The position numbers were made by a program, and so were the translations under genes. DNA of 64,000 nucleotides from Verrucomicrobiia bacterium (lineage in GTDB: Bacteria; Verrucomicrobiota; Verrucomicrobiia; Limisphaerales; DSYF01), in the NCBI GenBank assembly GCA_035765895.1, contig DASTWL010000016.1, forward strand, positions 1-64,000. The letters are read 5' to 3'. Under the pieces are notes generated by a model. The model did no database searches. It was not told where the DNA came from and saw nothing but the letters and a program-made list of their open reading frames with translations. This document shows, one piece after another, positions 1-64,000 of the stretch (position 1 is its first letter; every line of letters starts with the position of its first letter).

Positions 1-560
1 GGTCCGCTGGAAGTGCAGTTGCACGCATTCTCGCCACCGACGCCTCACCCGCGATGGTTGAGCGCGGACGCGTTGCCGTGCCAGCGGCGCGCTGGTCAGT
101 GCTCGATGCGTTCAACGAAACGCTCCCGATGATCGCCGCACTGCAAGTATCGTCAGGCCTGCTGCACTGGGCGAGCGATCCCTCCGTCACACTCGCCTGC
201 TGGAAAATATTTCTCACCCCCGACGGACGCATGGTGCACGCGTTGCCGTGCGAGCCGTGCCTGAAGGAATGGCGAACGCTCATCCCGGAAAGCCCGGTGC
301 CATGGCGCAGCGAAGCCGAGTGGCTGAAAATTTTCGAGCGCGCCGGCTTGCGTGTCACGCGCTCACAAAGCTGGACGCACAACGCGGTCTGCGCATCTGC
401 GTTGGAAATGGTGCGCGGGCTTCATCGCACCGGAGTGACGGGCCGTGTGCGCATCGGTCCGGCACGACTGCGGCAGGCGCTACGAGAGTATGACGCGCGA
501 CATCGGACGGCGGGTGGGGTTCAAGCAACATGGGCTTGGCTTGCAATTGAAGCCCAGTGA
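1..560 (+). CDS. BioC-like malonyl-ACP O-methyltransferase, 3' part
   Basis: The reading frame is open from the window edge (first full codon at base 3), so the N-terminus with the glycine-rich SAM motif I lies outside. The visible part begins with an ATDASPAM stretch, which is the acidic SAM-ribose loop (motif II) of class I methyltransferases. It continues with SVLDAFNETLP and an SSGLLHWASDP segment, and ends with an IGPARLRQALREYDARHR tail. That tail (short helix, then LR..L..Y....) is typical of the C-terminus of BioC, which methylates malonyl-ACP at the start of pimeloyl/biotin synthesis in the cytoplasm. The other biotin genes would lie to the left of the window and cannot be seen. The family call rests on motif resemblance only, and another class I methyltransferase is possible. 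An internal ATG at 54 is not the true start because conserved sequence precedes it. Confidence 0.6.
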   Translation, partial: SAGSAVARILATDASPAMVERGRVAVPAARWSVLDAFNETLPMIAALQVSSGLLHWASDPSVTLACWKIFLTPDGRMVHALPCEPCLKEWRTLIPESPVPWRSEAEWLKIFERAGLRVTRSQSWTHNAVCASALEMVRGLHRTGVTGRVRIGPARLRQALREYDARHRTAGGVQATWAWLAIEAQ

Positions 561-703
561 TGGAGCGCCGGTCCCTGCCCGGCTTTGGATTTGGCAAACG
601 CCCCAAGCCGGCAACATGTCGGCGCTCCCCCGGGAGTGCAGCCCGTAAAACTTTCACTGGTTTTCGTGTGTTTCGCGTATGCCGAGGTTAAACTTCAAAG
701 CTC

Positions 704-3403
704 ATGGCTGAACGCCTTCCCATTTACGAGATAGAGCAGGAGCTGGTTGCGCGGTTGCGCACGCAGCGACGGCTCATCGTTTCCGCGCCCACTGGTTCCG
801 GCAAATCCACGCAGGTGCCGCAGATGCTGCTCGACCACGGACTCCTCGGGAACGGGCAGGTCGTGGTGTTGCAGCCGCGCCGGCTGGCGACACGCATGCT
901 GGCGGCGCGTGTGGCGTCGGAGCGGAAGGCGGAACTCGGTCGCGAGGTCGGTTATCAGATCCGGCTGGAGAACGTGACAAGCGAGGCGACGCGCATCCGC
1001 TTCGTGACGGAGGGTGTGTTGCTGCGTCAGATGGTGAACGACCGCACGTTGCGCGGCGTGTCGGCGTTGATCTTCGATGAGTTTCACGAGCGGCATCTTT
1101 ACGGCGACATTACGCTCGCGCAGGCGTTGGATTTGCAGGAAACCGCGCGGCCGGATCTGCTGATCATCGTGATGAGCGCCACGCTGGATGCAGAGGCGTT
1201 GACAAAATACATGAGTGGTGCGCGCGGGGGGAAACCCACCCCCGACCCCTCCCCGGAGGGGATCGCGCTGAATGGCTTGGGTGGTTCAAAGTCACCTGCC
1301 GCGTCCGAATGCCGAAATCCAGTTCCCCTCCTTGGAGGGGTTAGGGGTGGGTTCGGCTGCTCCGTCCTTCAATCCGAAGGCCGCACTTTTCCAGTGGACA
1401 TCCAATACGCTGACTCACCGAGCTACGCGGACAAGCGGCCGGCGTGGGAACAGGCGGCGGATGCGTTCATCCACTTCGTGCAATCCGGCGGACAAGGCGA
1501 CGTGCTGGTGTTCATGCCGGGCGGCTTCGAGATTTCGCAAACCATCCAGACCATCCGCAACTGCGACGAATCGCGCGGCTGGGTGCTGCTTCCGTTGCAC
1601 GGCGAATTGCCGCCGCGCGATCAAGACGCCGCCGTAGCGCGTTACGAGCAACGCAAGGTTGTCGTCGCGACGAACGTGGCGGAAACCTCGCTGACGATTG
1701 ATGGCGTGCGCTGCGTCATCGACAGCGGGCTCGCGCGCATCTCGCGTTATGATTCCCAGCGCGGTATCAACACGCTGCTCATCGAGAAGATCAGCCGTGC
1801 CTCATCAGATCAACGTGCCGGTCGCGCCGGACGAACGGCACCGGGCGTGTGCTTGCGGCTGTGGTCGCAAGACGAACACGCGCATCGTGCAGCGCAGGAA
1901 CTGCCGGAGGTGAAGCGGCTCGATTTGTCGGAGGTGGTGCTGACGTTGAAGGCGGCCGGTGTGGAGGATTTGAGGAAATTCCGCTGGCTGGAGCCGCCGG
2001 ATGAACAGGCGCTCGCACATGCGGAGGAGTTGCTGACGGACCTTGGCGCGCTCTCGACGGAACACGGCACGCGCGATACGCAACGCGCCCTTATCACTCC
2101 CATCGGGCGCAAGATGCTGGCGTTTCCGCTGCACCCGCGGTATGCGCGGATGCTCCTCGCGGCGCAGGATTTCGGCTGCGTGCAACAGGCGTGCCTTGTG
2201 GCGGCGCTCACGCAGGGACGCGATTTGCTGCTGCGCAACGTGGACCGCGACACTACGAACTATCGCGAGGATTTGCTGGGTGATCGTGCGGCGAGTGATT
2301 TCTTCATCCTGATGCGCGCGTGGAATTACGCGGCGAAGAATGAATTCCGCATCGAAGCCTGCCGGCGCATGGGCATCCACATGGTCACGGCTCGGCAGGT
2401 CGGGCCGTTGTTTCAGCAGTTCCTCGACATCGCCAAGCGCGAGGGGCTCGACATCGCGCCGCGCGAAGTGCCGGATGAGGCGTTGCAGAAGTGTTTGCTC
2501 ATCGGCTTCAGCGATCGCGTGGCGCGGCGGCTCGATTCGGGGACGCTGCGTTGCGAACTCGTTCACGGTCGTCGCGGTGTGCTGGCGCGGGAAAGCACGG
2601 TGCAGAAGGCGCCGTTGTTTGTCGTCGCGGAGATTCGTGAAGTTGGCGGGCGCGATGGCGACGTGAACACGATTCTTTCGCTGGCCACCGCCATCGAGGA
2701 GAAGTGGCTGCACGAATTTTTCCCCGAGGACATGCAGCGCGATCTGCACACGCAGTTCGATGCGACGCAAAAGCGCGTGATGGCGGCGGAGCTGATCAAG
2801 TTCCGCGGGCTCGCGTTGTCGGCAAAGCGCGTGGATCCGCCACCGGCGGACGCCGCAGCGCGATTGTTGACGGATGAAGTGATGGCGGGGCGATTGAAGC
2901 TGACCGAATGGGATGAATCCGTTGACCAGTGGATTCAGCGGCTGGCGTTGCTGGCGCAGCATTGCCCGGAGTTGCAGCTCACGCCGATTGCGGAGGACGA
3001 CCGGCGCGCCATCGTGGAGCAGGTTTGCCTCGGCGCGGTGGGCTACAAAGACATCAAGGACAAGCCCGTGAAGCCGGTGGTGCAAGGCTGGTTGAGCCAC
3101 GCGCAGCGCGAGTTGCTGGACAAGCACGCGCCGGAACGGCTGAACCTGCCGAACGGCAAGACGCCGAAGGTGACTTACGAGCCGGGTCGCGCGCCGTTTG
3201 TTTCGATGCGCATCCAGGAACTCTACGACGTGATGCAGACGCCGAAGATCGCGATGGGCCGCGTGCCGGTGGTGGTGCACATCCTGACGCCGGGTTTCAA
3301 GCCGGTGCAGGTGACGCAAGATCTCGGCGGCTTCTGGCGCGAGCATTATCCGAAGCTGAAATCGGAATTGCAGCGGCGGTATCCGAAGCACGAGTGGCGG
3401 TGA
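704..3403 (+). CDS. hrpB: HrpB-type ATP-dependent RNA helicase with in-frame insertion
   Basis: An 899-residue DEAH/RHA-family helicase. Walker A GSGKST is at residues 31-36. The Walker B box reads DEFH (125-128) in the context DEFHERH. Motif III MSATLD starts at 157. Motif VI, DQRAGRAGRTAPG, lies near 365-377. The C-terminal third carries the HrpB-specific domain and ends with a tryptophan/YPKH.W tail that distinguishes HrpB from HrpA. The protein is longer than the usual 800-850 residues. Much of the excess lies at about 174-220, between the SAT motif and the conserved EGRTFPV segment, and is low-complexity Gly/Pro/Ser sequence encoded by a palindromic repeat (1233-1353). The insertion keeps the frame open and sits on the surface linker after motif III, so the enzyme may still work. 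HrpB is cytoplasmic; its biological role is poorly defined in bacteria. The ATG at 704 places Walker A where expected. Confidence 0.9.
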   Translation: MAERLPIYEIEQELVARLRTQRRLIVSAPTGSGKSTQVPQMLLDHGLLGNGQVVVLQPRRLATRMLAARVASERKAELGREVGYQIRLENVTSEATRIRFVTEGVLLRQMVNDRTLRGVSALIFDEFHERHLYGDITLAQALDLQETARPDLLIIVMSATLDAEALTKYMSGARGGKPTPDPSPEGIALNGLGGSKSPAASECRNPVPLLGGVRGGFGCSVLQSEGRTFPVDIQYADSPSYADKRPAWEQAADAFIHFVQSGGQGDVLVFMPGGFEISQTIQTIRNCDESRGWVLLPLHGELPPRDQDAAVARYEQRKVVVATNVAETSLTIDGVRCVIDSGLARISRYDSQRGINTLLIEKISRASSDQRAGRAGRTAPGVCLRLWSQDEHAHRAAQELPEVKRLDLSEVVLTLKAAGVEDLRKFRWLEPPDEQALAHAEELLTDLGALSTEHGTRDTQRALITPIGRKMLAFPLHPRYARMLLAAQDFGCVQQACLVAALTQGRDLLLRNVDRDTTNYREDLLGDRAASDFFILMRAWNYAAKNEFRIEACRRMGIHMVTARQVGPLFQQFLDIAKREGLDIAPREVPDEALQKCLLIGFSDRVARRLDSGTLRCELVHGRRGVLARESTVQKAPLFVVAEIREVGGRDGDVNTILSLATAIEEKWLHEFFPEDMQRDLHTQFDATQKRVMAAELIKFRGLALSAKRVDPPPADAAARLLTDEVMAGRLKLTEWDESVDQWIQRLALLAQHCPELQLTPIAEDDRRAIVEQVCLGAVGYKDIKDKPVKPVVQGWLSHAQRELLDKHAPERLNLPNGKTPKVTYEPGRAPFVSMRIQELYDVMQTPKIAMGRVPVVVHILTPGFKPVQVTQDLGGFWREHYPKLKSELQRRYPKHEWR
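1233..1353. repeat. Palindromic MITE/REP-like element inside hrpB
   Basis: Two arms about 30 bp long lie in inverted orientation. The left arm (from 1233) reads aacccacccccgacccctcc, and the reverse complement of the right arm (ending 1353) reads aacccacccctaacccctcc. Each arm also folds on itself (cccctccccggagggg at 1246-1261, cccctccttggagggg at 1325-1340). The roughly 60 bp between the arms have no evident coding logic. The element encodes about 40 helicase residues that HrpB proteins do not normally have. No target-site duplication can be assigned with certainty. This is a short non-autonomous palindromic repeat that probably has many copies elsewhere in the genome; no second copy was noticed in this window. 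Confidence 0.75.
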
Positions 3404-3761
3404 CTGCGCTGACCACCATGGCCGGTGGCCGTGTGGCTTGCTGAAAATAAAGTCCGTTGATGAAGGTCATTCGGAAATCCACTGCCAGGGTGTTTCTTGA
3501 TCCGTGACCGCAGCTGGATTCTTCCCGTCCACGCAAGACAACGCTGCCCAAAAAGCGAGCAACGTGGGCGCTTCGCAATTTTGAACCGCCGCCATTTTCT
3601 CTTCTTTGCAATTGTGAGCCGGCTGATTGGCGTGGCGATGTCACCTTTCGTCTGCATCGCACAGGACGGGGCTTTTTGGTGATTCGCCGCGGCGGTCCGG
3701 CGTTCGCGCCGGCGCGAAACCGGGCGGGGTAACAGGGTGCGAGAGAGTTTTTTGGGGCACG
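3404..3761. other. Intergenic region between hrpB and the repeat protein
   Basis: About 360 bp without a convincing gene. Short open frames here lack codon bias, a ribosome site and recognisable motifs. The only clear signal is the sigma-54-type promoter at its right end. Any upstream activator site would be expected in this stretch, but I see no strong inverted repeat. Confidence 0.5.
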
Positions 3762-3777
3762 TGGCATGCCAGTTGCA
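3762..3777 (+). promoter_or_regulatory. Sigma-54 (-24/-12) promoter
   Basis: The sequence TGGCATGCCAGTTGCA matches the RpoN consensus TGGCAYRNNNNTTGCW at every defined position, with the correct spacing between the GG and GC elements. The predicted transcription start is near 3788, giving a 5' leader of about 45 nt before the ATG at 3833. This supports that ATG and excludes an upstream GTG at 3737, which would lie before the promoter. Sigma-54 promoters need an enhancer-binding activator, which is not encoded nearby. Confidence 0.7.
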
Positions 3778-3832
3778 AAATGCGCTGTGGGGCCGTCAGC
3801 CAGAACCGGCTGAATCGGTCCGAGCGCCGAAA

Positions 3833-6800
3833 ATGACCACATTTCAAAACCTGGTTCGAGCCGGTCTGCGGGGAATCCCCATGGCGGCTCTGTTGACGTT
3901 CACCCTGGGTGTGCGCGCCACGGCCGCCAACGTCACGCTGGCGTGGGATCCAAGCACGGATGCGACTGTCACAGGGTATCGACTTTATTATGGCACCGCC
4001 TCGCGGGCATATACGGGCAACGTGGCGGTCAACGCCGGCACCACGTCGGCCACGGTTTCCAACCTGGCGATCGGGCAGACGTATTATTTCGCCGCCACCT
4101 CGTTGAGTTCGGCGGGACAGGAAAGTGCGTATTCCGGCGAGGTTTCCTACATGGCGCCGGCGGCCAATTCCGCGCCGGTGGCCAATGCGCAAAGCGTCAG
4201 CACGCCCGAAGACACGGCCAGGACCATCACGCTGAGCGCCACCGATGCGGATGGCAATCCGCTAAGTTACGCGGTGGTGACCGGACCGGCGCACGGCACG
4301 TTGAGCGGCGCTGCGCCCAATCTCACCTACACCCCGGCGGCTAATTACAACGGCGCTGACAGCTTCACCTTCAAAGCCAATGACGGGACGGTTGATTCCG
4401 CGCCGGCCACCGTTTCCCTCGCGATTACGCCCGTCAACGACGCGCCGGTGGCCAACGGGCAAAACGTGACGACGGCAGAGGACACGGCCAGAACGATTAC
4501 TCTGACCGGTTCTGATGTGGACGGCAACGCGCTCACCTATGCGGTGGTGGCCGCGCCGGCGCATGGCACGTTAAGCGGCACCGCGCCGAATCTGGTTTAC
4601 ACGCCGGCGGCCAACTACAACGGCAGTGATAGTTTCACGTTCCGGGTCAACGATGGCACGGTCAACTCGGCGACGGCCACGGTTTCCATCACGGTCACGC
4701 CCGTCAATGACGCGCCGGTGGCCAACGCGCAAAGTGTGAGCACGCCGGAAGACACCGCGAAGGCGATTACGTTGACGGGTTCCGATGTGGACGGCAATGC
4801 GTTGACCTATGCGGTGGTGACCGGACCGGCGCATGGCACGTTAAGCGGCACCGCACCAAATCTGGTTTACACGCCGGCGGCCAACTACAACGGCAGCGAC
4901 AGCTTCACGTTCCGGGTCAACGATGGCTCCCTGAATTCTGCCAATGCGACCGTTTCCCTGACGGTGGCGCCGGTGAACGACGCGCCCGTGGCCATGGCCC
5001 AAAGCGTGACGACGGCCGAGGACACGGCCAAGGCGATTACCCTGAACGGCAGCGACGTGGACGGCGATGCGTTGACTTACGCGGTCAGCACGCCGCCGGC
5101 GCACGGCACCTTGAGCGGCACCGCGCCGAATCTGACCTACACGCCGGCGTCCAGCTACTCGGGCAGCGACAGTTTTGCCTTCCGTGTCAACGACGGGCTG
5201 ACGAATTCCAGCCCGGCGACCGTGGCGATCACCATCACGGCCGTCAATCATGCGCCGGTGGCCAACGCCCAGACCATCACCACGCCCGAGGACACCGCCA
5301 AGGCGATTACGCTGACGGCAAGCGATGCGGACGGGGACAGCCTGACTTACACGATTGTCACCCCGCCGGCGCACGGAAGCCTGTCCGGCACCGCACCCAA
5401 TCTGACCTACACGCCGGCGACGAATTACAGCGGCGCGGACAGTTTCTGGTTCAAGGCCAACGATGGCACGACGGATTCCGCCCTTGCGGTGGTGTCCATC
5501 AACATCACCGCGGTAAACCACGCGCCCGTGGCGAATGCGCAGAGTGTGACCACCGCGGAAGACACGGCGAAGGTCATTGTCCTGACCGCCACCGACGCGG
5601 ATGGCAACAATCTGACTTACACGGTGGTCACGCCGCCGGCGCACGGAAGCCTGTCCGGCATCGCGCCCAATCTGACTTACACGCCGGCCGCCAACTACAA
5701 CGGCGCGGACAGCTTCACGTTCAAGGCGAACGACGGCACCGTGGACTCCACCGTGGCCGCGGTGGCGTTGACCGTGACGCCCGTGAACGACGCGCCCGTG
5801 GCCAGCGCCCAAAGCGTAAGCCTGACGGAGGACGCCACCAAAGCCATCACGTTGAGTGCTGCCGACGTGGATGGCGATGCGTTGAGCTACACGATTGTGA
5901 CGCCGCCGGCACACGGCACGCTGAGCGGCACGGCGCCGAACATGGTTTACACGCCGGCGACAAATTACAGCGGCGCGGACAGCTTCTGGTTCAAGGCGAA
6001 CGACGGCACGGCTGATTCCGCGACCGCCGTGGTGTCCCTCAACATCACCGCCGTCAATCACGCGCCGGTGGCCAGCGCGCAAAGCGTGACCACCCCGGAA
6101 GACGCGGCGAAGGCGATCACCCTGGCCGCCACGGATGTGGACGGCGACACGCTGAGCTACACCATTGTGGCACCGCCGGCGCACGGTAAACTGACGGGCA
6201 CGGCGCCGAACGTGATTTACACCCCGACGACCAATTACAACGGCTCGGACAGTTTCACGTTCAAGGCGAACGACGGCACGGTGGACTCCTCAACGGTGGC
6301 CGTGTTTGTGACCGTGACGCCGGTCAACGATGCGCCGGTGGCCAGCGCGCAAACGGTGACGCTTGCGGAAGATTCCAGCAAGGCCATCACGCTGTCCGCG
6401 ACCGATGTCGAAGGCGATGCGTTGACCTACACGATTGTGACGCCGCCGGCGCACGGCACGTTGAGCGGCACGGCGCCGAATGTGGTTTACACACCGGCGA
6501 CGAATTACAGCGGTGCGGACAGCTTCTGGTTCAAGGCGAACGACGGCGCGGCCGATTCGGGCCTGGCGGTGGTCTCCCTCAACATCACCGCGGTCAACCA
6601 TGCGCCCATTGCCAGCGCCCAGAGCGCGACCACTTTGGAAGACACGGCCACGGCCATCACGCTCGCGGCGACCGACGTGGACGGCGACACGTTGACCTAC
6701 ACGATTGTGACGCCGCCGGCGCACGGCACCTTGTCCGGCACGCCGCCCAATGTGACCTACAAACCGGCCACGAACTACAACGGCGCCGACAGCTTTGCGT

Positions 6801-8677
6801 TCAAGGCCAACGACGGCACCGTGGATTCCGCCACCGCCATGGTGGGCCTGACGGTGACGCCGGTGAACGATCCGCCGACGCTGAACCCGATTGCGAATGT
6901 AACCGTCAATCAGAATGCCAGCGCGGCGACCGTGTCGCTGGCGGGCATCAGTTCCGGCGCCGCCAATGAAGCGCAGACACTCACGGTGACCGCCTCGTCG
7001 AGCAATCCCGGCGTCGTGCCGACGCCAGGCATCGCCTACATGAGCCCCAACGCGACCGGTTCACTGACCTTCACGCCGGTGGCGGATGCCAGCGGCACCG
7101 CGGTAATCACCGTGACAGTCAGTGATGGCCAGAGTGAGAACAGCACGGTGACGCGGTCGTTTACCGTGACGGTGAACGCGGTCGCCAGCCCGATCACACT
7201 GGATCCGATCGCCAGCGTGTCCGTGGATGAAAACTCCGGGACGCAGACCGTGCCGCTTTCCGGCATCAGCAGCACGTCCACCACGACCCCTTACACCACG
7301 ACCACCCGGATACGCACCGGCAAGACGAGCACAAAGCTGACGGTAACGGCGACCTCCAGCGACACGAGCCTCATTCCGACGCCCGTGGTCAGTTACAGCA
7401 GCCCGAATTCGACCGGCACACTCAGTTTCGCGCCTGTCGCCGGCAAGTCCGGTTCGGCCATCATCACCGTGACGGTCACCGACGGGAGCAATCCGCCCAC
7501 GAGCCGTTCGTTCATGGTGACCGTGAATGCCGTCAACGCGCCGCCGACGTTGGATCCGCTGGGCAATCTGAACGTGGCCGATGACGCAGGGCCGCAGACC
7601 GTGACGTTGACCGGCATCACCGCCGGGCCAAACGAATCGCAGTCGCTTACGGTTACCGCGACCTCCAGCAATCCGAGCTTCGTGCCCACGCCCAAGGTGA
7701 ATTACACCAGCCCGAACACCACCGGCACCCTGACGTTCACGCCCACGACGAACACGAGCGGTTCGACCATCATCACGGTCACGGTGAACGATGGCCAGCC
7801 GCAGAACAGCACGGTGACGCGCGCCTTCACGGTCAACGTCTATTCGGGGCAAATGCCGCCGACGGTGTCCCTGACGTCGCCCAGCTACGGCGCGACCTTC
7901 ACCGCGCCAGCCAAGATCAGTCTCGCGGCGACGGTCAACCCCAACGGTCACACGATCGCCAAGGTCCAGTTTTACGCTGATGGAACGCTGGTCGGCGAAG
8001 CCGCCAGCGCCCCTTACGCGGCGGATTGGGCGGCGACTGGCGTGGGCGCCTACAACCTGACCGCCCGCGTGCTTTATGAGTCAAACGGTTCGGTCGATTC
8101 GCAGCCGGTGAAGGTGACGCTGACCACGTTGCCCGCCCCGTGGGAAACAGCGGACTTGGGCAGTGGCATCGTCGCGGGCGACGCCGTATTCACCAACGGC
8201 ACGTTCGTGGTCACGGGCGCCGGCAACATTGGCGGCACGGCGGACGACTTCCGTTACGTTTATCAGACCTTGAGCGGGGACGGCGACATCACCGTTGAAT
8301 TGAAGTCGGCGGCCCTGAGCTCGCCGGCCGGCCGCGTGGGTGTGATGATCCGCGAATCATTGGCCAATGATGCCAAGGCGGCCTTCGTGGGGCTGGACAG
8401 CAACGGCACCTGCCACACGATCTGGCGGACCGCCACCGGCGGTGACAGCAATGACAGCACGCCCGCGATGAAAGCCACCTCCGACCTCTGGGTGCGGTTG
8501 GTCCGCTCGGGCAACCGGCTTACTGCTTACTACTCGACCAACGGCCGGCGCTGGAGTGGTGCCGGCAACCAGACGATTTCCATGGCTTCCAACATCTACA
8601 TCGGCCTCGCCGTGGCGTCGGGCAACACGGACACGCCGGTGGTGGCCAATTTTGGCACGCCCGTGGTGACGCCTTGA
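3833..8677 (+). CDS. Giant secreted cadherin-like repeat protein
   Basis: A 1614-residue exported protein. The first 25 or so residues form a signal peptide (AALLTFTLGV core, cleavage near ATA/AN). Next come a fibronectin-III-like domain (about 27-110, LYYG and YYFAATS strands), then ten tandem 90-residue cadherin/VCBS-like repeats (112-1011) with the pattern EDTAK.ITL..D.DGD.LTY, PAHGTLSG, and NDGT. Three repeats of roughly 110 residues (P.LDPI...V) follow, then an Ig-like domain (about 1341-1435, KVQFYADGTLVGEA), and a C-terminal beta-sandwich (about 1437-1614, GRVGVMIRESL) resembling DUF1349/LamG-type concanavalin folds. It is probably a surface or extracellular adhesin or matrix protein. 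No cell-wall anchor or PEP-CTERM motif is visible. It lies 25 bp before the next gene and probably shares its sigma-54 promoter. Specific ligands cannot be told. Confidence 0.85.
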   Translation: MTTFQNLVRAGLRGIPMAALLTFTLGVRATAANVTLAWDPSTDATVTGYRLYYGTASRAYTGNVAVNAGTTSATVSNLAIGQTYYFAATSLSSAGQESAYSGEVSYMAPAANSAPVANAQSVSTPEDTARTITLSATDADGNPLSYAVVTGPAHGTLSGAAPNLTYTPAANYNGADSFTFKANDGTVDSAPATVSLAITPVNDAPVANGQNVTTAEDTARTITLTGSDVDGNALTYAVVAAPAHGTLSGTAPNLVYTPAANYNGSDSFTFRVNDGTVNSATATVSITVTPVNDAPVANAQSVSTPEDTAKAITLTGSDVDGNALTYAVVTGPAHGTLSGTAPNLVYTPAANYNGSDSFTFRVNDGSLNSANATVSLTVAPVNDAPVAMAQSVTTAEDTAKAITLNGSDVDGDALTYAVSTPPAHGTLSGTAPNLTYTPASSYSGSDSFAFRVNDGLTNSSPATVAITITAVNHAPVANAQTITTPEDTAKAITLTASDADGDSLTYTIVTPPAHGSLSGTAPNLTYTPATNYSGADSFWFKANDGTTDSALAVVSINITAVNHAPVANAQSVTTAEDTAKVIVLTATDADGNNLTYTVVTPPAHGSLSGIAPNLTYTPAANYNGADSFTFKANDGTVDSTVAAVALTVTPVNDAPVASAQSVSLTEDATKAITLSAADVDGDALSYTIVTPPAHGTLSGTAPNMVYTPATNYSGADSFWFKANDGTADSATAVVSLNITAVNHAPVASAQSVTTPEDAAKAITLAATDVDGDTLSYTIVAPPAHGKLTGTAPNVIYTPTTNYNGSDSFTFKANDGTVDSSTVAVFVTVTPVNDAPVASAQTVTLAEDSSKAITLSATDVEGDALTYTIVTPPAHGTLSGTAPNVVYTPATNYSGADSFWFKANDGAADSGLAVVSLNITAVNHAPIASAQSATTLEDTATAITLAATDVDGDTLTYTIVTPPAHGTLSGTPPNVTYKPATNYNGADSFAFKANDGTVDSATAMVGLTVTPVNDPPTLNPIANVTVNQNASAATVSLAGISSGAANEAQTLTVTASSSNPGVVPTPGIAYMSPNATGSLTFTPVADASGTAVITVTVSDGQSENSTVTRSFTVTVNAVASPITLDPIASVSVDENSGTQTVPLSGISSTSTTTPYTTTTRIRTGKTSTKLTVTATSSDTSLIPTPVVSYSSPNSTGTLSFAPVAGKSGSAIITVTVTDGSNPPTSRSFMVTVNAVNAPPTLDPLGNLNVADDAGPQTVTLTGITAGPNESQSLTVTATSSNPSFVPTPKVNYTSPNTTGTLTFTPTTNTSGSTIITVTVNDGQPQNSTVTRAFTVNVYSGQMPPTVSLTSPSYGATFTAPAKISLAATVNPNGHTIAKVQFYADGTLVGEAASAPYAADWAATGVGAYNLTARVLYESNGSVDSQPVKVTLTTLPAPWETADLGSGIVAGDAVFTNGTFVVTGAGNIGGTADDFRYVYQTLSGDGDITVELKSAALSSPAGRVGVMIRESLANDAKAAFVGLDSNGTCHTIWRTATGGDSNDSTPAMKATSDLWVRLVRSGNRLTAYYSTNGRRWSGAGNQTISMASNIYIGLAVASGNTDTPVVANFGTPVVTP
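4166..6865 (+). repeat. Ten exact-length 270-bp tandem coding repeats
   Basis: Repeat starts fall every 270 bp (4166, 4436 and so on to 6866), with no insertion or deletion over 2700 bp. Each unit codes one 90-residue cadherin-like domain beginning N(D/H/S)AP(V/I)A. Units 5-10 form three 540-bp pairs: the odd units end in NITAV and contain FWFKANDG, the even units end in TVTPV with FTFKANDG or FAFKANDG. This points to expansion of a two-domain block. Confidence 0.9.
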
Positions 8678-8702
8678 ATTCATTGCCAACGGTGATGCGC
8701 AT

Positions 8703-9764
8703 ATGAAAAAAATCGTGAAGTTCCTCCTGGGTGTGGTGGTTTGTTCGCTGGCGCTGGTGGCCGTGCTCCAGTATGCGGGAATCAGCCTGCCCAAATTCCC
8801 GGCGCGCACGGCCGCCGCCACTGCGGGAACCGGCGAACCGGCCGAAGCGGAGGCTGCCCCCGTGGCCACCCTTGATCCGAAGTTCCTTGAGGCCATCACG
8901 GCAGAACGGGATTTCAGCCGCCGTGACAAGGCCCTGAACCGCGCAGCCCGGTCCGTGGCGACGGACAGCTTGCCGCTGGCCGTCAACGACCTTGCCGGGC
9001 GTGACAACCCGGCGGCCCGCGAACTGTTGCAACGGCTTGTGCGGCGTTGGGCGGAAACGGATCCGGCGGAGGCGGCGACCTGGGCGGCGCAATTGCCGGC
9101 CGGAGTGGCGCGGCAACTCGCGCTCAAGCAGGTGGCGACCGCGTGGGCCGGGACCAACGTGACCGCGGCGGGCGAATGGTTGGCCACCCTGCCCGCCAGC
9201 GCGGACACGCAGGTGGCGACGCTGGCCGTTGCCTATGAAGCCGCCCGCACCGATCCGGTGACGGCGCTGCGGCTGGGCAGCCCGTTGCCGCAGTCCGATG
9301 AGCGGGATGCCTTGCTGGTTTACACCGTGAGCCAGTGGGCGACGACGGATGCGGGCACCGCCAGCACCTGGGCGGCGCAAGTGGCCGATGCCAAATTGCG
9401 TGAGCGTTTGCTGGCGGCGGTGGCCGTGGCGGTGGCGTCCAAGGACGGGGCCGCGGCGGCGGTGCTGGCGGGCACCCAGCTTTCCCCCGGACCGGAGCAG
9501 GACCGTGCCGCGGTGTCGATCGTGCAACGTTGGGCGCAGACGCAGCCTCAGGCGGCCGCCGCATGGATTCTTCAGTTCCCCGACAACTCAACCCGCAACG
9601 CGGCCACGCAGAACCTGGTGACTATCTGGGCGCGCCAGGATGCCACGGCGGCCCAAAACTGGTTGAACTCCCTGCCCGCTGGTTCGATGCGCACCGCAGG
9701 TTCGGCAGCCTACGCCCAGACGCTGGCCAGTCTGGATGCCACGGCGCAGAGTTCGGTGCAATGA
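8703..9764 (+). CDS. Membrane-anchored Trp-Ala helical repeat protein
   Basis: A 353-residue protein with an N-terminal signal anchor (about residues 5-25, FLLGVVVCSLALVAVLQYAG) and an Ala/Pro/Glu-rich linker. The rest is made of about seven degenerate helical repeats of 35-45 residues around W.....P..AA.WA.QLP.G..R..A....A..WA. Examples are WAETDPAEAATWAAQLPAG, WAQTQPQAAAAWILQFP and WARQDATAAQNWLNSLPAG. This style of TPR-like repeat is common in large-genome Verrucomicrobia and has no assigned activity. The gene follows the cadherin-like protein by 25 bp on the same strand, so the two probably form an operon and may work together in the envelope, for example as a periplasmic scaffold. No catalytic motif is visible. 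Confidence 0.7.
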   Translation: MKKIVKFLLGVVVCSLALVAVLQYAGISLPKFPARTAAATAGTGEPAEAEAAPVATLDPKFLEAITAERDFSRRDKALNRAARSVATDSLPLAVNDLAGRDNPAARELLQRLVRRWAETDPAEAATWAAQLPAGVARQLALKQVATAWAGTNVTAAGEWLATLPASADTQVATLAVAYEAARTDPVTALRLGSPLPQSDERDALLVYTVSQWATTDAGTASTWAAQVADAKLRERLLAAVAVAVASKDGAAAAVLAGTQLSPGPEQDRAAVSIVQRWAQTQPQAAAAWILQFPDNSTRNAATQNLVTIWARQDATAAQNWLNSLPAGSMRTAGSAAYAQTLASLDATAQSSVQ

Positions 9765-9929
9765 CCCTGCCGGCGCCGGCACCGGCTGGCGCGGCCCTGT
9801 TGCATCCGCTTCCCGCGCGCGGTTGCGTCCGGCTTCCGGCATTTTCAGATTCCTTCCCAACGCTGATCTGATATATCGGAGAACCATTGCGGCCTCCCAG
9901 TCATGCCCGCGATGACCCAACAAAATCCT

Positions 9930-10712
9930 ATGTCAGATTATCTCAAATCCTTGTTCGGTTTGGACGGGAAAGTGGCCGTCGTCATTGGCGGCACCGGCGA
10001 ATTGTGCGGCGCCATGGCGGAAGGCCTGGCACAGGCGGGCGCGGAAGTGGTGCTCGTCGGGCGCAGCGCCGAAAGGGCCGCGGCGCGCCTGCAGCGCATC
10101 ACTGCCGTGGGCGGCAAGGCGTGGTTCGCGCCGGCCGACGTCGCCCGCAAGCCCGCGCTCGAGGCCCTGTTGAAAAGCGTCCTGGAAAAATCCGGCCGGG
10201 TGGACATCGTCGTCAATGGCGCGGGGGTCAATTCACCGACGCCGTTTCTGGACGTGGCGGAGGAAGAGTTTGACCGCATCATGGACACGAACTTCAAGGC
10301 GCTTTACTTCGCGTGCCAGGTGTTCGGCAGGCATCTCGTCGAACGCGGTCAGGGCGGCAGCATCATCAACATCGGCTCGATGAGTGCGCTGAAGCCGTTG
10401 TCGCGCGTCTTCACCTACTCGGCGTCCAAGGCGGCCGTGCATAATCTCTCCATGAACCTCGCCCGCGAATGGGCGCCCAAGGGGGTGCGCGTGAACATCC
10501 TCGTCCCGGGCTTTTTCCCGGCGGAGCAAAACCGCAAGGTGCTGACGCCGGAACGCGTCGGGCAGATCATGGGGCACACGCCGATGAAGCGCTTTGGCGA
10601 GGCCCGGGAATTGATCGGCGCCACCCTGCTGCTCGCCAGCGATCAGGCGGGTTCCTTCATCACCGGTGTCGAAATGGTTGTGGACGGCGGTTTCAATTCC
10701 ATGTGCATCTGA
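9930..10712 (+). CDS. SDR-family oxidoreductase, sugar-acid type
   Basis: A classical short-chain dehydrogenase of about 260 residues. The cofactor loop reads GGTGELCG (20-27), a variant of TGxxxGxG. The NNAG motif is NGAG. The active site has Ser in the SMSAL segment and YSASK (Tyr163, Lys167). The C-terminus is [18 protein letters not shown]. The [11 protein letters not shown] opening and GGFN ending resemble dehydrogenases annotated as D-mannonate or fructuronate/gluconate oxidoreductases, which would suit uronate use alongside the GH115 glucuronidase in this window, but the substrate is not proven. Further in-frame ATGs lie at 9903 and 9912. None has a clear ribosome site; 9930 was chosen because conserved sequence begins just after it. 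The gene stands alone, convergent with the aminotransferase. Confidence 0.8.
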
Positions 10713-10731
10713 CGCCGTCCGCCGGCCGGAA

Positions 10732-11952
10732 TCATAATCCGTCGGCAAGTGCGTCTTGGAGGGCGGCTGCCAGCCGGCGGTATTGCGGCAGTGAATTGTA
10801 GAGCTGCGGCGCGATGCGCAACAACCGGTGGGGCGGCGCGGGCCAGGAAAACACCGGCACCTCGATGCCGTGGCATTCGCGCAGTGCGTCCTGCAACGGA
10901 TATTCAAACCAGGGCGCGCGCGGCCCTTGTCCTGCGGGCGCGTCCGGCAACGGCACCGCCGCGAGCGAGCCAAGACATCCTTCCGGACACGGCGGGGTCA
11001 CCGCCAACGCATCGCACAGGAGCCGGCGCGCCGCCAGGGTCAGGGCGCGGTTGCGCGCCATCACCGCCGGCCAGCCGCCGGGCAGCAGCGAGCCCACATA
11101 ACGCAGCGTTTCCGGCACGCTCAGCCAGGCCGACGGATCACCGGTGCCCGTCCAGCCAAACTCCAGTTGAAAACGCGATCGATCCGTCCGGCGGGAATTC
11201 GCTCCGTGGCTGATGACCAGCGGCCGGATGTGCGCCTGCCGGTCGCGGCGGACGTGCAACAGCGCGGCGCCTTTCGGCGCACAGAGCCACTTGTGACAGT
11301 TGCCAGTGTAATACGTCGCGCCCAACGCGGACAGATTGAGCGGGATCATGCCTGGCGCATGCGCGCCATCGACGAGCGTTTCGATGCCGCGCGCGTTGAG
11401 CGCCGCCAGCAATCGTTCCAGGGGCATGACCAATCCCGTGGTGCTGGTCACGTGATCGAGCAACACCAGCCGGGTGCGGGGCGAAACCGCGGCCAGCACG
11501 GATTCAACCAGTTCCTCGACGCGGGCCACGGGAAACGGCACATGGGCCACCACCACCTGTGCGCCCGTGCGTTCCGCCACGTAATTGAGGGCGTTGCGGC
11601 TTGCGTTGTATTCCTGGTTGGTGACCAGCAGTTCGTCGCCGGGGGCGAACCGAAGCGAGCGCAGGACGGTGTTGACGCCGGCCGTGGTGTTGGGGACGAA
11701 CACCAGATCATCCGGCGCCGCGCCCACGAACTGCGCGAGCGCCGCGCGGGCGGCGTCGAGGTGGCCCTCCAGTTCGCGCACGAGGAACTGCAGGGGCTGC
11801 CGTTCCAGCCGGAGCTGCCATTCGTGCTGGTGCGCCAGCACGGCGCGCGGGCAGCTGCCAAAGGCGCCGTGGTTGAGAAAGGTTACCTGCGGATCATGCA
11901 GCCACAGGGTGGGATCGGCGGCGGGAAGTTCGAGCGGTTTGGTGTCGGACAT
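10732..11952 (-). CDS. Class V PLP-dependent aminotransferase / isopenicillin-N-epimerase-like
   Basis: A 406-residue fold-type I PLP enzyme. FLNHGAFGSCPRAVL near residue 25 is the N-terminal signature of the isopenicillin-N epimerase-like branch of class V aminotransferases. TTAGVN (about residue 89) contacts the phosphate, DGAHAPG holds the Asp that pairs with the pyridine nitrogen, and GNCHKWLCAPKG holds the Schiff-base lysine. Members include cysteine desulfurase-like and epimerase-like enzymes of unknown substrate, so only the cofactor and fold can be named with confidence. It is transcribed leftwards, divergent from the secreted glycosidase-like gene across a 161-bp gap, and converges on the SDR gene 20 bp away. 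Cytoplasmic. Confidence 0.85.
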   Translation of the reverse strand: MSDTKPLELPAADPTLWLHDPQVTFLNHGAFGSCPRAVLAHQHEWQLRLERQPLQFLVRELEGHLDAARAALAQFVGAAPDDLVFVPNTTAGVNTVLRSLRFAPGDELLVTNQEYNASRNALNYVAERTGAQVVVAHVPFPVARVEELVESVLAAVSPRTRLVLLDHVTSTTGLVMPLERLLAALNARGIETLVDGAHAPGMIPLNLSALGATYYTGNCHKWLCAPKGAALLHVRRDRQAHIRPLVISHGANSRRTDRSRFQLEFGWTGTGDPSAWLSVPETLRYVGSLLPGGWPAVMARNRALTLAARRLLCDALAVTPPCPEGCLGSLAAVPLPDAPAGQGPRAPWFEYPLQDALRECHGIEVPVFSWPAPPHRLLRIAPQLYNSLPQYRRLAAALQDALADGL

Positions 11953-12113
11953 GCGGTGTCGGGCAAATTGGTGCCGGACGGCTTCTCGGGTGAATCCGGC
12001 GCGGCGCAGTGTCGTCCATTTGCGGGCGGGTCGCCATGTTGAAAATGCACCCGCCTGAAACGCCGGATTGTTTTTGACGCGGCCCCGCGCATGGGGGCCA
12101 ACTGTTGAGACCG

Positions 12114-14300
12114 ATGAAACGCATGACCTGCACCCGTTGCCTTTGTTTGCTGGTGGTTCCCGGAATCCAGCTCCTCGCCGCGGAGTCGCCGCGGTCCTTT
12201 GCCTCCGACACCAATCAGGTGCTGGAGCGCACCTGTTTCCAGACCGGCCAGCCGTGGAGTCCGGCGGGCAACCTCCGATCGGACGTGGCCATTGTTTACG
12301 GCATTGACGCGGGATTGCCAGAGCGCATTGCGACGTGGCGCGACCATGATTACCGCATTCACGTGATGACCGGCGTCGCCTGGGGGCAGTATCAGGACTA
12401 TCTCTATGGCCGCTTCGACGCCATCAACCACGAGGACGAGGCGCAGACGCAGCGCGACGGCCACAAAATCAGCCACGGCGGCGATGTCTATTACATGTGT
12501 CCCGGCGAGAATTACGGCAAATTTCTCTGCGTCGGCGTGCAACGGGCTCTGGATGCCGGGGCCGAGGCGATCCATCTCGAGGAACCGGAGTTCTGGGACC
12601 GCGCCGGCTATTCGGAAGGCTTCAAGCGCGAATGGCGAAAATATTACGGCGAGGACTGGCAGCCGCCGCACAGTTCGGTGGACGCCCGTTGGCGCACTTC
12701 CAAGTTGAAATACTTTCTCTACCGGCGCGCGTTGCAGCAGGTGTTCGACTACGTGCAGGACTGGAACCAGCGCACCGGCCACCACGTCCGGTGTTACGTG
12801 CCCACGCACAGCCTGCTCAATTACGCGCAGTGGAGCATCGTCAGCCCGGAATCCAGCCTCGCACGGCTCAAGGGGTGTGATGGTTACATTGCACAAGTGT
12901 GGACCGGCACCTCCCGCGAGCCGAACCGCTTTCGCGGCGAAGTGCGCTCGCGGACATTTGAGACTGCCTTTCTGGAATACGGCGCGATGCAGAACCTCGT
13001 CCGTGCCACGGGCCGGTCCGTCTGGTATTTGAACGATCCCATCGAGGACAATCCCAACCACGACTGGAACGACTACCGGTCCAACTGGGAATCCACCCTG
13101 ACCGCGTCGCTGCTGCAGCCGGATGTCTGGCAGTATGAAGTCGCCCCCTGGCCTGAACGCGTGTTCACCGGACGTTACCCGCGCTCGGCCAGCCCCGCGG
13201 AGCGGAAATCCATCCCGCCGGATTATGCCACCGAATTGCAGACGGTGATGAACGCGCTCAACGACCTGAAACAACCGGATGTGAAATGGGATTGCGGCAC
13301 GACCGGCGTGGGCGTGCTCGTCAGTGATTCGCTCATGTTCCAGCGGGGTGAACCCACGCCCAGCGATCCGCATCTCGGAAATGTTTACGGGCTCGCGATG
13401 CCCTTGTTGAAGCGCGGCCTGCCCGTCGCGCCGGTGCAGCTGGAAAACGTGACCGTGCCCGGCTACTTGAAGGACTTCCGCGTATTGCTGCTGAGTTACG
13501 ACGGCCAAAAGCCCCTGTCGCCCGAGGTTCACGCACCGCTCGCCGACTGGGTCCGGCGCGGCGGCGTGCTGCTGGTTTGCGACGCGGATGCCGATCCGTA
13601 TTTGCGCGCGCGCGAATGGTGGAACACCGACGGCCGCCATTATGCCACGCCGCGCGAACATCTCTTTGAGGCACTCGGGTTGCGGACGCCGGTGGCCACC
13701 AACCAGCTCGTGCGCGTGGGCCGCGGCGGCGTGTATTGGCTGCCCGAACGGCCGGCGCAGTGTGCGGCAAGCGCGGCGGGTGCCGAACGCATTGTAGCGA
13801 CGACGCGCCAGTGCGCGCGGGCTGCCGGCTTGAAGTGGCGCGAAACGAATTATCTGCTGTTGCGGCGCGGGCCGTATGTCATTGGCGCGGGCCTGGACGA
13901 ATCGATCGTGGCCAAACCGCGGGTGTTGCGCGGGCGCTACGTGAACCTTTTCGATCCCAAGTTGCAGGTCGTGTCGCAGGTGGTGATCGAGCCGGGCACG
14001 CGGTGGTTTCTGCTGGATCTGGACCGGGTTCAGGGGCGTGCGCCCCGTCTGTTGGCCTCGGCCTGCAAAGCGCTGCCCATGCCAGCGCCAGCGGGACAGC
14101 TCGAATTCACGGTCGAAGGAGTGGGCGACACGCCGGCGGTGGTCCTGCTGGCCGCGAAGCATCCGCCCGGCGCGGTGACGCTTGCGGGGCAGCGGGTCGA
14201 AGCGGTGGAATACTCCAAGGCGGACGGCCTGGTGTGGTTGCATTTCACGAATGCCGCCTCGCCCCGGGTGCTGTCGGTGGCTGAATCCTCCGCGCACTAG
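12114..14300 (+). CDS. Secreted glycoside-hydrolase-like protein
   Basis: A 728-residue protein with a signal peptide (TRCLCLLVVPGIQLLAAES). Residues about 50-370 resemble a TIM-barrel hydrolase: EAIHLEEPEFWDRAGY carries acidic residues on a strand end, and several Trp-rich loops follow (YIAQVWTGTSREP, SVWYLNDPIEDNPNHDW). Residues about 440-560 look like the Rossmann-type domain seen after the barrel in GH42-like enzymes (FRVLLLSYDGQKPLSPE, LADWVRRGGVLLVCDADADPY). The exact GH family is not recognised and activity is unproven. A TTG at 12105 is an alternative start; ATG at 12114 gives the better signal peptide. It sits upstream of the AraC regulator, which may control it. Confidence 0.6.
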   Translation: MKRMTCTRCLCLLVVPGIQLLAAESPRSFASDTNQVLERTCFQTGQPWSPAGNLRSDVAIVYGIDAGLPERIATWRDHDYRIHVMTGVAWGQYQDYLYGRFDAINHEDEAQTQRDGHKISHGGDVYYMCPGENYGKFLCVGVQRALDAGAEAIHLEEPEFWDRAGYSEGFKREWRKYYGEDWQPPHSSVDARWRTSKLKYFLYRRALQQVFDYVQDWNQRTGHHVRCYVPTHSLLNYAQWSIVSPESSLARLKGCDGYIAQVWTGTSREPNRFRGEVRSRTFETAFLEYGAMQNLVRATGRSVWYLNDPIEDNPNHDWNDYRSNWESTLTASLLQPDVWQYEVAPWPERVFTGRYPRSASPAERKSIPPDYATELQTVMNALNDLKQPDVKWDCGTTGVGVLVSDSLMFQRGEPTPSDPHLGNVYGLAMPLLKRGLPVAPVQLENVTVPGYLKDFRVLLLSYDGQKPLSPEVHAPLADWVRRGGVLLVCDADADPYLRAREWWNTDGRHYATPREHLFEALGLRTPVATNQLVRVGRGGVYWLPERPAQCAASAAGAERIVATTRQCARAAGLKWRETNYLLLRRGPYVIGAGLDESIVAKPRVLRGRYVNLFDPKLQVVSQVVIEPGTRWFLLDLDRVQGRAPRLLASACKALPMPAPAGQLEFTVEGVGDTPAVVLLAAKHPPGAVTLAGQRVEAVEYSKADGLVWLHFTNAASPRVLSVAESSAH

Positions 14301-14467
14301 GCGGAGCGCCTCACGGTCTGGGCGGGCGGGTCAGTCTCGCGCGGACGACGTGCCATTGGTCGCATGCCGCTCAACCCCGTGACGCCGTGCTGCTTTACAA
14401 CGCCGCCGGTGTTTGGTGAACTTACGTTCAATGGAACGCTTGCGTTGCTTTCCGTTAAACTCCTGCC

Positions 14468-15361
14468 ATGGATGCCAAGGATAGAGGCGCCCAATGGCCG
14501 GGAGGCCTGTTGCACCGCCATCCGCTGACGCACGTGCACGTGTGCGGCCGCCGGCTTGAACCGCCCGTGCTGAGTCACGTCGTCAATTTTCCCCGGCTCG
14601 AAATTCCCCTCTCCGGCTGTTACGAAAACCAGATCGAGAGCGACGGGCGCGTGATCACCGTGCGGCTGCGGCCCGGTGCGGCGTTGTTCGCCCCGCCCAA
14701 TTGCTGGAACCTGCCCACGTGGCGCCATCCCGTGCGGCTCATGTCCATTCTGTTCGGCAAAAAACAACTGGGCATCAGCCTGGTGACGTTGAAATCGCCC
14801 GCGAGCCAGAAAATCGTGGCGCAGAAAGTCTCGCTGCTGCGGCCGTTGACGGGGCCGCTGCCGAAGTTGATGGAGGCTGTGACCGAGGTGCAGACGGCCG
14901 GCGGACCCGACGCCATTTATCCGGAACTCGCCCGCGCGCTGCTGATTTGCGTGGAGCAATCCTTTCACCAGCCCGAAGTGGCGGCGGCCAATCCGGCGAA
15001 GTCGCTGCTGGAGGACGTGTGCGTTTACCTCCAGAGCCACTATCAATACGACATCACGCGCGATTCGGTGGCGAAGCAGTTCAGCATTTCGCCCAACTAC
15101 CTCTCCCGCATCTTCCAGTTCCAGGGGCACATGACGTTCAGCAATTACCTGATGCATGTGCGCACGGACCGCGCAAAACATCTGCTCCGCAGTTACAATC
15201 TCAAGCTTGATGACGTGGCGGCCCGGTGCGGCTACCGGGACACCGCCTACTTCTGCCGCGTCTTCAAACGCGTCGCCAAGCTGACCCCGTCGGAATACCG
15301 CACGCAGCACCGTCCGGAAACGGCGGCCGATGCGCCGGCGGACGCGGCCGAGGCAAACTGA
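14468..15361 (+). CDS. AraC-family transcriptional regulator
   Basis: A 297-residue regulator. The N-terminal half looks like a cupin-type sensor (FPRLEIPLSGCYENQIESDG, RPGAALFAPPNCWNLP). The C-terminal 105 residues are a complete AraC double helix-turn-helix: SVAKQFSISPNYLSRIF is the first recognition unit, and LKLDDVAARCGYRDTAYFCRVFKR is the second, highly conserved one with the usual GY.D..YF..FK pattern. AraC proteins with cupin domains usually sense sugars and activate glycan-use genes. It lies between a glycosidase-like gene and a large exoprotein block, and a copy of the recurring intergenic motif lies about 70 bp past its end. The link to that motif is an inference. Confidence 0.9.
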   Translation: MDAKDRGAQWPGGLLHRHPLTHVHVCGRRLEPPVLSHVVNFPRLEIPLSGCYENQIESDGRVITVRLRPGAALFAPPNCWNLPTWRHPVRLMSILFGKKQLGISLVTLKSPASQKIVAQKVSLLRPLTGPLPKLMEAVTEVQTAGGPDAIYPELARALLICVEQSFHQPEVAAANPAKSLLEDVCVYLQSHYQYDITRDSVAKQFSISPNYLSRIFQFQGHMTFSNYLMHVRTDRAKHLLRSYNLKLDDVAARCGYRDTAYFCRVFKRVAKLTPSEYRTQHRPETAADAPADAAEAN

Positions 15362-15429
15362 GCCCGACGTGACTTCCGCCGCGGCGCCACACGGGGCGTG
15401 CCGCCGCCAGCCTGCGTTTTCAGTCGCAG

Positions 15430-15466
15430 GTCACAATACTCCAATAAATGCAACAATGATCAGCTT
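15430..15466 (+). promoter_or_regulatory. Recurring intergenic motif, copy 1
   Basis: The core is ACTCCAATAAATGCAACA at 15438-15455, followed by TCA and TTG. It aligns without gaps to copy 5 (ACTCCCATAAAAGCTACA) in the pattern ACTCCnATAAAnGCnACA. It is located downstream of the AraC gene and upstream of the pseudopilin. Function unknown: operator, promoter or small RNA element. Confidence 0.4.
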
Positions 15467-15717
15467 GCGTGATGGGCGGCCGGGCGTTGACTTTAACGCT
15501 GCGCGCGAAAGGCGAAGCGCGGTGACGGTGCGGCGCATGGTTCCTGCCGGATTTCGGGCGACACGTTGATCGGGCTGACTGGCGGGGAGGGTGAAATGCC
15601 GGCGCACTGGCGTTGCCCCGCCGTGGGTTGGGGGTGCGTCCGCCCGGGGCACGGGCGTGGCCCCTGCGGATGTGGATTGTTTCAAGCGGGCAGCTTGAGC
15701 CCGTGATCGTCCGACGC

Positions 15718-15752
15718 AGACAACAATAATACAGTTAAGGCGATTTTCCCGG
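15718..15752 (+). promoter_or_regulatory. Recurring intergenic motif, copy 2
   Basis: Reads ACAACAATAATACAG then TTAAGGCGATTTTCCC. The left half matches copy 3 (CAACAATAATGCAG) in 13 of 14 bases. It lies about 65-100 bp before the pseudopilin ATG at 15817, a normal place for a promoter or activator site. Confidence 0.4.
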
Positions 15753-15816
15753 CGTGGGCATCGGACCGGCAGCCAACGATGCCATCAGGGAGGATTTGAT
15801 TGGAGAGCGGCTCAAC

Positions 15817-16644
15817 ATGCACAACCTTGTTCCATCGGCACCACCGCAGCGATTCAATTCGGCAGCTGCCGGTCGCGCGGCGTTCACCTTGATTGAATTG
15901 CTCGTCGTCATCGCCATCATCGCGATTCTGGCGGCCATGTTGCTGCCCGCCCTGTCGAAGGCAAAAACCAAGGCGCAGGGCATCAGCTGCCTGAACAACA
16001 CCAAGCAGCTGACCATCGCATGGGCGTTGTATGCGGCCGACAACAACGGCAAGCTGGTTTATAACAAGCCGGGCTATTCCGACCTGACCAACTGGGTGGG
16101 GAATTTTCTCGACTGGTCGAGCAGCGCGCAGAACACCAACCTGGATCTGATTCGCAACGCGTCGCTGGGGCCTTATGCCGGGAAGAATGTGGGCATCTAC
16201 AAATGTCCGGCAGACAACACGCCCTGTGCCGCGGGGCCGCGCGACCGCAGTCTTTCGATGAACGCCTACGTCGGCAACATCGGCAACGGCGCCCCGATCA
16301 CCGGCGGCTACGCGCAGTTTTTGAAGGAGTCGGACTTCCGCAATCCGGCCGGCATTTTTGTCTTTCTGGACGAGCATCCCGACAGCATCAACGATGGCTG
16401 GTTCATCTTCTGCACGGCGGGGAATCCGGCGGAGCGCAATCAGTGGAGCGATTTGCCGGCGTCCTATCACAACGGCGCGGGTGGGTTTTCGTTTGCCGAC
16501 GGCCATTCGGAAATCAAGAAGTGGCGGAATGGCAGCACCGTCCGCAGCGTGACCAAGAATTCCAGTTTTCTGCCGCTCGGCATTCCCTACAACCAGACCG
16601 ACGACATTACGTGGGTGGCGGAACGGCAGACCACCAAGCTTTGA
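15817..16644 (+). CDS. Type II secretion pseudopilin-like protein, H-X9-DG type
   Basis: A 275-residue protein with a prepilin signal: a charged leader ending GRAA, then [18 protein letters not shown], the methylated N-terminal helix of type IV pilins and type II secretion pseudopilins. The residue before the cleavage site is Ala rather than the usual Gly. The C-terminal part contains the H-X9-DG signature ([18 protein letters not shown]) and a CPAD cysteine motif typical of the Planctomycetes-Verrucomicrobia-Lentisphaerae DUF1559-like family. These are thought to be envelope proteins processed by prepilin peptidase. An upstream GTG at 15754 is in frame, but the ATG at 15817 has a GGAGAG ribosome site and starts the leader properly. 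It precedes a large exoprotein gene by 93 bp. Confidence 0.9.
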
Positions 16645-16737
16645 CCTGTGATCAAGGAACGCAGGTTGAAAATTCGGTGTTTCCCGGCTTTCGGGGGCAC
16701 TCTGTTCAAACCCTGACGACATACCTCAATCAGAATC

Positions 16738-19700
16738 ATGCGAAGAAACTCGACTCTCTCTCTGGCCGTCGCGACGACGGCCTTGTGCGCGCTGGCGGTG
16801 CAGGCGCAGACGTTCAATCCGGTGCCCCTGATGCCGGGCAGCTACACCCAGGACATCGTGGTCGAAAGCAACACGCCGCCGCCCCAGCCCTACGCCTACA
16901 ATTGTTCGCAGGGCAGCGGCCTGAATCTGGGCGGGGATTACACCCTGTTTGAGCAGGGTTTGTATCATGGCTATCCCTACGGCATGCCGCCGCATGGCTC
17001 CACGTTCACGCACCTGAGCAATCCCAACATTCAATACGTCATGCCGCCGGATTACACGGTGAACAACTGTCTGTTCATTGATGCGTCGGTCACGTATGGC
17101 ACCCTCACCTTCAACACGCCTGCAACGGCGACCAATCTGTCCTTTTTGGGCACGTCGGGCGGCGGGGCGACGACGATTGATTACCTGGTCACGCATGCTG
17201 ATTTCACCACGGAGTCCGGCACGATCAGTTTCGGCGATTGGTGGAACGGGGCCAATTTTGCGTGGACGAACAGCGGACGGATTTATCAGTCGGGCGCCTT
17301 CAACAACATCGGCGCCGCGGACGGCAATCCCCGCTTGTATTCCACGAACATCACGGTGTCGGGAACGAGCCCGGTGACGAGCATCGACTTCTATTACAAC
17401 TCGGGCGGCGGACACGCGGGCATTTACGCGGTCAGCGGCAACAACGGCGGCTCTACGTGGACGCCGATCCCGGTCGGCGGGTTCAACGAGCAGGTCATCG
17501 TGGCGGCGGCGTTTCCCCTGACCGCAACCATGGATCAGGGCACCAACACGCTTTACAACGGCAATCTGGCCACATGGTTCGAGCAGGGCTTCGCTCCGGC
17601 CAATCCTGATTCCGGCCTGCCGCATCCGGGCGCGCTGCTGACCAACATGCTGCACGCCACCCACGTGTATCAGATGGCCCCCAGTTACGCCGCGAACAAC
17701 GCCATCCTGATCGATGCCAATCATCCGGTGGCCAACATCACTCCGGCAGCGGCGGACAGTTACACGGCCATCGCCCTGTTGACTGCTGGTGGCAACATCG
17801 GCGGCGCCAACATTATGACGAACCAGATCATCCTGCAGCATGCCAACGGCGTCGCGGAAACGAACCTGTTCTTCGGCTACGACTGGTTTGCCACCAACGC
17901 GCAAATCGCCTACGTGACCGGCGGGCGCGTGAACATGGCCGCGCGCACGCTGGATGCCTTGGGCGATCCGACCAGCCTTGCGAGCAATCCCAAATTGTTT
18001 GAAAGCACCTTTGGCCTCACGGACACCGCGAGCCCGGTGACCAACATCGTGCTCAAGTATCTCTCCGCTCCTGGGGCCAGCTCCACGACCTATGTGCTGG
18101 CCGTGAGCGCGTCCGCGGGTGCGGTGGCACCGGTCGTGTTTACCCAGACGCCGTTCGTCAATGCGTTCGTGGGCGGCAATGCCCGTTTTTCCGTGCAATT
18201 GTCGGCCGGCTCCACGCCGTTGACCTACCTCTGGCAGACCAACGGCGTGACCCTGACGGATGGTGGCCGGGTGTCCGGCGCCAACACATCGAACCTGACG
18301 CTGAGCGGCGTTGGTTTTGGGGATGCCGGAACGGTGCAGGTCATCATCACCAATGTTGCCGGTGCCACGACCAGCGCTCCCATCGTCTTGACGGTGATGT
18401 CCACCAACGCGGATGTGACGACGCCCGGCGATCCGGTCGCAGCGTATCAGCCCAACGGCGGTTCCACGCCGGCCAATGAAGCGGTGTTCCGCACCCTTGA
18501 CAACACCACGACGAAGTATCTGAACTTTGGTGGCAACAACGGGGCGCCTTTCTACGGCCCGGTCGGCTTCGTGGTTACGCCGTTACAGGGCCGGTCCACA
18601 TTGACTGGCATCCGGCTTTACACGGCCAATGATGCGACGGCGCGCGACCCGATTGATTACACCATCGAGGGATCGGACGATGGCAGCAACTTCACCTACC
18701 TTACGTCGGGGTCAGTCAGCCTGCCGTTGTTCCGTAACGCGGCCGACCAGCCGCTCGACCCGCTGAGCCAGGCGCTGGCCGAGAGCAACTTCGCCAACGC
18801 CACGGCCTACTCGTCCTACCGCGTTTATTTCTACGACGTGCGCGACGCGGCCAACGCCAACAGCCTCCAAATTGGCGAGGTGGAATTGCTGGGGACGCTG
18901 GAGCCGACGTCGCCGGTGCTGCTCAGCGACATTCACCCGACGAACACCATGAACTTTGAGGGGCTCGTGTCCTCGCTGAGCGTTACCGCGAGCGGCTCGT
19001 CACCCTTGTTCTACCAGTGGAAGGTCAACGGCGTGCCGATCCCGGAGGCCACCAACGCCACCTGCTCCTTCGTCACCCTGGCGGGCACCAACAATTACAG
19101 CTGCACCGTGTCCAACAGCATCAATCCGCCGGCCACCAGCAGCACGGCCACCGTGGTGGGCGTGCCCTCGAGCCTGGCTTCAACCTTCGTGGTCAACTTC
19201 CACGATGCGATGGGCGCGCAATACGCCGCCTCGGCGGACGAGGCCAACGCCAACCTGTGGACGAACGTCACCTACACCGGCCTGGGCGCCTACCCGGATT
19301 TGCCGGCCAACACGAACTGGAACGGCTTTGGGTTTGCCAACGGCTACGCGCCGACATTTGACGCGGGCGTTGCGCCCCAACGAGCATCTGATGGCAGCCC
19401 GATTCCGGTGACGCTGACCGTCAATTATTCCGGCGAGAACGGTTTCCTCGCCTTTTACGGTGACGGGACGGCGGGCAATACCTGCGCCGACTGTCCTTCC
19501 TTGGTGTTGGGCTACACAGCCGTGGCCAATCCCGGCGGCACGTTCGTGTTGCACAACGTGCCACCCGGCAGTTACACGCTCTACCTTTACAGCGCCAACT
19601 TTGACAACACCCGCGGCGCGAAGTTCACCCTGAACAGCGGTGGCGCGCACAATGGCTGGGACACCTGCACCAACAATCCGGCCAACGGATCGCCGGCCAA

Positions 19701-20040
19701 CGCCTTCATCGAAGGCTCCACCTACGTTTACTTCACCAACGTCACGCCAAACGTGGATGCAACCATCACGGGCAGCTTTGTGGGTTTCTACAACCCGATC
19801 AGCGCACTGTCCGGCGAGGCGAATTTCAACGGCCTGCAACTCATCAAAACGGCCACCACCCGCCCGACGCTCTCGATCGAATCGGCGGGGGACAGCCTGA
19901 CGATCAGCTGGTCGCCCTCCGTGGGTGTGCTTCAATCCGCCCCGAATGCGGCTGGGCCTTACACCGACGTGTCAGGCGCGAGCTCGCCCTACGTCGTCCC
20001 GGTAGCGGGGGCGCAAAAGTTCTATCGGCTTCGGCTGTAA
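16738..20040 (+). CDS. Secreted multidomain protein (F5/8C-like, Ig-like, FYRL C-terminus)
   Basis: An 1100-residue exoprotein with a signal peptide ending AVQAQ. Residues about 25-245 and 250-460 are two copies of a roughly 200-residue module (VPL..G.Y.QDIVVES, FEQGLYHGYPYGMP, NPRLYST, GIYAVSG) that also opens the next gene. Residues about 465-555 and 727-810 are Ig-like domains (TYLWQTNGV, FYQWKVNGVPIPEATNAT). Residues 560-720 resemble an F5/8 type C carbohydrate-binding domain (DNTTTKYLNFG, DYTIEGSDDGSNF, YRVYFYDVRD). The last 60 residues form the module ending QKFYRLRL. No catalytic motif is seen, so the protein is probably a surface or extracellular binding protein. It ends just before a strong hairpin at 20120-20147. 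Confidence 0.8.
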   Translation: MRRNSTLSLAVATTALCALAVQAQTFNPVPLMPGSYTQDIVVESNTPPPQPYAYNCSQGSGLNLGGDYTLFEQGLYHGYPYGMPPHGSTFTHLSNPNIQYVMPPDYTVNNCLFIDASVTYGTLTFNTPATATNLSFLGTSGGGATTIDYLVTHADFTTESGTISFGDWWNGANFAWTNSGRIYQSGAFNNIGAADGNPRLYSTNITVSGTSPVTSIDFYYNSGGGHAGIYAVSGNNGGSTWTPIPVGGFNEQVIVAAAFPLTATMDQGTNTLYNGNLATWFEQGFAPANPDSGLPHPGALLTNMLHATHVYQMAPSYAANNAILIDANHPVANITPAAADSYTAIALLTAGGNIGGANIMTNQIILQHANGVAETNLFFGYDWFATNAQIAYVTGGRVNMAARTLDALGDPTSLASNPKLFESTFGLTDTASPVTNIVLKYLSAPGASSTTYVLAVSASAGAVAPVVFTQTPFVNAFVGGNARFSVQLSAGSTPLTYLWQTNGVTLTDGGRVSGANTSNLTLSGVGFGDAGTVQVIITNVAGATTSAPIVLTVMSTNADVTTPGDPVAAYQPNGGSTPANEAVFRTLDNTTTKYLNFGGNNGAPFYGPVGFVVTPLQGRSTLTGIRLYTANDATARDPIDYTIEGSDDGSNFTYLTSGSVSLPLFRNAADQPLDPLSQALAESNFANATAYSSYRVYFYDVRDAANANSLQIGEVELLGTLEPTSPVLLSDIHPTNTMNFEGLVSSLSVTASGSSPLFYQWKVNGVPIPEATNATCSFVTLAGTNNYSCTVSNSINPPATSSTATVVGVPSSLASTFVVNFHDAMGAQYAASADEANANLWTNVTYTGLGAYPDLPANTNWNGFGFANGYAPTFDAGVAPQRASDGSPIPVTLTVNYSGENGFLAFYGDGTAGNTCADCPSLVLGYTAVANPGGTFVLHNVPPGSYTLYLYSANFDNTRGAKFTLNSGGAHNGWDTCTNNPANGSPANAFIEGSTYVYFTNVTPNVDATITGSFVGFYNPISALSGEANFNGLQLIKTATTRPTLSIESAGDSLTISWSPSVGVLQSAPNAAGPYTDVSGASSPYVVPVAGAQKFYRLRL

Positions 20041-20119
20041 GGGCGGATTCGTTCACGACAACCCGGTGGCTGGCAGCGCGGCTCATGACGCGCAGCGGCC
20101 GAGCAGAATCAAATCACGT

Positions 20120-20147
20120 CGGGCCGGAGAGAGGTCTCTCCGGCCCG
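20120..20147 (+). terminator. Strong hairpin terminator after the 1100-residue exoprotein
   Basis: A perfect 13-bp stem (CGGGCCGGAGAGA with its complement) closes on a GG loop, followed a few bases later by a short T run (gctttt). It lies 80 bp past the stop codon of the upstream gene and 48 bp before motif copy 3, so it separates two transcription units. Confidence 0.75.
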
Positions 20148-20194
20148 CAAGCTTTTGCCGGCCGGACAACGTGCGGAGCGCCTGCTGCTGGCGC

Positions 20195-20237
20195 GCAACA
20201 ATAATGCAGCAAAAGCAACATTTTTCCTGTTGGTGAC
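20195..20237 (+). promoter_or_regulatory. Recurring intergenic motif, copy 3
   Basis: Reads GCAACAATAATGCAGCAAAA followed by GCAACATTTTTCCTGTTGG. The right half matches copy 5 (GCTACATTTTTCACGTTGG) in 16 of 19 positions. It starts 140 bp before the ATG at 20335, directly after a terminator, and is therefore a good candidate promoter or activator site for the propeller exoprotein. Confidence 0.45.
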
Positions 20238-20334
20238 GCGATTGCGTCGGGAAGAAACTGCGGTAAAGCCTCTTAATCAAACGCCGGTCGCCCGGCGCGT
20301 CGGCCTTGATGACGTTCTATTCAGGTTTAGTTTT

Positions 20335-23300
20335 ATGACGTGTTTTCGTTCACTCTGGGTGGAGACCCCGGCTTGCATGGTGGCCGCTTTGGTTCTGGTG
20401 ATAACTTCCGTCAACGCCGCCAACATGGTTCCCATCGCCGTGACGGGATTCAATCGCGATCTGGTGGTGGAGAACAACGCCTCCGGTCCACCGTTTGACG
20501 CCTACGCCAGCGAATTCAATCCCGGCGAGAACACCGTCTTTTACCAGGCCGGGCTGGCCGGCAAATCGTATGGTTTGCCGGCTTCGGGCGCGTTTACCAG
20601 CGCGCTGGGCGACGGCACGCAGTTTCAACTTCAGCCCTACACCGGGGCCAACGCGCTCGTGCTGAGTGGTGAAACAGGTGTGGATTCCGGCACGCTCACG
20701 CTGGTCGAACCGGTCATTTACAAACGCATCGCCATCCTGGCCAATTCGGCGAATGGCGGCGGCGCGCCGACGATGACGCTGCACTTCAGCGATGGCAGCA
20801 CGCTGGTCACGAATTACAACGCGCTGGATTGGTTCTTCAATCCGGGTTTTGCCCTGCAGGGGGTCGATCGCCTGAATCTGACCTCCGGCGCTGCCGACGG
20901 CGGTCCCAATGATCCCCGTTTTTATCAAACCACACTTGATCTGGACGCGATTTTGGGCGGCTTGAACCAGCCGCTGGTCAGCATCACATTTGACAAGGTG
21001 CTCGGCGTGGGGGCCACGGCGGTTTATGCCCTCAGCGGCGAATCGGAGCGCAGCATGATTCCGATCGCCGTCACCGGTTTCAATCGCGACGTGGTGGTCG
21101 AGAGTGGTTCGAGCGGGCCGCCTTACACGACGGCGCTCAATTTCAACCAGGGCGAAGGCACCGCGTATTACCAGAGCGGTCTCGGCGGCAAATCCTACGG
21201 GCTGCCGGCGGCCGGCGTGTTTGCCAGCGCACTGGCGGATGGAACGGTGTTTCAGTTCCAGCCCTACACCGCCAGCAATGCACTTGTCTTGAGTGGGGAC
21301 ACCGGGCTCACCAACGGCACGTTGACGTTGGTGACACCCGCCGTTTATTCGCGCATCGCCATCCTGGCGAACTCCGGCAACGGCACCAATCCGTATGGCA
21401 ACGTGACGCTGCATTTCGACGACAACAGCACGTTTGTCACGAATTACTACGCGCCGAACTGGTTCAACGATGCAACGAACATCGCCCTGCAGGGCGTGGA
21501 ACGCATCACCTTGAGCAGCGGCGGCACGTCCGGCGCCACCACGAACCCGCGCTTTCATCAGACGACGATTGACCTGACGGCGGCGCTGGGCGCGGCCAAC
21601 CGGCCGCTCGTCAGCCTGAGCTTTGACAAACCGCAGGCGAAGTCCACGGGCATTTACGCGGTCAGCGGCGACACCAACATCGTGACGCTGGCCGAGGCGA
21701 CGAACCTGGCCGCAGCAGACATCCAAGCCACGACCGCCACGTTGCGCGGCGAGGTGTTGTCCACGGGCGGCAGCGTGCCGGCGGTCACGTTTTATTACGG
21801 TCCCACGGATGGCGGGACCAATCCGCTCGCTTGGGCGAACAGCGTTGCAGTGGGCGTGCGCAGTGGGACCTTCACGCAGGCAGTCGGCGGGTTGACGCCG
21901 AACACGAGCTACTATTACGCGGTTCAGGCGGTCAATTCCCGGGGAACATCGTGGGCCGTTCCGGCGGTGTCATTTACGACCCTTGCGCCCGTGCCCGCGA
22001 CGCTGGTGAACGGTCCGGTGAGCAGTGTGACGGCGAATCTCGCGACGCTGGGCGGGCAGGTGACGAACACGGGCGGCGACGCGCCGAGCGTCACGTTGTT
22101 TTACGGTCCGGTGGACGGCGGGACCAATGCGGCCGGCTGGGCGCAAAGCGTCACGCTGGGCAAGCAGGCCGGTGCGTTTGCATATTCTGCCAGCGGTTTC
22201 GCGTCGAACACGACCTATTACTACACGACCCGCGGCATCAATCTCGGCGGAACATCGTGGGCCGCGCCGGCGCAGGCGTTCACAACGCTGGCCACGGTGC
22301 CCCCGCCGGCGGCGGTGCTGAGCCAGCACAACGACCGGTTCAACTCCGGGCGCAACCTGAACGAATGGCAGCTTAACGTGAACAACGTGAATGCGAAACA
22401 ATTCGGCCTGCTCTACACGCGGCCGGTGGACGACCAGATTTACGCGCAGCCGCTGATTGTGACAAACGTGAACCTCCCCGGCCACGGCGTGCACAACGTG
22501 GTTTACGTCTGCACAGTGAACAATTCGATCTACGCGTATGACGCGGAAGATCCGGCGGTGACGGTGCCTTACTGGCAGACGAACGTGACCGGCGCCAACG
22601 CGGTGCCACCGAGCAACTCGGACATGACCGGCGCCTGCGGCGGCAATTACAAGGACTTCAGCGGCCACATCGGCATCGTGGGCACGCCGGCCATCGATGT
22701 GGACTCGGGCACGATGTATTTTGTCGCGCGCACCAAGGAGGCGGGCACCACATTTGTGCAGCGGCTGCACGCGCTCGACATCACCACGGGCGCGGAACGG
22801 CCGAACAGTCCGGTGGTCATCACGGGCACCTATCCGGGCACCGGCGCCGGCAGCAGCGGTGGCGTCATCACGTTCGATCCGCAACGGCAGAACCAGCGGC
22901 CCGGGCTGCGGCTGGCGAACGGCCGGGTTTACATCGGCTGGGCCTCGCACTGCGATTGGGGTCCGTATCACGGGTGGTTGATGGCCTGCGACGCGACCAC
23001 GCTGCAAAAGGTGGCCACCTACATGACGACGCCCGATGGTTCCAACGGCGGCATCTGGATGAGCGGCGCCGCGCCGTCCGTGGATGAGTTTGGCAATCTT
23101 TACCTCGCCGTCGGCAACGGCACCGTGGGCACGTCCGCCAACCGTTCGGACACCATCAATCGCGGCGAAAGCTTCCTCAAGCTCGACGGCGCCAATCTCA
23201 GCATCCAGAGCTGGTTCACGCCGTTCAACTGGCAGATTCTGGAGAACGGTGACATCGATCTCGGTTCGGCGGGTGTGCTGTTGATTCCCGGCACGAATCT

Positions 23301-24084
23301 CGCGCTGTCCGGTGGCAAGGAGGGCAAGCTGTATCTGGTTAATCGCGACAATATGGGTGGTTTGAGCGGCAGTGGGGCGGACACCAACGTCATCCAGAGT
23401 TTTCAAGTGACCGGTCTGACCAACCCCAACGACATCCACGGCGCGCCCATCTGGTGGGACGGGCCGGACGGCTCCTACGCCTACGTCTGGGGAGAATACG
23501 ATTATCTGCGACAGTTCCAGTTCGACTGGACCGCGGGCAAATTCATTTTGCCGAACATCGCGCAGAGTCCCACGCGGGCGCCCAACGGAATGCCCGGCGG
23601 CATGTTGTCCGTATCGGCCAACGGCACCAACGCCGGCAGCGGGATTCTTTGGGCCTCGCACCAGTTCACTGGCGACGCCAACCAGCAGGTGCGGCCGGGC
23701 GTTTTGCACGCCTACAACGCGCAGAACGTCAGCGTCGAACTGTGGAACTCGGAGCAGAACAGCGCGCGGGATTCGGTCGGCAACTTCGCCAAGTTCTGTC
23801 CGCCCACGGTCGCCAATGGCAAGGTTTACCTCGCCACATTCTCGAACCGGCTGAATGTTTACGGCCTGCTGCCGCGGCCCGCCCTGAGTGTTGCTCTCGC
23901 GGGCGGCAATGTGATGCTCAGCTGGCCGACCAACTATGCCGATGGTTACCGGCTCCAGTTCAGTGACTCACTCGCACCCGCCGGCTGGACCGATGACACC
24001 AACAGCGTTCAATCGGCCGGGGCCGATTATCAAGTCACCACGCCGGCCGCCGGGGCGGCGGTGTTTTATCGCCTGATCAAATGA
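20335..24084 (+). CDS. Secreted beta-propeller exoprotein with Fn3 repeats
   Basis: A 1249-residue protein with a signal peptide (VAALVLVITSVNA/AN). Residues 31-237 and 241-446 are two copies of the module shared with the preceding gene (VPIAVTGFNRD.VVE, YYQ.GL.GKSYGLPA.G, ALQGV.R..L, YA.SG). Two Fn3-like repeats follow (about 450-650, ATTATLRGEVLSTGG, TSYYYAVQAVNSRG). Residues about 660-1180 form a PQQ/quinoprotein-like beta-propeller (NVVYVCTVNNSIYAYDAEDP, GTPAIDVDSGTMYFVAR, GNLYLAVGNGT). The final 65 residues are the module with VMLSWP and AVFYRLIK. An upstream in-frame start at 20155 would place 60 non-signal residues in front and precede the motif at 20195, so 20335 was chosen. Its stop overlaps an ATG of the next frame (ATGA). 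It probably binds or oxidises an extracellular substrate; no cofactor residues can be assigned. Confidence 0.8.
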   Translation: MTCFRSLWVETPACMVAALVLVITSVNAANMVPIAVTGFNRDLVVENNASGPPFDAYASEFNPGENTVFYQAGLAGKSYGLPASGAFTSALGDGTQFQLQPYTGANALVLSGETGVDSGTLTLVEPVIYKRIAILANSANGGGAPTMTLHFSDGSTLVTNYNALDWFFNPGFALQGVDRLNLTSGAADGGPNDPRFYQTTLDLDAILGGLNQPLVSITFDKVLGVGATAVYALSGESERSMIPIAVTGFNRDVVVESGSSGPPYTTALNFNQGEGTAYYQSGLGGKSYGLPAAGVFASALADGTVFQFQPYTASNALVLSGDTGLTNGTLTLVTPAVYSRIAILANSGNGTNPYGNVTLHFDDNSTFVTNYYAPNWFNDATNIALQGVERITLSSGGTSGATTNPRFHQTTIDLTAALGAANRPLVSLSFDKPQAKSTGIYAVSGDTNIVTLAEATNLAAADIQATTATLRGEVLSTGGSVPAVTFYYGPTDGGTNPLAWANSVAVGVRSGTFTQAVGGLTPNTSYYYAVQAVNSRGTSWAVPAVSFTTLAPVPATLVNGPVSSVTANLATLGGQVTNTGGDAPSVTLFYGPVDGGTNAAGWAQSVTLGKQAGAFAYSASGFASNTTYYYTTRGINLGGTSWAAPAQAFTTLATVPPPAAVLSQHNDRFNSGRNLNEWQLNVNNVNAKQFGLLYTRPVDDQIYAQPLIVTNVNLPGHGVHNVVYVCTVNNSIYAYDAEDPAVTVPYWQTNVTGANAVPPSNSDMTGACGGNYKDFSGHIGIVGTPAIDVDSGTMYFVARTKEAGTTFVQRLHALDITTGAERPNSPVVITGTYPGTGAGSSGGVITFDPQRQNQRPGLRLANGRVYIGWASHCDWGPYHGWLMACDATTLQKVATYMTTPDGSNGGIWMSGAAPSVDEFGNLYLAVGNGTVGTSANRSDTINRGESFLKLDGANLSIQSWFTPFNWQILENGDIDLGSAGVLLIPGTNLALSGGKEGKLYLVNRDNMGGLSGSGADTNVIQSFQVTGLTNPNDIHGAPIWWDGPDGSYAYVWGEYDYLRQFQFDWTAGKFILPNIAQSPTRAPNGMPGGMLSVSANGTNAGSGILWASHQFTGDANQQVRPGVLHAYNAQNVSVELWNSEQNSARDSVGNFAKFCPPTVANGKVYLATFSNRLNVYGLLPRPALSVALAGGNVMLSWPTNYADGYRLQFSDSLAPAGWTDDTNSVQSAGADYQVTTPAAGAAVFYRLIK

Positions 24085-24125
24085 GCGCGGCGCCGCGCCT
24101 TGACCCCGGTTTGAACCCGTTTTTT

Positions 24126-26186
24126 ATGCACATCACACCACATTGGTTGAAACCCTCATGCAAACCCGCCTGCGCCGCCTGGCTCGGGCTGAGCCTGCTG
24201 GCCATGAACGCGCCGGCCGCCGTGCAAGTTACCGTGGCTCACAACACCGACGACGAAGCGACCGGCGCCTTCGCCTTCAAAAATGTCCCGGCGCCGTCCC
24301 GCAACGACGCCGCCACCGCCGCCCAATTCAGCGTGGTTGCCGGTGAAGCCGATGGCAACGGCGCCGGTCTGCGCCCGCTGCACGACGGGCGCATGCCGGG
24401 AGGATCGGACGAGCCGGGCGAAAACTTTTTCTTCTCGGCCGGCACCGCCGGCGGGCGTCTCGTGGTGGATCTGGGCCGCGCGATCGACCTCAAGCAGGTC
24501 AACACGTATTCCTGGCACGTTGGGACGCGCGCGCCGCAGGTTTACAAGCTCTACGCCAGCGCGGGCGGCGATTTCAACGCCAAGCCTGGCGCCGGCGTGG
24601 ATCCAACCACGTGCGGGTGGAAATGGATTGCCGACGTGGACACACGCCCGAAACAGGGGGACGCGGGCGGCCAATACGGAGTGAGCATCGCCGATCCTGC
24701 CGGCAATCTCGGCAGCTATCGCTATCTGCTTTTCGACGTGTCGCGCACCGAGAGTGACGACGCCTTCGGCAACACGTTTTACAGCGAAATTGATGCGGTG
24801 GATGCGCACGCGCCCGCCACGCCCGTCACCGCGGCGTCACCGCGCCTGACGTTCACCACTGCCGATGGTTCATGCGAAATCGCGATCGACACCTCGGCGG
24901 CGCCGGAGCTGGCAGACTGGGCGGAGCAAAAGCTCGGCCCCACGCTGGCCTCATGGTTTCCCAAAATCGTGGCCATGCTGCCCAGTGACGGTTACGTGGC
25001 GCCGAAAAGCTTCAGCATCACGCTGCGGCCCAGCGATGACGTGGCGTTCGCCGCGGGCACGCGCATCATGGCCAATTCCCGCTGGCTCAAATCCGAGCTC
25101 AAAGGCGAAGCTGTCGGGGCGCTCGTGCACGAGATGGTGCACGTCATCCAGCAGTATGGCGCCGGCCGGCGGCACAATCCGCAGGCCACGCGCACGCCCG
25201 GCTGGCTCGTCGAGGGCATTCCGGATTACATCCGCTGGTTCAAGTATGAGCCGCAAAGCCACGGCGCGGATCTGCTCTGGTTGCAGGAGCGCCCGGACCT
25301 GAAGCTGAACTACGACGCACGCTACCGCGTCACGGCCAACTTCATCGACTACGTCATGGAGACGCACGATCCCGCTCACACGTTGCTGGCCAAGATCAAT
25401 GCGGCGTGCCGTGCCGGTGAATACCGCGACGACCTGTGGCAGCAGCTCACGGGCAAATCGCTGGCGCAACTGAATGACGACTGGAAGGAACACGTGCAGT
25501 CGGCGTTGGCGGAGCGCGCCAAAACCGGGCTCAACGTCCTGACGCCCGAGGAGCGCAAGGCGGGCTGGCGGCTATTGTTCAATGGCGTGGATACAGCGGG
25601 CTGGCACAACTTCAAACACGACGGCGTGCGGCCGGGCTGGGAGGTGAAGGATGGCGCGCTCGTGTGTGCCGATCCCCACAACGCCGGCGACATCGTGACC
25701 GTCGGCCAGTATGGCGCGTTCGAGCTGGAACTGGACTACAACATTTCCGAGGGAGGCAACAGCGGCATCATCTACCATGTTTCCGACGAGGGCGGCGCCG
25801 TTTGGGCGACGGGCCCGGAATTCCAGCTGGAGGACAACGCCAAGGCCGCTGATCCGCAGCGGTGCGGCTGGCTGTATGCGCTGTATCAGCCGCCGAATGA
25901 TCCCAAGACCGGCAAGCCGCTCGACGCCACCAAGCCGGCGGGCCAGTGGAATCACGTGCGGCTCGTCATCACGCCGGAAAAGTGCGAGCACTACATCAAT
26001 GGCGTGAAATACTTCGACTACGTGCTGGGCAGCGATGATTTCAAGGCGCGCGTGGCGAAGAGCAAGTTTGGCAGCATGCCGTTGTTTGCAAAATTCGATC
26101 GCGGCTACATCGCCTTGCAGGGCGACCACGGACGTGTGGAGTTTCGCAACATCAAGATCCACCCGCTGCGGCCGGCTGCGCACTGA
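24126..26186 (+). CDS. Basic-secretory-protein metallopeptidase fused to DUF1080 domain
   Basis: A 686-residue secreted protein (signal peptide AAWLGLSLLAMNAPAA). Residues about 25-225 look like an F5/8C-type domain (GRLVVDLGRAIDLKQVNTYS). Residues about 230-465 match the plant basic secretory protein family of zinc peptidases: SRWLKSELKGEAVGALVHEM leads into the HEMVH zinc motif (His335, His339), followed by GWLVEGIPDYIRW. Residues 480-686 form a DUF1080/3-keto-disaccharide hydrolase domain (GWRLLFNGVDTAGWHNF, GNSGIIYHV, GQWNHVRLVI, YIALQGDHGRVEFRNIKI). The DUF1080 fold is concanavalin-like and acts on or binds 3-keto-glycosides. The fusion suggests attack on glycoproteins. An ATG at 24081 overlaps the previous stop but gives a poor leader, so 24126 is preferred. 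Translational coupling with the upstream gene is likely. Confidence 0.8.
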   Translation: MHITPHWLKPSCKPACAAWLGLSLLAMNAPAAVQVTVAHNTDDEATGAFAFKNVPAPSRNDAATAAQFSVVAGEADGNGAGLRPLHDGRMPGGSDEPGENFFFSAGTAGGRLVVDLGRAIDLKQVNTYSWHVGTRAPQVYKLYASAGGDFNAKPGAGVDPTTCGWKWIADVDTRPKQGDAGGQYGVSIADPAGNLGSYRYLLFDVSRTESDDAFGNTFYSEIDAVDAHAPATPVTAASPRLTFTTADGSCEIAIDTSAAPELADWAEQKLGPTLASWFPKIVAMLPSDGYVAPKSFSITLRPSDDVAFAAGTRIMANSRWLKSELKGEAVGALVHEMVHVIQQYGAGRRHNPQATRTPGWLVEGIPDYIRWFKYEPQSHGADLLWLQERPDLKLNYDARYRVTANFIDYVMETHDPAHTLLAKINAACRAGEYRDDLWQQLTGKSLAQLNDDWKEHVQSALAERAKTGLNVLTPEERKAGWRLLFNGVDTAGWHNFKHDGVRPGWEVKDGALVCADPHNAGDIVTVGQYGAFELELDYNISEGGNSGIIYHVSDEGGAVWATGPEFQLEDNAKAADPQRCGWLYALYQPPNDPKTGKPLDATKPAGQWNHVRLVITPEKCEHYINGVKYFDYVLGSDDFKARVAKSKFGSMPLFAKFDRGYIALQGDHGRVEFRNIKIHPLRPAAH

Positions 26187-26223
26187 GCTCGGCGATCTTC
26201 CTCTTCATCCCGGGTGTCCGGGG

Positions 26224-26251
26224 CGCCCCGCGGATTGTCCCCCGCGGGGCG
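26224..26251 (+). terminator. GC-rich hairpin after the metallopeptidase gene
   Basis: A perfect 10-bp stem, CGCCCCGCGG with CCGCGGGGCG, around an 8-nt loop, 37 bp past the stop codon. There is no T tract, so it may act as a Rho-assisted terminator or RNA stabiliser rather than an intrinsic terminator. Confidence 0.4.
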
Positions 26252-26265
26252 TTCTGGCCAACCAG

Positions 26266-26303
26266 GACACAATAGTCCAACGGAGAGCACATTTGTCACC
26301 TTG
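26266..26303 (+). promoter_or_regulatory. Recurring intergenic motif, copy 4
   Basis: Reads AGTCCAACGGAGAGC then ACATTTGTCACCTTG. It aligns without gaps to copy 5 with 19 of 30 identities, including TCC and ACATTT.TCAC.TTG. It lies about 170-207 bp before the tdh start, upstream of the mannosidase block and after the GC hairpin. Confidence 0.4.
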
Positions 26304-26472
26304 TCTCGCCGGCCGGCCGCCCGATAATCGATTCCTGTTCAACGAAAGCCCCGGTCGGGCGGGGCGCAGCCCGGTCCATCCGCTTCGTGTCGGGTGAGGT
26401 TGCGCGTCCGGACCAGGCGGACCGGCGCAGCGAAAGGGCGACCTGTCACCGGCCTGCGCCGGCCATCGGATC

Positions 26473-27498
26473 ATGAAAGCGTTGGTCAAAAAAACAGCGG
26501 CTCCCGGTCTCTGGCTCGAAGACGTTCCCGAGCCCAAAATCGGCATCAACGACGTGTTGATCAAGGTGGATCGCACAGGCATCTGCGGCACCGACGTCCA
26601 CATTTACAAGTGGGATGACTGGGCCCAACGGACGATCCCGGTGCCCATGGTTGTGGGGCATGAGTTTGTCGGGGAGATCGTCGAAGTCGGCTCCAACGTG
26701 AAGGATTTTTTCCCCGGACAAGTGGTCAGCGGCGAAGGGCACGTCGTCTGCGGCCACTGCCGGAACTGCCTGGCGGGACGCCGCCATTTGTGCGCGGACA
26801 CCAAGGGTGTGGGCGTGAACCGGCCCGGCGCGTTTGCCGAGTATCTGGCGCTGCCCATGACCAACGTCTGGGTGCATGCGCCGGGCATTGAGCGGGATGT
26901 GGCGGCGATATTCGATCCGTTTGGCAACGCGGTGCATACGGCGTTGTCGTTTCCGGTGCTGGGCGAGGATGTGTTGATCACAGGCGCCGGGCCGATCGGC
27001 ATCATGGCGGCGGCCGTGGTGCGACACGCCGGCGCACGGTATGTGGTGATCACGGACGTGAACGAACACCGCCTGGAACTCGCCCGCAAAATGGGGGTGA
27101 CGCTGGCCGTCAATCCCCGTCAGCGCAGCGTGAAGGAGGTCCAGAAACAGCTTGGCATGACCGAGGGCTTTGACGTGGGCCTGGAGATGTCGGGCAACGC
27201 CGCGGCCTTTCAGGATCTGCTGGCCAACATGAGTCACGGCGGGAAAATCGCCATGCTCGGCATTCCCGAAAAGGCCATGGCCATCGACTGGAACACCGTC
27301 GTCTTCTCGATGCTGACCATCAAGGGCATCTACGGGCGCGAGATGTATGAAACCTGGTATAAAATGACGGTGATGCTCCAGAGCGGCCTCGACATCACGC
27401 CGGTCATCACCCATCGGCTGCCCTACACGGAATTTGAACAGGGCTTCGCCGCGATGTTGAGCGGCCAGTCCGGCAAGGTGATTCTAAACTGGCGGTGA
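26473..27498 (+). CDS. tdh: L-threonine 3-dehydrogenase
   Basis: A 341-residue zinc-dependent medium-chain dehydrogenase, exactly the length of E. coli Tdh and strongly similar along its whole length. The catalytic zinc site is [13 protein letters not shown] with GHEFVGE. The structural zinc loop is [15 protein letters not shown]. The NAD fold is [12 protein letters not shown], followed by [18 protein letters not shown]. Conserved late blocks are [11 protein letters not shown] and [11 protein letters not shown], and the protein ends [12 protein letters not shown]. It oxidises L-threonine to 2-amino-3-ketobutyrate in the cytoplasm; the partner kbl is not adjacent. It stands 26 bp before the first mannosidase on the same strand and could share its transcript, which is unusual company for this gene. 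Confidence 0.93.
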
Positions 27499-27524
27499 AG
27501 CCGTCACTCCGCCCTCGTTGATTT

Positions 27525-29813
27525 ATGAGAAACGTAGCAACTTCACCGGCGCCCCGGCGCCTCTGGTTCAGCGTTGTCCTGCTCGCCGGCTGTGGCTGGC
27601 TGACGCAAGCGGCGCCGGCGCGCTTGTCCGATTACATCCGCCCGTTCGTCGGCACTTACGGCGAGGGCAACACGTATCCGGGGCCGTCCGCGCCGTTTGG
27701 CATGGTGCAGTTGAGTCCGGACACGGATGATCAGCTCTGGGATACTGCGTCGGGCTACGAATATTCCGACACGTCCATCATGGGCTTCAGTTGCACGCAC
27801 CTGAGCGGCACCGGCATTCCCGACCTGGGCGACTTCCTGTTCATGCCGCAAATCGGCACGCCGAAATTCCAGCCGGGCACCAAGGAGGCGCCGGAGACGG
27901 GCTATCGCCAGCGGTTTTCGCACGCGGACGAGGCGGCCACCGCGGGCTACTACAAGGTCAAGCTCGCCAACGGCGTCACGACCGAGCTCACGGCGGGCGA
28001 ACGCGCCGGCCTGTTGCGCTTCACGTTCCCGGCGAGCGATCAGGCCTCCATCATGATTGATCTGAACCACGTCCTCAACGGCGGGCGCTGGCGCGTGGTG
28101 TGGTCGCATGTGCGCAAGGAAAACGACACGACCGTCACGGGCTTTCATCTCGTGAACGGCTGGGCAAAGGAGCGCTACCTGTATTTTGCAGCGCAATTTT
28201 CGCGGCCGTTTGACGCGCACCAAATCATCAGCAGCGGCAAGCCCGTCATCTACAACACCTATCGCTTTCGCAGCCAGAACGAGGCGGCGGGCACCAACCT
28301 CCAGTTTCTGGCCGAATACAAGACGCACGCGGATGAGGTCATCACGGTGAAGGTGGCGGTTTCGGCCGTGAGCGCGGCGAATGCGTTGCAGAGCTTGTCG
28401 GCGGAAATTCCCGCCTGGGACTTCGCCGGCGTGCGCGAACGCACGTGCCGCCAGTGGGACCGTGAACTGGCCCGCATCCAGATCGACGGCTCGCCGGAGC
28501 AGAAGGAGACGTTTTACACCGCGCTTTATCACGCGTTCCTCACGCCCAATCTCTACGAGGACCGCACGGGCGAATACCGCGGACTCGACGGCGAAGTGCA
28601 TCAGGCGAAGGGCTTCACCAACTACGCGGTGTTCTCGTTGTGGGATACGTATCGCGCCACGCATCCGTTGTTCGCGCTGATTCAGGCGCCGCGGGACGCG
28701 GACATGATCAACTCGCTGCTCGCCCATTACGATCAGAGCGCGGACCACCTGCTGCCGATGTGGTCGCTGCAGGGCAACGAGACGTGGTGCATGATCGGTT
28801 ACCACGCGGTGCCGGTGATTGTGGACGGTTATCTGAAGGGCGTGAAAGGCTTCGATGTCGAACGTGCCTATGAAGCGGTCAAAACCACGGCGCTGAATCC
28901 GGATTACGACAGCGTGGCGGCCTATGCGAAGCTGGGCTGGGTGCCGTGCGACCAGGAAAACGAGTCCGTGTCCAAGACGCTCGAATACGCCTACGACGAT
29001 TACTGCATCGCGCAGATGGCGAAGGCGCTGGGCAAGAAGGCGGATTACGCGGTGTTCATGAAGCGGGCGGAGAGCTACCGGAACCTGTTTGATCCGTCGT
29101 TCGGGTTGATGCGCGGCAAGGATGCGCAGGGGCGCTGGCGCACGCCGTTTGACCCGCACCTGTATGTGCAGGGCGGCGATTTCACCGAAGGCACGAGCTG
29201 GCAGTATTCGTGGTATGTGCCGCAGGACGTGCCGGGCTTGATCGCATTGATGGGCGGGCCGGATGCATTTGCCAAAAAACTGGATGCGCTCTTTACCTTT
29301 GGCGCCAATGAGAGCCAGGGGCTCGATGACATCCAGGGACGCATCGGCGAATACTGGCACGGCAATGAGCCCAGTCATCACATCATTTACCTCTACTGTT
29401 ACGCGGGCCAGCCGTGGAAGACGCAGGAACGGCTGCATCAGGTCGTCCAAACGCAATACGGCAACCAGCCAAAATCCCTCACCGGCAATGACGACTGCGG
29501 GCAAATGTCCGCGTGGCTCATGTTCACCGAGATGGGCTTCTATCCGGTGTGCCCGGCGAGCGACTACTACGTGATCGGTGCGCCGCAACTGCCGAAGGCC
29601 GTGATGCATCTCTCGAACGGCAAAAAATTCACCATGACGGCGGAAAATCTCTCCGACGAAAACATCTATGTGCAATCCGTCCGCGTGAACGGCCGGGACT
29701 GGAACAGTCCGTTCCTGCCTTATGCGGCGTTGCAACACGGCGGCTCCATCGCCTTCACGATGGGACCGCAACCCAACCGTAACTGGGGCACCCAGCCCAT
29801 CCTGCCAAAATGA
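27525..29813 (+). CDS. GH92 alpha-mannosidase, secreted
   Basis: A 762-residue enzyme with a signal peptide (SVVLLAGCGWLTQAAPA). The GH92 core starts at once with YIRPFVGTYGEGNTYPGPS and FGMVQLSPDT. Family landmarks are FTEGTSWQYSWYVPQDVPGL (about residues 553-572), whose Glu (about 555) matches the general-acid region, GNEPSHHIIYLYCYAGQPWK, and GNDDCGQMSAW (from 654), whose Asp residues match the general-base region. GH92 enzymes are calcium-dependent exo-acting alpha-mannosidases that trim high-mannose N-glycans or mannan. The cysteine in AGCGW could serve as a lipobox, so it may be a lipoprotein. It overlaps the second GH92 gene by four bases (ATGA), indicating translational coupling. Confidence 0.92.
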   Translation: MRNVATSPAPRRLWFSVVLLAGCGWLTQAAPARLSDYIRPFVGTYGEGNTYPGPSAPFGMVQLSPDTDDQLWDTASGYEYSDTSIMGFSCTHLSGTGIPDLGDFLFMPQIGTPKFQPGTKEAPETGYRQRFSHADEAATAGYYKVKLANGVTTELTAGERAGLLRFTFPASDQASIMIDLNHVLNGGRWRVVWSHVRKENDTTVTGFHLVNGWAKERYLYFAAQFSRPFDAHQIISSGKPVIYNTYRFRSQNEAAGTNLQFLAEYKTHADEVITVKVAVSAVSAANALQSLSAEIPAWDFAGVRERTCRQWDRELARIQIDGSPEQKETFYTALYHAFLTPNLYEDRTGEYRGLDGEVHQAKGFTNYAVFSLWDTYRATHPLFALIQAPRDADMINSLLAHYDQSADHLLPMWSLQGNETWCMIGYHAVPVIVDGYLKGVKGFDVERAYEAVKTTALNPDYDSVAAYAKLGWVPCDQENESVSKTLEYAYDDYCIAQMAKALGKKADYAVFMKRAESYRNLFDPSFGLMRGKDAQGRWRTPFDPHLYVQGGDFTEGTSWQYSWYVPQDVPGLIALMGGPDAFAKKLDALFTFGANESQGLDDIQGRIGEYWHGNEPSHHIIYLYCYAGQPWKTQERLHQVVQTQYGNQPKSLTGNDDCGQMSAWLMFTEMGFYPVCPASDYYVIGAPQLPKAVMHLSNGKKFTMTAENLSDENIYVQSVRVNGRDWNSPFLPYAALQHGGSIAFTMGPQPNRNWGTQPILPK

Positions 29814-32161
29814 AGGCGCGCAACCACACTCACACCATGAAACTCTGCCATCTTTGGGGCGCACTCGGACTGGCCCTGGCCGGCTCCGGCTTTGCGGCGG
29901 AAACGTCACTCGTCACGCTCGCCAACCCGCTGCAGGGCACGGATTCGACGGGCGGCTTTTCGCACGGCAACGAGTATCCCGCCATCGCCCTGCCCTTTCC
30001 CATGAACGTCTGGGCGCCCTACACCCAGCCGGCCCGCGACTCGTTTTATTACCAGTATCGGCAGGGCAAGCTGCGTGGCATCCGGGAAACGCACCAGCCG
30101 AGCCCGTGGATCGGCGACTACGGCTCGTTTTCGCTCATGCCGGTGTCCGGCCGGCTGGCGGTGAACGAGGACGAGCGCGCGTCGGACTTCCGGCACGAAG
30201 CCGAGCACGCGCAGCCGAACTATTACCGCGTCCACCTCGACACCTGGCACGCGACGGCGGAGGTGACGCCGACCGAACGTTGCGCGCGGTTCCGCTTCAC
30301 GTTCGACAACGCGGGTGACGCGTATGTGGTGCTGGATGCGTTTCCCGGCGGCTCGTCGGTGGAGGTTATCCCTGGCGAGAACAAGATCGTCGGCGTCAGC
30401 CGGTTTAATCACGGCGGCGTGCCGAAGAACTTTGGCAATTACTTCGTCATCGAATTCGATCAGCCGTTCGTTGCCCACGGCGTATGGTCGCCCAAAACCA
30501 CCGAAGCCGGCGCGAGCAAGCTCGCCGGCGACCACGTCGGCGCCTACGTGAAATTCGCCGCGCAGGCGGGCCAGGTGGTGCAGTGCCGGGTGGCGTCGTC
30601 ATTCATCAGCGCGGAACAGGCGTTGCGGAATTTGCAGGCCGAAATCGGCGACGCGGACTTTGACACCGTGCGCCGGCGCGGCGAGGCCCGGTGGAATGAC
30701 ACGCTCGGCAAAATTCGGGTGACGGGCGGGACGGAGGAGCAGCAGCGCACGTTTTACAGCACGTTCTATCGCAGCGTGCTCTTCCCGCACAAATTCTACG
30801 AACTCGATGCGCAACAGCATCCGGTTTACTTCAGCCCCTACGACGGCCAGTTGCACCAGGGCTATCTCTACACGGACACGGGCTATTGGGACACGTTCCG
30901 CGCCAGTCATCCGCTCTACAACCTGCTCTTTCCGGAAGTCAGCGGTGAAATTTTGCAGGGCATCATCAATGCCTACAACGAAAGCGGCTGGCTGCCGTCG
31001 TGGGCCAGTCCTGGCCATCGGGCCTGCATGATCGGCAATCACGCCTTTTCGCTGCTGGCCGACGGCTGGGTGAAGGGGGTCCGCACGTTTGACTTGAATC
31101 GCGCGGTGGATGCGATGGTGCATGACGCGAACAACGAAGGCCCGGGCTCTTGTCCTTCGATCGGCCGCAACGGCGCGACGTTTTACAACCAGCTGGGCTA
31201 CGTGCCTTATCCCAATGTGCATGAGGCCACGGCCAAGACGTTGGAATACGCCTACGACGATTTTTGCGCGGCCATTCTGGCCGACGCCGCGGGCCGCCCG
31301 GCGGACCGGGATGCGTTTGTCCGCAAGGCGCAGAACTATCGCAATGTCTTCGACATAAAGACCGGCTTTGTGCGCGGCCGCCAGGAGGACGGCGCGTGGT
31401 GCGAACCGTTTTATCCCATTGAGTGGGGCGGGCCGTTCACCGAGGGGAACTCGTGGCAGTGGACGTGGAGCGTGTTTCAGGACATTCCCGGGCTCGTGCA
31501 GTTGATGGGCGGTGAAAAGGCGTTTGCGGACAAGCTTGACGCCGTGTTTACCACGCCGCCGGATGTGAAAGTGGGCACCTACGGTGGAATGATTCATGAA
31601 ATGACCGAAATGGTCGCGGCGAACATGGGCCAGTATGCGCACGGCAATCAGCCGGTGCAGCATGCGATCTATCTCTACGATTACGTCGGCCAGCCGTGGA
31701 AGGCCCAGACGCGCATCCGCGAGACCATGGGCCGGCTGTATCAATCCACGCCGGACGGTTTTTGCGGTGACGAGGACACGGGCCAGATGTCGGCGTGGTA
31801 TGTCTTCAGCGCGCTGGGTTTTTATCCGGTGACGCCGGGGACGGATCTTTACCTGATTGGTTGTCCGCTGTTCGACCGCGCGACGCTCACGCTGCCGGAT
31901 GGGAAACAATTCACCATCACCGCGCAGGCCAACGGACCGCAACGTCCCTACATCCATGGCGGAACATTGAACGGCCAGGACTTCAACCGCACGTTCCTCA
32001 AGCACGCGGAGATTCTGGCCGGCGGCGACCTCGTGTTCCGCATGGAATCCGCGCCCGATTATCACTGGGCTACCGGTGCCGGGAGCCGTCCGCCTTCCGC
32101 CATGGCCGGGCTGTTGCAACAGACTGCTGTCGGCGGCGCCGCCACGCCGGGCGGCAAGTGA
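29810..32161 (+). CDS. Second GH92 alpha-mannosidase, secreted
   Basis: A 783-residue paralogue of the upstream enzyme with its own signal peptide (HLWGALGLALAGSGFAA). Landmarks are NPLQGTDSTGGFSHGNEYPA and FPMNVWAPYTQP at the N-terminus, FTEGNSWQWTWSVFQDIPGL (Glu about 545), GNQPVQHAIYLYDYVGQPWK, and GDEDTGQMSAWYVFSALG (from about 653) near the base residues. The N-terminal substrate loop differs from the first copy, which suggests a different linkage preference. The start at 29810 overlaps the previous stop; ATG at 29837 is an alternative that gives a shorter leader. A tail of about 30 residues after the last GH92 block (SAMAGLLQQTAVGGAATPG) is not conserved. Confidence 0.92.
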   Translation: MKARNHTHTMKLCHLWGALGLALAGSGFAAETSLVTLANPLQGTDSTGGFSHGNEYPAIALPFPMNVWAPYTQPARDSFYYQYRQGKLRGIRETHQPSPWIGDYGSFSLMPVSGRLAVNEDERASDFRHEAEHAQPNYYRVHLDTWHATAEVTPTERCARFRFTFDNAGDAYVVLDAFPGGSSVEVIPGENKIVGVSRFNHGGVPKNFGNYFVIEFDQPFVAHGVWSPKTTEAGASKLAGDHVGAYVKFAAQAGQVVQCRVASSFISAEQALRNLQAEIGDADFDTVRRRGEARWNDTLGKIRVTGGTEEQQRTFYSTFYRSVLFPHKFYELDAQQHPVYFSPYDGQLHQGYLYTDTGYWDTFRASHPLYNLLFPEVSGEILQGIINAYNESGWLPSWASPGHRACMIGNHAFSLLADGWVKGVRTFDLNRAVDAMVHDANNEGPGSCPSIGRNGATFYNQLGYVPYPNVHEATAKTLEYAYDDFCAAILADAAGRPADRDAFVRKAQNYRNVFDIKTGFVRGRQEDGAWCEPFYPIEWGGPFTEGNSWQWTWSVFQDIPGLVQLMGGEKAFADKLDAVFTTPPDVKVGTYGGMIHEMTEMVAANMGQYAHGNQPVQHAIYLYDYVGQPWKAQTRIRETMGRLYQSTPDGFCGDEDTGQMSAWYVFSALGFYPVTPGTDLYLIGCPLFDRATLTLPDGKQFTITAQANGPQRPYIHGGTLNGQDFNRTFLKHAEILAGGDLVFRMESAPDYHWATGAGSRPPSAMAGLLQQTAVGGAATPGGK

Positions 32162-32198
32162 TGCCGGCTCGTGGTGTCGGACCGACGTGTCTGGTGGT

Positions 32199-32221
32199 GG
32201 GACAGGCGTTCTGCCTGTCCC
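32199..32221. repeat. Short palindrome, dispersed repeat copy A
   Basis: GGGACAGGC and GCCTGTCCC form a perfect 9-bp stem around GTTCT, 38 bp past the second GH92 stop. A diverged copy lies at 37336-37360 (21 of 25 bases alike when the flanking GGTGG is included). It may act as a terminator-like RNA hairpin, but no T tract follows. Confidence 0.6.
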
Positions 32222-32432
32222 GCTTCGGCCGCGGGGTGCCAAAACGGAGCTTCCATCGCTTCGTGTGTTCCGGCATTAATGGCGGTCGTCCATGCCAGCC
32301 ATCCGATCGACGTCACCGCTGGTGCCCGTTGCAGGCGTCCAGCGACGGACGCACTGCCGCGCGGGTGCCGGCGTTTCGCCGGACGCGGCGCGCCGCGCCG
32401 ATGGTGTCCGTCCTCTTGGAAAATCGCCCAGC

Positions 32433-35400
32433 ATGAAATCAATTTCGTCCCTGCAACGACTGTCCGGCGTGTTGGCTCTGTTCGGTTGGTGTCTCGGCGC
32501 CGTTGCGGGCCCGGCGAGCGCGGAGCCGGCCACCAACAAGTTGTTGTATGTGGTGGGCGATTCGCATCTCGACACGCAGTGGAACTGGACCGTGCAGGAC
32601 ACGATCCATCCCTACCTCTCGAACACGCTGGTCCGGAACTTCGTGCTGTTCACCAATTACCCGGATTACACGTTCAGCTTCGAAGGGGCGTTCAAGTATC
32701 AACTTGCGAAGGAGTATTACCCGGCGGAATACGAGACGTTGAAGCATTACATCGCGCAAGGCCGCTGGCGCGTGGCCGGGGCGTCGGTGGATGCCGGCGA
32801 CGTGAACATTCCCTCGCCGGAATCGCTCATCCGCCACGCGCTTTACGGCAACGGTTACTTCAAGCAGGAGTTTGGCAAAACGAGCCTCGACTTGTTTTTG
32901 CCGGATTGTTTCGGTTTCAGCTACGCGTTGCCGTCCATCGCCGCGCATTGCGGATTGAAGGGGTTTTCGTCGGCGAAACTGCTCTGGGGCTCCGCCATCC
33001 CCTACCCGTTTGAAAACATTGGCCGCTGGGTGGGGCCGGATGGCGCTTCGGTGGTCGCGGTCATTCAACCCGGCGCCTACGATTCGCACATCACCGAGAA
33101 TCTGGCGAACGCGACGAACTATCTCGCGCGCATCGACGAAATGGGAAAAGCCACGGGATTGTATCTCGACTACCGGTATTTCGGCACGGGCGATATTGGC
33201 GGGGCGCCGGACGCCAGGTCGGTGGACTGGCTGGAACAGAGCATTCACACGACCAACGGTCTGTTGCGTGTGGAGAGCGCCGGCGCAGATCAGTTATACC
33301 GGGATTTGACGCCGGAGCAGGTGGTCAAGCTGCCGACGTATCAAGGCGAGTTGCTGATGCGCATCCACGGCGTCGGCTGTTACACGGCGCACAGCGAGAT
33401 GAAGACCTTCAACCGGCGCAACGAACACTGGGCGGACAGCGCGGAGCGAGCGGCGGTGATGGCCGACTGGCTGCAAGGCGGCGGCACGTATCCTCAAGAG
33501 CGGTTGACGAAGGCCTGGGAACGTTTCCTCTGGCACCAGTTTCACGACGATTTGACCGGCACCAGCATCGATGCGGCCTACCAGTTTTCCTGGAACGACG
33601 AGCTGCTCTCGCTGAATGAGTTTGCCGCCGAGCAAACGCGCGGCATCGGCGTGCTTGCCCGGGCGCTCGACACCACGGCCACCGGCGTTCCGCTTGTGGT
33701 GTTCAATCCATTATCCGTCGAAAGCGAGGATCTGGTCGAAGCCACGGTGACCTTTTCAAACGGACTGCCCCGCGCCGTGCGGGTGTTTGGTCCGGATGGG
33801 AAGGAAGTCCCGGCACAAGCGGGCACGCCGCGCGGCCATTCCCTGCCGATTGTCTTCCTGGCGCGGGTGCCGGCGGTCGGGGCGGCCACGTTTGATGTGC
33901 GTCCGGCTGACCGGCCGTGTGCGCTGAAAACCGGCCTCGCCGTCTCGAAGTCCCGTTTGGAGAATGCCCGTTACCGCGTGCGGTTGGATGGCAATGGCGA
34001 CGTGCGGTCCATCTACGACAAGGCAAACCAGCAGGAGCTGCTGGCCCGGCCGATCCGCTGGGCCTTTTTGCACGATGAAGGCACCATCTGGCCTGCCTGG
34101 GAAATCACCTACGCTTCAGAAACCGGCCGGCCCGCTTATCTGGGCCGGCCTGCACGCGTGGAGGTGCTGGAGTCCGGTCCCGCACGCGTCACGCTGGGTA
34201 TCACGCGGTTCAAGGACAACTCGACCTTCTTGGAACGCATTTCCCTGGCAGCGGGCGAAGCCGGTGACCGCGTCGGCTGGGATGTTTCGGCGAATTGGCA
34301 CACGCGCGGCACGTTGTTGAAGGTTGAATTCCCGCTCACGGCCGCCAATCCCAAGGCCACGTTTGACCTGGGCCTGGGCACCATCGAACGCGGCAACGCA
34401 ACGCCCAACCTCTACGAAGTGCCCGCCCAGCAATGGGCGGATTTGACCGACACGAATGGCCAATACGGCGTCACCGTCTTGAACGACAGCAAGTATGGCT
34501 GGGACAAACCAGACGATCATACACTGCGATTGACCATCTTTCACACGCCCACGCCCGGCCTTGCTTATCCGCATGGCGCGCACAACAGCCTCGGGTCACA
34601 TCGCTTTCAATTTGCGGTCATGGGCCATGCGGGCGACTGGCGCGCCGGCCGGTCGTCATGGACGGCGGCGCGGCTCAACCAGCCGTTGCAGGCCTTTGCC
34701 GCGGCCGCGCATCCGGGGCCGCTCGGCAAAACCTTTGCCTTCCTGACGACGGACAGTCCGAACGTAATGGTGAAGGCCGTCAAGAAAGCCGAAGCCAGCG
34801 ATGAAGTGGTGGTGCGGTTGCAGGAATTGACGGGCCGGCCGCAGACGGTTCAGCTTGCGGGCGCCGCACCCATTGTGGCCGCGCGCGAACTGACCGGTGC
34901 CGAGGAACCGCTCGGTGCCCTGACTCCCGCCGGTGGCAAACTGACGCTGAAACTCACTCCGTATCAACCGCGGACGTTGGCCCTGACGCTGGGCGCGGCG
35001 GCCGCGACCGTGCCCAAGGTCGTCAGCCAGCCGGTTTCACTGCCGTTCAACCTCGATGTGTTCTCCCGCGATGCCAACCGGGCGGATGGCGATTTTTATC
35101 AGGGCTACACCATTCCGGCCGAACTGGTGCCGGCGTCCGTCGTGCGCGATGGGGTCAACTTCATGCTCGGCTCGACGGCGGATGGCGCAAAGAACGCCGT
35201 TGCGTGCCGCGGCCAGACCATTGCGCTGCCCGGTTCCGGTTTCACACGGCTCTACCTGTTGGCGGCCGCCGCGGGTGGTGACACGCCGGCGGTGTTTGCC
35301 GTGGATGGTCAGGCTAGGCGGCTGACGGTTCAGGATTTCACGGGCTTCATTGGCCAATGGAAGCCGCCGCTTGTGAAGCCGGACGAAGTGGCCTGGGTGT

Positions 35401-37280
35401 TCACGCACCGGCACACGCGCGACGGCAATGATCCCTATCGCTTCTGCTACCTCTTCAAATATTCCCTCGACCTGCCGGCCAACGCGCGCACGTTGACCTT
35501 GCCAGACGCACCGAATGTGCGGGTCTTCGCGGTGTCGCTGGCCAAGGGCACAGCGGAGGAAACACAACCGGCAGGTGGGCCGTTGGCGGCGAACGAACTG
35601 CCTTGGGCCAGCGCCGGGGCGAATCAAATCGTCAACGCTGACGCGCACGGTGTGGCCGCGGTCACGCTTGACGGCACGGGTTGTGGCGATCCAGATGGAA
35701 AGATTGTTTCATACCTGTGGACGATGGATGAAAAGCCACTGGCCGCCGGCGAGCGAGCAGTGGCGAAGCTAAAGCTGGGCCGGCACCTGATCCGGCTTGC
35801 CGTCACGGACAACGCCGGCGCCACCAGTGAAAGTGAAGTTGAGGTTCAGGTGTTGCCGTCGCTCCAGGTGACGGTGAAGGCATCGGCAACGCAGGCTGCT
35901 GCCGCGCCGCTGACGGTGCAGTTTGCCGCGACCGTGCGGGGTGGGCGAACCGAACGTTCTCACGCGCTGACTTTGGATGACGGCGGAACGATGACGGCAC
36001 AGGGTGAACACGCGCCGCGCGAACGGGTGCAGGATGCCTTTGATGGCAGCGCCGCGACCAAGTGGCTCGACTTTGCATTGGAGGATCCCGCCACGCGGGC
36101 GAGCTGGATTCAATATGAATTCCCCAACGGCCGGCGCGGGGAGGTGGTGAGCTACTCATTGACCGCCGCCGCCGACGCGCCGGCGCGGGATCCGCGGGAC
36201 TGGCGTCTGCTCGGTTCGAACGATGCCGGCGCCAACTGGACAACGCTGGATGTGCAGACCAACCAGACCTTTGCCGGCCGGGGGTTGGAGAAGGCTTTCC
36301 GTCTGGCCAGGCCCGCCAGTTTTAATCTTTTCCGCCTGCAAATCGACTGTGTGGCAGATCCCGCTGCGGCGAATGCGGTGCAACTGGCCGAACTCAAATT
36401 GATCGGGACGCCGGCGGATTCGTATGTCTGGCAGTTCGGTGATGGTGGCCACTCGCGGGAGCAGAGTCCACAACACACCTACGCGCACGAAGGCAACTAT
36501 CAGGTGCGGCTGGCGGCCGCCCGCGGTGATTACACGGGCACTCATCAAATGCTGATGACGGTCGGTCCGCCCTTGCGTGCCACGGCCACCGCCACACCCG
36601 TGGCGGGTCAGCCCGGCACGGTTGCCTTTGCCGCCCGGGCCAGTGGCGGCAATGCGGCCCGCGCCCCCTACAACACCACCCTCGACGGTTACGGCGTTGT
36701 TGCGGCGCAGGGCGAGAATCAGCCCGCCGAAATCGCCGCCAACGCCTTCGATGCAACGAGCGCAACCAAGTGGCTGGATTTTGCCGGGGAGAACCCCGCC
36801 ACGCGCGCCAGTTGGATTCAATATGCCTACGCGCATGGTCAGCAGTATCAGGTGGGCCGTTACGCCCTCACGTCCGCCAACGACGAGCCCGGCCGCGACC
36901 CAATGAACTGGCGGTTGCTCGGTTCAAACGACGGCGGTGCGACGTGGACCATCGTGGATGTCCGCACCAACGAAACGTTCACGGACCGTAATCAGCGACG
37001 CGAGTTCAGTTGCCGGAACGCCGCCGGCTTCCGCCTTTACCGGTTGGAAATTGACACGGTCAAAGACGCGGGCGCGGGCGGTGCGCTGCAACTGGCGGAT
37101 CTCGAGTTGATTGGCGTGCCCCTTTATCGTTACGAGTGGGATTTTGGTGACGGTTTCATGTCCACCGAACCCAACCCGCAGCATACCTACTCCGACTCGT
37201 CGCGCCACGATGTTTCCTTGGTGGTTTCAGACGGCGCCGCGTCCGTTACGAACAAGTTGACCGTCATTCCCAAGCCTTAA
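32433..37280 (+). CDS. GH38 alpha-mannosidase with PKD and F5/8C-like domains
   Basis: A 1615-residue secreted enzyme (signal peptide GVLALFGWCLGAVAGPASA). The GH38 catalytic domain opens with VGDSHLDTQWNW (zinc ligands His45 and Asp47). The nucleophile Asp158 is in LPDCFGFSYALPS. A further zinc ligand is His371 in WHQFHDDLTGTSID. The typical mid-domain and C-terminal beta domains extend to about residue 860. Then come NEW1-like beta regions, a PKD domain (about 1070-1160), an F5/8C-like domain (about 1172-1325), a PKD (WQFGDGGHSREQSPQHTY), a second F5/8C-like copy (about 1408-1560) and a final PKD (WDFGDGFMSTEPNPQHTY). It cleaves alpha-mannose residues by retention and probably works with the two GH92 enzymes on high-mannose glycans. 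An upstream in-frame start at 32292 lacks a leader, so 32433 was chosen. Confidence 0.9.
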   Translation: MKSISSLQRLSGVLALFGWCLGAVAGPASAEPATNKLLYVVGDSHLDTQWNWTVQDTIHPYLSNTLVRNFVLFTNYPDYTFSFEGAFKYQLAKEYYPAEYETLKHYIAQGRWRVAGASVDAGDVNIPSPESLIRHALYGNGYFKQEFGKTSLDLFLPDCFGFSYALPSIAAHCGLKGFSSAKLLWGSAIPYPFENIGRWVGPDGASVVAVIQPGAYDSHITENLANATNYLARIDEMGKATGLYLDYRYFGTGDIGGAPDARSVDWLEQSIHTTNGLLRVESAGADQLYRDLTPEQVVKLPTYQGELLMRIHGVGCYTAHSEMKTFNRRNEHWADSAERAAVMADWLQGGGTYPQERLTKAWERFLWHQFHDDLTGTSIDAAYQFSWNDELLSLNEFAAEQTRGIGVLARALDTTATGVPLVVFNPLSVESEDLVEATVTFSNGLPRAVRVFGPDGKEVPAQAGTPRGHSLPIVFLARVPAVGAATFDVRPADRPCALKTGLAVSKSRLENARYRVRLDGNGDVRSIYDKANQQELLARPIRWAFLHDEGTIWPAWEITYASETGRPAYLGRPARVEVLESGPARVTLGITRFKDNSTFLERISLAAGEAGDRVGWDVSANWHTRGTLLKVEFPLTAANPKATFDLGLGTIERGNATPNLYEVPAQQWADLTDTNGQYGVTVLNDSKYGWDKPDDHTLRLTIFHTPTPGLAYPHGAHNSLGSHRFQFAVMGHAGDWRAGRSSWTAARLNQPLQAFAAAAHPGPLGKTFAFLTTDSPNVMVKAVKKAEASDEVVVRLQELTGRPQTVQLAGAAPIVAARELTGAEEPLGALTPAGGKLTLKLTPYQPRTLALTLGAAAATVPKVVSQPVSLPFNLDVFSRDANRADGDFYQGYTIPAELVPASVVRDGVNFMLGSTADGAKNAVACRGQTIALPGSGFTRLYLLAAAAGGDTPAVFAVDGQARRLTVQDFTGFIGQWKPPLVKPDEVAWVFTHRHTRDGNDPYRFCYLFKYSLDLPANARTLTLPDAPNVRVFAVSLAKGTAEETQPAGGPLAANELPWASAGANQIVNADAHGVAAVTLDGTGCGDPDGKIVSYLWTMDEKPLAAGERAVAKLKLGRHLIRLAVTDNAGATSESEVEVQVLPSLQVTVKASATQAAAAPLTVQFAATVRGGRTERSHALTLDDGGTMTAQGEHAPRERVQDAFDGSAATKWLDFALEDPATRASWIQYEFPNGRRGEVVSYSLTAAADAPARDPRDWRLLGSNDAGANWTTLDVQTNQTFAGRGLEKAFRLARPASFNLFRLQIDCVADPAAANAVQLAELKLIGTPADSYVWQFGDGGHSREQSPQHTYAHEGNYQVRLAAARGDYTGTHQMLMTVGPPLRATATATPVAGQPGTVAFAARASGGNAARAPYNTTLDGYGVVAAQGENQPAEIAANAFDATSATKWLDFAGENPATRASWIQYAYAHGQQYQVGRYALTSANDEPGRDPMNWRLLGSNDGGATWTIVDVRTNETFTDRNQRREFSCRNAAGFRLYRLEIDTVKDAGAGGALQLADLELIGVPLYRYEWDFGDGFMSTEPNPQHTYSDSSRHDVSLVVSDGAASVTNKLTVIPKP

Positions 37281-37335
37281 GCCGGGTCAGTCGGGCGAGG
37301 TGCTCCAACGAGATTCAGTTCCCCCTGAATCCGGC

Positions 37336-37360
37336 GGTGGAACAGGCATTGTGCATGTCC
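37336..37360. repeat. Short palindrome, dispersed repeat copy B (diverged)
   Basis: GGAACAGGCATTGTGCATGTCC, with flanking GGTG, matches copy A at 32195-32220 in 21 of 25 bases. The stem is partly degraded by mismatches. It lies in the gap after the GH38 gene, as copy A lies in the gap before it. Confidence 0.5.
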
Positions 37361-37412
37361 GTTGGGACGAACGAATTGGGTGTTGCGCAGGCCCGGCAGG
37401 ATATGCTGGCGG

Positions 37413-37450
37413 ATACAAAACTCCCATAAAAGCTACATTTTTCACGTTGG
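37413..37450 (+). promoter_or_regulatory. Recurring intergenic motif, copy 5
   Basis: Reads ACTCCCATAAAAGCTACA then TTTTTCACGTTGG. This is the copy that aligns best with all others. It starts about 245 bp before the pseudopilin ATG, which implies a long leader if it marks the promoter. Confidence 0.45.
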
Positions 37451-37577
37451 CTGGAAATGGGCCTGCCGCATAGAGTCGATTAGTTCCCAACAGCCAACCC
37501 ATGACGTAAATGCCAACCAACCACGCCCGTGTGTCCGCTTCTGAAAACCCTTCGGCGATGTGAGACTATTTCCCCAC

Positions 37578-37600
37578 TCGGCGGCACCTGAGGCCGCCGA
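37578..37600 (+). promoter_or_regulatory. Leader hairpin before the pseudopilin
   Basis: TCGGCGGC and GCCGCCGA form an 8-bp stem around a 7-nt loop, followed six bases later by TTTT. It lies 58 bp before the ATG at 37658 and could be an attenuator or a weak terminator in the leader. Confidence 0.35.
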
Positions 37601-37657
37601 TGGAAGTTTTCGCCGGATTTGTTTATATTCCTATTGCCTGCCCCAAACCTAATCACC

Positions 37658-38575
37658 ATGAAACCATCCAAGTTGCACTCCCATTGCGCAGGGGAAAGCC
37701 GGGCCGGAAGCGCTTCCGGATTTACCCTGATTGAACTGTTGGTGGTCATTGCCATCATCGCCATTTTGGCGGCCATGCTGCTGCCCGCGCTGAGCAAGGC
37801 CAAAGTCAAGACCCAGGGCATTTACTGCATGAACAACGGGCATCAGATGATGACGGCCGTGCAGCTCTACACCGGGGATAACACCGAATTTTATCCACCC
37901 AACCCGGACGATGGCACCACGACGGTGGGCCACAATTGGTGTCCCGGGCATGCGGGACCGGGAGAAGGGGAAGAATTCAATCCGGACATTTTGATCGACC
38001 CAACCCGCAGCCTGCTGGCCAACTACATTGGCGGCAATGCCACCATCTTCAAATGTCCGGCCGACAAACGCATGGGCCGTTATCAAGGCACCAATCCGTC
38101 CAAGGCTGGCCAAATTGTTCCGGCGGCCCGCACGTTTTCCATGAACCAAGCCGTTGGCACCATTTGTCCCGCCTATGACCGCGGGGCGGGGCACAGCGGC
38201 GCGCCGACTTTGGCGGTCAACGGTCCGTGGCTCAATAACTCGCACAGTCACCGGCGTAACTCGCCTTACAACACCTTTGGCAAGACCTCCCAAGTGACGC
38301 AGCCCAGTCCGTCCGATTTGTGGGTTTTCATCGATGAAGATGCCGACAGCCTCAACGACGGCGGCTTCGGTTTCGGGATGAACTCGGCTGAATGGATCGA
38401 TTTCCCTGGCACTTATCACAACATGGCGTGCGGGTTTGCCTTTGCGGACGGCCATTCGGAAATTCACAAGTGGCGCGATGGCCGCACGGCGGTGGTGAAT
38501 CACAACGTCAGCCGCCGCTCGGTTCCGGGGAGTGTGGATTGGCAGTGGATGTATCAACACACCTCGGCAAAATAA
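37658..38575 (+). CDS. Type II secretion pseudopilin-like protein, H-X9-DG type
   Basis: A 305-residue protein with a textbook prepilin site: leader ending SASG, then [20 protein letters not shown]. Downstream are NNGHQMMTAVQLYT (helix end), KCPADKRMG with the CPAD motif, a DLWVFIDEDADSLND strand, and the H-X9-DG signature in [18 protein letters not shown]. It is processed by prepilin peptidase and probably placed in a type II secretion or pilus-like structure. The ATG at 37658 gives the proper short basic leader; a start at 37619 adds a hydrophobic stretch that does not fit. It stands alone, closed by a perfect terminator at 38606-38639. Confidence 0.9.
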   Translation: MKPSKLHSHCAGESRAGSASGFTLIELLVVIAIIAILAAMLLPALSKAKVKTQGIYCMNNGHQMMTAVQLYTGDNTEFYPPNPDDGTTTVGHNWCPGHAGPGEGEEFNPDILIDPTRSLLANYIGGNATIFKCPADKRMGRYQGTNPSKAGQIVPAARTFSMNQAVGTICPAYDRGAGHSGAPTLAVNGPWLNNSHSHRRNSPYNTFGKTSQVTQPSPSDLWVFIDEDADSLNDGGFGFGMNSAEWIDFPGTYHNMACGFAFADGHSEIHKWRDGRTAVVNHNVSRRSVPGSVDWQWMYQHTSAK

Positions 38576-38605
38576 GACGCTAATTTGACGGAAATCTCCC
38601 TGCGA

Positions 38606-38639
38606 GTCCGGCCGGCTTGAAACCGGCCGGACTTTTTTT
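38606..38639 (+). terminator. Intrinsic terminator after the pseudopilin
   Basis: GTCCGGCCGG pairs perfectly with CCGGCCGGAC around a 7-nt loop and is followed directly by seven T residues. It begins 30 bp past the stop codon at 38575. Confidence 0.93.
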
Positions 38640-38678
38640 GGACGAATCGCAGCCGGGCAGTTTGCAGTTGACGCATTC

Positions 38679-38695
38679 ACTTTGCATGGCAAAGT
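38679..38695. promoter_or_regulatory. Palindromic operator upstream of membrane/regulator pair
   Basis: ACTTTGCATGGCAAAGT has 6-bp arms ACTTTG/CAAAGT and a 5-base centre. It ends 6 bp before the ATG at 38702. A TTGACG -35-like box lies just upstream (38668-38673). The same palindrome with the same spacing recurs at 39674-39690, so it is probably bound by the winged-helix regulator of this pair. Confidence 0.6.
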
Positions 38696-38701
38696 TTCCT
38701 T

Positions 38702-39322
38702 ATGAATGCCGACTGGGCCGCTGAAAATCTGCAAACCATTCGCACCCTCATGGAGCGTTCGGCGTTGTATCGTCGGCAGCTGGCGCCCATCTGCCTGCTG
38801 GTTGGCCTCGTCGGGCTGGCCGCCGGCGCCGTGGGCTGGGAGACACAATGCGATTCTCCGCGCCGCTTCGTGCTGTTTTGGTTCGCCATCGCCGCCGTGT
38901 CTTTGGCCGGCGCCTTCGTGGTGGTTCGCCGCCAGGCGTTGCGCGACAAGGAATCGTTCTGGTCGCCGCCGACCCGGCGGGTGGCGCAGGCCATGTTGCC
39001 GTGTCTCTACATCGGCTTGATTGCGGGACTCGTGGTGGGATTTGTTGCCGATGATCCGGGTGTCACGTGGGCGGTGATTCCGGTGTGGATGGCGCTCTAC
39101 GGGGCGGCGCTGCACGCGGCCGGCTTCTTCATGCCGCGCGGCATTCGGCTGTTCGGTTGGGCCTTCATCCTTGGCGCCACCTTGCTCCTGCTGTGCCTTT
39201 CGTCGCTGTCCCAGCCTTGGGAGTTTCGCTTTACCCACCCCGTCATGGGCGCCGCCTTCGGCGGACTGCATCTGGCTTATGGCATTTACCTGCTCTTCTC
39301 CGAGAAGCGCCGCACGCCGTGA
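38702..39322 (+). CDS. Integral membrane protein paired with regulator
   Basis: A 206-residue protein with about five or six membrane spans (APICLLVGLVGLAAGAVGW, FVLFWFAIAAVSLAGAFVVV, LPCLYIGLIAGLVVGFVA, a segment near WAVIPVWMALYGAALHAAGFF, and WAFILGATLLLLCLSSL), with a short cytoplasmic N-terminus. No catalytic motif is seen. It overlaps the next gene by four bases (GTGA), a tight translational coupling to a small winged-helix regulator. Such membrane protein/regulator pairs are common in Bacteroidetes, Acidobacteria and Verrucomicrobia, with unknown function. It is probably autoregulated through the operator directly upstream. Confidence 0.75.
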   Translation: MNADWAAENLQTIRTLMERSALYRRQLAPICLLVGLVGLAAGAVGWETQCDSPRRFVLFWFAIAAVSLAGAFVVVRRQALRDKESFWSPPTRRVAQAMLPCLYIGLIAGLVVGFVADDPGVTWAVIPVWMALYGAALHAAGFFMPRGIRLFGWAFILGATLLLLCLSSLSQPWEFRFTHPVMGAAFGGLHLAYGIYLLFSEKRRTP

Positions 39323-39627
39323 ACCCGGAACCCTTCCTCCAACTCGACCGTGTGATTCACGAGAAGGGGCGGCTGGGAATCATGTCCATGCTGGCCGCCG
39401 CCCCCGAACTCGCCTTCACCGAACTGCGCGATTCGCTGGGCATGACGGATGGAAACCTCACCACGCACATCCGGACGTTGCAGGAAGCGGGCTACGTGGC
39501 GGTGGCCAAGTCCTACCAAAACAACCGTCCGCTCACGACGTGTTCCCTGACCACCACCGGGCGCAAAGCCTTTGCGGACTACATCGGCCTGCTGGAGCAA
39601 ATCATCCAGCAAAGCCGGCCAGCCTGA
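39319..39627 (+). CDS. Small winged-helix transcriptional regulator
   Basis: A 102-residue DNA-binding protein beginning MNPEPFLQLDRVIHEKGRLG. The winged helix is complete: FTELRDSLGMTDGNLTTHIR is the helix-turn-helix with recognition helix, and YQNNRPLTTCSLTTTGRKAF is the wing. The closing helix (YIGLLEQIIQQ) suits dimer formation. This pattern matches the short MarR/PadR-like HTH_34 group, which lacks a ligand domain. The GTG start overlaps the previous stop. Two copies of the ACTTTG-N5-CAAAG palindrome flank the pair, one before the operon and one 46 bp after this gene, and they are its likely binding sites. Confidence 0.85.
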   Translation: MNPEPFLQLDRVIHEKGRLGIMSMLAAAPELAFTELRDSLGMTDGNLTTHIRTLQEAGYVAVAKSYQNNRPLTTCSLTTTGRKAFADYIGLLEQIIQQSRPA

Positions 39628-39673
39628 TTTCATGAACCATTCGTTGAACATAAATTTCCAGTCGTGGTCATCT

Positions 39674-39690
39674 ACTTTGTATTACAAAGC
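39674..39690. promoter_or_regulatory. Second ACTTTG-N5-CAAAG operator
   Basis: ACTTTGTATTACAAAGC matches the operator at 38679 in both arms and spacing (CTTTGTA/TACAAAG is a perfect palindrome). It lies between the regulator and ispH, 120 bp before the ispH start, so ispH or the following run may belong to the same regulon. Confidence 0.55.
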
Positions 39691-39810
39691 GAAGCCGATG
39701 AAACCAAGGCAGCCACGCATCATGCGCCAGGCAACATGCCGTGGGCGGGGAGCCGGCGGTTCCACTTACGGTTTCTTTCGAGTGTTGCGTAGTTCACCAG
39801 CCAATTCGTT

Positions 39811-40695
39811 ATGAAAATTCTCCGCGCGGATCATCTCGGCATGTGCTTTGGCGTGCGCGACGCCATCGCACTGGCCGTCACCCAGGCGAAACAGCAGCCG
39901 CTCACCATCCTTGGCGAGCTGGTGCACAATGCCACGGTGGTGGCGGATTTGCAGGCCCGCGGCATCCGCCTCGCCCGCCAGCCGGGCGAGGTGGCGACGC
40001 CCGCCGTGATGATCACCGCCCACGGCGCTTCCGAGGTGGCCAAGGCCGGCGCCGCTGCTCGGGGGCTGCACGTGCTCGAAGCCACCTGTCCGCTGGTGCA
40101 CGTGGCGCACCGGGCGCTGGCCACCCTGGTGCAGGCCGGCTTTCATCCGGTGGTGGTCGGCAAACGCGGTCACGTGGAAGTGCGGGGCCTGACCGAAGAT
40201 TATCCGGAGTGCGACGTGGTGCTGAGCGAAGACGACGTCGCGCAACTGGCGGAGCGTTCCCGCTTCGGCGTCGTGGCGCAGACCACGCAACCCATCGAGC
40301 GGGTGCGGCATCTGGCGGCGCTCATCCGGCAGCGTTTTCCGCGGTCGGAAGTGCGCTTGGTTGACACCGTTTGCCAGCCGACGAAGCAGCGCCAGCACGC
40401 GGCCGTGGACCTGGCACAGCGTTGCGACGTCGTCGTCGTAGTGGGCGGCGCGGACAGCAACAACACCCGCGAACTCGCCGTCACGTGCCGGCAACAGGGC
40501 GCGCGCGTGCACCACGTGCAGACCGCCGCCGACCTGTGCGCCGAATGGTTTCACACCGCGGCCGCGGTTGGCATCACCGCGGGCACTTCCACGCCGGATG
40601 TCTTGATTGACGGTGTGGAGCAATGGCTGCGCCGGCTGGCGCAGGCAAAAATCGAATCCATCCAAACCAAGGAGGCAACATGCAAGCATGGCTGA
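39811..40695 (+). CDS. ispH: 4-hydroxy-3-methylbut-2-enyl diphosphate reductase
   Basis: A 294-residue iron-sulfur enzyme. The three cluster cysteines are present: Cys12 in LGMCFGVRDA, Cys93 in EATCPLVH and Cys188 in VDTVCQPT. Other family blocks are GELVHN, VVGKRGHVEVRGL, AQTTQP, GGADSNNTREL and TAGTSTPDVLIDGV. IspH makes IPP and DMAPP from HMBPP in the last step of the MEP isoprenoid pathway in the cytoplasm. It heads a dense run of genes; the next start lies inside its 3' end. The product feeds quinone synthesis, and menG/ubiE is in the same neighbourhood. Confidence 0.93.
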   Translation: MKILRADHLGMCFGVRDAIALAVTQAKQQPLTILGELVHNATVVADLQARGIRLARQPGEVATPAVMITAHGASEVAKAGAAARGLHVLEATCPLVHVAHRALATLVQAGFHPVVVGKRGHVEVRGLTEDYPECDVVLSEDDVAQLAERSRFGVVAQTTQPIERVRHLAALIRQRFPRSEVRLVDTVCQPTKQRQHAAVDLAQRCDVVVVVGGADSNNTRELAVTCRQQGARVHHVQTAADLCAEWFHTAAAVGITAGTSTPDVLIDGVEQWLRRLAQAKIESIQTKEATCKHG

Positions 40696-41417
40696 ACTAC
40701 TTTGAACAAAATCGCGCGCACCGGCTGCCCGTGCCGTGGGAACAGGGCGTGCACCTCGAACCCCGGCTGCGCGGGCCCCTGATCCGTTCCCTGCAAAAAT
40801 TCCAAATCGGTGAGAGTGGCGAGGGCCGGCGGCTGCGTCGTCACGCGGCTGCCACGGGCGACGCCGTGTATCAGGCGGCGATTGACTTGTTCATCAAGGA
40901 GGAACAGGAGCACGCCCGGTTGATGGCCGCGGTGCTGCAACGCCTCGGGGCGCCGTTGCTTGCCAGCGACTGGACGGACCATTGCTTCATATTTCTGCGC
41001 CGCTGCTTTGGGCTGCATCAGGAACTGATGGTGCTGCTGCTGCCCGAGATGATTGCCAGGCGCTACTTCCGGGCGCTGCTCGAGGGTTCGAACGATCCGG
41101 TGCTGCGGGCGGTCTGCGCGCAGATCCTCCGGGATGAGGACGGGCACGTGGCCTTTCACGTGGATTACCTGCGGCGCGCGTTCGCGTCGCTCTCGTTCAG
41201 CCAGCGCATCGCGGCACAGGTGGTGTGGCGCCTGCTGTTTCGCGGGGCGTGTCTGGTGGTCATGCTCGATCATCGCGGTGCGCTGCGGGCCGGCGGCGTC
41301 GGCGCCGCGGCGTTTTGGCGGGATTGCGGGCGGATTTTTGACGAGACGGCGGCGGGCATTTTTTCACCGGCGCACGTGCTCGCGCCGGTCAAGTTGACCT
41401 GGGAATGGCCGGCATGA
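40680..41417 (+). CDS. Ferritin-like di-iron protein
   Basis: A 245-residue helical protein whose best ribosome site (AAGGAGG, four bases before the ATG at 40680) lies inside ispH, so the two are coupled. Metal-ligand-like motifs are EEQEHARLMAAV (a glutamate and E..H) near residue 77 and RDEDGHVAFHVDYL (E/D..H) near 158, plus a helix with HQELMVLLLPEM. These are the spaced E/EXXH motifs of ferritin-like four-helix bundles in bacterioferritin, rubrerythrin and di-iron oxygenases. The substrate is unknown; a membrane-associated or oxygenase role is possible since membrane protein genes follow. The next gene overlaps its stop (ATGA). Confidence 0.7.
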   Translation: MQAWLNYFEQNRAHRLPVPWEQGVHLEPRLRGPLIRSLQKFQIGESGEGRRLRRHAAATGDAVYQAAIDLFIKEEQEHARLMAAVLQRLGAPLLASDWTDHCFIFLRRCFGLHQELMVLLLPEMIARRYFRALLEGSNDPVLRAVCAQILRDEDGHVAFHVDYLRRAFASLSFSQRIAAQVVWRLLFRGACLVVMLDHRGALRAGGVGAAAFWRDCGRIFDETAAGIFSPAHVLAPVKLTWEWPA

Positions 41418-42130
41418 ATTCGCGCGCGCGCAACTTCGGACGCTGGTGGACCGTGTGCCTTTTCGCGGTGGCGATGGCATGGGTGGAAGCGGCGGTGGTG
41501 TTTGATTTGCGCACCATGGTGGACCGTCTGGAGCCCTATCAGGAAAATCCGCTGCCCCTCATCGGCCGCCTCGGGCCGGTTGAACTCGTGCGCGAACTGG
41601 CGACGTTGATCATGCTGCTGACGGTGGGCGTGCTGGCGGGGAAAACGTGGCGGGCGCGCTGGGGTTATGCCCTGCTCGCCTTCGGGGCATGGGACATTTT
41701 TTACTACGCCGGCCTGAAAGTGATCTGCGGCTGGCCGCACTCGTTGCTGGACTGGGACATCCTGTTCCTGCTGCCGCTGCCGTGGTGGGGACCGGTGCTG
41801 GCGCCGATGCTGATTGCGCTGTTGATGATCATCTGGGGCACGTTGGCGACGCAATTGCCGCCCGTCGCCGTGTCCCGCCGCGCCACCGGAATGGCCTGGA
41901 CCGCGGCCGGTGTCGGCATGTTGCTGGCATTGCTGGTTTTCATGAACGATGCCTTGCGCGTGGCGGACCAGGGCGTGCCGGTCATCCGCCAGGTGCTGCC
42001 CACGCACTTCAACTGGCCGTTGTTTCTGGTTGCACTGGGCGGGATGGCGGTGCCAATTGTGCAGCTAAGCATCAGCCGGTGGCGGCATCGTCAGCCGGTG
42101 ACGGCGGCAGCCCAACTTGTGGAGCGTTAA
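41414..42130 (+). CDS. Polytopic membrane protein
   Basis: A 238-residue protein with about six membrane spans, including VCLFAVAMAWVEAAVVF, LATLIMLLTVGVLAG, the aromatic YALLAFGAWDIFYYAGL, WDILFLLPLPWWGPVLAPML, GMLLALLVFM and WPLFLVALGGMAVPI. The GAWDIFYY and DILFLLP.PW.GPVLAP motifs recur in conserved inner-membrane proteins of unknown function in Acidobacteria and relatives. The ATG at 41414 overlaps the previous stop; ATG at 41405 adds three residues. Role unknown. Confidence 0.65.
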   Translation: MNSRARNFGRWWTVCLFAVAMAWVEAAVVFDLRTMVDRLEPYQENPLPLIGRLGPVELVRELATLIMLLTVGVLAGKTWRARWGYALLAFGAWDIFYYAGLKVICGWPHSLLDWDILFLLPLPWWGPVLAPMLIALLMIIWGTLATQLPPVAVSRRATGMAWTAAGVGMLLALLVFMNDALRVADQGVPVIRQVLPTHFNWPLFLVALGGMAVPIVQLSISRWRHRQPVTAAAQLVER

Positions 42131-42132
42131 CC

Positions 42133-42867
42133 ATGGCAACCTCTTCTCCCGCCTGCCCTCCTTCTTCGCTTGCGGCCCGGCTGCGCGGGGAAGTGGCCGC
42201 GCTCATGGACTGGACGGCGGAGTGGCGGGCGCGCCGGGTGGCGCGGGACGTGGCACTCATCGTGATTGGGGCGGGAACCTTCGGCGCGGCGCTGGGCAGC
42301 TGGCGCGATCCCTGGCAGGCGGTGTTCAGTGCCGTCAAACTGCCGGTCATTCTCCTGCTGACCGCGGTGGCCAACGCCCTGTTGAATGCAATGCTGGCGC
42401 CGCTGCTTGGGCTCCACATGGAATTTCGCCGGGCCCTGCTCGTCATTCTTACGAGCTTCGCCCTGGCGGCGGCCATCCTGGGCGCCTTCAGTCCGCTGGC
42501 TGCCTTTGTCATCTGGAATGCGCCGCCCCTCGCTGCGGGCGCCAACAACTCGACCACCCACGCGTTCATCCTGCTGGTGCTGGTGCTGGTCATCGCCTTC
42601 GCGGGGATGGCGGCGAACGTCCGGTTGTTCCAGTTGCTCGGTGCGCTGGCGGGCCGGCCGCCCGGTGGCCTGGCCCGGCGGGGGATCGCGGTGCGGGTGT
42701 TGTTTGCCTGGCTGGCGGCGAATCTGTTTTTTGGCAGCCAGCTTTCGTGGATTCTGCGCCCGTTTGTGGGCGCGCCGCATTTGCCGGTGCAGTTTCTGCG
42801 GCCGGATGCGCTGAACGGTAATTTTTTCGAAGCCGTGTTCCGCTCGGCGGTGCGGCTGTTCAACTGA
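42133..42867 (+). CDS. Polytopic membrane protein
   Basis: A 244-residue protein with a cytoplasmic amphipathic N-terminus (about 35 residues, Arg-rich RARRVARD) and about five or six spans, including VALIVIGAGTFGAALGS, LPVILLLTAVANALLNAM, ALLVILTSFALAAAILGAF, THAFILLVLVLVIAFAGM and VRVLFAWLAANLFFGSQ. It starts two bases after the preceding stop. The family is not recognised. The arrangement resembles Yip1-like channel-forming proteins, but no signature was found. Confidence 0.55.
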   Translation: MATSSPACPPSSLAARLRGEVAALMDWTAEWRARRVARDVALIVIGAGTFGAALGSWRDPWQAVFSAVKLPVILLLTAVANALLNAMLAPLLGLHMEFRRALLVILTSFALAAAILGAFSPLAAFVIWNAPPLAAGANNSTTHAFILLVLVLVIAFAGMAANVRLFQLLGALAGRPPGGLARRGIAVRVLFAWLAANLFFGSQLSWILRPFVGAPHLPVQFLRPDALNGNFFEAVFRSAVRLFN

Positions 42868-42869
42868 AA

Positions 42870-43505
42870 ATGAAAAGCGGGGCGCCAATTCTGATCAATG
42901 TTCTTGTCGCTCTCGGTGCAGCAGCGGTCCTTGGGTTTGGGGGGCTTTTTATCATGGGTGCATTCTTCCGAAATTGGGTAGTCAACGGCCCCAAACTCCA
43001 GGCGGGAACCAATTGGATTCCTCGTCCTATAAACGGACCGCTCGAACTAAGACCCCTGCCGTCCGCAGTGCGGTTGCTGCCAGATTTTGCGCATTGGGTT
43101 AAAGATTCACCGGGGGCTCGCGTAAGACTCTATGAAGCGGTGCTGCCTGCCGGTGCCTCACAACTCAATTTTACCCGGACAATCACGTGGGGGGAAACAC
43201 CACTTGGCCGGGCGCCATCAACCACAGTGCAATTTGATTACCTCGATCCTTCGAACGGTTTGTATCATTTCTATTGGAGCCATCCGGGTGAACAGAGTGA
43301 TGAATGGTTGAGGGTGGGAGCGCGCCCGTTACGGCTTCTTGTTCGTCCCTGCCCTTTCACGGCGTGGCCGCGAGCTGAGATTTCGGTGGAAGCGATCGAG
43401 GGTGTCGAGGCATCCATGACGCTGGTTGCGGAAGATGATCATTATCTCCTGACGACCGCAACGAATGCAGACGCCTTTTTACTTCAGTCCTTGTCAACCG
43501 ATTGA
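42870..43505 (+). CDS. Single-pass membrane protein, unknown function
   Basis: A 211-residue protein with one N-terminal membrane helix (LINVLVALGAAAVLGFGGLFIMG) and a soluble, mostly beta domain that contains WSHPGEQSDEWLRVGARPLRL. It starts two bases after the previous stop, so it is part of the same operon. Its composition is visibly AT-richer than its neighbours, with less GC-biased third positions, which suggests a different history. No motif identifies it. Confidence 0.55.
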   Translation: MKSGAPILINVLVALGAAAVLGFGGLFIMGAFFRNWVVNGPKLQAGTNWIPRPINGPLELRPLPSAVRLLPDFAHWVKDSPGARVRLYEAVLPAGASQLNFTRTITWGETPLGRAPSTTVQFDYLDPSNGLYHFYWSHPGEQSDEWLRVGARPLRLLVRPCPFTAWPRAEISVEAIEGVEASMTLVAEDDHYLLTTATNADAFLLQSLSTD

Positions 43506-43538
43506 AATCGCAATCACCCGATCAAATAGGAAAAACGT

Positions 43539-44315
43539 ATGAGCGAAACAAACCAGACTCCGCCACCGCTGCCGCCGCAAATGCAAATCCCGCCCCCGCC
43601 GCTGTCATCCGATGATCCGCTGGAGCGGGCGCCGATTCACGGTCTTGGCGCGGCCGTCGAATCCATCCTCCGCCAGCCCAGGCGCGTCATGCACGCCCTG
43701 CGGCAGCCGGGCGCCGGCCGCGTCGTGGTGGCGATGGTGCTGGTCGCATTGGTTTGCGCGCTGGTTTACGGCGTGGTGGTCGGCACGTTTTCCCGCGGGC
43801 CGCAGTTGTGGATTGCGCCGCTCAAAATCGCAGGCGGAATGCTGGTCGCCGCCGTCATCTGTCTGCCGAGTCTTTACATCTTCGCCTGCCTGAGCGGTTC
43901 GCGGGCGCGCGTGGCGGAGATGGCGGGGCTGGTGGCCGGTTTGCTGCTGCTGACGACCCTCCTGCTCGTGGGGTTTGCGCCCGTGGCCTGGTTGTTCTCG
44001 GAATCCACCAACTCCCTTTGCTGGATGGGCGCACTGCACCTGTTCTTCTGGGTGGTGGCAACCGGCTTCGGCCTGCGCTTTCTCGGCGCGGGTTTTGCCG
44101 GCACGCAGGCCAAATCACAGGCCGGGCTGCGCGTGTGGGCGGTGATCTTCGTGCTGGTCTGCCTGCAATTGACCACGGCGCTGCGGCCGCTTGTGGGCAC
44201 GGCCGACACGGTGTTCCCGGGCGCGACGGAAAAGAAATTCTTTCTCAAGCACTGGCTTGATTGTCTTGATCAGGGTGAAAGCCGGACGCCGGGCGGCCTG
44301 GGGCGGGAGGACTAG
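43539..44315 (+). CDS. Polytopic membrane protein with Pro-rich N-terminus
   Basis: A 258-residue protein. The first 30 residues are a flexible Pro/Gln-rich tail (TPPPLPPQMQIPPPPLSSDD), followed by an amphipathic helix (VESILRQPRRVMHALRQPG) and five spans (VVAMVLVALVCALVYGVVVG, GGMLVAAVICLPSLYIFACL, VAGLLLLTTLLLVGFAPVAW, LHLFFWVVATGFGLRFLG, VWAVIFVLVCLQLTTALRPL). This resembles Yip1-domain-like proteins. It lies two bases before the DUF1361 gene. Confidence 0.55.
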   Translation: MSETNQTPPPLPPQMQIPPPPLSSDDPLERAPIHGLGAAVESILRQPRRVMHALRQPGAGRVVVAMVLVALVCALVYGVVVGTFSRGPQLWIAPLKIAGGMLVAAVICLPSLYIFACLSGSRARVAEMAGLVAGLLLLTTLLLVGFAPVAWLFSESTNSLCWMGALHLFFWVVATGFGLRFLGAGFAGTQAKSQAGLRVWAVIFVLVCLQLTTALRPLVGTADTVFPGATEKKFFLKHWLDCLDQGESRTPGGLGRED

Positions 44316-44317
44316 CC

Positions 44318-45043
44318 ATGCGTTTGTGGCGAATCATTCAACGGCACGGGCTGGGCCTCCCGGTATTGGCGCTGGTCGTGGCTTCCATCGTTTCGACGGG
44401 GCTGGTGGGGTATCGGGTGCTCGCGACGCGCTCCATCGAACCGGCGTATCTGGTGTGGAATTTATTCCTGGCGTGGCTGCCGCTGGGGTTCGCCCTGCTG
44501 GCCGCGGAACGCTTGCGTGTCCAGATGGCGGCCGGGCGGACCTCGCCGATGCGGGATCACCGGTTGATCGGGCTGGGCGTTGCCTGGCTGTTGTTCTTTC
44601 CGAACGCGCCCTACATCTTCACGGACATCGTGCATGTGCGGGCGGTTTGGGCGCACGCCTTCTGGGTGGATTTGATGCTGATCCTGTTTTGCGCCCTGAC
44701 CGGATTTCTTGCCGGAGTTTTGTCGTTGCAGGTGATGCACGGCTGGGTGACGCGGCTTTGGGGCTGGCGCGTGGGCTGGCTGTTCGTGGCCGGGGTGTCG
44801 GGCCTGGCGGGCTTCGGGGTGTATCTCGGCCGTTTCGTGCGGCTGAACAGTTGGAATGTGCTGACGCATCCGGTGCGCGTGTTGGAGGGCGTCGGGCACG
44901 GCGCCTGGCACCTGGCGACGCAGTGGAGCCACGCCAAATTCGTCGCGCTCTTCAGCCTGTTTCTGTTGCTGGGCTACGGCATGTTGTTTGCCATGACGCA
45001 GCGGCCGCGGGATCAGGTTCCGGGCCTCGAGGAATCGAATTGA
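44318..45043 (+). CDS. DUF1361 membrane protein
   Basis: A 241-residue integral membrane protein with the DUF1361 signature. The NLFLAWLPLGFALLAAERL span is followed by WLLFFPNAPYIFTDIVHV, then HAFWVDLMLILFCALTGFLA, a SLQVMHGW segment and GFGVYLGRFVRLNSWNVLTHPV. The FPNAPY and YLGRF.R.NSW blocks are the family hallmarks. The function is unknown; members occur in many bacteria with envelope genes. It starts two bases after the previous stop. Confidence 0.85.
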   Translation: MRLWRIIQRHGLGLPVLALVVASIVSTGLVGYRVLATRSIEPAYLVWNLFLAWLPLGFALLAAERLRVQMAAGRTSPMRDHRLIGLGVAWLLFFPNAPYIFTDIVHVRAVWAHAFWVDLMLILFCALTGFLAGVLSLQVMHGWVTRLWGWRVGWLFVAGVSGLAGFGVYLGRFVRLNSWNVLTHPVRVLEGVGHGAWHLATQWSHAKFVALFSLFLLLGYGMLFAMTQRPRDQVPGLEESN

Positions 45044-45056
45044 AACCAAATCGCGT

Positions 45057-46232
45057 GTGAAAGCCTTCCCCAAACGTCTTGTCCGGGCGGCCGTCGCGCT
45101 CCTTATTGCGGCGGCGGTCTGGCTGCCTTGTGTTCATTTCTTCTTTCAAAAGCCCGTCGCGCATTTCCGCGCGCCAAACGGTGTGTCGCCCGCGGCGCGT
45201 GAACTGGCAGCGTGGCAGCTCAAACTTTGGACGGACCCGGCGTTGCGCGAGGTCGAACTGCGGCGGATGCGCAGCAGCAACGCCGAATGGGACTTCATGG
45301 GGCGCAGCTTTCTGGTGTGGTCGCTGGCCAACCTCGGGCTGCGCGATGCGTCGCAAAAGGACGCCTGTCTGAAAACCATGGACCGCATCATCGAAGAAAC
45401 GCTCCGGCTCGAACATGACGAGGGCATGGCGCATTTTTTGATGGGTTATGCGAAGGTGCGGCCTTACGTGGTGCAGCCGGCGCGAAGCCTGTTCGTCGAT
45501 GGCGAGATTGCGCTGATGCTGGCAGCCCGACGCACGTTGGCGGAGAAAAAGGAGTTCCAGCCGCTCCTGGCAGAGCGGCTGAACTGGATCGCGGAAGGTT
45601 TGAACAAACATCTCGTGCTGGAGAGTTATCCGGACGAATGCTGGACCTTCGATCACGCCGTGGCGCTGGCAGCAATGCGGCTTGCCGATCGTCTCGATGG
45701 AACGGATCACTCCGCAGCCATCCGAAACTGGCTGGCCCTGGCCAAGGTGCGGCTTGTGGATCGCCGGACGGGATTGCTGGTGTCCAGCTTCACCACCGAC
45801 GGCACTCCGTTGGACGGACCGGAAGGCTCCTCCATCTGGCTGGTAGCCCACTGCCTGCAAGTGGTGGACCCGGAATTTGCGCGGGAGCAATACCGTCGGG
45901 CCCGTCGCGAACTGGCGCAGAGCCACCTTGGCTTTGGCAGCGCGCGTGAATGGCCGGCGTCCTGGCACGGCCCGGCGGACGTCGATTCCGGACCGATCAT
46001 TCCGGGGCTGGACATCAGCGCGGGTTCCAGCGGCATGGCCCTGGTGGGGGCGGCTTCGTTCGGCGATGATGATTATCTTGCCTCCTTGGTGACGACCCTG
46101 GATTTCGCCGCGTTTCCCAAACGGCAGGCGGGCGGGCTAAAATACTGCGCGAGCAACCAGGTTGGCGACGCGGTCCTGCTGTATGCGGCGGTGCTCGGAC
46201 CCCTGTGGGCCAAAGCGGAGGTCAAGCCATGA
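45057..46232 (+). CDS. Linalool dehydratase/isomerase-like (alpha/alpha)6 protein
   Basis: A 391-residue exported or anchored protein (AAVALLIAAAVWLPCVHFFFQ). The C-terminal half resembles the (alpha/alpha)6 barrel of linalool dehydratase-isomerase: the segment CWTFDHAVALAAMRLADRLD is followed by GTDHSAAIRNWLALA. By recall, the matching LDI stretch is DRLHGTDYRAATRAW. In that alignment the catalytic Cys180 position appears to be Asp here, so it may not be a true dehydratase. Start is GTG at 45057, 13 bp after the DUF1361 gene. Being in the same run as ispH makes an isoprenoid-linked substrate conceivable, but this is inference. Confidence 0.6.
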   Translation: MKAFPKRLVRAAVALLIAAAVWLPCVHFFFQKPVAHFRAPNGVSPAARELAAWQLKLWTDPALREVELRRMRSSNAEWDFMGRSFLVWSLANLGLRDASQKDACLKTMDRIIEETLRLEHDEGMAHFLMGYAKVRPYVVQPARSLFVDGEIALMLAARRTLAEKKEFQPLLAERLNWIAEGLNKHLVLESYPDECWTFDHAVALAAMRLADRLDGTDHSAAIRNWLALAKVRLVDRRTGLLVSSFTTDGTPLDGPEGSSIWLVAHCLQVVDPEFAREQYRRARRELAQSHLGFGSAREWPASWHGPADVDSGPIIPGLDISAGSSGMALVGAASFGDDDYLASLVTTLDFAAFPKRQAGGLKYCASNQVGDAVLLYAAVLGPLWAKAEVKP

Positions 46233-46543
46233 ATGACACATCGGGCAAGCTCAGGCGGTTGATCGGCGCGGATTTTTTATCGCCGAAAGATTTCGTGCGG
46301 CACGCCGGGCTGCTTGTTTTGCTCTTTGTGGTTGCCCACGTTGGCGGCCTGCGCGAATTCACCACCATCATCAGCGGCACGATGGCGGAGCCGCGGTTCG
46401 GGTCCGACGTGTGTGCGCTGCTGGGTTTGGGCTATGCGGCCCTGTATTTCGCAACGGTGGTGCTCGCGCCGATTTTGCTGATCGCGGCGGGCGTGTTGAA
46501 GCTGTGGGAAATCTGCGGACGGAATCACCAGCATGCATCGTGA
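46229..46543 (+). CDS. Small membrane protein
   Basis: A 104-residue protein with two or three spans (AGLLVLLFVVAHVGGL, ALLGLGYAALYFATVVLAPILLIAAGVL). The ATG at 46229 overlaps the preceding stop by four bases, and its 3' end overlaps the next gene by 11 bases. No family recognised; it is part of the same run. Confidence 0.6.
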   Translation: MNDTSGKLRRLIGADFLSPKDFVRHAGLLVLLFVVAHVGGLREFTTIISGTMAEPRFGSDVCALLGLGYAALYFATVVLAPILLIAAGVLKLWEICGRNHQHAS

Positions 46544-47036
46544 AACACAACTGCGGCGGCGCCTTCGCGGGCTGACCTGGCTGTTCATCGCCGGGCTGGT
46601 GCTCAGCGGGGTGACGGCCATCCCGTTGGTGTCAGAAGTCAATGCGCTGGTCCATTGGCTTGGCCTCGAAAATCAAACCGGCGCCACGACGGGCATCGGG
46701 GTGACGCACTGGCTGTTGCTTATCCGCGATGCACTGGTGGAAACGCAGGTCCGGCAACCGCAGTTGTTTTACGGCACGGACTGGCTGGCGTTTGGCCATG
46801 TTGTGATCGCGGTGGCCTTCGTTGGCGCGTTGCGCGATCCCGTGCGAAACCGATGGTTGTATGATTTTGGACTGATTGCCTGTGCCATGGTGATTCCGTG
46901 GGCGTTCCATTTCGGGGCCGTGCGCGGCATTCCCGTGTGGTGGCGGCTGATTGATTGTTCGTTTGGCGTGTTCGGCGCCGTGCCGCTGTGGTGGTGCCGG
47001 CGCTGGGCCAGGGAATTGGAAATCCGGCCGAAATGA
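46533..47036 (+). CDS. Membrane protein, unknown function
   Basis: A 167-residue protein with four spans (LTWLFIAGLVLSGVTAIPLV, GVTHWLLLIRDALVE, DWLAFGHVVIAVAFVGALR, FGLIACAMVIPWAFHFG). The pattern GTDWLAF.H..IA..F...RDP.RN.W followed by IP..WRLIDCSFGVFG.VPL recurs in conserved small membrane proteins of Bacteroidetes and Verrucomicrobia with no known role. It starts inside the previous gene. Confidence 0.65.
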   Translation: MHRETQLRRRLRGLTWLFIAGLVLSGVTAIPLVSEVNALVHWLGLENQTGATTGIGVTHWLLLIRDALVETQVRQPQLFYGTDWLAFGHVVIAVAFVGALRDPVRNRWLYDFGLIACAMVIPWAFHFGAVRGIPVWWRLIDCSFGVFGAVPLWWCRRWARELEIRPK

Positions 47037-47040
47037 ATTT

Positions 47041-47490
47041 ATGAAGCTGCGATTGCTGCGCTGGTGGCTCGGCTTCTCCGCCTTGGTGTGGGGCGTGTCG
47101 TTTTACGGCGTGTTCGCCCGTTGGGATGCGGCGGAGCAGGCATTGCAAGGACTGGGAGCCCGGCCCATCGCCTACGATCCGATGCTGGATTATTGGCTGC
47201 GCATGGCCTCGGGGGCGTTCGGGCTGATGGGCCTCTGGTATCTGGTGCTGACGCTGTGGCCGCGCAAGTTTGCCGCGGCGATTCCCTGGTTCGGCGCATT
47301 GATGGTGGCCGAGGGCGTCATTTTACTGGGGCACGGCTTGCGACTGCACCTGCCGCTGTTCCCGTTCTACGGCGATATCGCGGCGTGTTTCGTGGGTGGC
47401 GGAAGAATTTTACTGCTGGCGGGCGCCGCGCAATCGGCTGGACAACCGGGTGCGCGAGGCGCAAACGAGCGGCGTTCCGAGCCGGTGTGA
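47041..47490 (+). CDS. Small membrane protein, last of the run
   Basis: A 149-residue protein with about four spans (WWLGFSALVWGVSFYGVF, ASGAFGLMGLWYLVLTLW, IPWFGALMVAEGVILLGHGL, DIAACFVGGGRILLLAGAA). It resembles DUF4345-type small membrane proteins in length and span order, but no signature is certain. It ends four bases before the stop of the convergent menG/ubiE gene. Confidence 0.55.
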   Translation: MKLRLLRWWLGFSALVWGVSFYGVFARWDAAEQALQGLGARPIAYDPMLDYWLRMASGAFGLMGLWYLVLTLWPRKFAAAIPWFGALMVAEGVILLGHGLRLHLPLFPFYGDIAACFVGGGRILLLAGAAQSAGQPGARGANERRSEPV

Positions 47491-47494
47491 CAGT

Positions 47495-48226
47495 TCAACC
47501 CGCGCGTTTCTCGCCGTAATTGATGCTCATCATGCCGCCGAGGAGATTGACGATGCGGACGTGGTTCAGGCCGAGTTCGCGCATGTGCGCCGCGACGCCG
47601 TTCTGGGCCGGATAATGTTTCAACGATTCCAGAATGTAAGCGTAGGCCGACGCGTTGCCGCAGAACAACAACCCAAGCAGCGGAACGAACACGCGCAGAT
47701 ACGAGAAATACAACGCCCGCCACAGTGCGTTGTCGGGCTTGCCAAAATCGAGCACCAGCACCCGCCCGCCGGGTTTGGCAACCCGCAACATTTCCGCCAG
47801 GCCGGTTTGCCAGCGGGCGAGGTTGCGCAGGCCGTAACCGACCGTGACCACGTCGAAGCTCGCGTCGCTGAACGGCAGTTGCATGGCATCACCCTGAAGG
47901 AACTTCGGCGCCGCGGCGCCGCCCGCCGTCGTTTTGGCGTTCCGCTCGCGGGCGACTTCCAGCATGGGAGCACTGAAGTCGAGCCCGGTCACGGTTGCCC
48001 CGGCGCGGGCGAGGCGGGCGGCGATGTCGCCTGTCCCGCAGCAAACATCCAAAGCCGTGTTGCCCGGCCGGATGTGTGCCAGTTTCGCCAGCCGGTTTTT
48101 CCAACGACGATGCAGGCCGAAGCTTTGCAGATCGTTGATGAAATCGTAACGGCGGGCAATGACGGCAAAGAGGTCGTTGACCTTTGCCGCCCGCTGTTCA
48201 CCGGCATCATAAAAGGCGTTCGCCAT
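47495..48226 (-). CDS. menG: Demethylmenaquinone/ubiquinone C-methyltransferase (MenG/UbiE)
   Basis: A 243-residue class I SAM methyltransferase. The N-terminal VNDLFAVIARRYDFINDLQS and SFGLHRRWK segments are the UbiE/MenG signature. Motif I is ALDVCCGTGDIAARLA, motif II is VTGLDFSAPMLEVAR, and motif III is GDAMQLPFSDASFDVVTVGYGLRN. Also present are GGRVLVLDFGKP and the C-terminal NLLGGMMSINYGEK. It carries out the last C-methylation in menaquinone (or ubiquinone) synthesis at the membrane face. It converges with the membrane-protein run. The symbol menG is used because Verrucomicrobia usually make menaquinone. Confidence 0.9.
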   Translation of the reverse strand: MANAFYDAGEQRAAKVNDLFAVIARRYDFINDLQSFGLHRRWKNRLAKLAHIRPGNTALDVCCGTGDIAARLARAGATVTGLDFSAPMLEVARERNAKTTAGGAAAPKFLQGDAMQLPFSDASFDVVTVGYGLRNLARWQTGLAEMLRVAKPGGRVLVLDFGKPDNALWRALYFSYLRVFVPLLGLLFCGNASAYAYILESLKHYPAQNGVAAHMRELGLNHVRIVNLLGGMMSINYGEKRAG

Positions 48227-48423
48227 GCGCGCTAAATTGTCCCAAAAGCGGAGGCATCTTGCCCGAAAATGGACATGCAGGCGAATTCAATTTGGGGAAC
48301 GTGCGTGGCCCGACCCGGCTTTGCGCCGGCGGGAACCGGGGCGTCTTGTCCCGCAGTCACCGTGGGCGGAAGGCATGTGGACTGCTTTGAGGGAGCGTAT
48401 CTCCCGCTCGACGGGCCCGATCC

Positions 48424-48846
48424 ATGAACGCGCATAGAATCCTGGTGGTAGATGACAATCCAGTGGTGTTGAAGGCACTTCAACTGGTGCTCACCTCGGC
48501 GGGTTATTCGGTCTTCACGGCTTTGGATGGCAGCGAAACCATCCGGATGGTCCGCGAGGCGCAGCCGCACCTGATCGTGCTGGACATCAGTTTTCCGCCG
48601 GACGTGGAACACGGCGGCGGCGTCGCGTGGGACGGATTCCGCATCATGCAATGGCTTCAGCGCATTGACGAATCCCGCGGCGTTCCCATCGTCATCATCA
48701 CCGGCGAAGACCCCGCCGAATATCAGGAAAAGGCCCTCGCGTTGGGTGCCACCGCCTTCTTCACCAAGCCCGTGGACAACGAGGGGTTGATCGAGGTGAT
48801 ACAACAAACGCTGGCGCAATCGGGCACCGCCCCGGCTTCCGCCTGA
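48424..48846 (+). CDS. Single-domain response regulator
   Basis: A 140-residue CheY-like receiver with no output domain. The acidic pair is Asp10/Asp11, the phospho-acceptor is Asp54 in IVLDISFPPD, the switch residue is Thr93 in IIITGED, and the conserved lysine is Lys115 in FFTKPVD. The loop after Asp54 is about eight residues longer than usual (EHGGGVAW), a feature of some stand-alone receivers. It is probably phosphorylated by a histidine kinase elsewhere and acts by protein contact. It stands alone between menG and the tRNA gene. Confidence 0.85.
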   Translation: MNAHRILVVDDNPVVLKALQLVLTSAGYSVFTALDGSETIRMVREAQPHLIVLDISFPPDVEHGGGVAWDGFRIMQWLQRIDESRGVPIVIITGEDPAEYQEKALALGATAFFTKPVDNEGLIEVIQQTLAQSGTAPASA

Positions 48847-48921
48847 CCCATGCCAGCCCCGGTCAAATCGGGGCTTGCAAATGCGGTGCGCATCAGTAGT
48901 GTGGGCGCCGCTACTTTGGAA

Positions 48922-48998
48922 GCGAGCGTAGCTCAGTCTGGTAGAGCGTCACCTTGCCAAGGTGAATGTCGAGGGTTCGAATCCCTTCGCTCGCTCCA
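48922..48998 (+). tRNA. tRNA-Gly (GCC)
   Basis: A complete cloverleaf can be folded. The acceptor stem GCGAGCG pairs with CGCTCGC, the D arm is GCTC/GAGC, and the anticodon stem TCACC/GGTGA holds the loop TTGCCAA with anticodon GCC. The T arm is GAGGG/CCCTT with TTCGAAT, the discriminator is T, and CCA is encoded (48996-48998). A T-rich run follows, which could end transcription. The 3' end is the left boundary of a genomic island. Confidence 0.95.
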
Positions 48999-49002
48999 TT
49001 TT
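48976..49002. other. attL: tRNA-Gly 3' end, left direct repeat
   Basis: The 27 bases TTCGAATCCCTTCGC... ending TCCATTTT are repeated exactly at 53413-53439. They cover the T loop and acceptor 3' strand of the tRNA gene, the classic integration site of tyrosine-recombinase elements. The tRNA gene stays intact on this side. Confidence 0.8.
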
Positions 49003-49212
49003 TTCTTCATAGTTTCTCCCGATTTTATTGAGATTTTTCGGCCTTTTTGAGCATAAACCTGCAATCACCGTCCGGCAACAGTTTCAGGGATTTTTGAGGC
49101 ATAAAGTGGGCTGGCGTTAGAATCCCCGTTAGAACGCACGTGGCTTGTTTGCCCAAGCATCGGACCTGAACAAATTGCCGGATTCTTTGGGCCGTGGGAT
49201 ACTCGGGCCTAA

Positions 49213-49854
49213 ATGGGGCACACCCCTTACATCTCAAAGTCGAAGTTCCTTCAAGGGCTGCAATGCCCTAAGCTGATTTGGAGTGCCTACAACGCCAAAC
49301 ATCTGTTCCCTGAAGTTGACGCAGCCCTTCAAGCCGTATTTGACCAAGGGCATGAAGTTGGAGCATTGGCCAAGCGGATGTTCCCGAACGGCCTCGCAGT
49401 TGATACAGACCCCAGCGACTTCGAGGGGGCAATTCAGTTGACCCAAAAGCACCTTGCCTCAAGGCGTCCGATATTTGAGGCCACGGTTTCCGCCAACGGC
49501 GGATTTGCCCGAGCCGACATCCTGAATCCCGTCGGCAAGGACGAATGGGACATCATTGAAGTCAAATCAACTACGTCATTGAAGGATGTCCACATTCCAG
49601 ATTTGGCATTTCAGGCGTGGGTGTTCACCGAGGCGGGCATCAAGATTCGTCGCTGCTTTCTCTGCCACATCAATAATCAGTTTGTCCGCCACGGCGAGAT
49701 TGAGCCGAAGGAGTTTTTCACGTTGCGTGATGTGACGGCGGAAGTGTCGGCCTTCTCCCGTGATCTTGAGGGGCAAGTCAGCCAGATGGGGAAGACGATT
49801 CGGACGGCAAAATGCCCCGACATCCAAATCGGAAAGCAGTGTGACAGCCCCTAA
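49213..49854 (+). pseudogene. DUF2779 protein, 3'-truncated
   Basis: 213 residues that match the N-terminal half of DUF2779 proteins (usually about 500-650 residues). SKSKFLQGLQCPKLIW opens the family, and the PD-(D/E)XK-like nuclease core shows ARADILN and WDIIEVKSTTSLKD. LCHINNQFVRHGEIE and LRDVTAEV are further family blocks. The frame stops in the middle of the conserved IGKQCDSP cysteine region, where homologues run on into a cysteine cluster and an exonuclease-like domain. No remnant of the rest was recognised downstream. It is probably a deletion product in the island. Confidence 0.7.
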
Positions 49855-50028
49855 CAACCGAGCATCGAGTCAACAAGGCATACATCATCAAGTTCACGGC
49901 TATTTCGGGTTTTGGACCTTACAGTGATAACACGGCGTTCATTACCCATGTCGCCCTGTCGCCCGCACCGTAAATGCTGGCTGGGTTCCGGGAACATTCC
50001 TTGCCGTCCAGCGGCACAGAGCTGCTAC

Positions 50029-50258
50029 TCAACCTGTCCTGCGATGCGGCAACATCACCTTAATATCATCCGGTCCAAGTTTACTTGAAGCTCCGTCAGC
50101 ATTATCCACAATCGCCCCAATATCCCTCCAAAAACAAGATTGGCCCAGAACCAGCCGTTCATGGATTGGTATTGATTTGAAACTTCAACGGGTTCGTATC
50201 CCTTGCGGCTTATCTTAACCAGATAGGATTTTTTCGGTTCAATCCGGTTGCTGCCCAT
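50029..50258 (-). pseudogene. PEGA/lipoprotein-type remnant with frameshift
   Basis: Reading from 50258, the frame codes MGSNRIEPKKSYLVKISRKG and the typical NGWFWANLVFGGILG segment, then loses the family pattern. Reading on in the next frame restores it: AIVDNADGASSKLGPDDIKV continues naturally from GGILG and stops at 50029. One G is missing in the run at 50115-50118 (complement strand). The N-terminal signal and first domain of such proteins (PEGA-like small envelope proteins) are absent, and the start overlaps the end of the DJ-1 gene. It is a double-damaged remnant, or a sequencing error in a G run. Confidence 0.65.
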
Positions 50259-50964
50259 AGGTCTGCTTCAAGCGTTGTTTATAGGCACGCGCAGTGTCGA
50301 GGCGTTGTTCAGTGATGGGTTTGGCTCGCTGAGTCACCGAGCGGAGAATTGACGCAGGCGCGCTGGCGGGCGATCCCGATTGAAATGGCGGATGCGGATC
50401 ATACGCCATGTAAAGTTGCAGTTCCTGCGCCACGGTTTCGCCGCGCAGCAGCGACACGACGATGAGCGAGCCATCAATCCCCGACGTTACGCCGCCAGCG
50501 GTGATCAATTTTCCGTCGACGACAACGCGCTCATCGCAAGGTGTCGCACCAAAATAGGGAAGAACTTCCATGGCGGTCCAGTGTGTGGTCGCCCGTTTGC
50601 CTTGTAGCAAGCCGGCTGCACCGCACAACAGCGCACCTGTGCAAACGGAAAAAACAAACCTTGCGCCAGCCGCCTGATTGCGGATGAAGGAAAGCACTTT
50701 TTCATCGTGCATGAGTGCTTCCTGACCATGACCACCCGGAACCAATAGCACATCAAGCTGCGGCGCTTCGGCAATGGTGGTGTCGGCCGACAATTGTAAC
50801 CCGGCCAGATCCCGAACCGGGTTCTTATCCTTCCAGATGGTCAGGAAGTGTGAGTTCGGAACGCGTGCCAAGGCTTCAAACGGACCCGTAAAATCGCACT
50901 GATCCATGTCCGGATAGATGAGGCCGCCGATGGTAAGATGAGTGTCCAAAGGAATCGTAGTCAT
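50239..50964 (-). CDS. DJ-1/PfpI family protein, isonitrile-hydratase-like
   Basis: A 241-residue class I glutamine-amidotransferase-like protein. The nucleophile elbow is VFSVCTGALLCGAAGLL (Cys108). Glu30 in the conserved DQCDFTGPFE segment is close to the position used in cyclohexyl-isocyanide hydratase (InhA). VLLVPGGHGQEALM, RATTHWTAMEVLPYFGA and ITAGGVTSGIDGSL are further matches to InhA-like proteins. The enzyme would hydrate isonitriles to N-formamides, or act as a related detoxifying hydratase. It lies 47 bp after tetR on the same strand, as part of the island cassette. Confidence 0.85.
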   Translation of the reverse strand: MTTIPLDTHLTIGGLIYPDMDQCDFTGPFEALARVPNSHFLTIWKDKNPVRDLAGLQLSADTTIAEAPQLDVLLVPGGHGQEALMHDEKVLSFIRNQAAGARFVFSVCTGALLCGAAGLLQGKRATTHWTAMEVLPYFGATPCDERVVVDGKLITAGGVTSGIDGSLIVVSLLRGETVAQELQLYMAYDPHPPFQSGSPASAPASILRSVTQRAKPITEQRLDTARAYKQRLKQTYGQQPD

Positions 50965-51011
50965 TTGTGCAGATCCATGGTTGGAAGGCTTTTGATCAAT
51001 TCAACAGGGCT

Positions 51012-51644
51012 TCACAGTTGCGACAGGAGGGGGCCGCGGCATTCTGGCCTTACAAATCCAAGCAGGACAGAGGCGAACGCACGGCGGACATTCAGGCGGA
51101 GTTCATTGTCGCTAATTTCGCCAGCCACCCAAAACGACAAACAGCCGCGGAAGGCTAAGGCAAGCAGTTCATCAAGGCGCGAAGCCACTAAAGGCAGGGC
51201 ATCTGGAGCAATGCGCTGGCTGCCGCCCTTTAGCGCCATCACCCAAAGTGACCGCGATTGCGACATGACCGCACTTGGCGTCGAGCTCGGGGCGCCGAGC
51301 GCCCCGATGACTGCCCGGTGAACATCGGGCTGCTCAAGCATTTGCTCGACTGCAACGTCCGCCATGGCGAAAGTTCGGTCTATCAGGTCGCCTCTTATCG
51401 CCCTCGCCTGAAACGCCACCGACATGCGCTCAATCAGCCGGGTGGAAATTGCGCGCATTATTTCCGTTTTACTTCCGAAGTGATTGAACGGAGTCACGAA
51501 TCCAACATGTGCCTCTGCCGCGAGGGCGCGCATCGAGAAGTCGGCCGTGCCGGCTGATCGCAGAAGTCGCTCTGCCGCATCGAGGACTGCGTCGCGAGCA
51601 GCTCGCTTGTTTCGGGATCGTAGGGATTCTGTTGACTGGGACAT
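51012..51644 (-). CDS. TetR-family transcriptional regulator
   Basis: A 210-residue repressor. The N-terminal helix-turn-helix is RDAVLDAAERLLRSAGTADF then SMRALAAEAHVGFVTPFNHFGSK, the standard TetR domain with the NHF.SK recognition helix. The C-terminal part is a helical ligand-binding and dimer domain with low conservation. It is transcribed away from the SDR gene across a 67-bp gap that holds a perfect 12-bp inverted repeat, its likely operator, so it probably represses both itself and the SDR gene, and the DJ-1 gene downstream. Confidence 0.88.
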   Translation of the reverse strand: MSQSTESLRSRNKRAARDAVLDAAERLLRSAGTADFSMRALAAEAHVGFVTPFNHFGSKTEIMRAISTRLIERMSVAFQARAIRGDLIDRTFAMADVAVEQMLEQPDVHRAVIGALGAPSSTPSAVMSQSRSLWVMALKGGSQRIAPDALPLVASRLDELLALAFRGCLSFWVAGEISDNELRLNVRRAFASVLLGFVRPECRGPLLSQL

Positions 51645-51662
51645 TGGTTTCCTTGTTTCAAT

Positions 51663-51694
51663 TTGACATCATGATATACAGTGTATATCATGAT
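51663..51694 (+). promoter_or_regulatory. SDR promoter with overlapping TetR operator
   Basis: A -35 box TTGACA (51663-51668) and a -10 box TATCAT (51686-51691) are separated by the ideal 17 bp. An inverted repeat, ATCATGATATAC and GTATATCATGAT (51668-51694, 3-base centre), covers the spacer and -10. Binding there would block RNA polymerase. The leader to the ATG at 51712 is short, about 14 nt. A weaker reverse promoter for tetR may overlap the same site. Confidence 0.8.
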
Positions 51695-51711
51695 ATTCGT
51701 TCGGGCACAAT

Positions 51712-52614
51712 ATGAATAATAGTAAAATCAAAACATTCTTAATCACCGGTGTGAGTTCCGGTCTCGGTCAGGCGTTCGCCAAGGCGGCGCTCCAGGCTGG
51801 CCACACCGTGATCGGCACTGTTCGGCATGCCGACGCCGGGGCCGCATTCGCGGCCCTATCAACACGAGCGCACCCTCTTATTCTTGACGTGACCGATTTC
51901 GACGCCATCCCAACTGCGATCATACGAGCCGAACGCGAGGCGGGCCCGATAGATGTCCTCGTGAACAATGCCGGCTATGGTCACGAGGGTGTGCTCGAAG
52001 AGTCAACTCTGAACGAGCTGCGGCAGCAGTTCGACGCCAACGTATTCGGAGCTGTCGCGATGATAAAAGCCATACTACCCGGAATGCGGCAGCGAAGGTC
52101 AGGCCGAATCATCAACGTGACTTCAATGGGGGGCTTCATTACGTTCCCTGGGATTGCATACTACTGCGGGAGCAAGTTCGCGCTTGAGGGAATTTCCGAG
52201 GCACTGGGCAAGGAAGTAAAGCACCTGGGCATTCACGTCACGACCCTCGCTCCCGGCCAATTCCGCACCGATTGGGCAGGTCGCTCAATGCAGCGTTCGC
52301 CGCGAAGTATCGCTGACTACGACCAAGTGATGGACCCCGTTAGGGCAGCCCGCCAAGCCAAGAGCGGCAAGCAGCCGGGCGACCCGGCGAAAGCCGCAGA
52401 AGTGCTCCTTGCGTTGGTTGACTCTGCCGAGCCGCCTGTGCGACTGTTTCTCGGTGAAGACGCCCTCAAGCTTGTTTCCGAAAAAATTGATTCAATACGG
52501 GCCGAAATGGCGGTGTGGCACCAACTTTCTCGGTCCACGAACTTCTCAGAAATGCCGGACGGCAAAATGATACCGCAGACATCCCTTGCCACCCCTCAGC
52601 AAATTGAGCATTAA
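51712..52614 (+). CDS. SDR-family oxidoreductase of the island
   Basis: A 300-residue classical short-chain dehydrogenase. The NAD(P) loop is TGVSSGLG (residues 12-19), NNAG is at 85-88, Ser is in VTSMGGF, and YCGSK gives Tyr151 and Lys155. The long C-terminal region (PGQFRTDWAGRSMQRSPRSI then AKAAEVLLALVDSAEPPVRL) resembles the group of oxidoreductases often controlled by a divergent TetR gene. Likely NADP-dependent and cytoplasmic; substrate unknown. It is controlled by the operator upstream. Its base composition is near that of other island genes and slightly poorer in GC than the flanking chromosome. Confidence 0.88.
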   Translation: MNNSKIKTFLITGVSSGLGQAFAKAALQAGHTVIGTVRHADAGAAFAALSTRAHPLILDVTDFDAIPTAIIRAEREAGPIDVLVNNAGYGHEGVLEESTLNELRQQFDANVFGAVAMIKAILPGMRQRRSGRIINVTSMGGFITFPGIAYYCGSKFALEGISEALGKEVKHLGIHVTTLAPGQFRTDWAGRSMQRSPRSIADYDQVMDPVRAARQAKSGKQPGDPAKAAEVLLALVDSAEPPVRLFLGEDALKLVSEKIDSIRAEMAVWHQLSRSTNFSEMPDGKMIPQTSLATPQQIEH

Positions 52615-52849
52615 AATTAATTTTTAACTGCACCAATAGGAATTATAACGATAGAAAAAAATTGTTATGTCGATCTTTTGGGATGATTCTTTGGCATCAA
52701 TTTTTGCCTTGGACGTTGTGAATTGTCTATTCGACCTGTTTGTGTCGGGATTCGTGGTTAATCATTTGGGGGGCAGCCGTTTCGACCAGCCGGTTGGATT
52801 TATGTTTGGCGACGATGCGTGCCAGCATCCTTCGCGGCCTGACCAATCC

Positions 52850-52993
52850 TCACCGTAGCCGGTTTTTCTTCCCCCGCCATCCAGCAAAGTCCGACGTGAA
52901 GCGCTGCCCAACAGTCTGATTTTCCCAAGCGCGGAAAGTCACGCATCCCAGGGACAGTTTGTTTAATTCGGGCAGGCTGTCGTTTTCGCTCAT
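52850..52993 (-). CDS. Possible 47-residue ORF, unknown
   Basis: A 47-codon frame beginning MSENDSLPELNKLSLG and ending KKNRLR. It has a strong ribosome site (GGAGGAAGG) seven bases before the ATG at 52993. The composition is balanced (Trp, Phe, Arg present) and not like a shadow frame. I recognise no family, and it may be the N-terminal stub of a lost gene. Confidence 0.35.
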   Translation of the reverse strand: MSENDSLPELNKLSLGCVTFRAWENQTVGQRFTSDFAGWRGKKNRLR

Positions 52994-53083
52994 TCCGTCC
53001 TTCCTCCGCCTCACGTTTCTTCAATCCAGTTGTTACGCGCACCGTTCACGCCATCGTGGCTCAGGGGATCCTCCGCCGATTGA

Positions 53084-53257
53084 ACGAGGACTTTAAACAA
53101 ACAGAACCAGATTAGGCTGCGCGATAGGCTTGCCGAGATCGAAGGGGTCTTTATTGAAGATGCGGTCCAAGAATCAGACGGCAACCAAACAAAGGCGGCC
53201 AAGCTGCTTGGTATTAGCCAGCAGGCGTTGAGCAAAAAGCTTCTTAGAGACTCATAG
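53084..53257 (+). pseudogene. Fis/HTH_8-type DNA-binding fragment
   Basis: The frame codes LRDRLAEIEGVFIEDAVQES followed by DGNQTKAAKLLGISQQALSK and KLLRDS before the stop. This is the Fis-type helix-turn-helix that ends NtrC-like sigma-54 activators (A...GN.TKAA.LLGI....L). A stop lies at 53081 and no start or receiver/ATPase domain precedes it, so it is a 3' remnant inside the island, just before the right repeat. Confidence 0.65.
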
Positions 53258-53412
53258 TTCGCAGCCCTCAAGCTCGCCCGTGTTCTTTTGCAGCAATTTG
53301 CTAAAGAAAGTCCTTACCTTGGTGCCGCCCGGTTAGTCTTGGTGTTCATCTCAACGGTAACGAAATGTACCTCAGTGCATTTCAGTGCATCGGTTCACCC
53401 ATGCGCGGGCGC

Positions 53413-53439
53413 TTCGAATCCCTTCGCTCGCTCCATTTT
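53413..53439. other. attR: right direct repeat of tRNA-Gly 3' end
   Basis: 27 bases identical to 48976-49002, with different sequence on both sides. No cloverleaf forms here, so it is a repeat copy left by integration, not a tRNA gene. Confidence 0.8.
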
Positions 53440-53951
53440 CTCCCGCAAATCCGTTTCTTTCTGGAAATCTTCACCAAGCGTTCGTCGTTTTGGGTCGCGC
53501 TTTTCCAGCATATGACCGTCGCTGAAGCCTGAAGGCGCCCGCGCTGTTCATTGGCCGGCCCGGCCGCCACTCGCGCGATGTCCCCGGTGGAACGGATTCA
53601 GGGAGCCGGCAGCAATTTCTTTTTCCGTTTTCGGGAGGTAAATGCGCACTGAGGGAATGAAGTCCAAGCCCGTCTCTAAGCATCTCGCCGTCGCCTGCCT
53701 CATTGGGGTGCGGTAGCGGGCTGGGGGGTGACGACTTCAACCCAGACAACAAATGAACAGCCCGTCCCAACAAATCCCCTCCCAAGGTGATTCCTCCGCC
53801 CGCGTCCGCCGGCCTTACCTGTGGACGCTGACCGCTCATCACACCAGCGGTTTTGGTGCGGCCGGTCATTGGGCCGCCGGGGTGGCACCCGCCAGCGGGA
53901 ACGACTGTGCAAGTTCAGCCTGAAACCCCTCAACCAAGCCCCTCATCTCGT
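53440..53951. other. Intergenic region before the giant strand-repeat protein
   Basis: About 510 bp with no supported gene. Several short frames are open but lack ribosome sites. No consensus promoter is evident. The in-frame ATG at 53853 is not the true start. Confidence 0.5.
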
Positions 53952-56900
53952 ATGAACAAGAAATACTGCCTGATTGCCGCAGTGACACTGGTCGCGGCGT
54001 TGAACAGCCGCGCGACCGACAGCAGTTGGAATGCGGACGCTGCCGGGAACTGGAGCGATGCGACCAAGTGGACGGCTGGCGTCCCTAACGCCGCCGGGGA
54101 TACGGCCAATCTCACCTTCGACCTCACGGCTGCCCGCACGGTGACGAATGATGCGACTTCGCGCAGCGTGGGCACGTTGAACATTGGCGATCCGACTCCC
54201 GGTTACTTCGTCTACACGGTGGCGGCGAGTGGGGGGGCGAGTTTGATATTCAACAACAACGGCAACGGTGCGTTGCTGGCCAAACCGACGGCTGCCAATA
54301 CCGTTTTGGACGTGATTTCCGCGCCGATCACGCTGGCGGACGATCTGACCATTGATACCGCCGTGACAGGCACGGACAACAGCGGCAATTCCTTGCGAAT
54401 CGCCGGAACGATCAGCGAAAGCGGGTCGCGCACGCTCACCAAGAATGGGGTCGGGGGTGTTTATATTAACAACAGTGGAAACACCTACAGCGGTGGCACG
54501 ATCCTGAATGCGGGCGAGATTCAGTTCTCCACCAGCTTCGCGTTTGGTTCAGGGCCGTTGATCATCAACGGCGGGTCGCTGGCCGCGCGCATCGCCAGCC
54601 GGACGCTCACCAATGCGTTGACGGTCGGCGGCGATTTTACGTTCAACAGCGCCAACGCCGGCGGCAACGCCCTCACCTTGACGGGAGACGTTAACCTCGG
54701 TTCAGCAACCCGGACGATCACGGTCGCCAGCACGGCGAATCCCAGCGCCTTCATGTCGGGGGTTATTTCCGGCAATCCCGGCGTCGGTCTCATCAAAGCT
54801 GGTCCCTCCACCTTCAATATTTCCGGCTCGAACACCTTCAGCGGCGACACCCGCATCGCGGCCGGCAGCCTGCAACTGAGCCTGACCCCGGGAGGGCCGT
54901 CGGGCACCAGTCTGGCGTTGCAGAACAGCACCGTGGACTTGAATGTGGCCGATGCGGGCGCTTTGAGTTTTCGCGGCAGCGTCGGAACCGTGGCGGCGGT
55001 CCTGGGAGGCCTGAAAGGCTCGCGCAATCAGAGCTTGCTCAACACTTCGAGTGTGGGCGTGGCCCTGACCGTCGGCAACAATGGCCAAAGCACAACTTAC
55101 TCCGGCGTATTGAGCGGTGCTGGCGGCAGCCTGACCAAGATCGGCGCCGGGACATTGATTCTTTCGGGCGCCAACACCTACGACGGCGCCACCACCATCA
55201 GTGGTGGTTCGTTGCAGTTGGGCGACGGCGGGGCCACGGGTTCGCTTTATGGCCTGGGCTACATTCAGGATGACGGCAACCTGACGATCAACCGGAATAA
55301 TGAGACGGTGCAGGGCGTGGACTTCGGCGGCGGTTATATCACGGGCATTGGCTCGTTCACCCAGGCCGGCACCGGCACGACCACTTTTACACAGGGGAAC
55401 AGCTACAGCGGCACCACAACCGTCAGCGCCGGCAAATTGGTCGTGGATTCACAGCAGGCCAGCGCGGGCGCCGCGAGTGTTGCCGACGGCGCCAGCCTTG
55501 GCGTTAACGTGACCAGTTGGGCACAATGGCAGCCGGCCACAATGACCTTGGGGACGAGCGCCGGCTGCACCTTGGAATTCAACAACGTGGCCAACGCGGG
55601 CACGACCACGGCCCCGCTCAACCCCGGTTCGGTGACCCGGAATGGAACCGTGACGGTCCACGTCAAAAGCATCAGCGGGGCCATTGCCGTTGGGGGCACC
55701 GGTTACCCGCTCCTGGGCAACATGGCCGGCTCGACGGCCGGTTACACGTTGGGCATCCAGCCGCCGGGGGTGAGCGGTCATCTCGCGGTTTCGGGAACCA
55801 CCCTGACCTTCGTGGTGGACACCGTTTCGGATATTTGGAATGCCGCCGCCCCTGGAGGAAACTGGGATGTCCTCAGCACTGCCAATTGGGCGGGCAACGC
55901 CGCCAATAATTCGCCAGTGAACACCTACAAAGATGGCGATAGTGTTCTGTTCAATGACACCGTTGCTGGTCCACAGGCCGTCACGGTGACGGCGGCGGTG
56001 TCGCCGGGCCAGGTGAACGTGGACAACACGGCCACGGAATACGCCATTGCCTCCAGCGGCGCGAACGTCATCGGCGGAACCACCGGCCTGGCCAAATCGG
56101 GCAGTGGCACCCTCACGCTTTCCGGCCCGAACACTTACAGCGGCGGCACCACCTTGAGTGCCGGCCAGTTGAACATCAACGACGGCGGCACGAGCAGTGC
56201 CAATTCGGCGATTGGCACCGGCCCGTTGACCATCAACGGCGGTTCCTTGGGGAACACGGGGCCGGGCGATGTCACCTTGCTCCCCAATAATCCGCAAAAC
56301 TGGAACGGCGACTTCGGTTACGCTGGCGCAGGTTACAACCTGAATCTCGGCACGGGGGCCGTAACGCCCAATGCCAGCCGGCAGATTAACGTCAGCGCCA
56401 ACACGCTCAGCGTGGGTGGCGCAATTGGCGGCGGAACGATTTCGCTGACCAAGACGGGGGACGGTGCCCTGACGCTTTCCGGCGCGAACACCTTCGGCGG
56501 CGGGATGACCCTCTCGGCCGGCCAGTTGAACCTGGGTAATGGCTCCGCGGTCGGCACGGGCACGTTTACGATCACCGGTGGCACGCTTGACAACACGAGC
56601 GGCGGCGATTTGACGCTGCTCCCGAACAATGCGCAGGTCTGGGGTGGCAACTTTTCCTACGCCGGCACGGCGAACAGCCTCAACCTCGGCACCGGACCTG
56701 TGACCCTGACGGGCACCCGCACGGTGAACGTGGATGCCAACACGCTGACCATCGGCGGATCCATCAGCGGCGCGTTTGGCCTGACCAAAACGGGTGCGGG
56801 CACGCTGGTGCTTTTGAATGCCAATACCTACGGGAACAACGGCGCTTCCGACACCGCTGTCAACGGGGGCACCGTGGTCATCGGCCGCGACCAGGCATTT

Positions 56901-59900
56901 GGCAGCAGCCGGTTGAACCTGGCCGATGGCGTCACGCTTCAATCGTCCGACAGCACCGCGCGGGTCATTACCAACAATCTCAACTTTGGCAGTGGTGCCG
57001 GCGGAAACAACATCTTCGCAGGAACGGGAAATTTGAAATTCACAGGTTCCGCTGCCAACAGCTCGTCGAAGATTCTGACGGTGAACAATCCGGTGACGGA
57101 GTTCAGCGGCGTGTTGGGCGGAGCCATGGCCCGCACCGTGGCCGGCACGGGCAAGCTCATCCTGAGCGGTGCGAACACCTACAGTCAGGGCACTACCATC
57201 AGCCCGGGTGCGACATTGCAACTGGGCAACGGCGGCGGCACGGGTTCACTCTCCACCAGCGGGGCCATCGTCAACGACGGCACCCTGATCTTCAACCGCA
57301 CCAATGCGCTCGTGCAAGGCACTCATTTCAACGGCGGTCCCATCACCGGGGCTGGTTCCGTGGTGCAGGATGGCGCCGGCACCACCACACTGACGGCGGC
57401 GAACACCTACACCGGTGGCACCACTGTTAACAACGGCGAGTTGTTCATCACCCCGGCCTATCAGGCGGGAGGAGACGTTGCCGTCGCCAATAACGCCAGT
57501 TTTGGTGTCTCGGCCAGTTCGGTGAGCAACAGCGCCACGATTGGCAGCCTTACCTTGGGCGCCGGTGGCGCGACGACGCTGGACTTCTCCTACACCTTCG
57601 TCGGGAATCCGACCAACGCCGCCCTTCAGGCGGGCGTGGTCACCATCAACGGCACCAGCGTCATCCGCATCGGCGGCAGTTTTGCGGTGGGCACCTTCCC
57701 GGTCCTCAAATACGGCAGCCTTTCGGGCGCGTTCGCCAGCACGGTTGAAGGTCCGCGTGGCGTAACGGCAACGCTTTCCAACGACGTGGTGAACAAGGTG
57801 CTCTATGTGATGGTTTCCTCCGTGGGTGAGGGCATCGTCTGGACGGGAACCAACAGCATTTCTCCGAACCTCTGGGATCTGAACACAACCACCAATTGGC
57901 TGATTGGCGGCTTGCCGACCGTGTATCTGGAGACGGTGCCGCCGGGCGACGCGGTTACTTTCAATGATTCGGGCAGCGGCTCGGTGCTGGTGAGCAACAC
58001 CGTCAGCCCGGCCAGCGTCACCATCAACAACACGGCGGTCAACTACACCTTCCAGGGCAACGGACAGATCAATTCCGCGTCCGGGCTGACGAAAGTCGGC
58101 GCCGGCACGGTGACGATGAACGTGCCTGGCACCTACCTGGGCAGCACGGTGCTCTCGAACGGCACCTTCAGCCTTGGGGCCAACCAGTCACTGGCCAATC
58201 TTACCGGCAACAGTGCGGTGACCGCCTCAACGGGCTCGCCGATGCTCACGGTCAATAACAGTTCAAACACCACGTTCGCCGGCAACATCACGGGCATTGG
58301 CACCCTGACCAAGACCGGCAACGGTGTGCTCACGCTGCCGGGCAGCAACAGCGTCTCCGTGAACGTCTTTGTGCGCGCCGGTGCGCTGACGCTCGATTCG
58401 GGCGCGCTCACGGCGGGCAGCTACGTGAGCGTCGCCCAAGGCGGCACTGAAAACGGCACGCTGACGTTGAAAGGCACGGCGAACTTTACGGGCAACAACG
58501 ACCTCAACGTGGGCGACGTGGGTTCGTCCGTGGGCACCTTGTATGTTCAAGATTCGGCCAGCCTCATGGTCAACTCGCTCTTCATCGGTTCGGCCAACGC
58601 GGCGAGTTCCACCGCCACCGGCACGGTCTATCAAACCGGCGGCACCGTGACCCAACTGGCCACCGGTGCGGGCACGTTCTGCATCGGCGGCCGGGTCGAA
58701 GCCACCTCCGTCGGCGGCGTGGGCGTTTACAACCTCTCCGGCGGCACCTTGACCGCCGGTGGCGGCATCCGCGTGGGCTCGGCCGGACCGGGCACGTTCA
58801 ATCAGTCCGGCGGCCTCGTCAACGCCAACGGGGACGTGAACATCATGCGCTTCGCCGGGGCCAGCGGCACTTACAACTTGGAAGGTGGGGTCTTGCGCGC
58901 GGCTCGCGTCACTTCGTCCATCGCGGCCAACGCCACGTTTAACTTCAATGGTGGCGTGCTGGTCCCGAGTGGCGACAATTTCGGATTTTTGACCAACCTG
59001 ACTCTGGTCAATGTCCGCAACGGTGGCGCGATCGTGGACACCACCAACTTCAACGTCACCATTGCCTCAAGTTTGCAGCACAGCACGATCGAAGGCGACA
59101 ATCCCACCGACGGCGGCTTGATCAAGCGCGGCAACGGCTCGTTGACCCTGGCCGACAATATGTATTCATCCTACACGGGTCCGACGGTGGTCAGCGCCGG
59201 CACTTTGAATGTTGGCCCCAATTCGGCTTACACGCTGAACACCCTGACGGTCAGTAATGCCGTGCTCGGCTTGATGGTGAATGGCGGCTCGGGATCGGTC
59301 AGCGCGGCGACCCTGAACCTGGCCGGCACATCGGCGATGAATCTGAACTACGACCAGCTGTCCGGCACACCCGCCGTGGCGCTCAACATCGCCGGTGGTG
59401 TCAACGTCTCGGGCACCACCACAATCAACGTGCTGGGTTACGGTTTTTCCGCGGGTCAGTTCCCGCTGGTGGATTATACCGGCACGCCATTGGCGAACCT
59501 GAGCAACTTCCAGTTGGGCGCACTGCCTTACGGTGTCACGGCCACGTTGTCGAACAACACGGCCAACACATCCATCGATCTGGTGGTGACGGCGGTGGGC
59601 TCGTTGAACTGGGTTCCGCTCGTGGCCAATGATGGGTTCGGAGCCTCCAGCTTCAACACAGGCAACAGCTGGCAGGACTTCACGCCGCCCTCAAACATCA
59701 ACGGGTATTCCACGCGCTCGTTCTTGCTGCGTTCCCCGGCGGACACCAGTGCTTACACCTTCGGTGGAAGCATTCTGGCGGTTGATCTGGGAGGACAACT
59801 TCTGTTCAAGGGGACCGGCGGGCAGATCATCACCGTTGACAATCTGCTGATGAATGGCGGGTTGGTGCTTTACGGGGTTTCGACGTCCGACAATCTCACG

Positions 59901-60797
59901 GAAACCTTGGCAGGTTCGGTCACACTCCAAACCGGCTTAACCAGCACCATGGCTGCCAACGGCAGCTCGGGGGCGGCGGAAACCTTGAATGTGACCGCCC
60001 TCATCGCCGGCGGTGGCAATCTCCAGATCAACGGCGTCAGCGGCAATGTGGGCACCATTGTGCTGGCCGCGAACAATACCTACACCGGCGCCACGACCGT
60101 GGCGGCGGGGACGCTCGTGGTCAACGGAGCGAACGGCAATTCGCCGGTCACCGTTTACCCCGGTGGCACTCTTAGTGGCGTCGGTTCCATCAATGGTCCG
60201 GTTAACGTGCAAGCCGGAGGCAATCTGATTCCTGGCACGCCTGCTCGTGGGGCGCTGACGGCCGCCATCGGCACGCTGACGGCGGGCAACACCACGATTG
60301 GCGGCACGGCGATCATGAGGGTTGATCGAACGGCGGTGCCGGCCAGCGACAAACTGGCGGCGCCCAGCGTGGTGGTCGGTCCGGGGGCGACGTTGACCGT
60401 GAACAACCTTGGATCAACCGGGTTTGTCGCGGGCGACACCTTCACGCTGTTCAGCACGCCGATCAGCGGCGCATTCGGGACGGTGAATCTGCCGGCATTG
60501 CCGAGTCCCGATTTGTATTGGACGAACAAGCTGGCCGTGGATGGGACCATCGCCGTGGTCAGCAGCACCACGGTCAATCCCAACCCGACGAACCTTTCGG
60601 TTTCGGTGGGGGGCGGCAACATGATCTTGTCCTGGCCGGAGGATCACACGGGCTGGACGCTGCAGGTGCAGACCAACTCCCGCGCGGTCGGCCTGAGCAC
60701 CAACTGGGTGGATGTGCCCGGCTCCGCAACGACGAACTCCGTCACGACACCTGTGGGCACAGCCAACGGTGCGGTATTCTATCGCCTGAAGCTCTGA
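53952..60797 (+). CDS. Giant autotransporter-associated strand-repeat exoprotein
   Basis: A 2281-residue secreted protein with a signal peptide ([17 protein letters not shown]). It contains about a dozen autotransporter-associated beta-strand repeats, each built on [12 protein letters not shown].(L/I) (for example [47 protein letters not shown]). These make long right-handed beta-helices. A segment at about 1885-2200 is homologous to the N-terminal part of the GH115 protein that follows. The C-terminus ([20 protein letters not shown] to VFYRLKL) is the verrucomicrobial FYRL module. No autotransporter barrel is seen, so export and anchoring use another route. The upstream start at 53853 would put 33 non-signal residues first and is rejected. 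Confidence 0.85.
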
Positions 60798-60834
60798 CGG
60801 TTGGTCAGAGCGGGAGAAACTGGAAAGCATTATC

Positions 60835-61608
<774 letters not shown>

Positions 61609-61862
61609 CACGCCGGCATCTCGAAGCCGCGGCAGCCAACCTCATGGAGAGCTGATTGAAATCAGGGTTTCTGCGTTCATCAAGCGGGCCGGTCGGCGGG
61701 GCGCGTGGTGTTGGTTGTGCCTGGCGCGGTCTCAGCGATGCATGTGTCTCCCCATTGCGCGGCGCGGCGAAACAACATCACGCCCACGTGCTTCACCACG
61801 CCTTGACGTTGGAAAGCGCGATGCGTCCCGCAGCCTCTGACCCATCATAAAGGCAGACGTCC

Positions 61863-64000
61863 ATGTCAGGTAAAACTCAATTGCAAACAGCCGGGAATTG
61901 GCGTGCGGGATTATCGAGAATGACAGCGAGATTGCTGCTCGCGGCCGGCCTGGTGCTCGCGGCCGGCGTCGCCGGGTCACACGGAGCGGATGTTTCGTTG
62001 AGCGCCTCCGATGCCCAGGGAACCTCCAGTTTCAATGCGGCGGGAAACTGGGACAACGGCAGGGCGCCGAACGGCACCAATACTTACGTCACGGCCGCCT
62101 TCACGCTGCGCTCGCCGGCGAACACGGTGTCCTACACGTTTGCGGGCAGCTCGCTGCGCATTGATGCGGGGGGGCGTTTCCTGATGAAGGGACCGGGCGG
62201 CCAGACCGTAACGATCAGCAATCTCATCCTGAATGGCGGTCTGGCGGACTTCGCGAACGCGGGAAATGATTACTACCTCGAGATGCTGGCCGGAGGTGTC
62301 ATGCTCCAAGCCGGGACACTGAGCTACATGGGGGCGCTGTCAGGTTCGCCCGACTTCGAGACGCTGTGGGTCACCGCACCCATTACCGGCAGTGGATCGC
62401 TTCAACTGGGTGGCCCCAACGTGAACGCGGGTGCGGACAACGGTGTGGTCATCTTCGCCGGCACCAATTCCTACACCGGCACCACCACCGTGGCTGGCGG
62501 AACCTTGCTGATCAATGCTCCGAACGGTCCCGGCAACCTCATCGTCACCAACGGCGGCACGCTTGGCGGGACCGGCAGCTGCGGCGGGACGCTCTCGGTG
62601 CTGGCGGGTGGAAAAATTGCGCCAGGCATTCCCGCGCGCGGGCCTTTGACGGCTTCACTCGCCACGTTCACTGCGTCCAATGCCGCGATGATTGCCGGCA
62701 ACGTGATGATGCGAATTGACCGGTCCGGCGCACCAACCAACGACCGGCTGGCCGCGCCAAGCATCACAGTCAACCCGGGCGCGACCCTCACCGTGACGAA
62801 TGTCGGCCCGACCAACTTGTTCGCGGGTGACACGTTCGCACTCTTTAGCGCTCCGATCACCGGGGCGTTCAGCACCTTGAATCTTCCAACCTTGCCGAGC
62901 CCGGCGATGATCTGGACCAACAAACTCGCATTGAATGGGACCATTGCGATTGTTGCCACCAATCTGGTTGCCGTGGGTGCGGCCCGCCCGCCCGTCGTTG
63001 CGGCCAGCCAGCCAGCCTTGCTGACGGTCGCCATGACTCCCGCTGCGAATCCGCCCAGCACCGGCATCACGGTCACGGCCAATCTGACTCCGGTTGGGGG
63101 CTCCGCCGTGCAGACCTTTTACGATGACGGCACGCACGGCGACATCACCGCTGGTGACAGTGTTTTCTCATTCAACGTCGCTGTGCCATCCAACACTTCT
63201 CCGGGCAGCCTGCTTTTGACTGCCGGCGTCAGTGACGCTCAAGGCCGCTCGGCGTCGCTCAAAATTGCGCTGACGGTTGTTGCCTCCGGCGCGCCGTTCT
63301 GGGCGTCGTCGTTCCTGCCCCTTTCGGACACCAACGGCGTCGGGTCGCTGCCGCTTGTGGCAGGAGGCCAGAGCGCGCCGATTTATTACAGCGCCAACGA
63401 CGCAACGGTGGTTGGGATCGCGGCAAGCGCATTGCGCGATGACGTGCAGCGGGTGACCGGGGTGACCCCGCCCCTTTCCACGAACACGCCTGCAGCGACG
63501 ACCAATGCAGTCTTCGTCGGGACCATCGGCCAGAGCGCGTTGATTGATGGGCTGATCGCCGCCGGGAAGATCAACGTCAGCTCGATTCAAGGACAATGGG
63601 AATCCTACCTTGCCACGGTCGTCACGAATCCCGTTGCCGGGGTGAGTCGGGCGTTGGTGATCGCCGGCAGCGACCGGCGCGGGACGGCGTTTGGTGTCTT
63701 TGGACTTTCGGAAGCGATCGGCGTTTCGCCGTGGTATTGGTTCGGTGACGTCCCTGTGATGCCGCGGGCGGCGCTTTACGTCGGCGCCGGCACTTACACC
63801 GAGCCGTCGCCCGGCGTAAAGTATCGCGGCATCTTCCTGAATGACGAGGATTGGGGGCTGAATCCCTGGGCGGAACAGGTGTTTGATCCGTCGGGTCAGA
63901 TCGGTCCGACCGCCTACGCGCGGATTTTCGAGCTGCTGCTGCGACTGCGCGCCAACTACATCTGGCCCGCGATGCACAATGTCACGAAGGCGTTCTACAC
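61863..64000 (+). CDS. Strand-repeat / GH115 alpha-glucuronidase fusion, 5' part
   Basis: The frame runs from the ATG at 61863 to the window edge with no stop, so the protein is incomplete (712 residues visible). A signal peptide (LLLAAGLVLAAGVAGSHGAD) is followed by about 330 residues homologous to the C-terminal part of the giant protein upstream, including one strand repeat (TNSYTGTTTVAGGTLLIN). A small beta domain (FYDDGTHGDITAGDSVFSF) follows. From about residue 485 the GH115 family begins: SDRRGTAFGVFGLSEAIGVS, PWYWFGDVPV, then YRGIFLNDEDWGLNPWAEQV and FELLLRLRANYIWPAMHNVT. GH115 enzymes remove (4-O-methyl)glucuronic acid from xylan. The catalytic residues lie mostly beyond the edge. 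Confidence 0.85.
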   Translation, partial: MSGKTQLQTAGNWRAGLSRMTARLLLAAGLVLAAGVAGSHGADVSLSASDAQGTSSFNAAGNWDNGRAPNGTNTYVTAAFTLRSPANTVSYTFAGSSLRIDAGGRFLMKGPGGQTVTISNLILNGGLADFANAGNDYYLEMLAGGVMLQAGTLSYMGALSGSPDFETLWVTAPITGSGSLQLGGPNVNAGADNGVVIFAGTNSYTGTTTVAGGTLLINAPNGPGNLIVTNGGTLGGTGSCGGTLSVLAGGKIAPGIPARGPLTASLATFTASNAAMIAGNVMMRIDRSGAPTNDRLAAPSITVNPGATLTVTNVGPTNLFAGDTFALFSAPITGAFSTLNLPTLPSPAMIWTNKLALNGTIAIVATNLVAVGAARPPVVAASQPALLTVAMTPAANPPSTGITVTANLTPVGGSAVQTFYDDGTHGDITAGDSVFSFNVAVPSNTSPGSLLLTAGVSDAQGRSASLKIALTVVASGAPFWASSFLPLSDTNGVGSLPLVAGGQSAPIYYSANDATVVGIAASALRDDVQRVTGVTPPLSTNTPAATTNAVFVGTIGQSALIDGLIAAGKINVSSIQGQWESYLATVVTNPVAGVSRALVIAGSDRRGTAFGVFGLSEAIGVSPWYWFGDVPVMPRAALYVGAGTYTEPSPGVKYRGIFLNDEDWGLNPWAEQVFDPSGQIGPTAYARIFELLLRLRANYIWPAMHNVTKAFY

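Follow-up and report, generated by a model that had tools for sequence, protein, structure and literature searches.

Most known palindromes that encode protein come from Rickettsia; outside that genus, REP cases are scattered. The Rickettsia palindromic elements (RPEs; Ogata et al. 2000/2002) are described as dispersed palindromic repeats of about 100–150 nt, which have entered a large number of unrelated, conserved genes in frame, encode a recurrent peptide, and are usually tolerated (PMC2229807, PMC10969869). The GTAG/CGTC-tagged REPs found inside genes are short palindromes, often arranged as inverted dimers, and inside the genes of repair and RNA enzymes they encode tens of residues (PMC3733652, BMC Genomics 2013). 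Intragenic GTAG repeats are most numerous in Opitutus terrae (Verrucomicrobia), with RNA helicases among their targets, and in the recB genes of two Xanthomonas species REPs of different kinds occupy nearly the same position (PMC3733652). REPINs, which are mobilised by RAYT transposases, were analysed in extragenic space (PMC3116915, PLoS Genet 2011). The kind of event described below is thus already known, both from the Rickettsia elements and from intragenic REPs, including those of Opitutus.

In the window, that is, the whole 64,000-nt stretch of DNA analysed here, a palindromic repeat lies within hrpB (704–3403, + strand), which encodes an 899-residue ATP-dependent DEAH-type RNA helicase. 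The ORF was assigned to HrpB by its DEAD/DEAH core combined with HA2 and HrpB_C (Pfam DEAD, Helicase_C, HA2, HrpB_C), and its best solved match by sequence is E. coli HrpB (6eud), with which the fold agrees. The insert is a palindromic doublet of about 41 codons (1233–1353, no strand assigned), consisting of two inverted arms and a 61-nt spacer (1263–1323, + strand). The left arm, AACCCACCCCCGACCCCTCCCCGGAGGGGA (1233–1262, + strand), reads KPTPDPSPEG in the hrpB frame, and the right arm, its inverted copy (1324–1353, − strand), reads PLLGGVRGGF. The arms, 30 nt each and 61 nt apart, are 87% complementary, and each contains a perfect 7-bp short palindrome (CCCCTCC-CC-GGAGGGG at 1246–1261 and CCCCTCC-TT-GGAGGGG at 1325–1340). 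A preliminary description of this DNA had placed an element with inverted arms of about 30 bp, each itself a hairpin, in frame in an HrpB helicase between motif III and EGRTFPV; these particulars were all confirmed, the insert lying between MSATL and SEGRTFPV and adding about 41 residues with no frame break. The 136-nt stretch around the doublet folds as DNA with a z of −3.0, and two of 200 shuffles folded as well. Terminal inverted repeats, as expected of a MITE, are present in the hrpB doublet and in the copies extracted from the genome, and Rfam gave no match within window positions 600–3600. Adjoining hrpB, a 1646-residue ORF (3737–8677) is built from numerous similar repeats, each some 100 residues long (NAPVANAQSV...YTPAANYNG...), and probably encodes a large surface or secreted protein.

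An AlphaFold model of HrpB, based on an alignment with 49 relatives, gave a mean pLDDT of 90.8. The insert corresponds to about residues 177–217, and residues 175–213, flanked by a helix (163–171) and a strand (220–223), form the sole segment with a pLDDT below 50. Thus, the structural check that had been proposed for an external loop places the insert in a predicted disordered loop. A smaller dip appears near residues 451–460, in the second length-variable linker of HrpB (DLGAL to ITPIGR; 2054–2092, + strand), which is repeat-free in the window.

The repeat is dispersed in the host genome. In the host assembly (G000; 4.64 Mb in 96 contigs), the pattern CCCCTCCNNGGAGGGG occurs with at most one mismatch at 42 places, compared with 0 for a reversed control pattern; since CCCCTCCNNGGAGGGG is its own reverse complement, the 42 matches per strand represent 42 places. 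The palindrome is therefore not single-copy, and the preliminary description was right to expect a dispersed repeat. A BLAST search of the same assembly returned 67 pieces matching the query. The arm common to the extracted copies is roughly AACCCACCCC-TGA-CCCCTCC-NN-GGAGGGG-AACTG, and the copies occur as single arms or as inverted doublets, in which the palindrome starts are usually 46 or 49 nt apart. A dispersed short imperfect palindrome, often in inverted doublets, is the form taken by REPs and REPINs. The palindrome-to-palindrome distance in the hrpB copy is 79 nt, as against 46–49 in the usual genomic copies, so that part of its 61-nt spacer may have another origin. Among 97 genomes of the host's order, the longer arm pattern is present in 8, with many copies only in the host, G028, and G054, and a search for its exact form in 388 genomes sampled from the phylum found it in 4. 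This patchy distribution is as expected of mobile or fast-turnover repeats. In G054, a urease gamma-beta fusion contains the CCCCTCC family in its linker, and an Mfd-like protein also contains it (L253, L254).

The coding position of the hrpB copy, which had been considered unusual, proved not to be so: at least 12 copies, spread over 11 host genes, are in frame when counted only in ORFs with family support, chance ORFs being left out. Besides the one in hrpB, coding copies are found in the genes for GatB (two), ValS, KsgA, a squalene/phytoene synthase (SQS), a histidine kinase, an alpha-2-macroglobulin (A2M), a DUF58 protein, a solute-binding protein (SBP), EboE, and an ankyrin protein (Ank); the ankyrin copy, which is close to the N-terminus, is the least certain of them. 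The two in-frame copies of GatB, a core amidotransferase subunit, belong to L082:1608–3308 (contig C52). In the congener, the orthologous ValS, second GatB, and A2M sites lack the repeat and are empty or apparently empty, and the DUF58, SQS, and first GatB sites hold other sequence in its place. The flanks at several copy sites also differ from the congener, so the insertion may have come with local change; no target-site duplication was evident at the ValS and GatB sites in this comparison. Likewise, the hrpB insert showed no target-site duplication, and no exact empty hrpB site was found in the sole congener compared. At one place in KsgA, unrelated dispersed palindromes were observed in the two congeneric genomes (L215, G001 C111:12065–12119, versus L088, host contig C13), which is the same pattern as that at HrpB.

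All 12 of the host coding copies fall into one frame class, reading xPTPxPSxEG and/or PLxGGxxGG. With the stop-free frames on the gene strand taken as equally likely, the chance of a single class, as the product of 1/(open frames), is 4.3e-5, a figure that is indicative because the copies share ancestry and the genes were chosen by coding composition and family hits. Most host doublet spacings equal 1 modulo 3, and both arms thereby stay in the same frame class. In-frame insertion of this sort, into unrelated conserved genes in one frame, resembles the behavior of RPEs. Doublets of G028 in family-supported ORFs (HupE, DUF1361, AcrB, P-type ATPase, and malectin-type) begin in the same frame, whereas a BatA-like ORF of that genome carries three single arms in three frames, against the host bias.

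The length of the HrpB loop, defined as the residues from MSATL to FPV, was compared among homologues. It is at most 30 residues in 75 of 79 named homologues from several phyla; within the host's order it is at most 30 in 22, 31–44 in 11, and at least 45 in 13 of the 46 loci. Judged by similarity to its HrpB neighbours, the host probably belongs to the Verrucomicrobiota; the closest named relatives carry the labels Limisphaerales, Pedosphaerales, and subdivision 3. Since the loop is short in most homologues, the segment is not common to all HrpB proteins, and the objection that every close homologue might carry it falls away: insert-free homologues are the rule outside the order and about half of the total within it. 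The test of mobility proposed earlier thus succeeded as regards dispersed copies and insert-free homologues, but yielded no empty hrpB orthologue in the same genus, because the sole congener (G001) has a different insert there.

The strongest result comes from the relatives: in the host's order, unrelated palindromic repeats invaded the same loop separately, with six families well supported and two partly. The inserts of G084 (GTAGGACAGGCG...CTAC, with dozens of copies), G096 (CTCATGCTCTTGCTC...), G093 (GCCGATCTCCTGATCGGC...), and G097 (L147; GTAGCAGCCGACG...CTAC) are dispersed in their own genomes, as is part of the G006 insert; those of the congener (GTAGGGCGGGC...) and of G005 have only weak or partial copies in theirs. 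Folding z values were −12.5 for G084, −11.4 for G093, −10.1 for L147, −6.2 for G096, −5.0 for G005, and −2.5 for the insert in the window, and the whole G006 insert folded no better than shuffles. The inserts of different genomes have no peptide in common. The long loops of G064, G031, G072, G029, G013, and G058 were considered as repeats and set aside, as convincing dispersed copies were not found in their own genomes; they may be decayed repeats or have another origin. The second linker (DLGAL to ITPxGR) also holds repeats in three relatives, namely, G084, which has its own repeat there a second time (86% identical), G097, which has yet another dispersed palindrome, and the congener, which has a repeat reading PLTPALSPSEGARE that is common in the host and G097. 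A second abundant palindromic family of the host, CCCCTCACCCCGGCCCTCTCCCC... (for example, at C76:7342, C73:38074, and C53:35855), reads LTPALSPSEGARE in the second HrpB linker of the congener.

As for mobilization, the leading candidate is an enzyme of the Y1/RAYT type that works in trans. The host has two NF047646 RAYT genes (C72 and C58) and an IS200-like gene at C52, the latter about 1 kb from the copy in the SQS gene. No arms were seen on the flanks of any Y1/RAYT gene detected in the host (contig breaks could hide one), which leaves the mobilizer a candidate. The extracted host copies lack a conserved GTAG tetranucleotide at the palindrome end: in most copies CCCCTCC is preceded by CAGTT or GGCT and GGAGGGG leads into GGGGTGGGTT, and GTAG stands beside the hairpin in one copy only, that of the SQS gene. 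The CGTC tag found at one end of CGTC-tagged REPs, RPE-4, and RPE-6 is also absent from the extracted copies, and hence membership in these super-families is not claimed. On contig C9 (L092, 13666–17928), two inverted single arms with similar flanks lie 4.2 kb apart; a repeat-delimited transposon between them was considered and rejected, as the enclosed ORFs match a Z1-domain protein and a methyltransferase only weakly.

Collectively, the hrpB insert is very probably a non-autonomous palindromic repeat that is tolerated in a permissive HrpB loop, as has happened recurrently in relatives. A REPIN/MITE-like repeat with two inverted hairpin arms would have spread through the host genome, its copies presumably moved by a transposase, and one copy would have entered the hrpB linker between the motif-III helix of RecA1 and the strand leading to SEGRTFPV. 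The insert would owe its survival to the lack of stop codons in the frame in use, to the preserved reading frame, and to its forming only a disordered Gly/Pro/Ser-rich loop outside the folded core; HrpB presumably stays active despite it, and its effect would be close to neutral. The linker would then be a permissive landing pad, which unrelated repeats, in relatives, enter independently, as they do the second linker.

It is unlikely that the repeat acts instead as RNA or DNA, with its coding position incidental, for example, as an mRNA hairpin that attenuates or pauses translation or transcription or as a site for supercoiling or protein binding. Such roles have been proposed for REPs (PMC3733652), and the hairpin potential of the 136-nt stretch would suit them, but the copies stand at varied positions in unrelated genes and the frame bias points to a filter at the protein level. 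The same bias bears on a slightly less probable reading, in which the insert is domesticated, as the preliminary description had it, and selection keeps the loop because HrpB benefits from it (through partner or RNA binding, or regulation). A single frame class for all host coding copies indicates that the peptide is under some filter, the G028 doublets also start in that frame, and the HrpB linker has been lengthened repeatedly in the order. A filter against harmful peptides, however, explains the bias equally well, and the lack of a shared peptide, the insert-free half of the order relatives, and the predicted disorder of the loop all speak against a selected property. That a single site has repeatedly received inserts that differ from one another speaks for tolerance; the term "domesticated," taken to imply function, is not upheld, and tolerated selfish DNA fits the HrpB insert best.

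Birth of the inverted repeat in place within hrpB, by hairpin-templated copying or replication slippage, could account for the imperfect arms, unusual spacer, and lack of a visible target duplication, but it is highly improbable and was rejected as largely refuted, since the same arms recur dozens of times elsewhere in the host genome and occur in some relatives. An assembly or binning artefact, conceivable in a fragmented assembly whose contigs often break at repeats, is equally implausible in view of the unbroken reading frame across the junctions and comparable events in many independent genomes.

What is new here is the repeat family, the repeated invasion of one HrpB loop by unrelated families, and the frame bias. 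The chances seem about even that linkers, two in HrpB and one in KsgA, are recurrent landing pads for unrelated mobile palindromes in separate lineages, with a one-frame filter, so that selfish DNA would be a continuing source of disordered loops in this order. The HrpB loop varies little in length among bacteria, yet unrelated families have inserted there in parallel in related lineages, so that one can ask whether the site is chosen by the transposase or by protein tolerance, and whether selection acts on the reading frame. For tests of how mobile DNA turns into protein, the loop is a natural landing pad.

Compared with the RPEs, the host family is alike in consisting of dispersed palindromes that lie in frame in unrelated conserved genes and encode a recurrent peptide. 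It differs in sequence and phylum and in having arms without the CGTC end; moreover, each arm is itself a hairpin, the copies are doublets or single arms, and in relatives unrelated families have likewise entered the HrpB site. With REPINs, the family shares an apparent mobile unit made of two inverted palindromes with a spacer between them, populations that are patchy and genome-specific, and a host carrying RAYT-type genes, but no repeat-flanked RAYT was found in the host. Like the tagged intragenic REPs, it comprises short palindromes, often inverted dimers, that code for tens of residues, but it bears neither the GTAG nor the CGTC tag, whereas the G084 and G097 inserts, with a GTAG start and a CTAC end, look typical of this class. 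Finally, the presence of several families at one HrpB linker goes well beyond the single example in recB.
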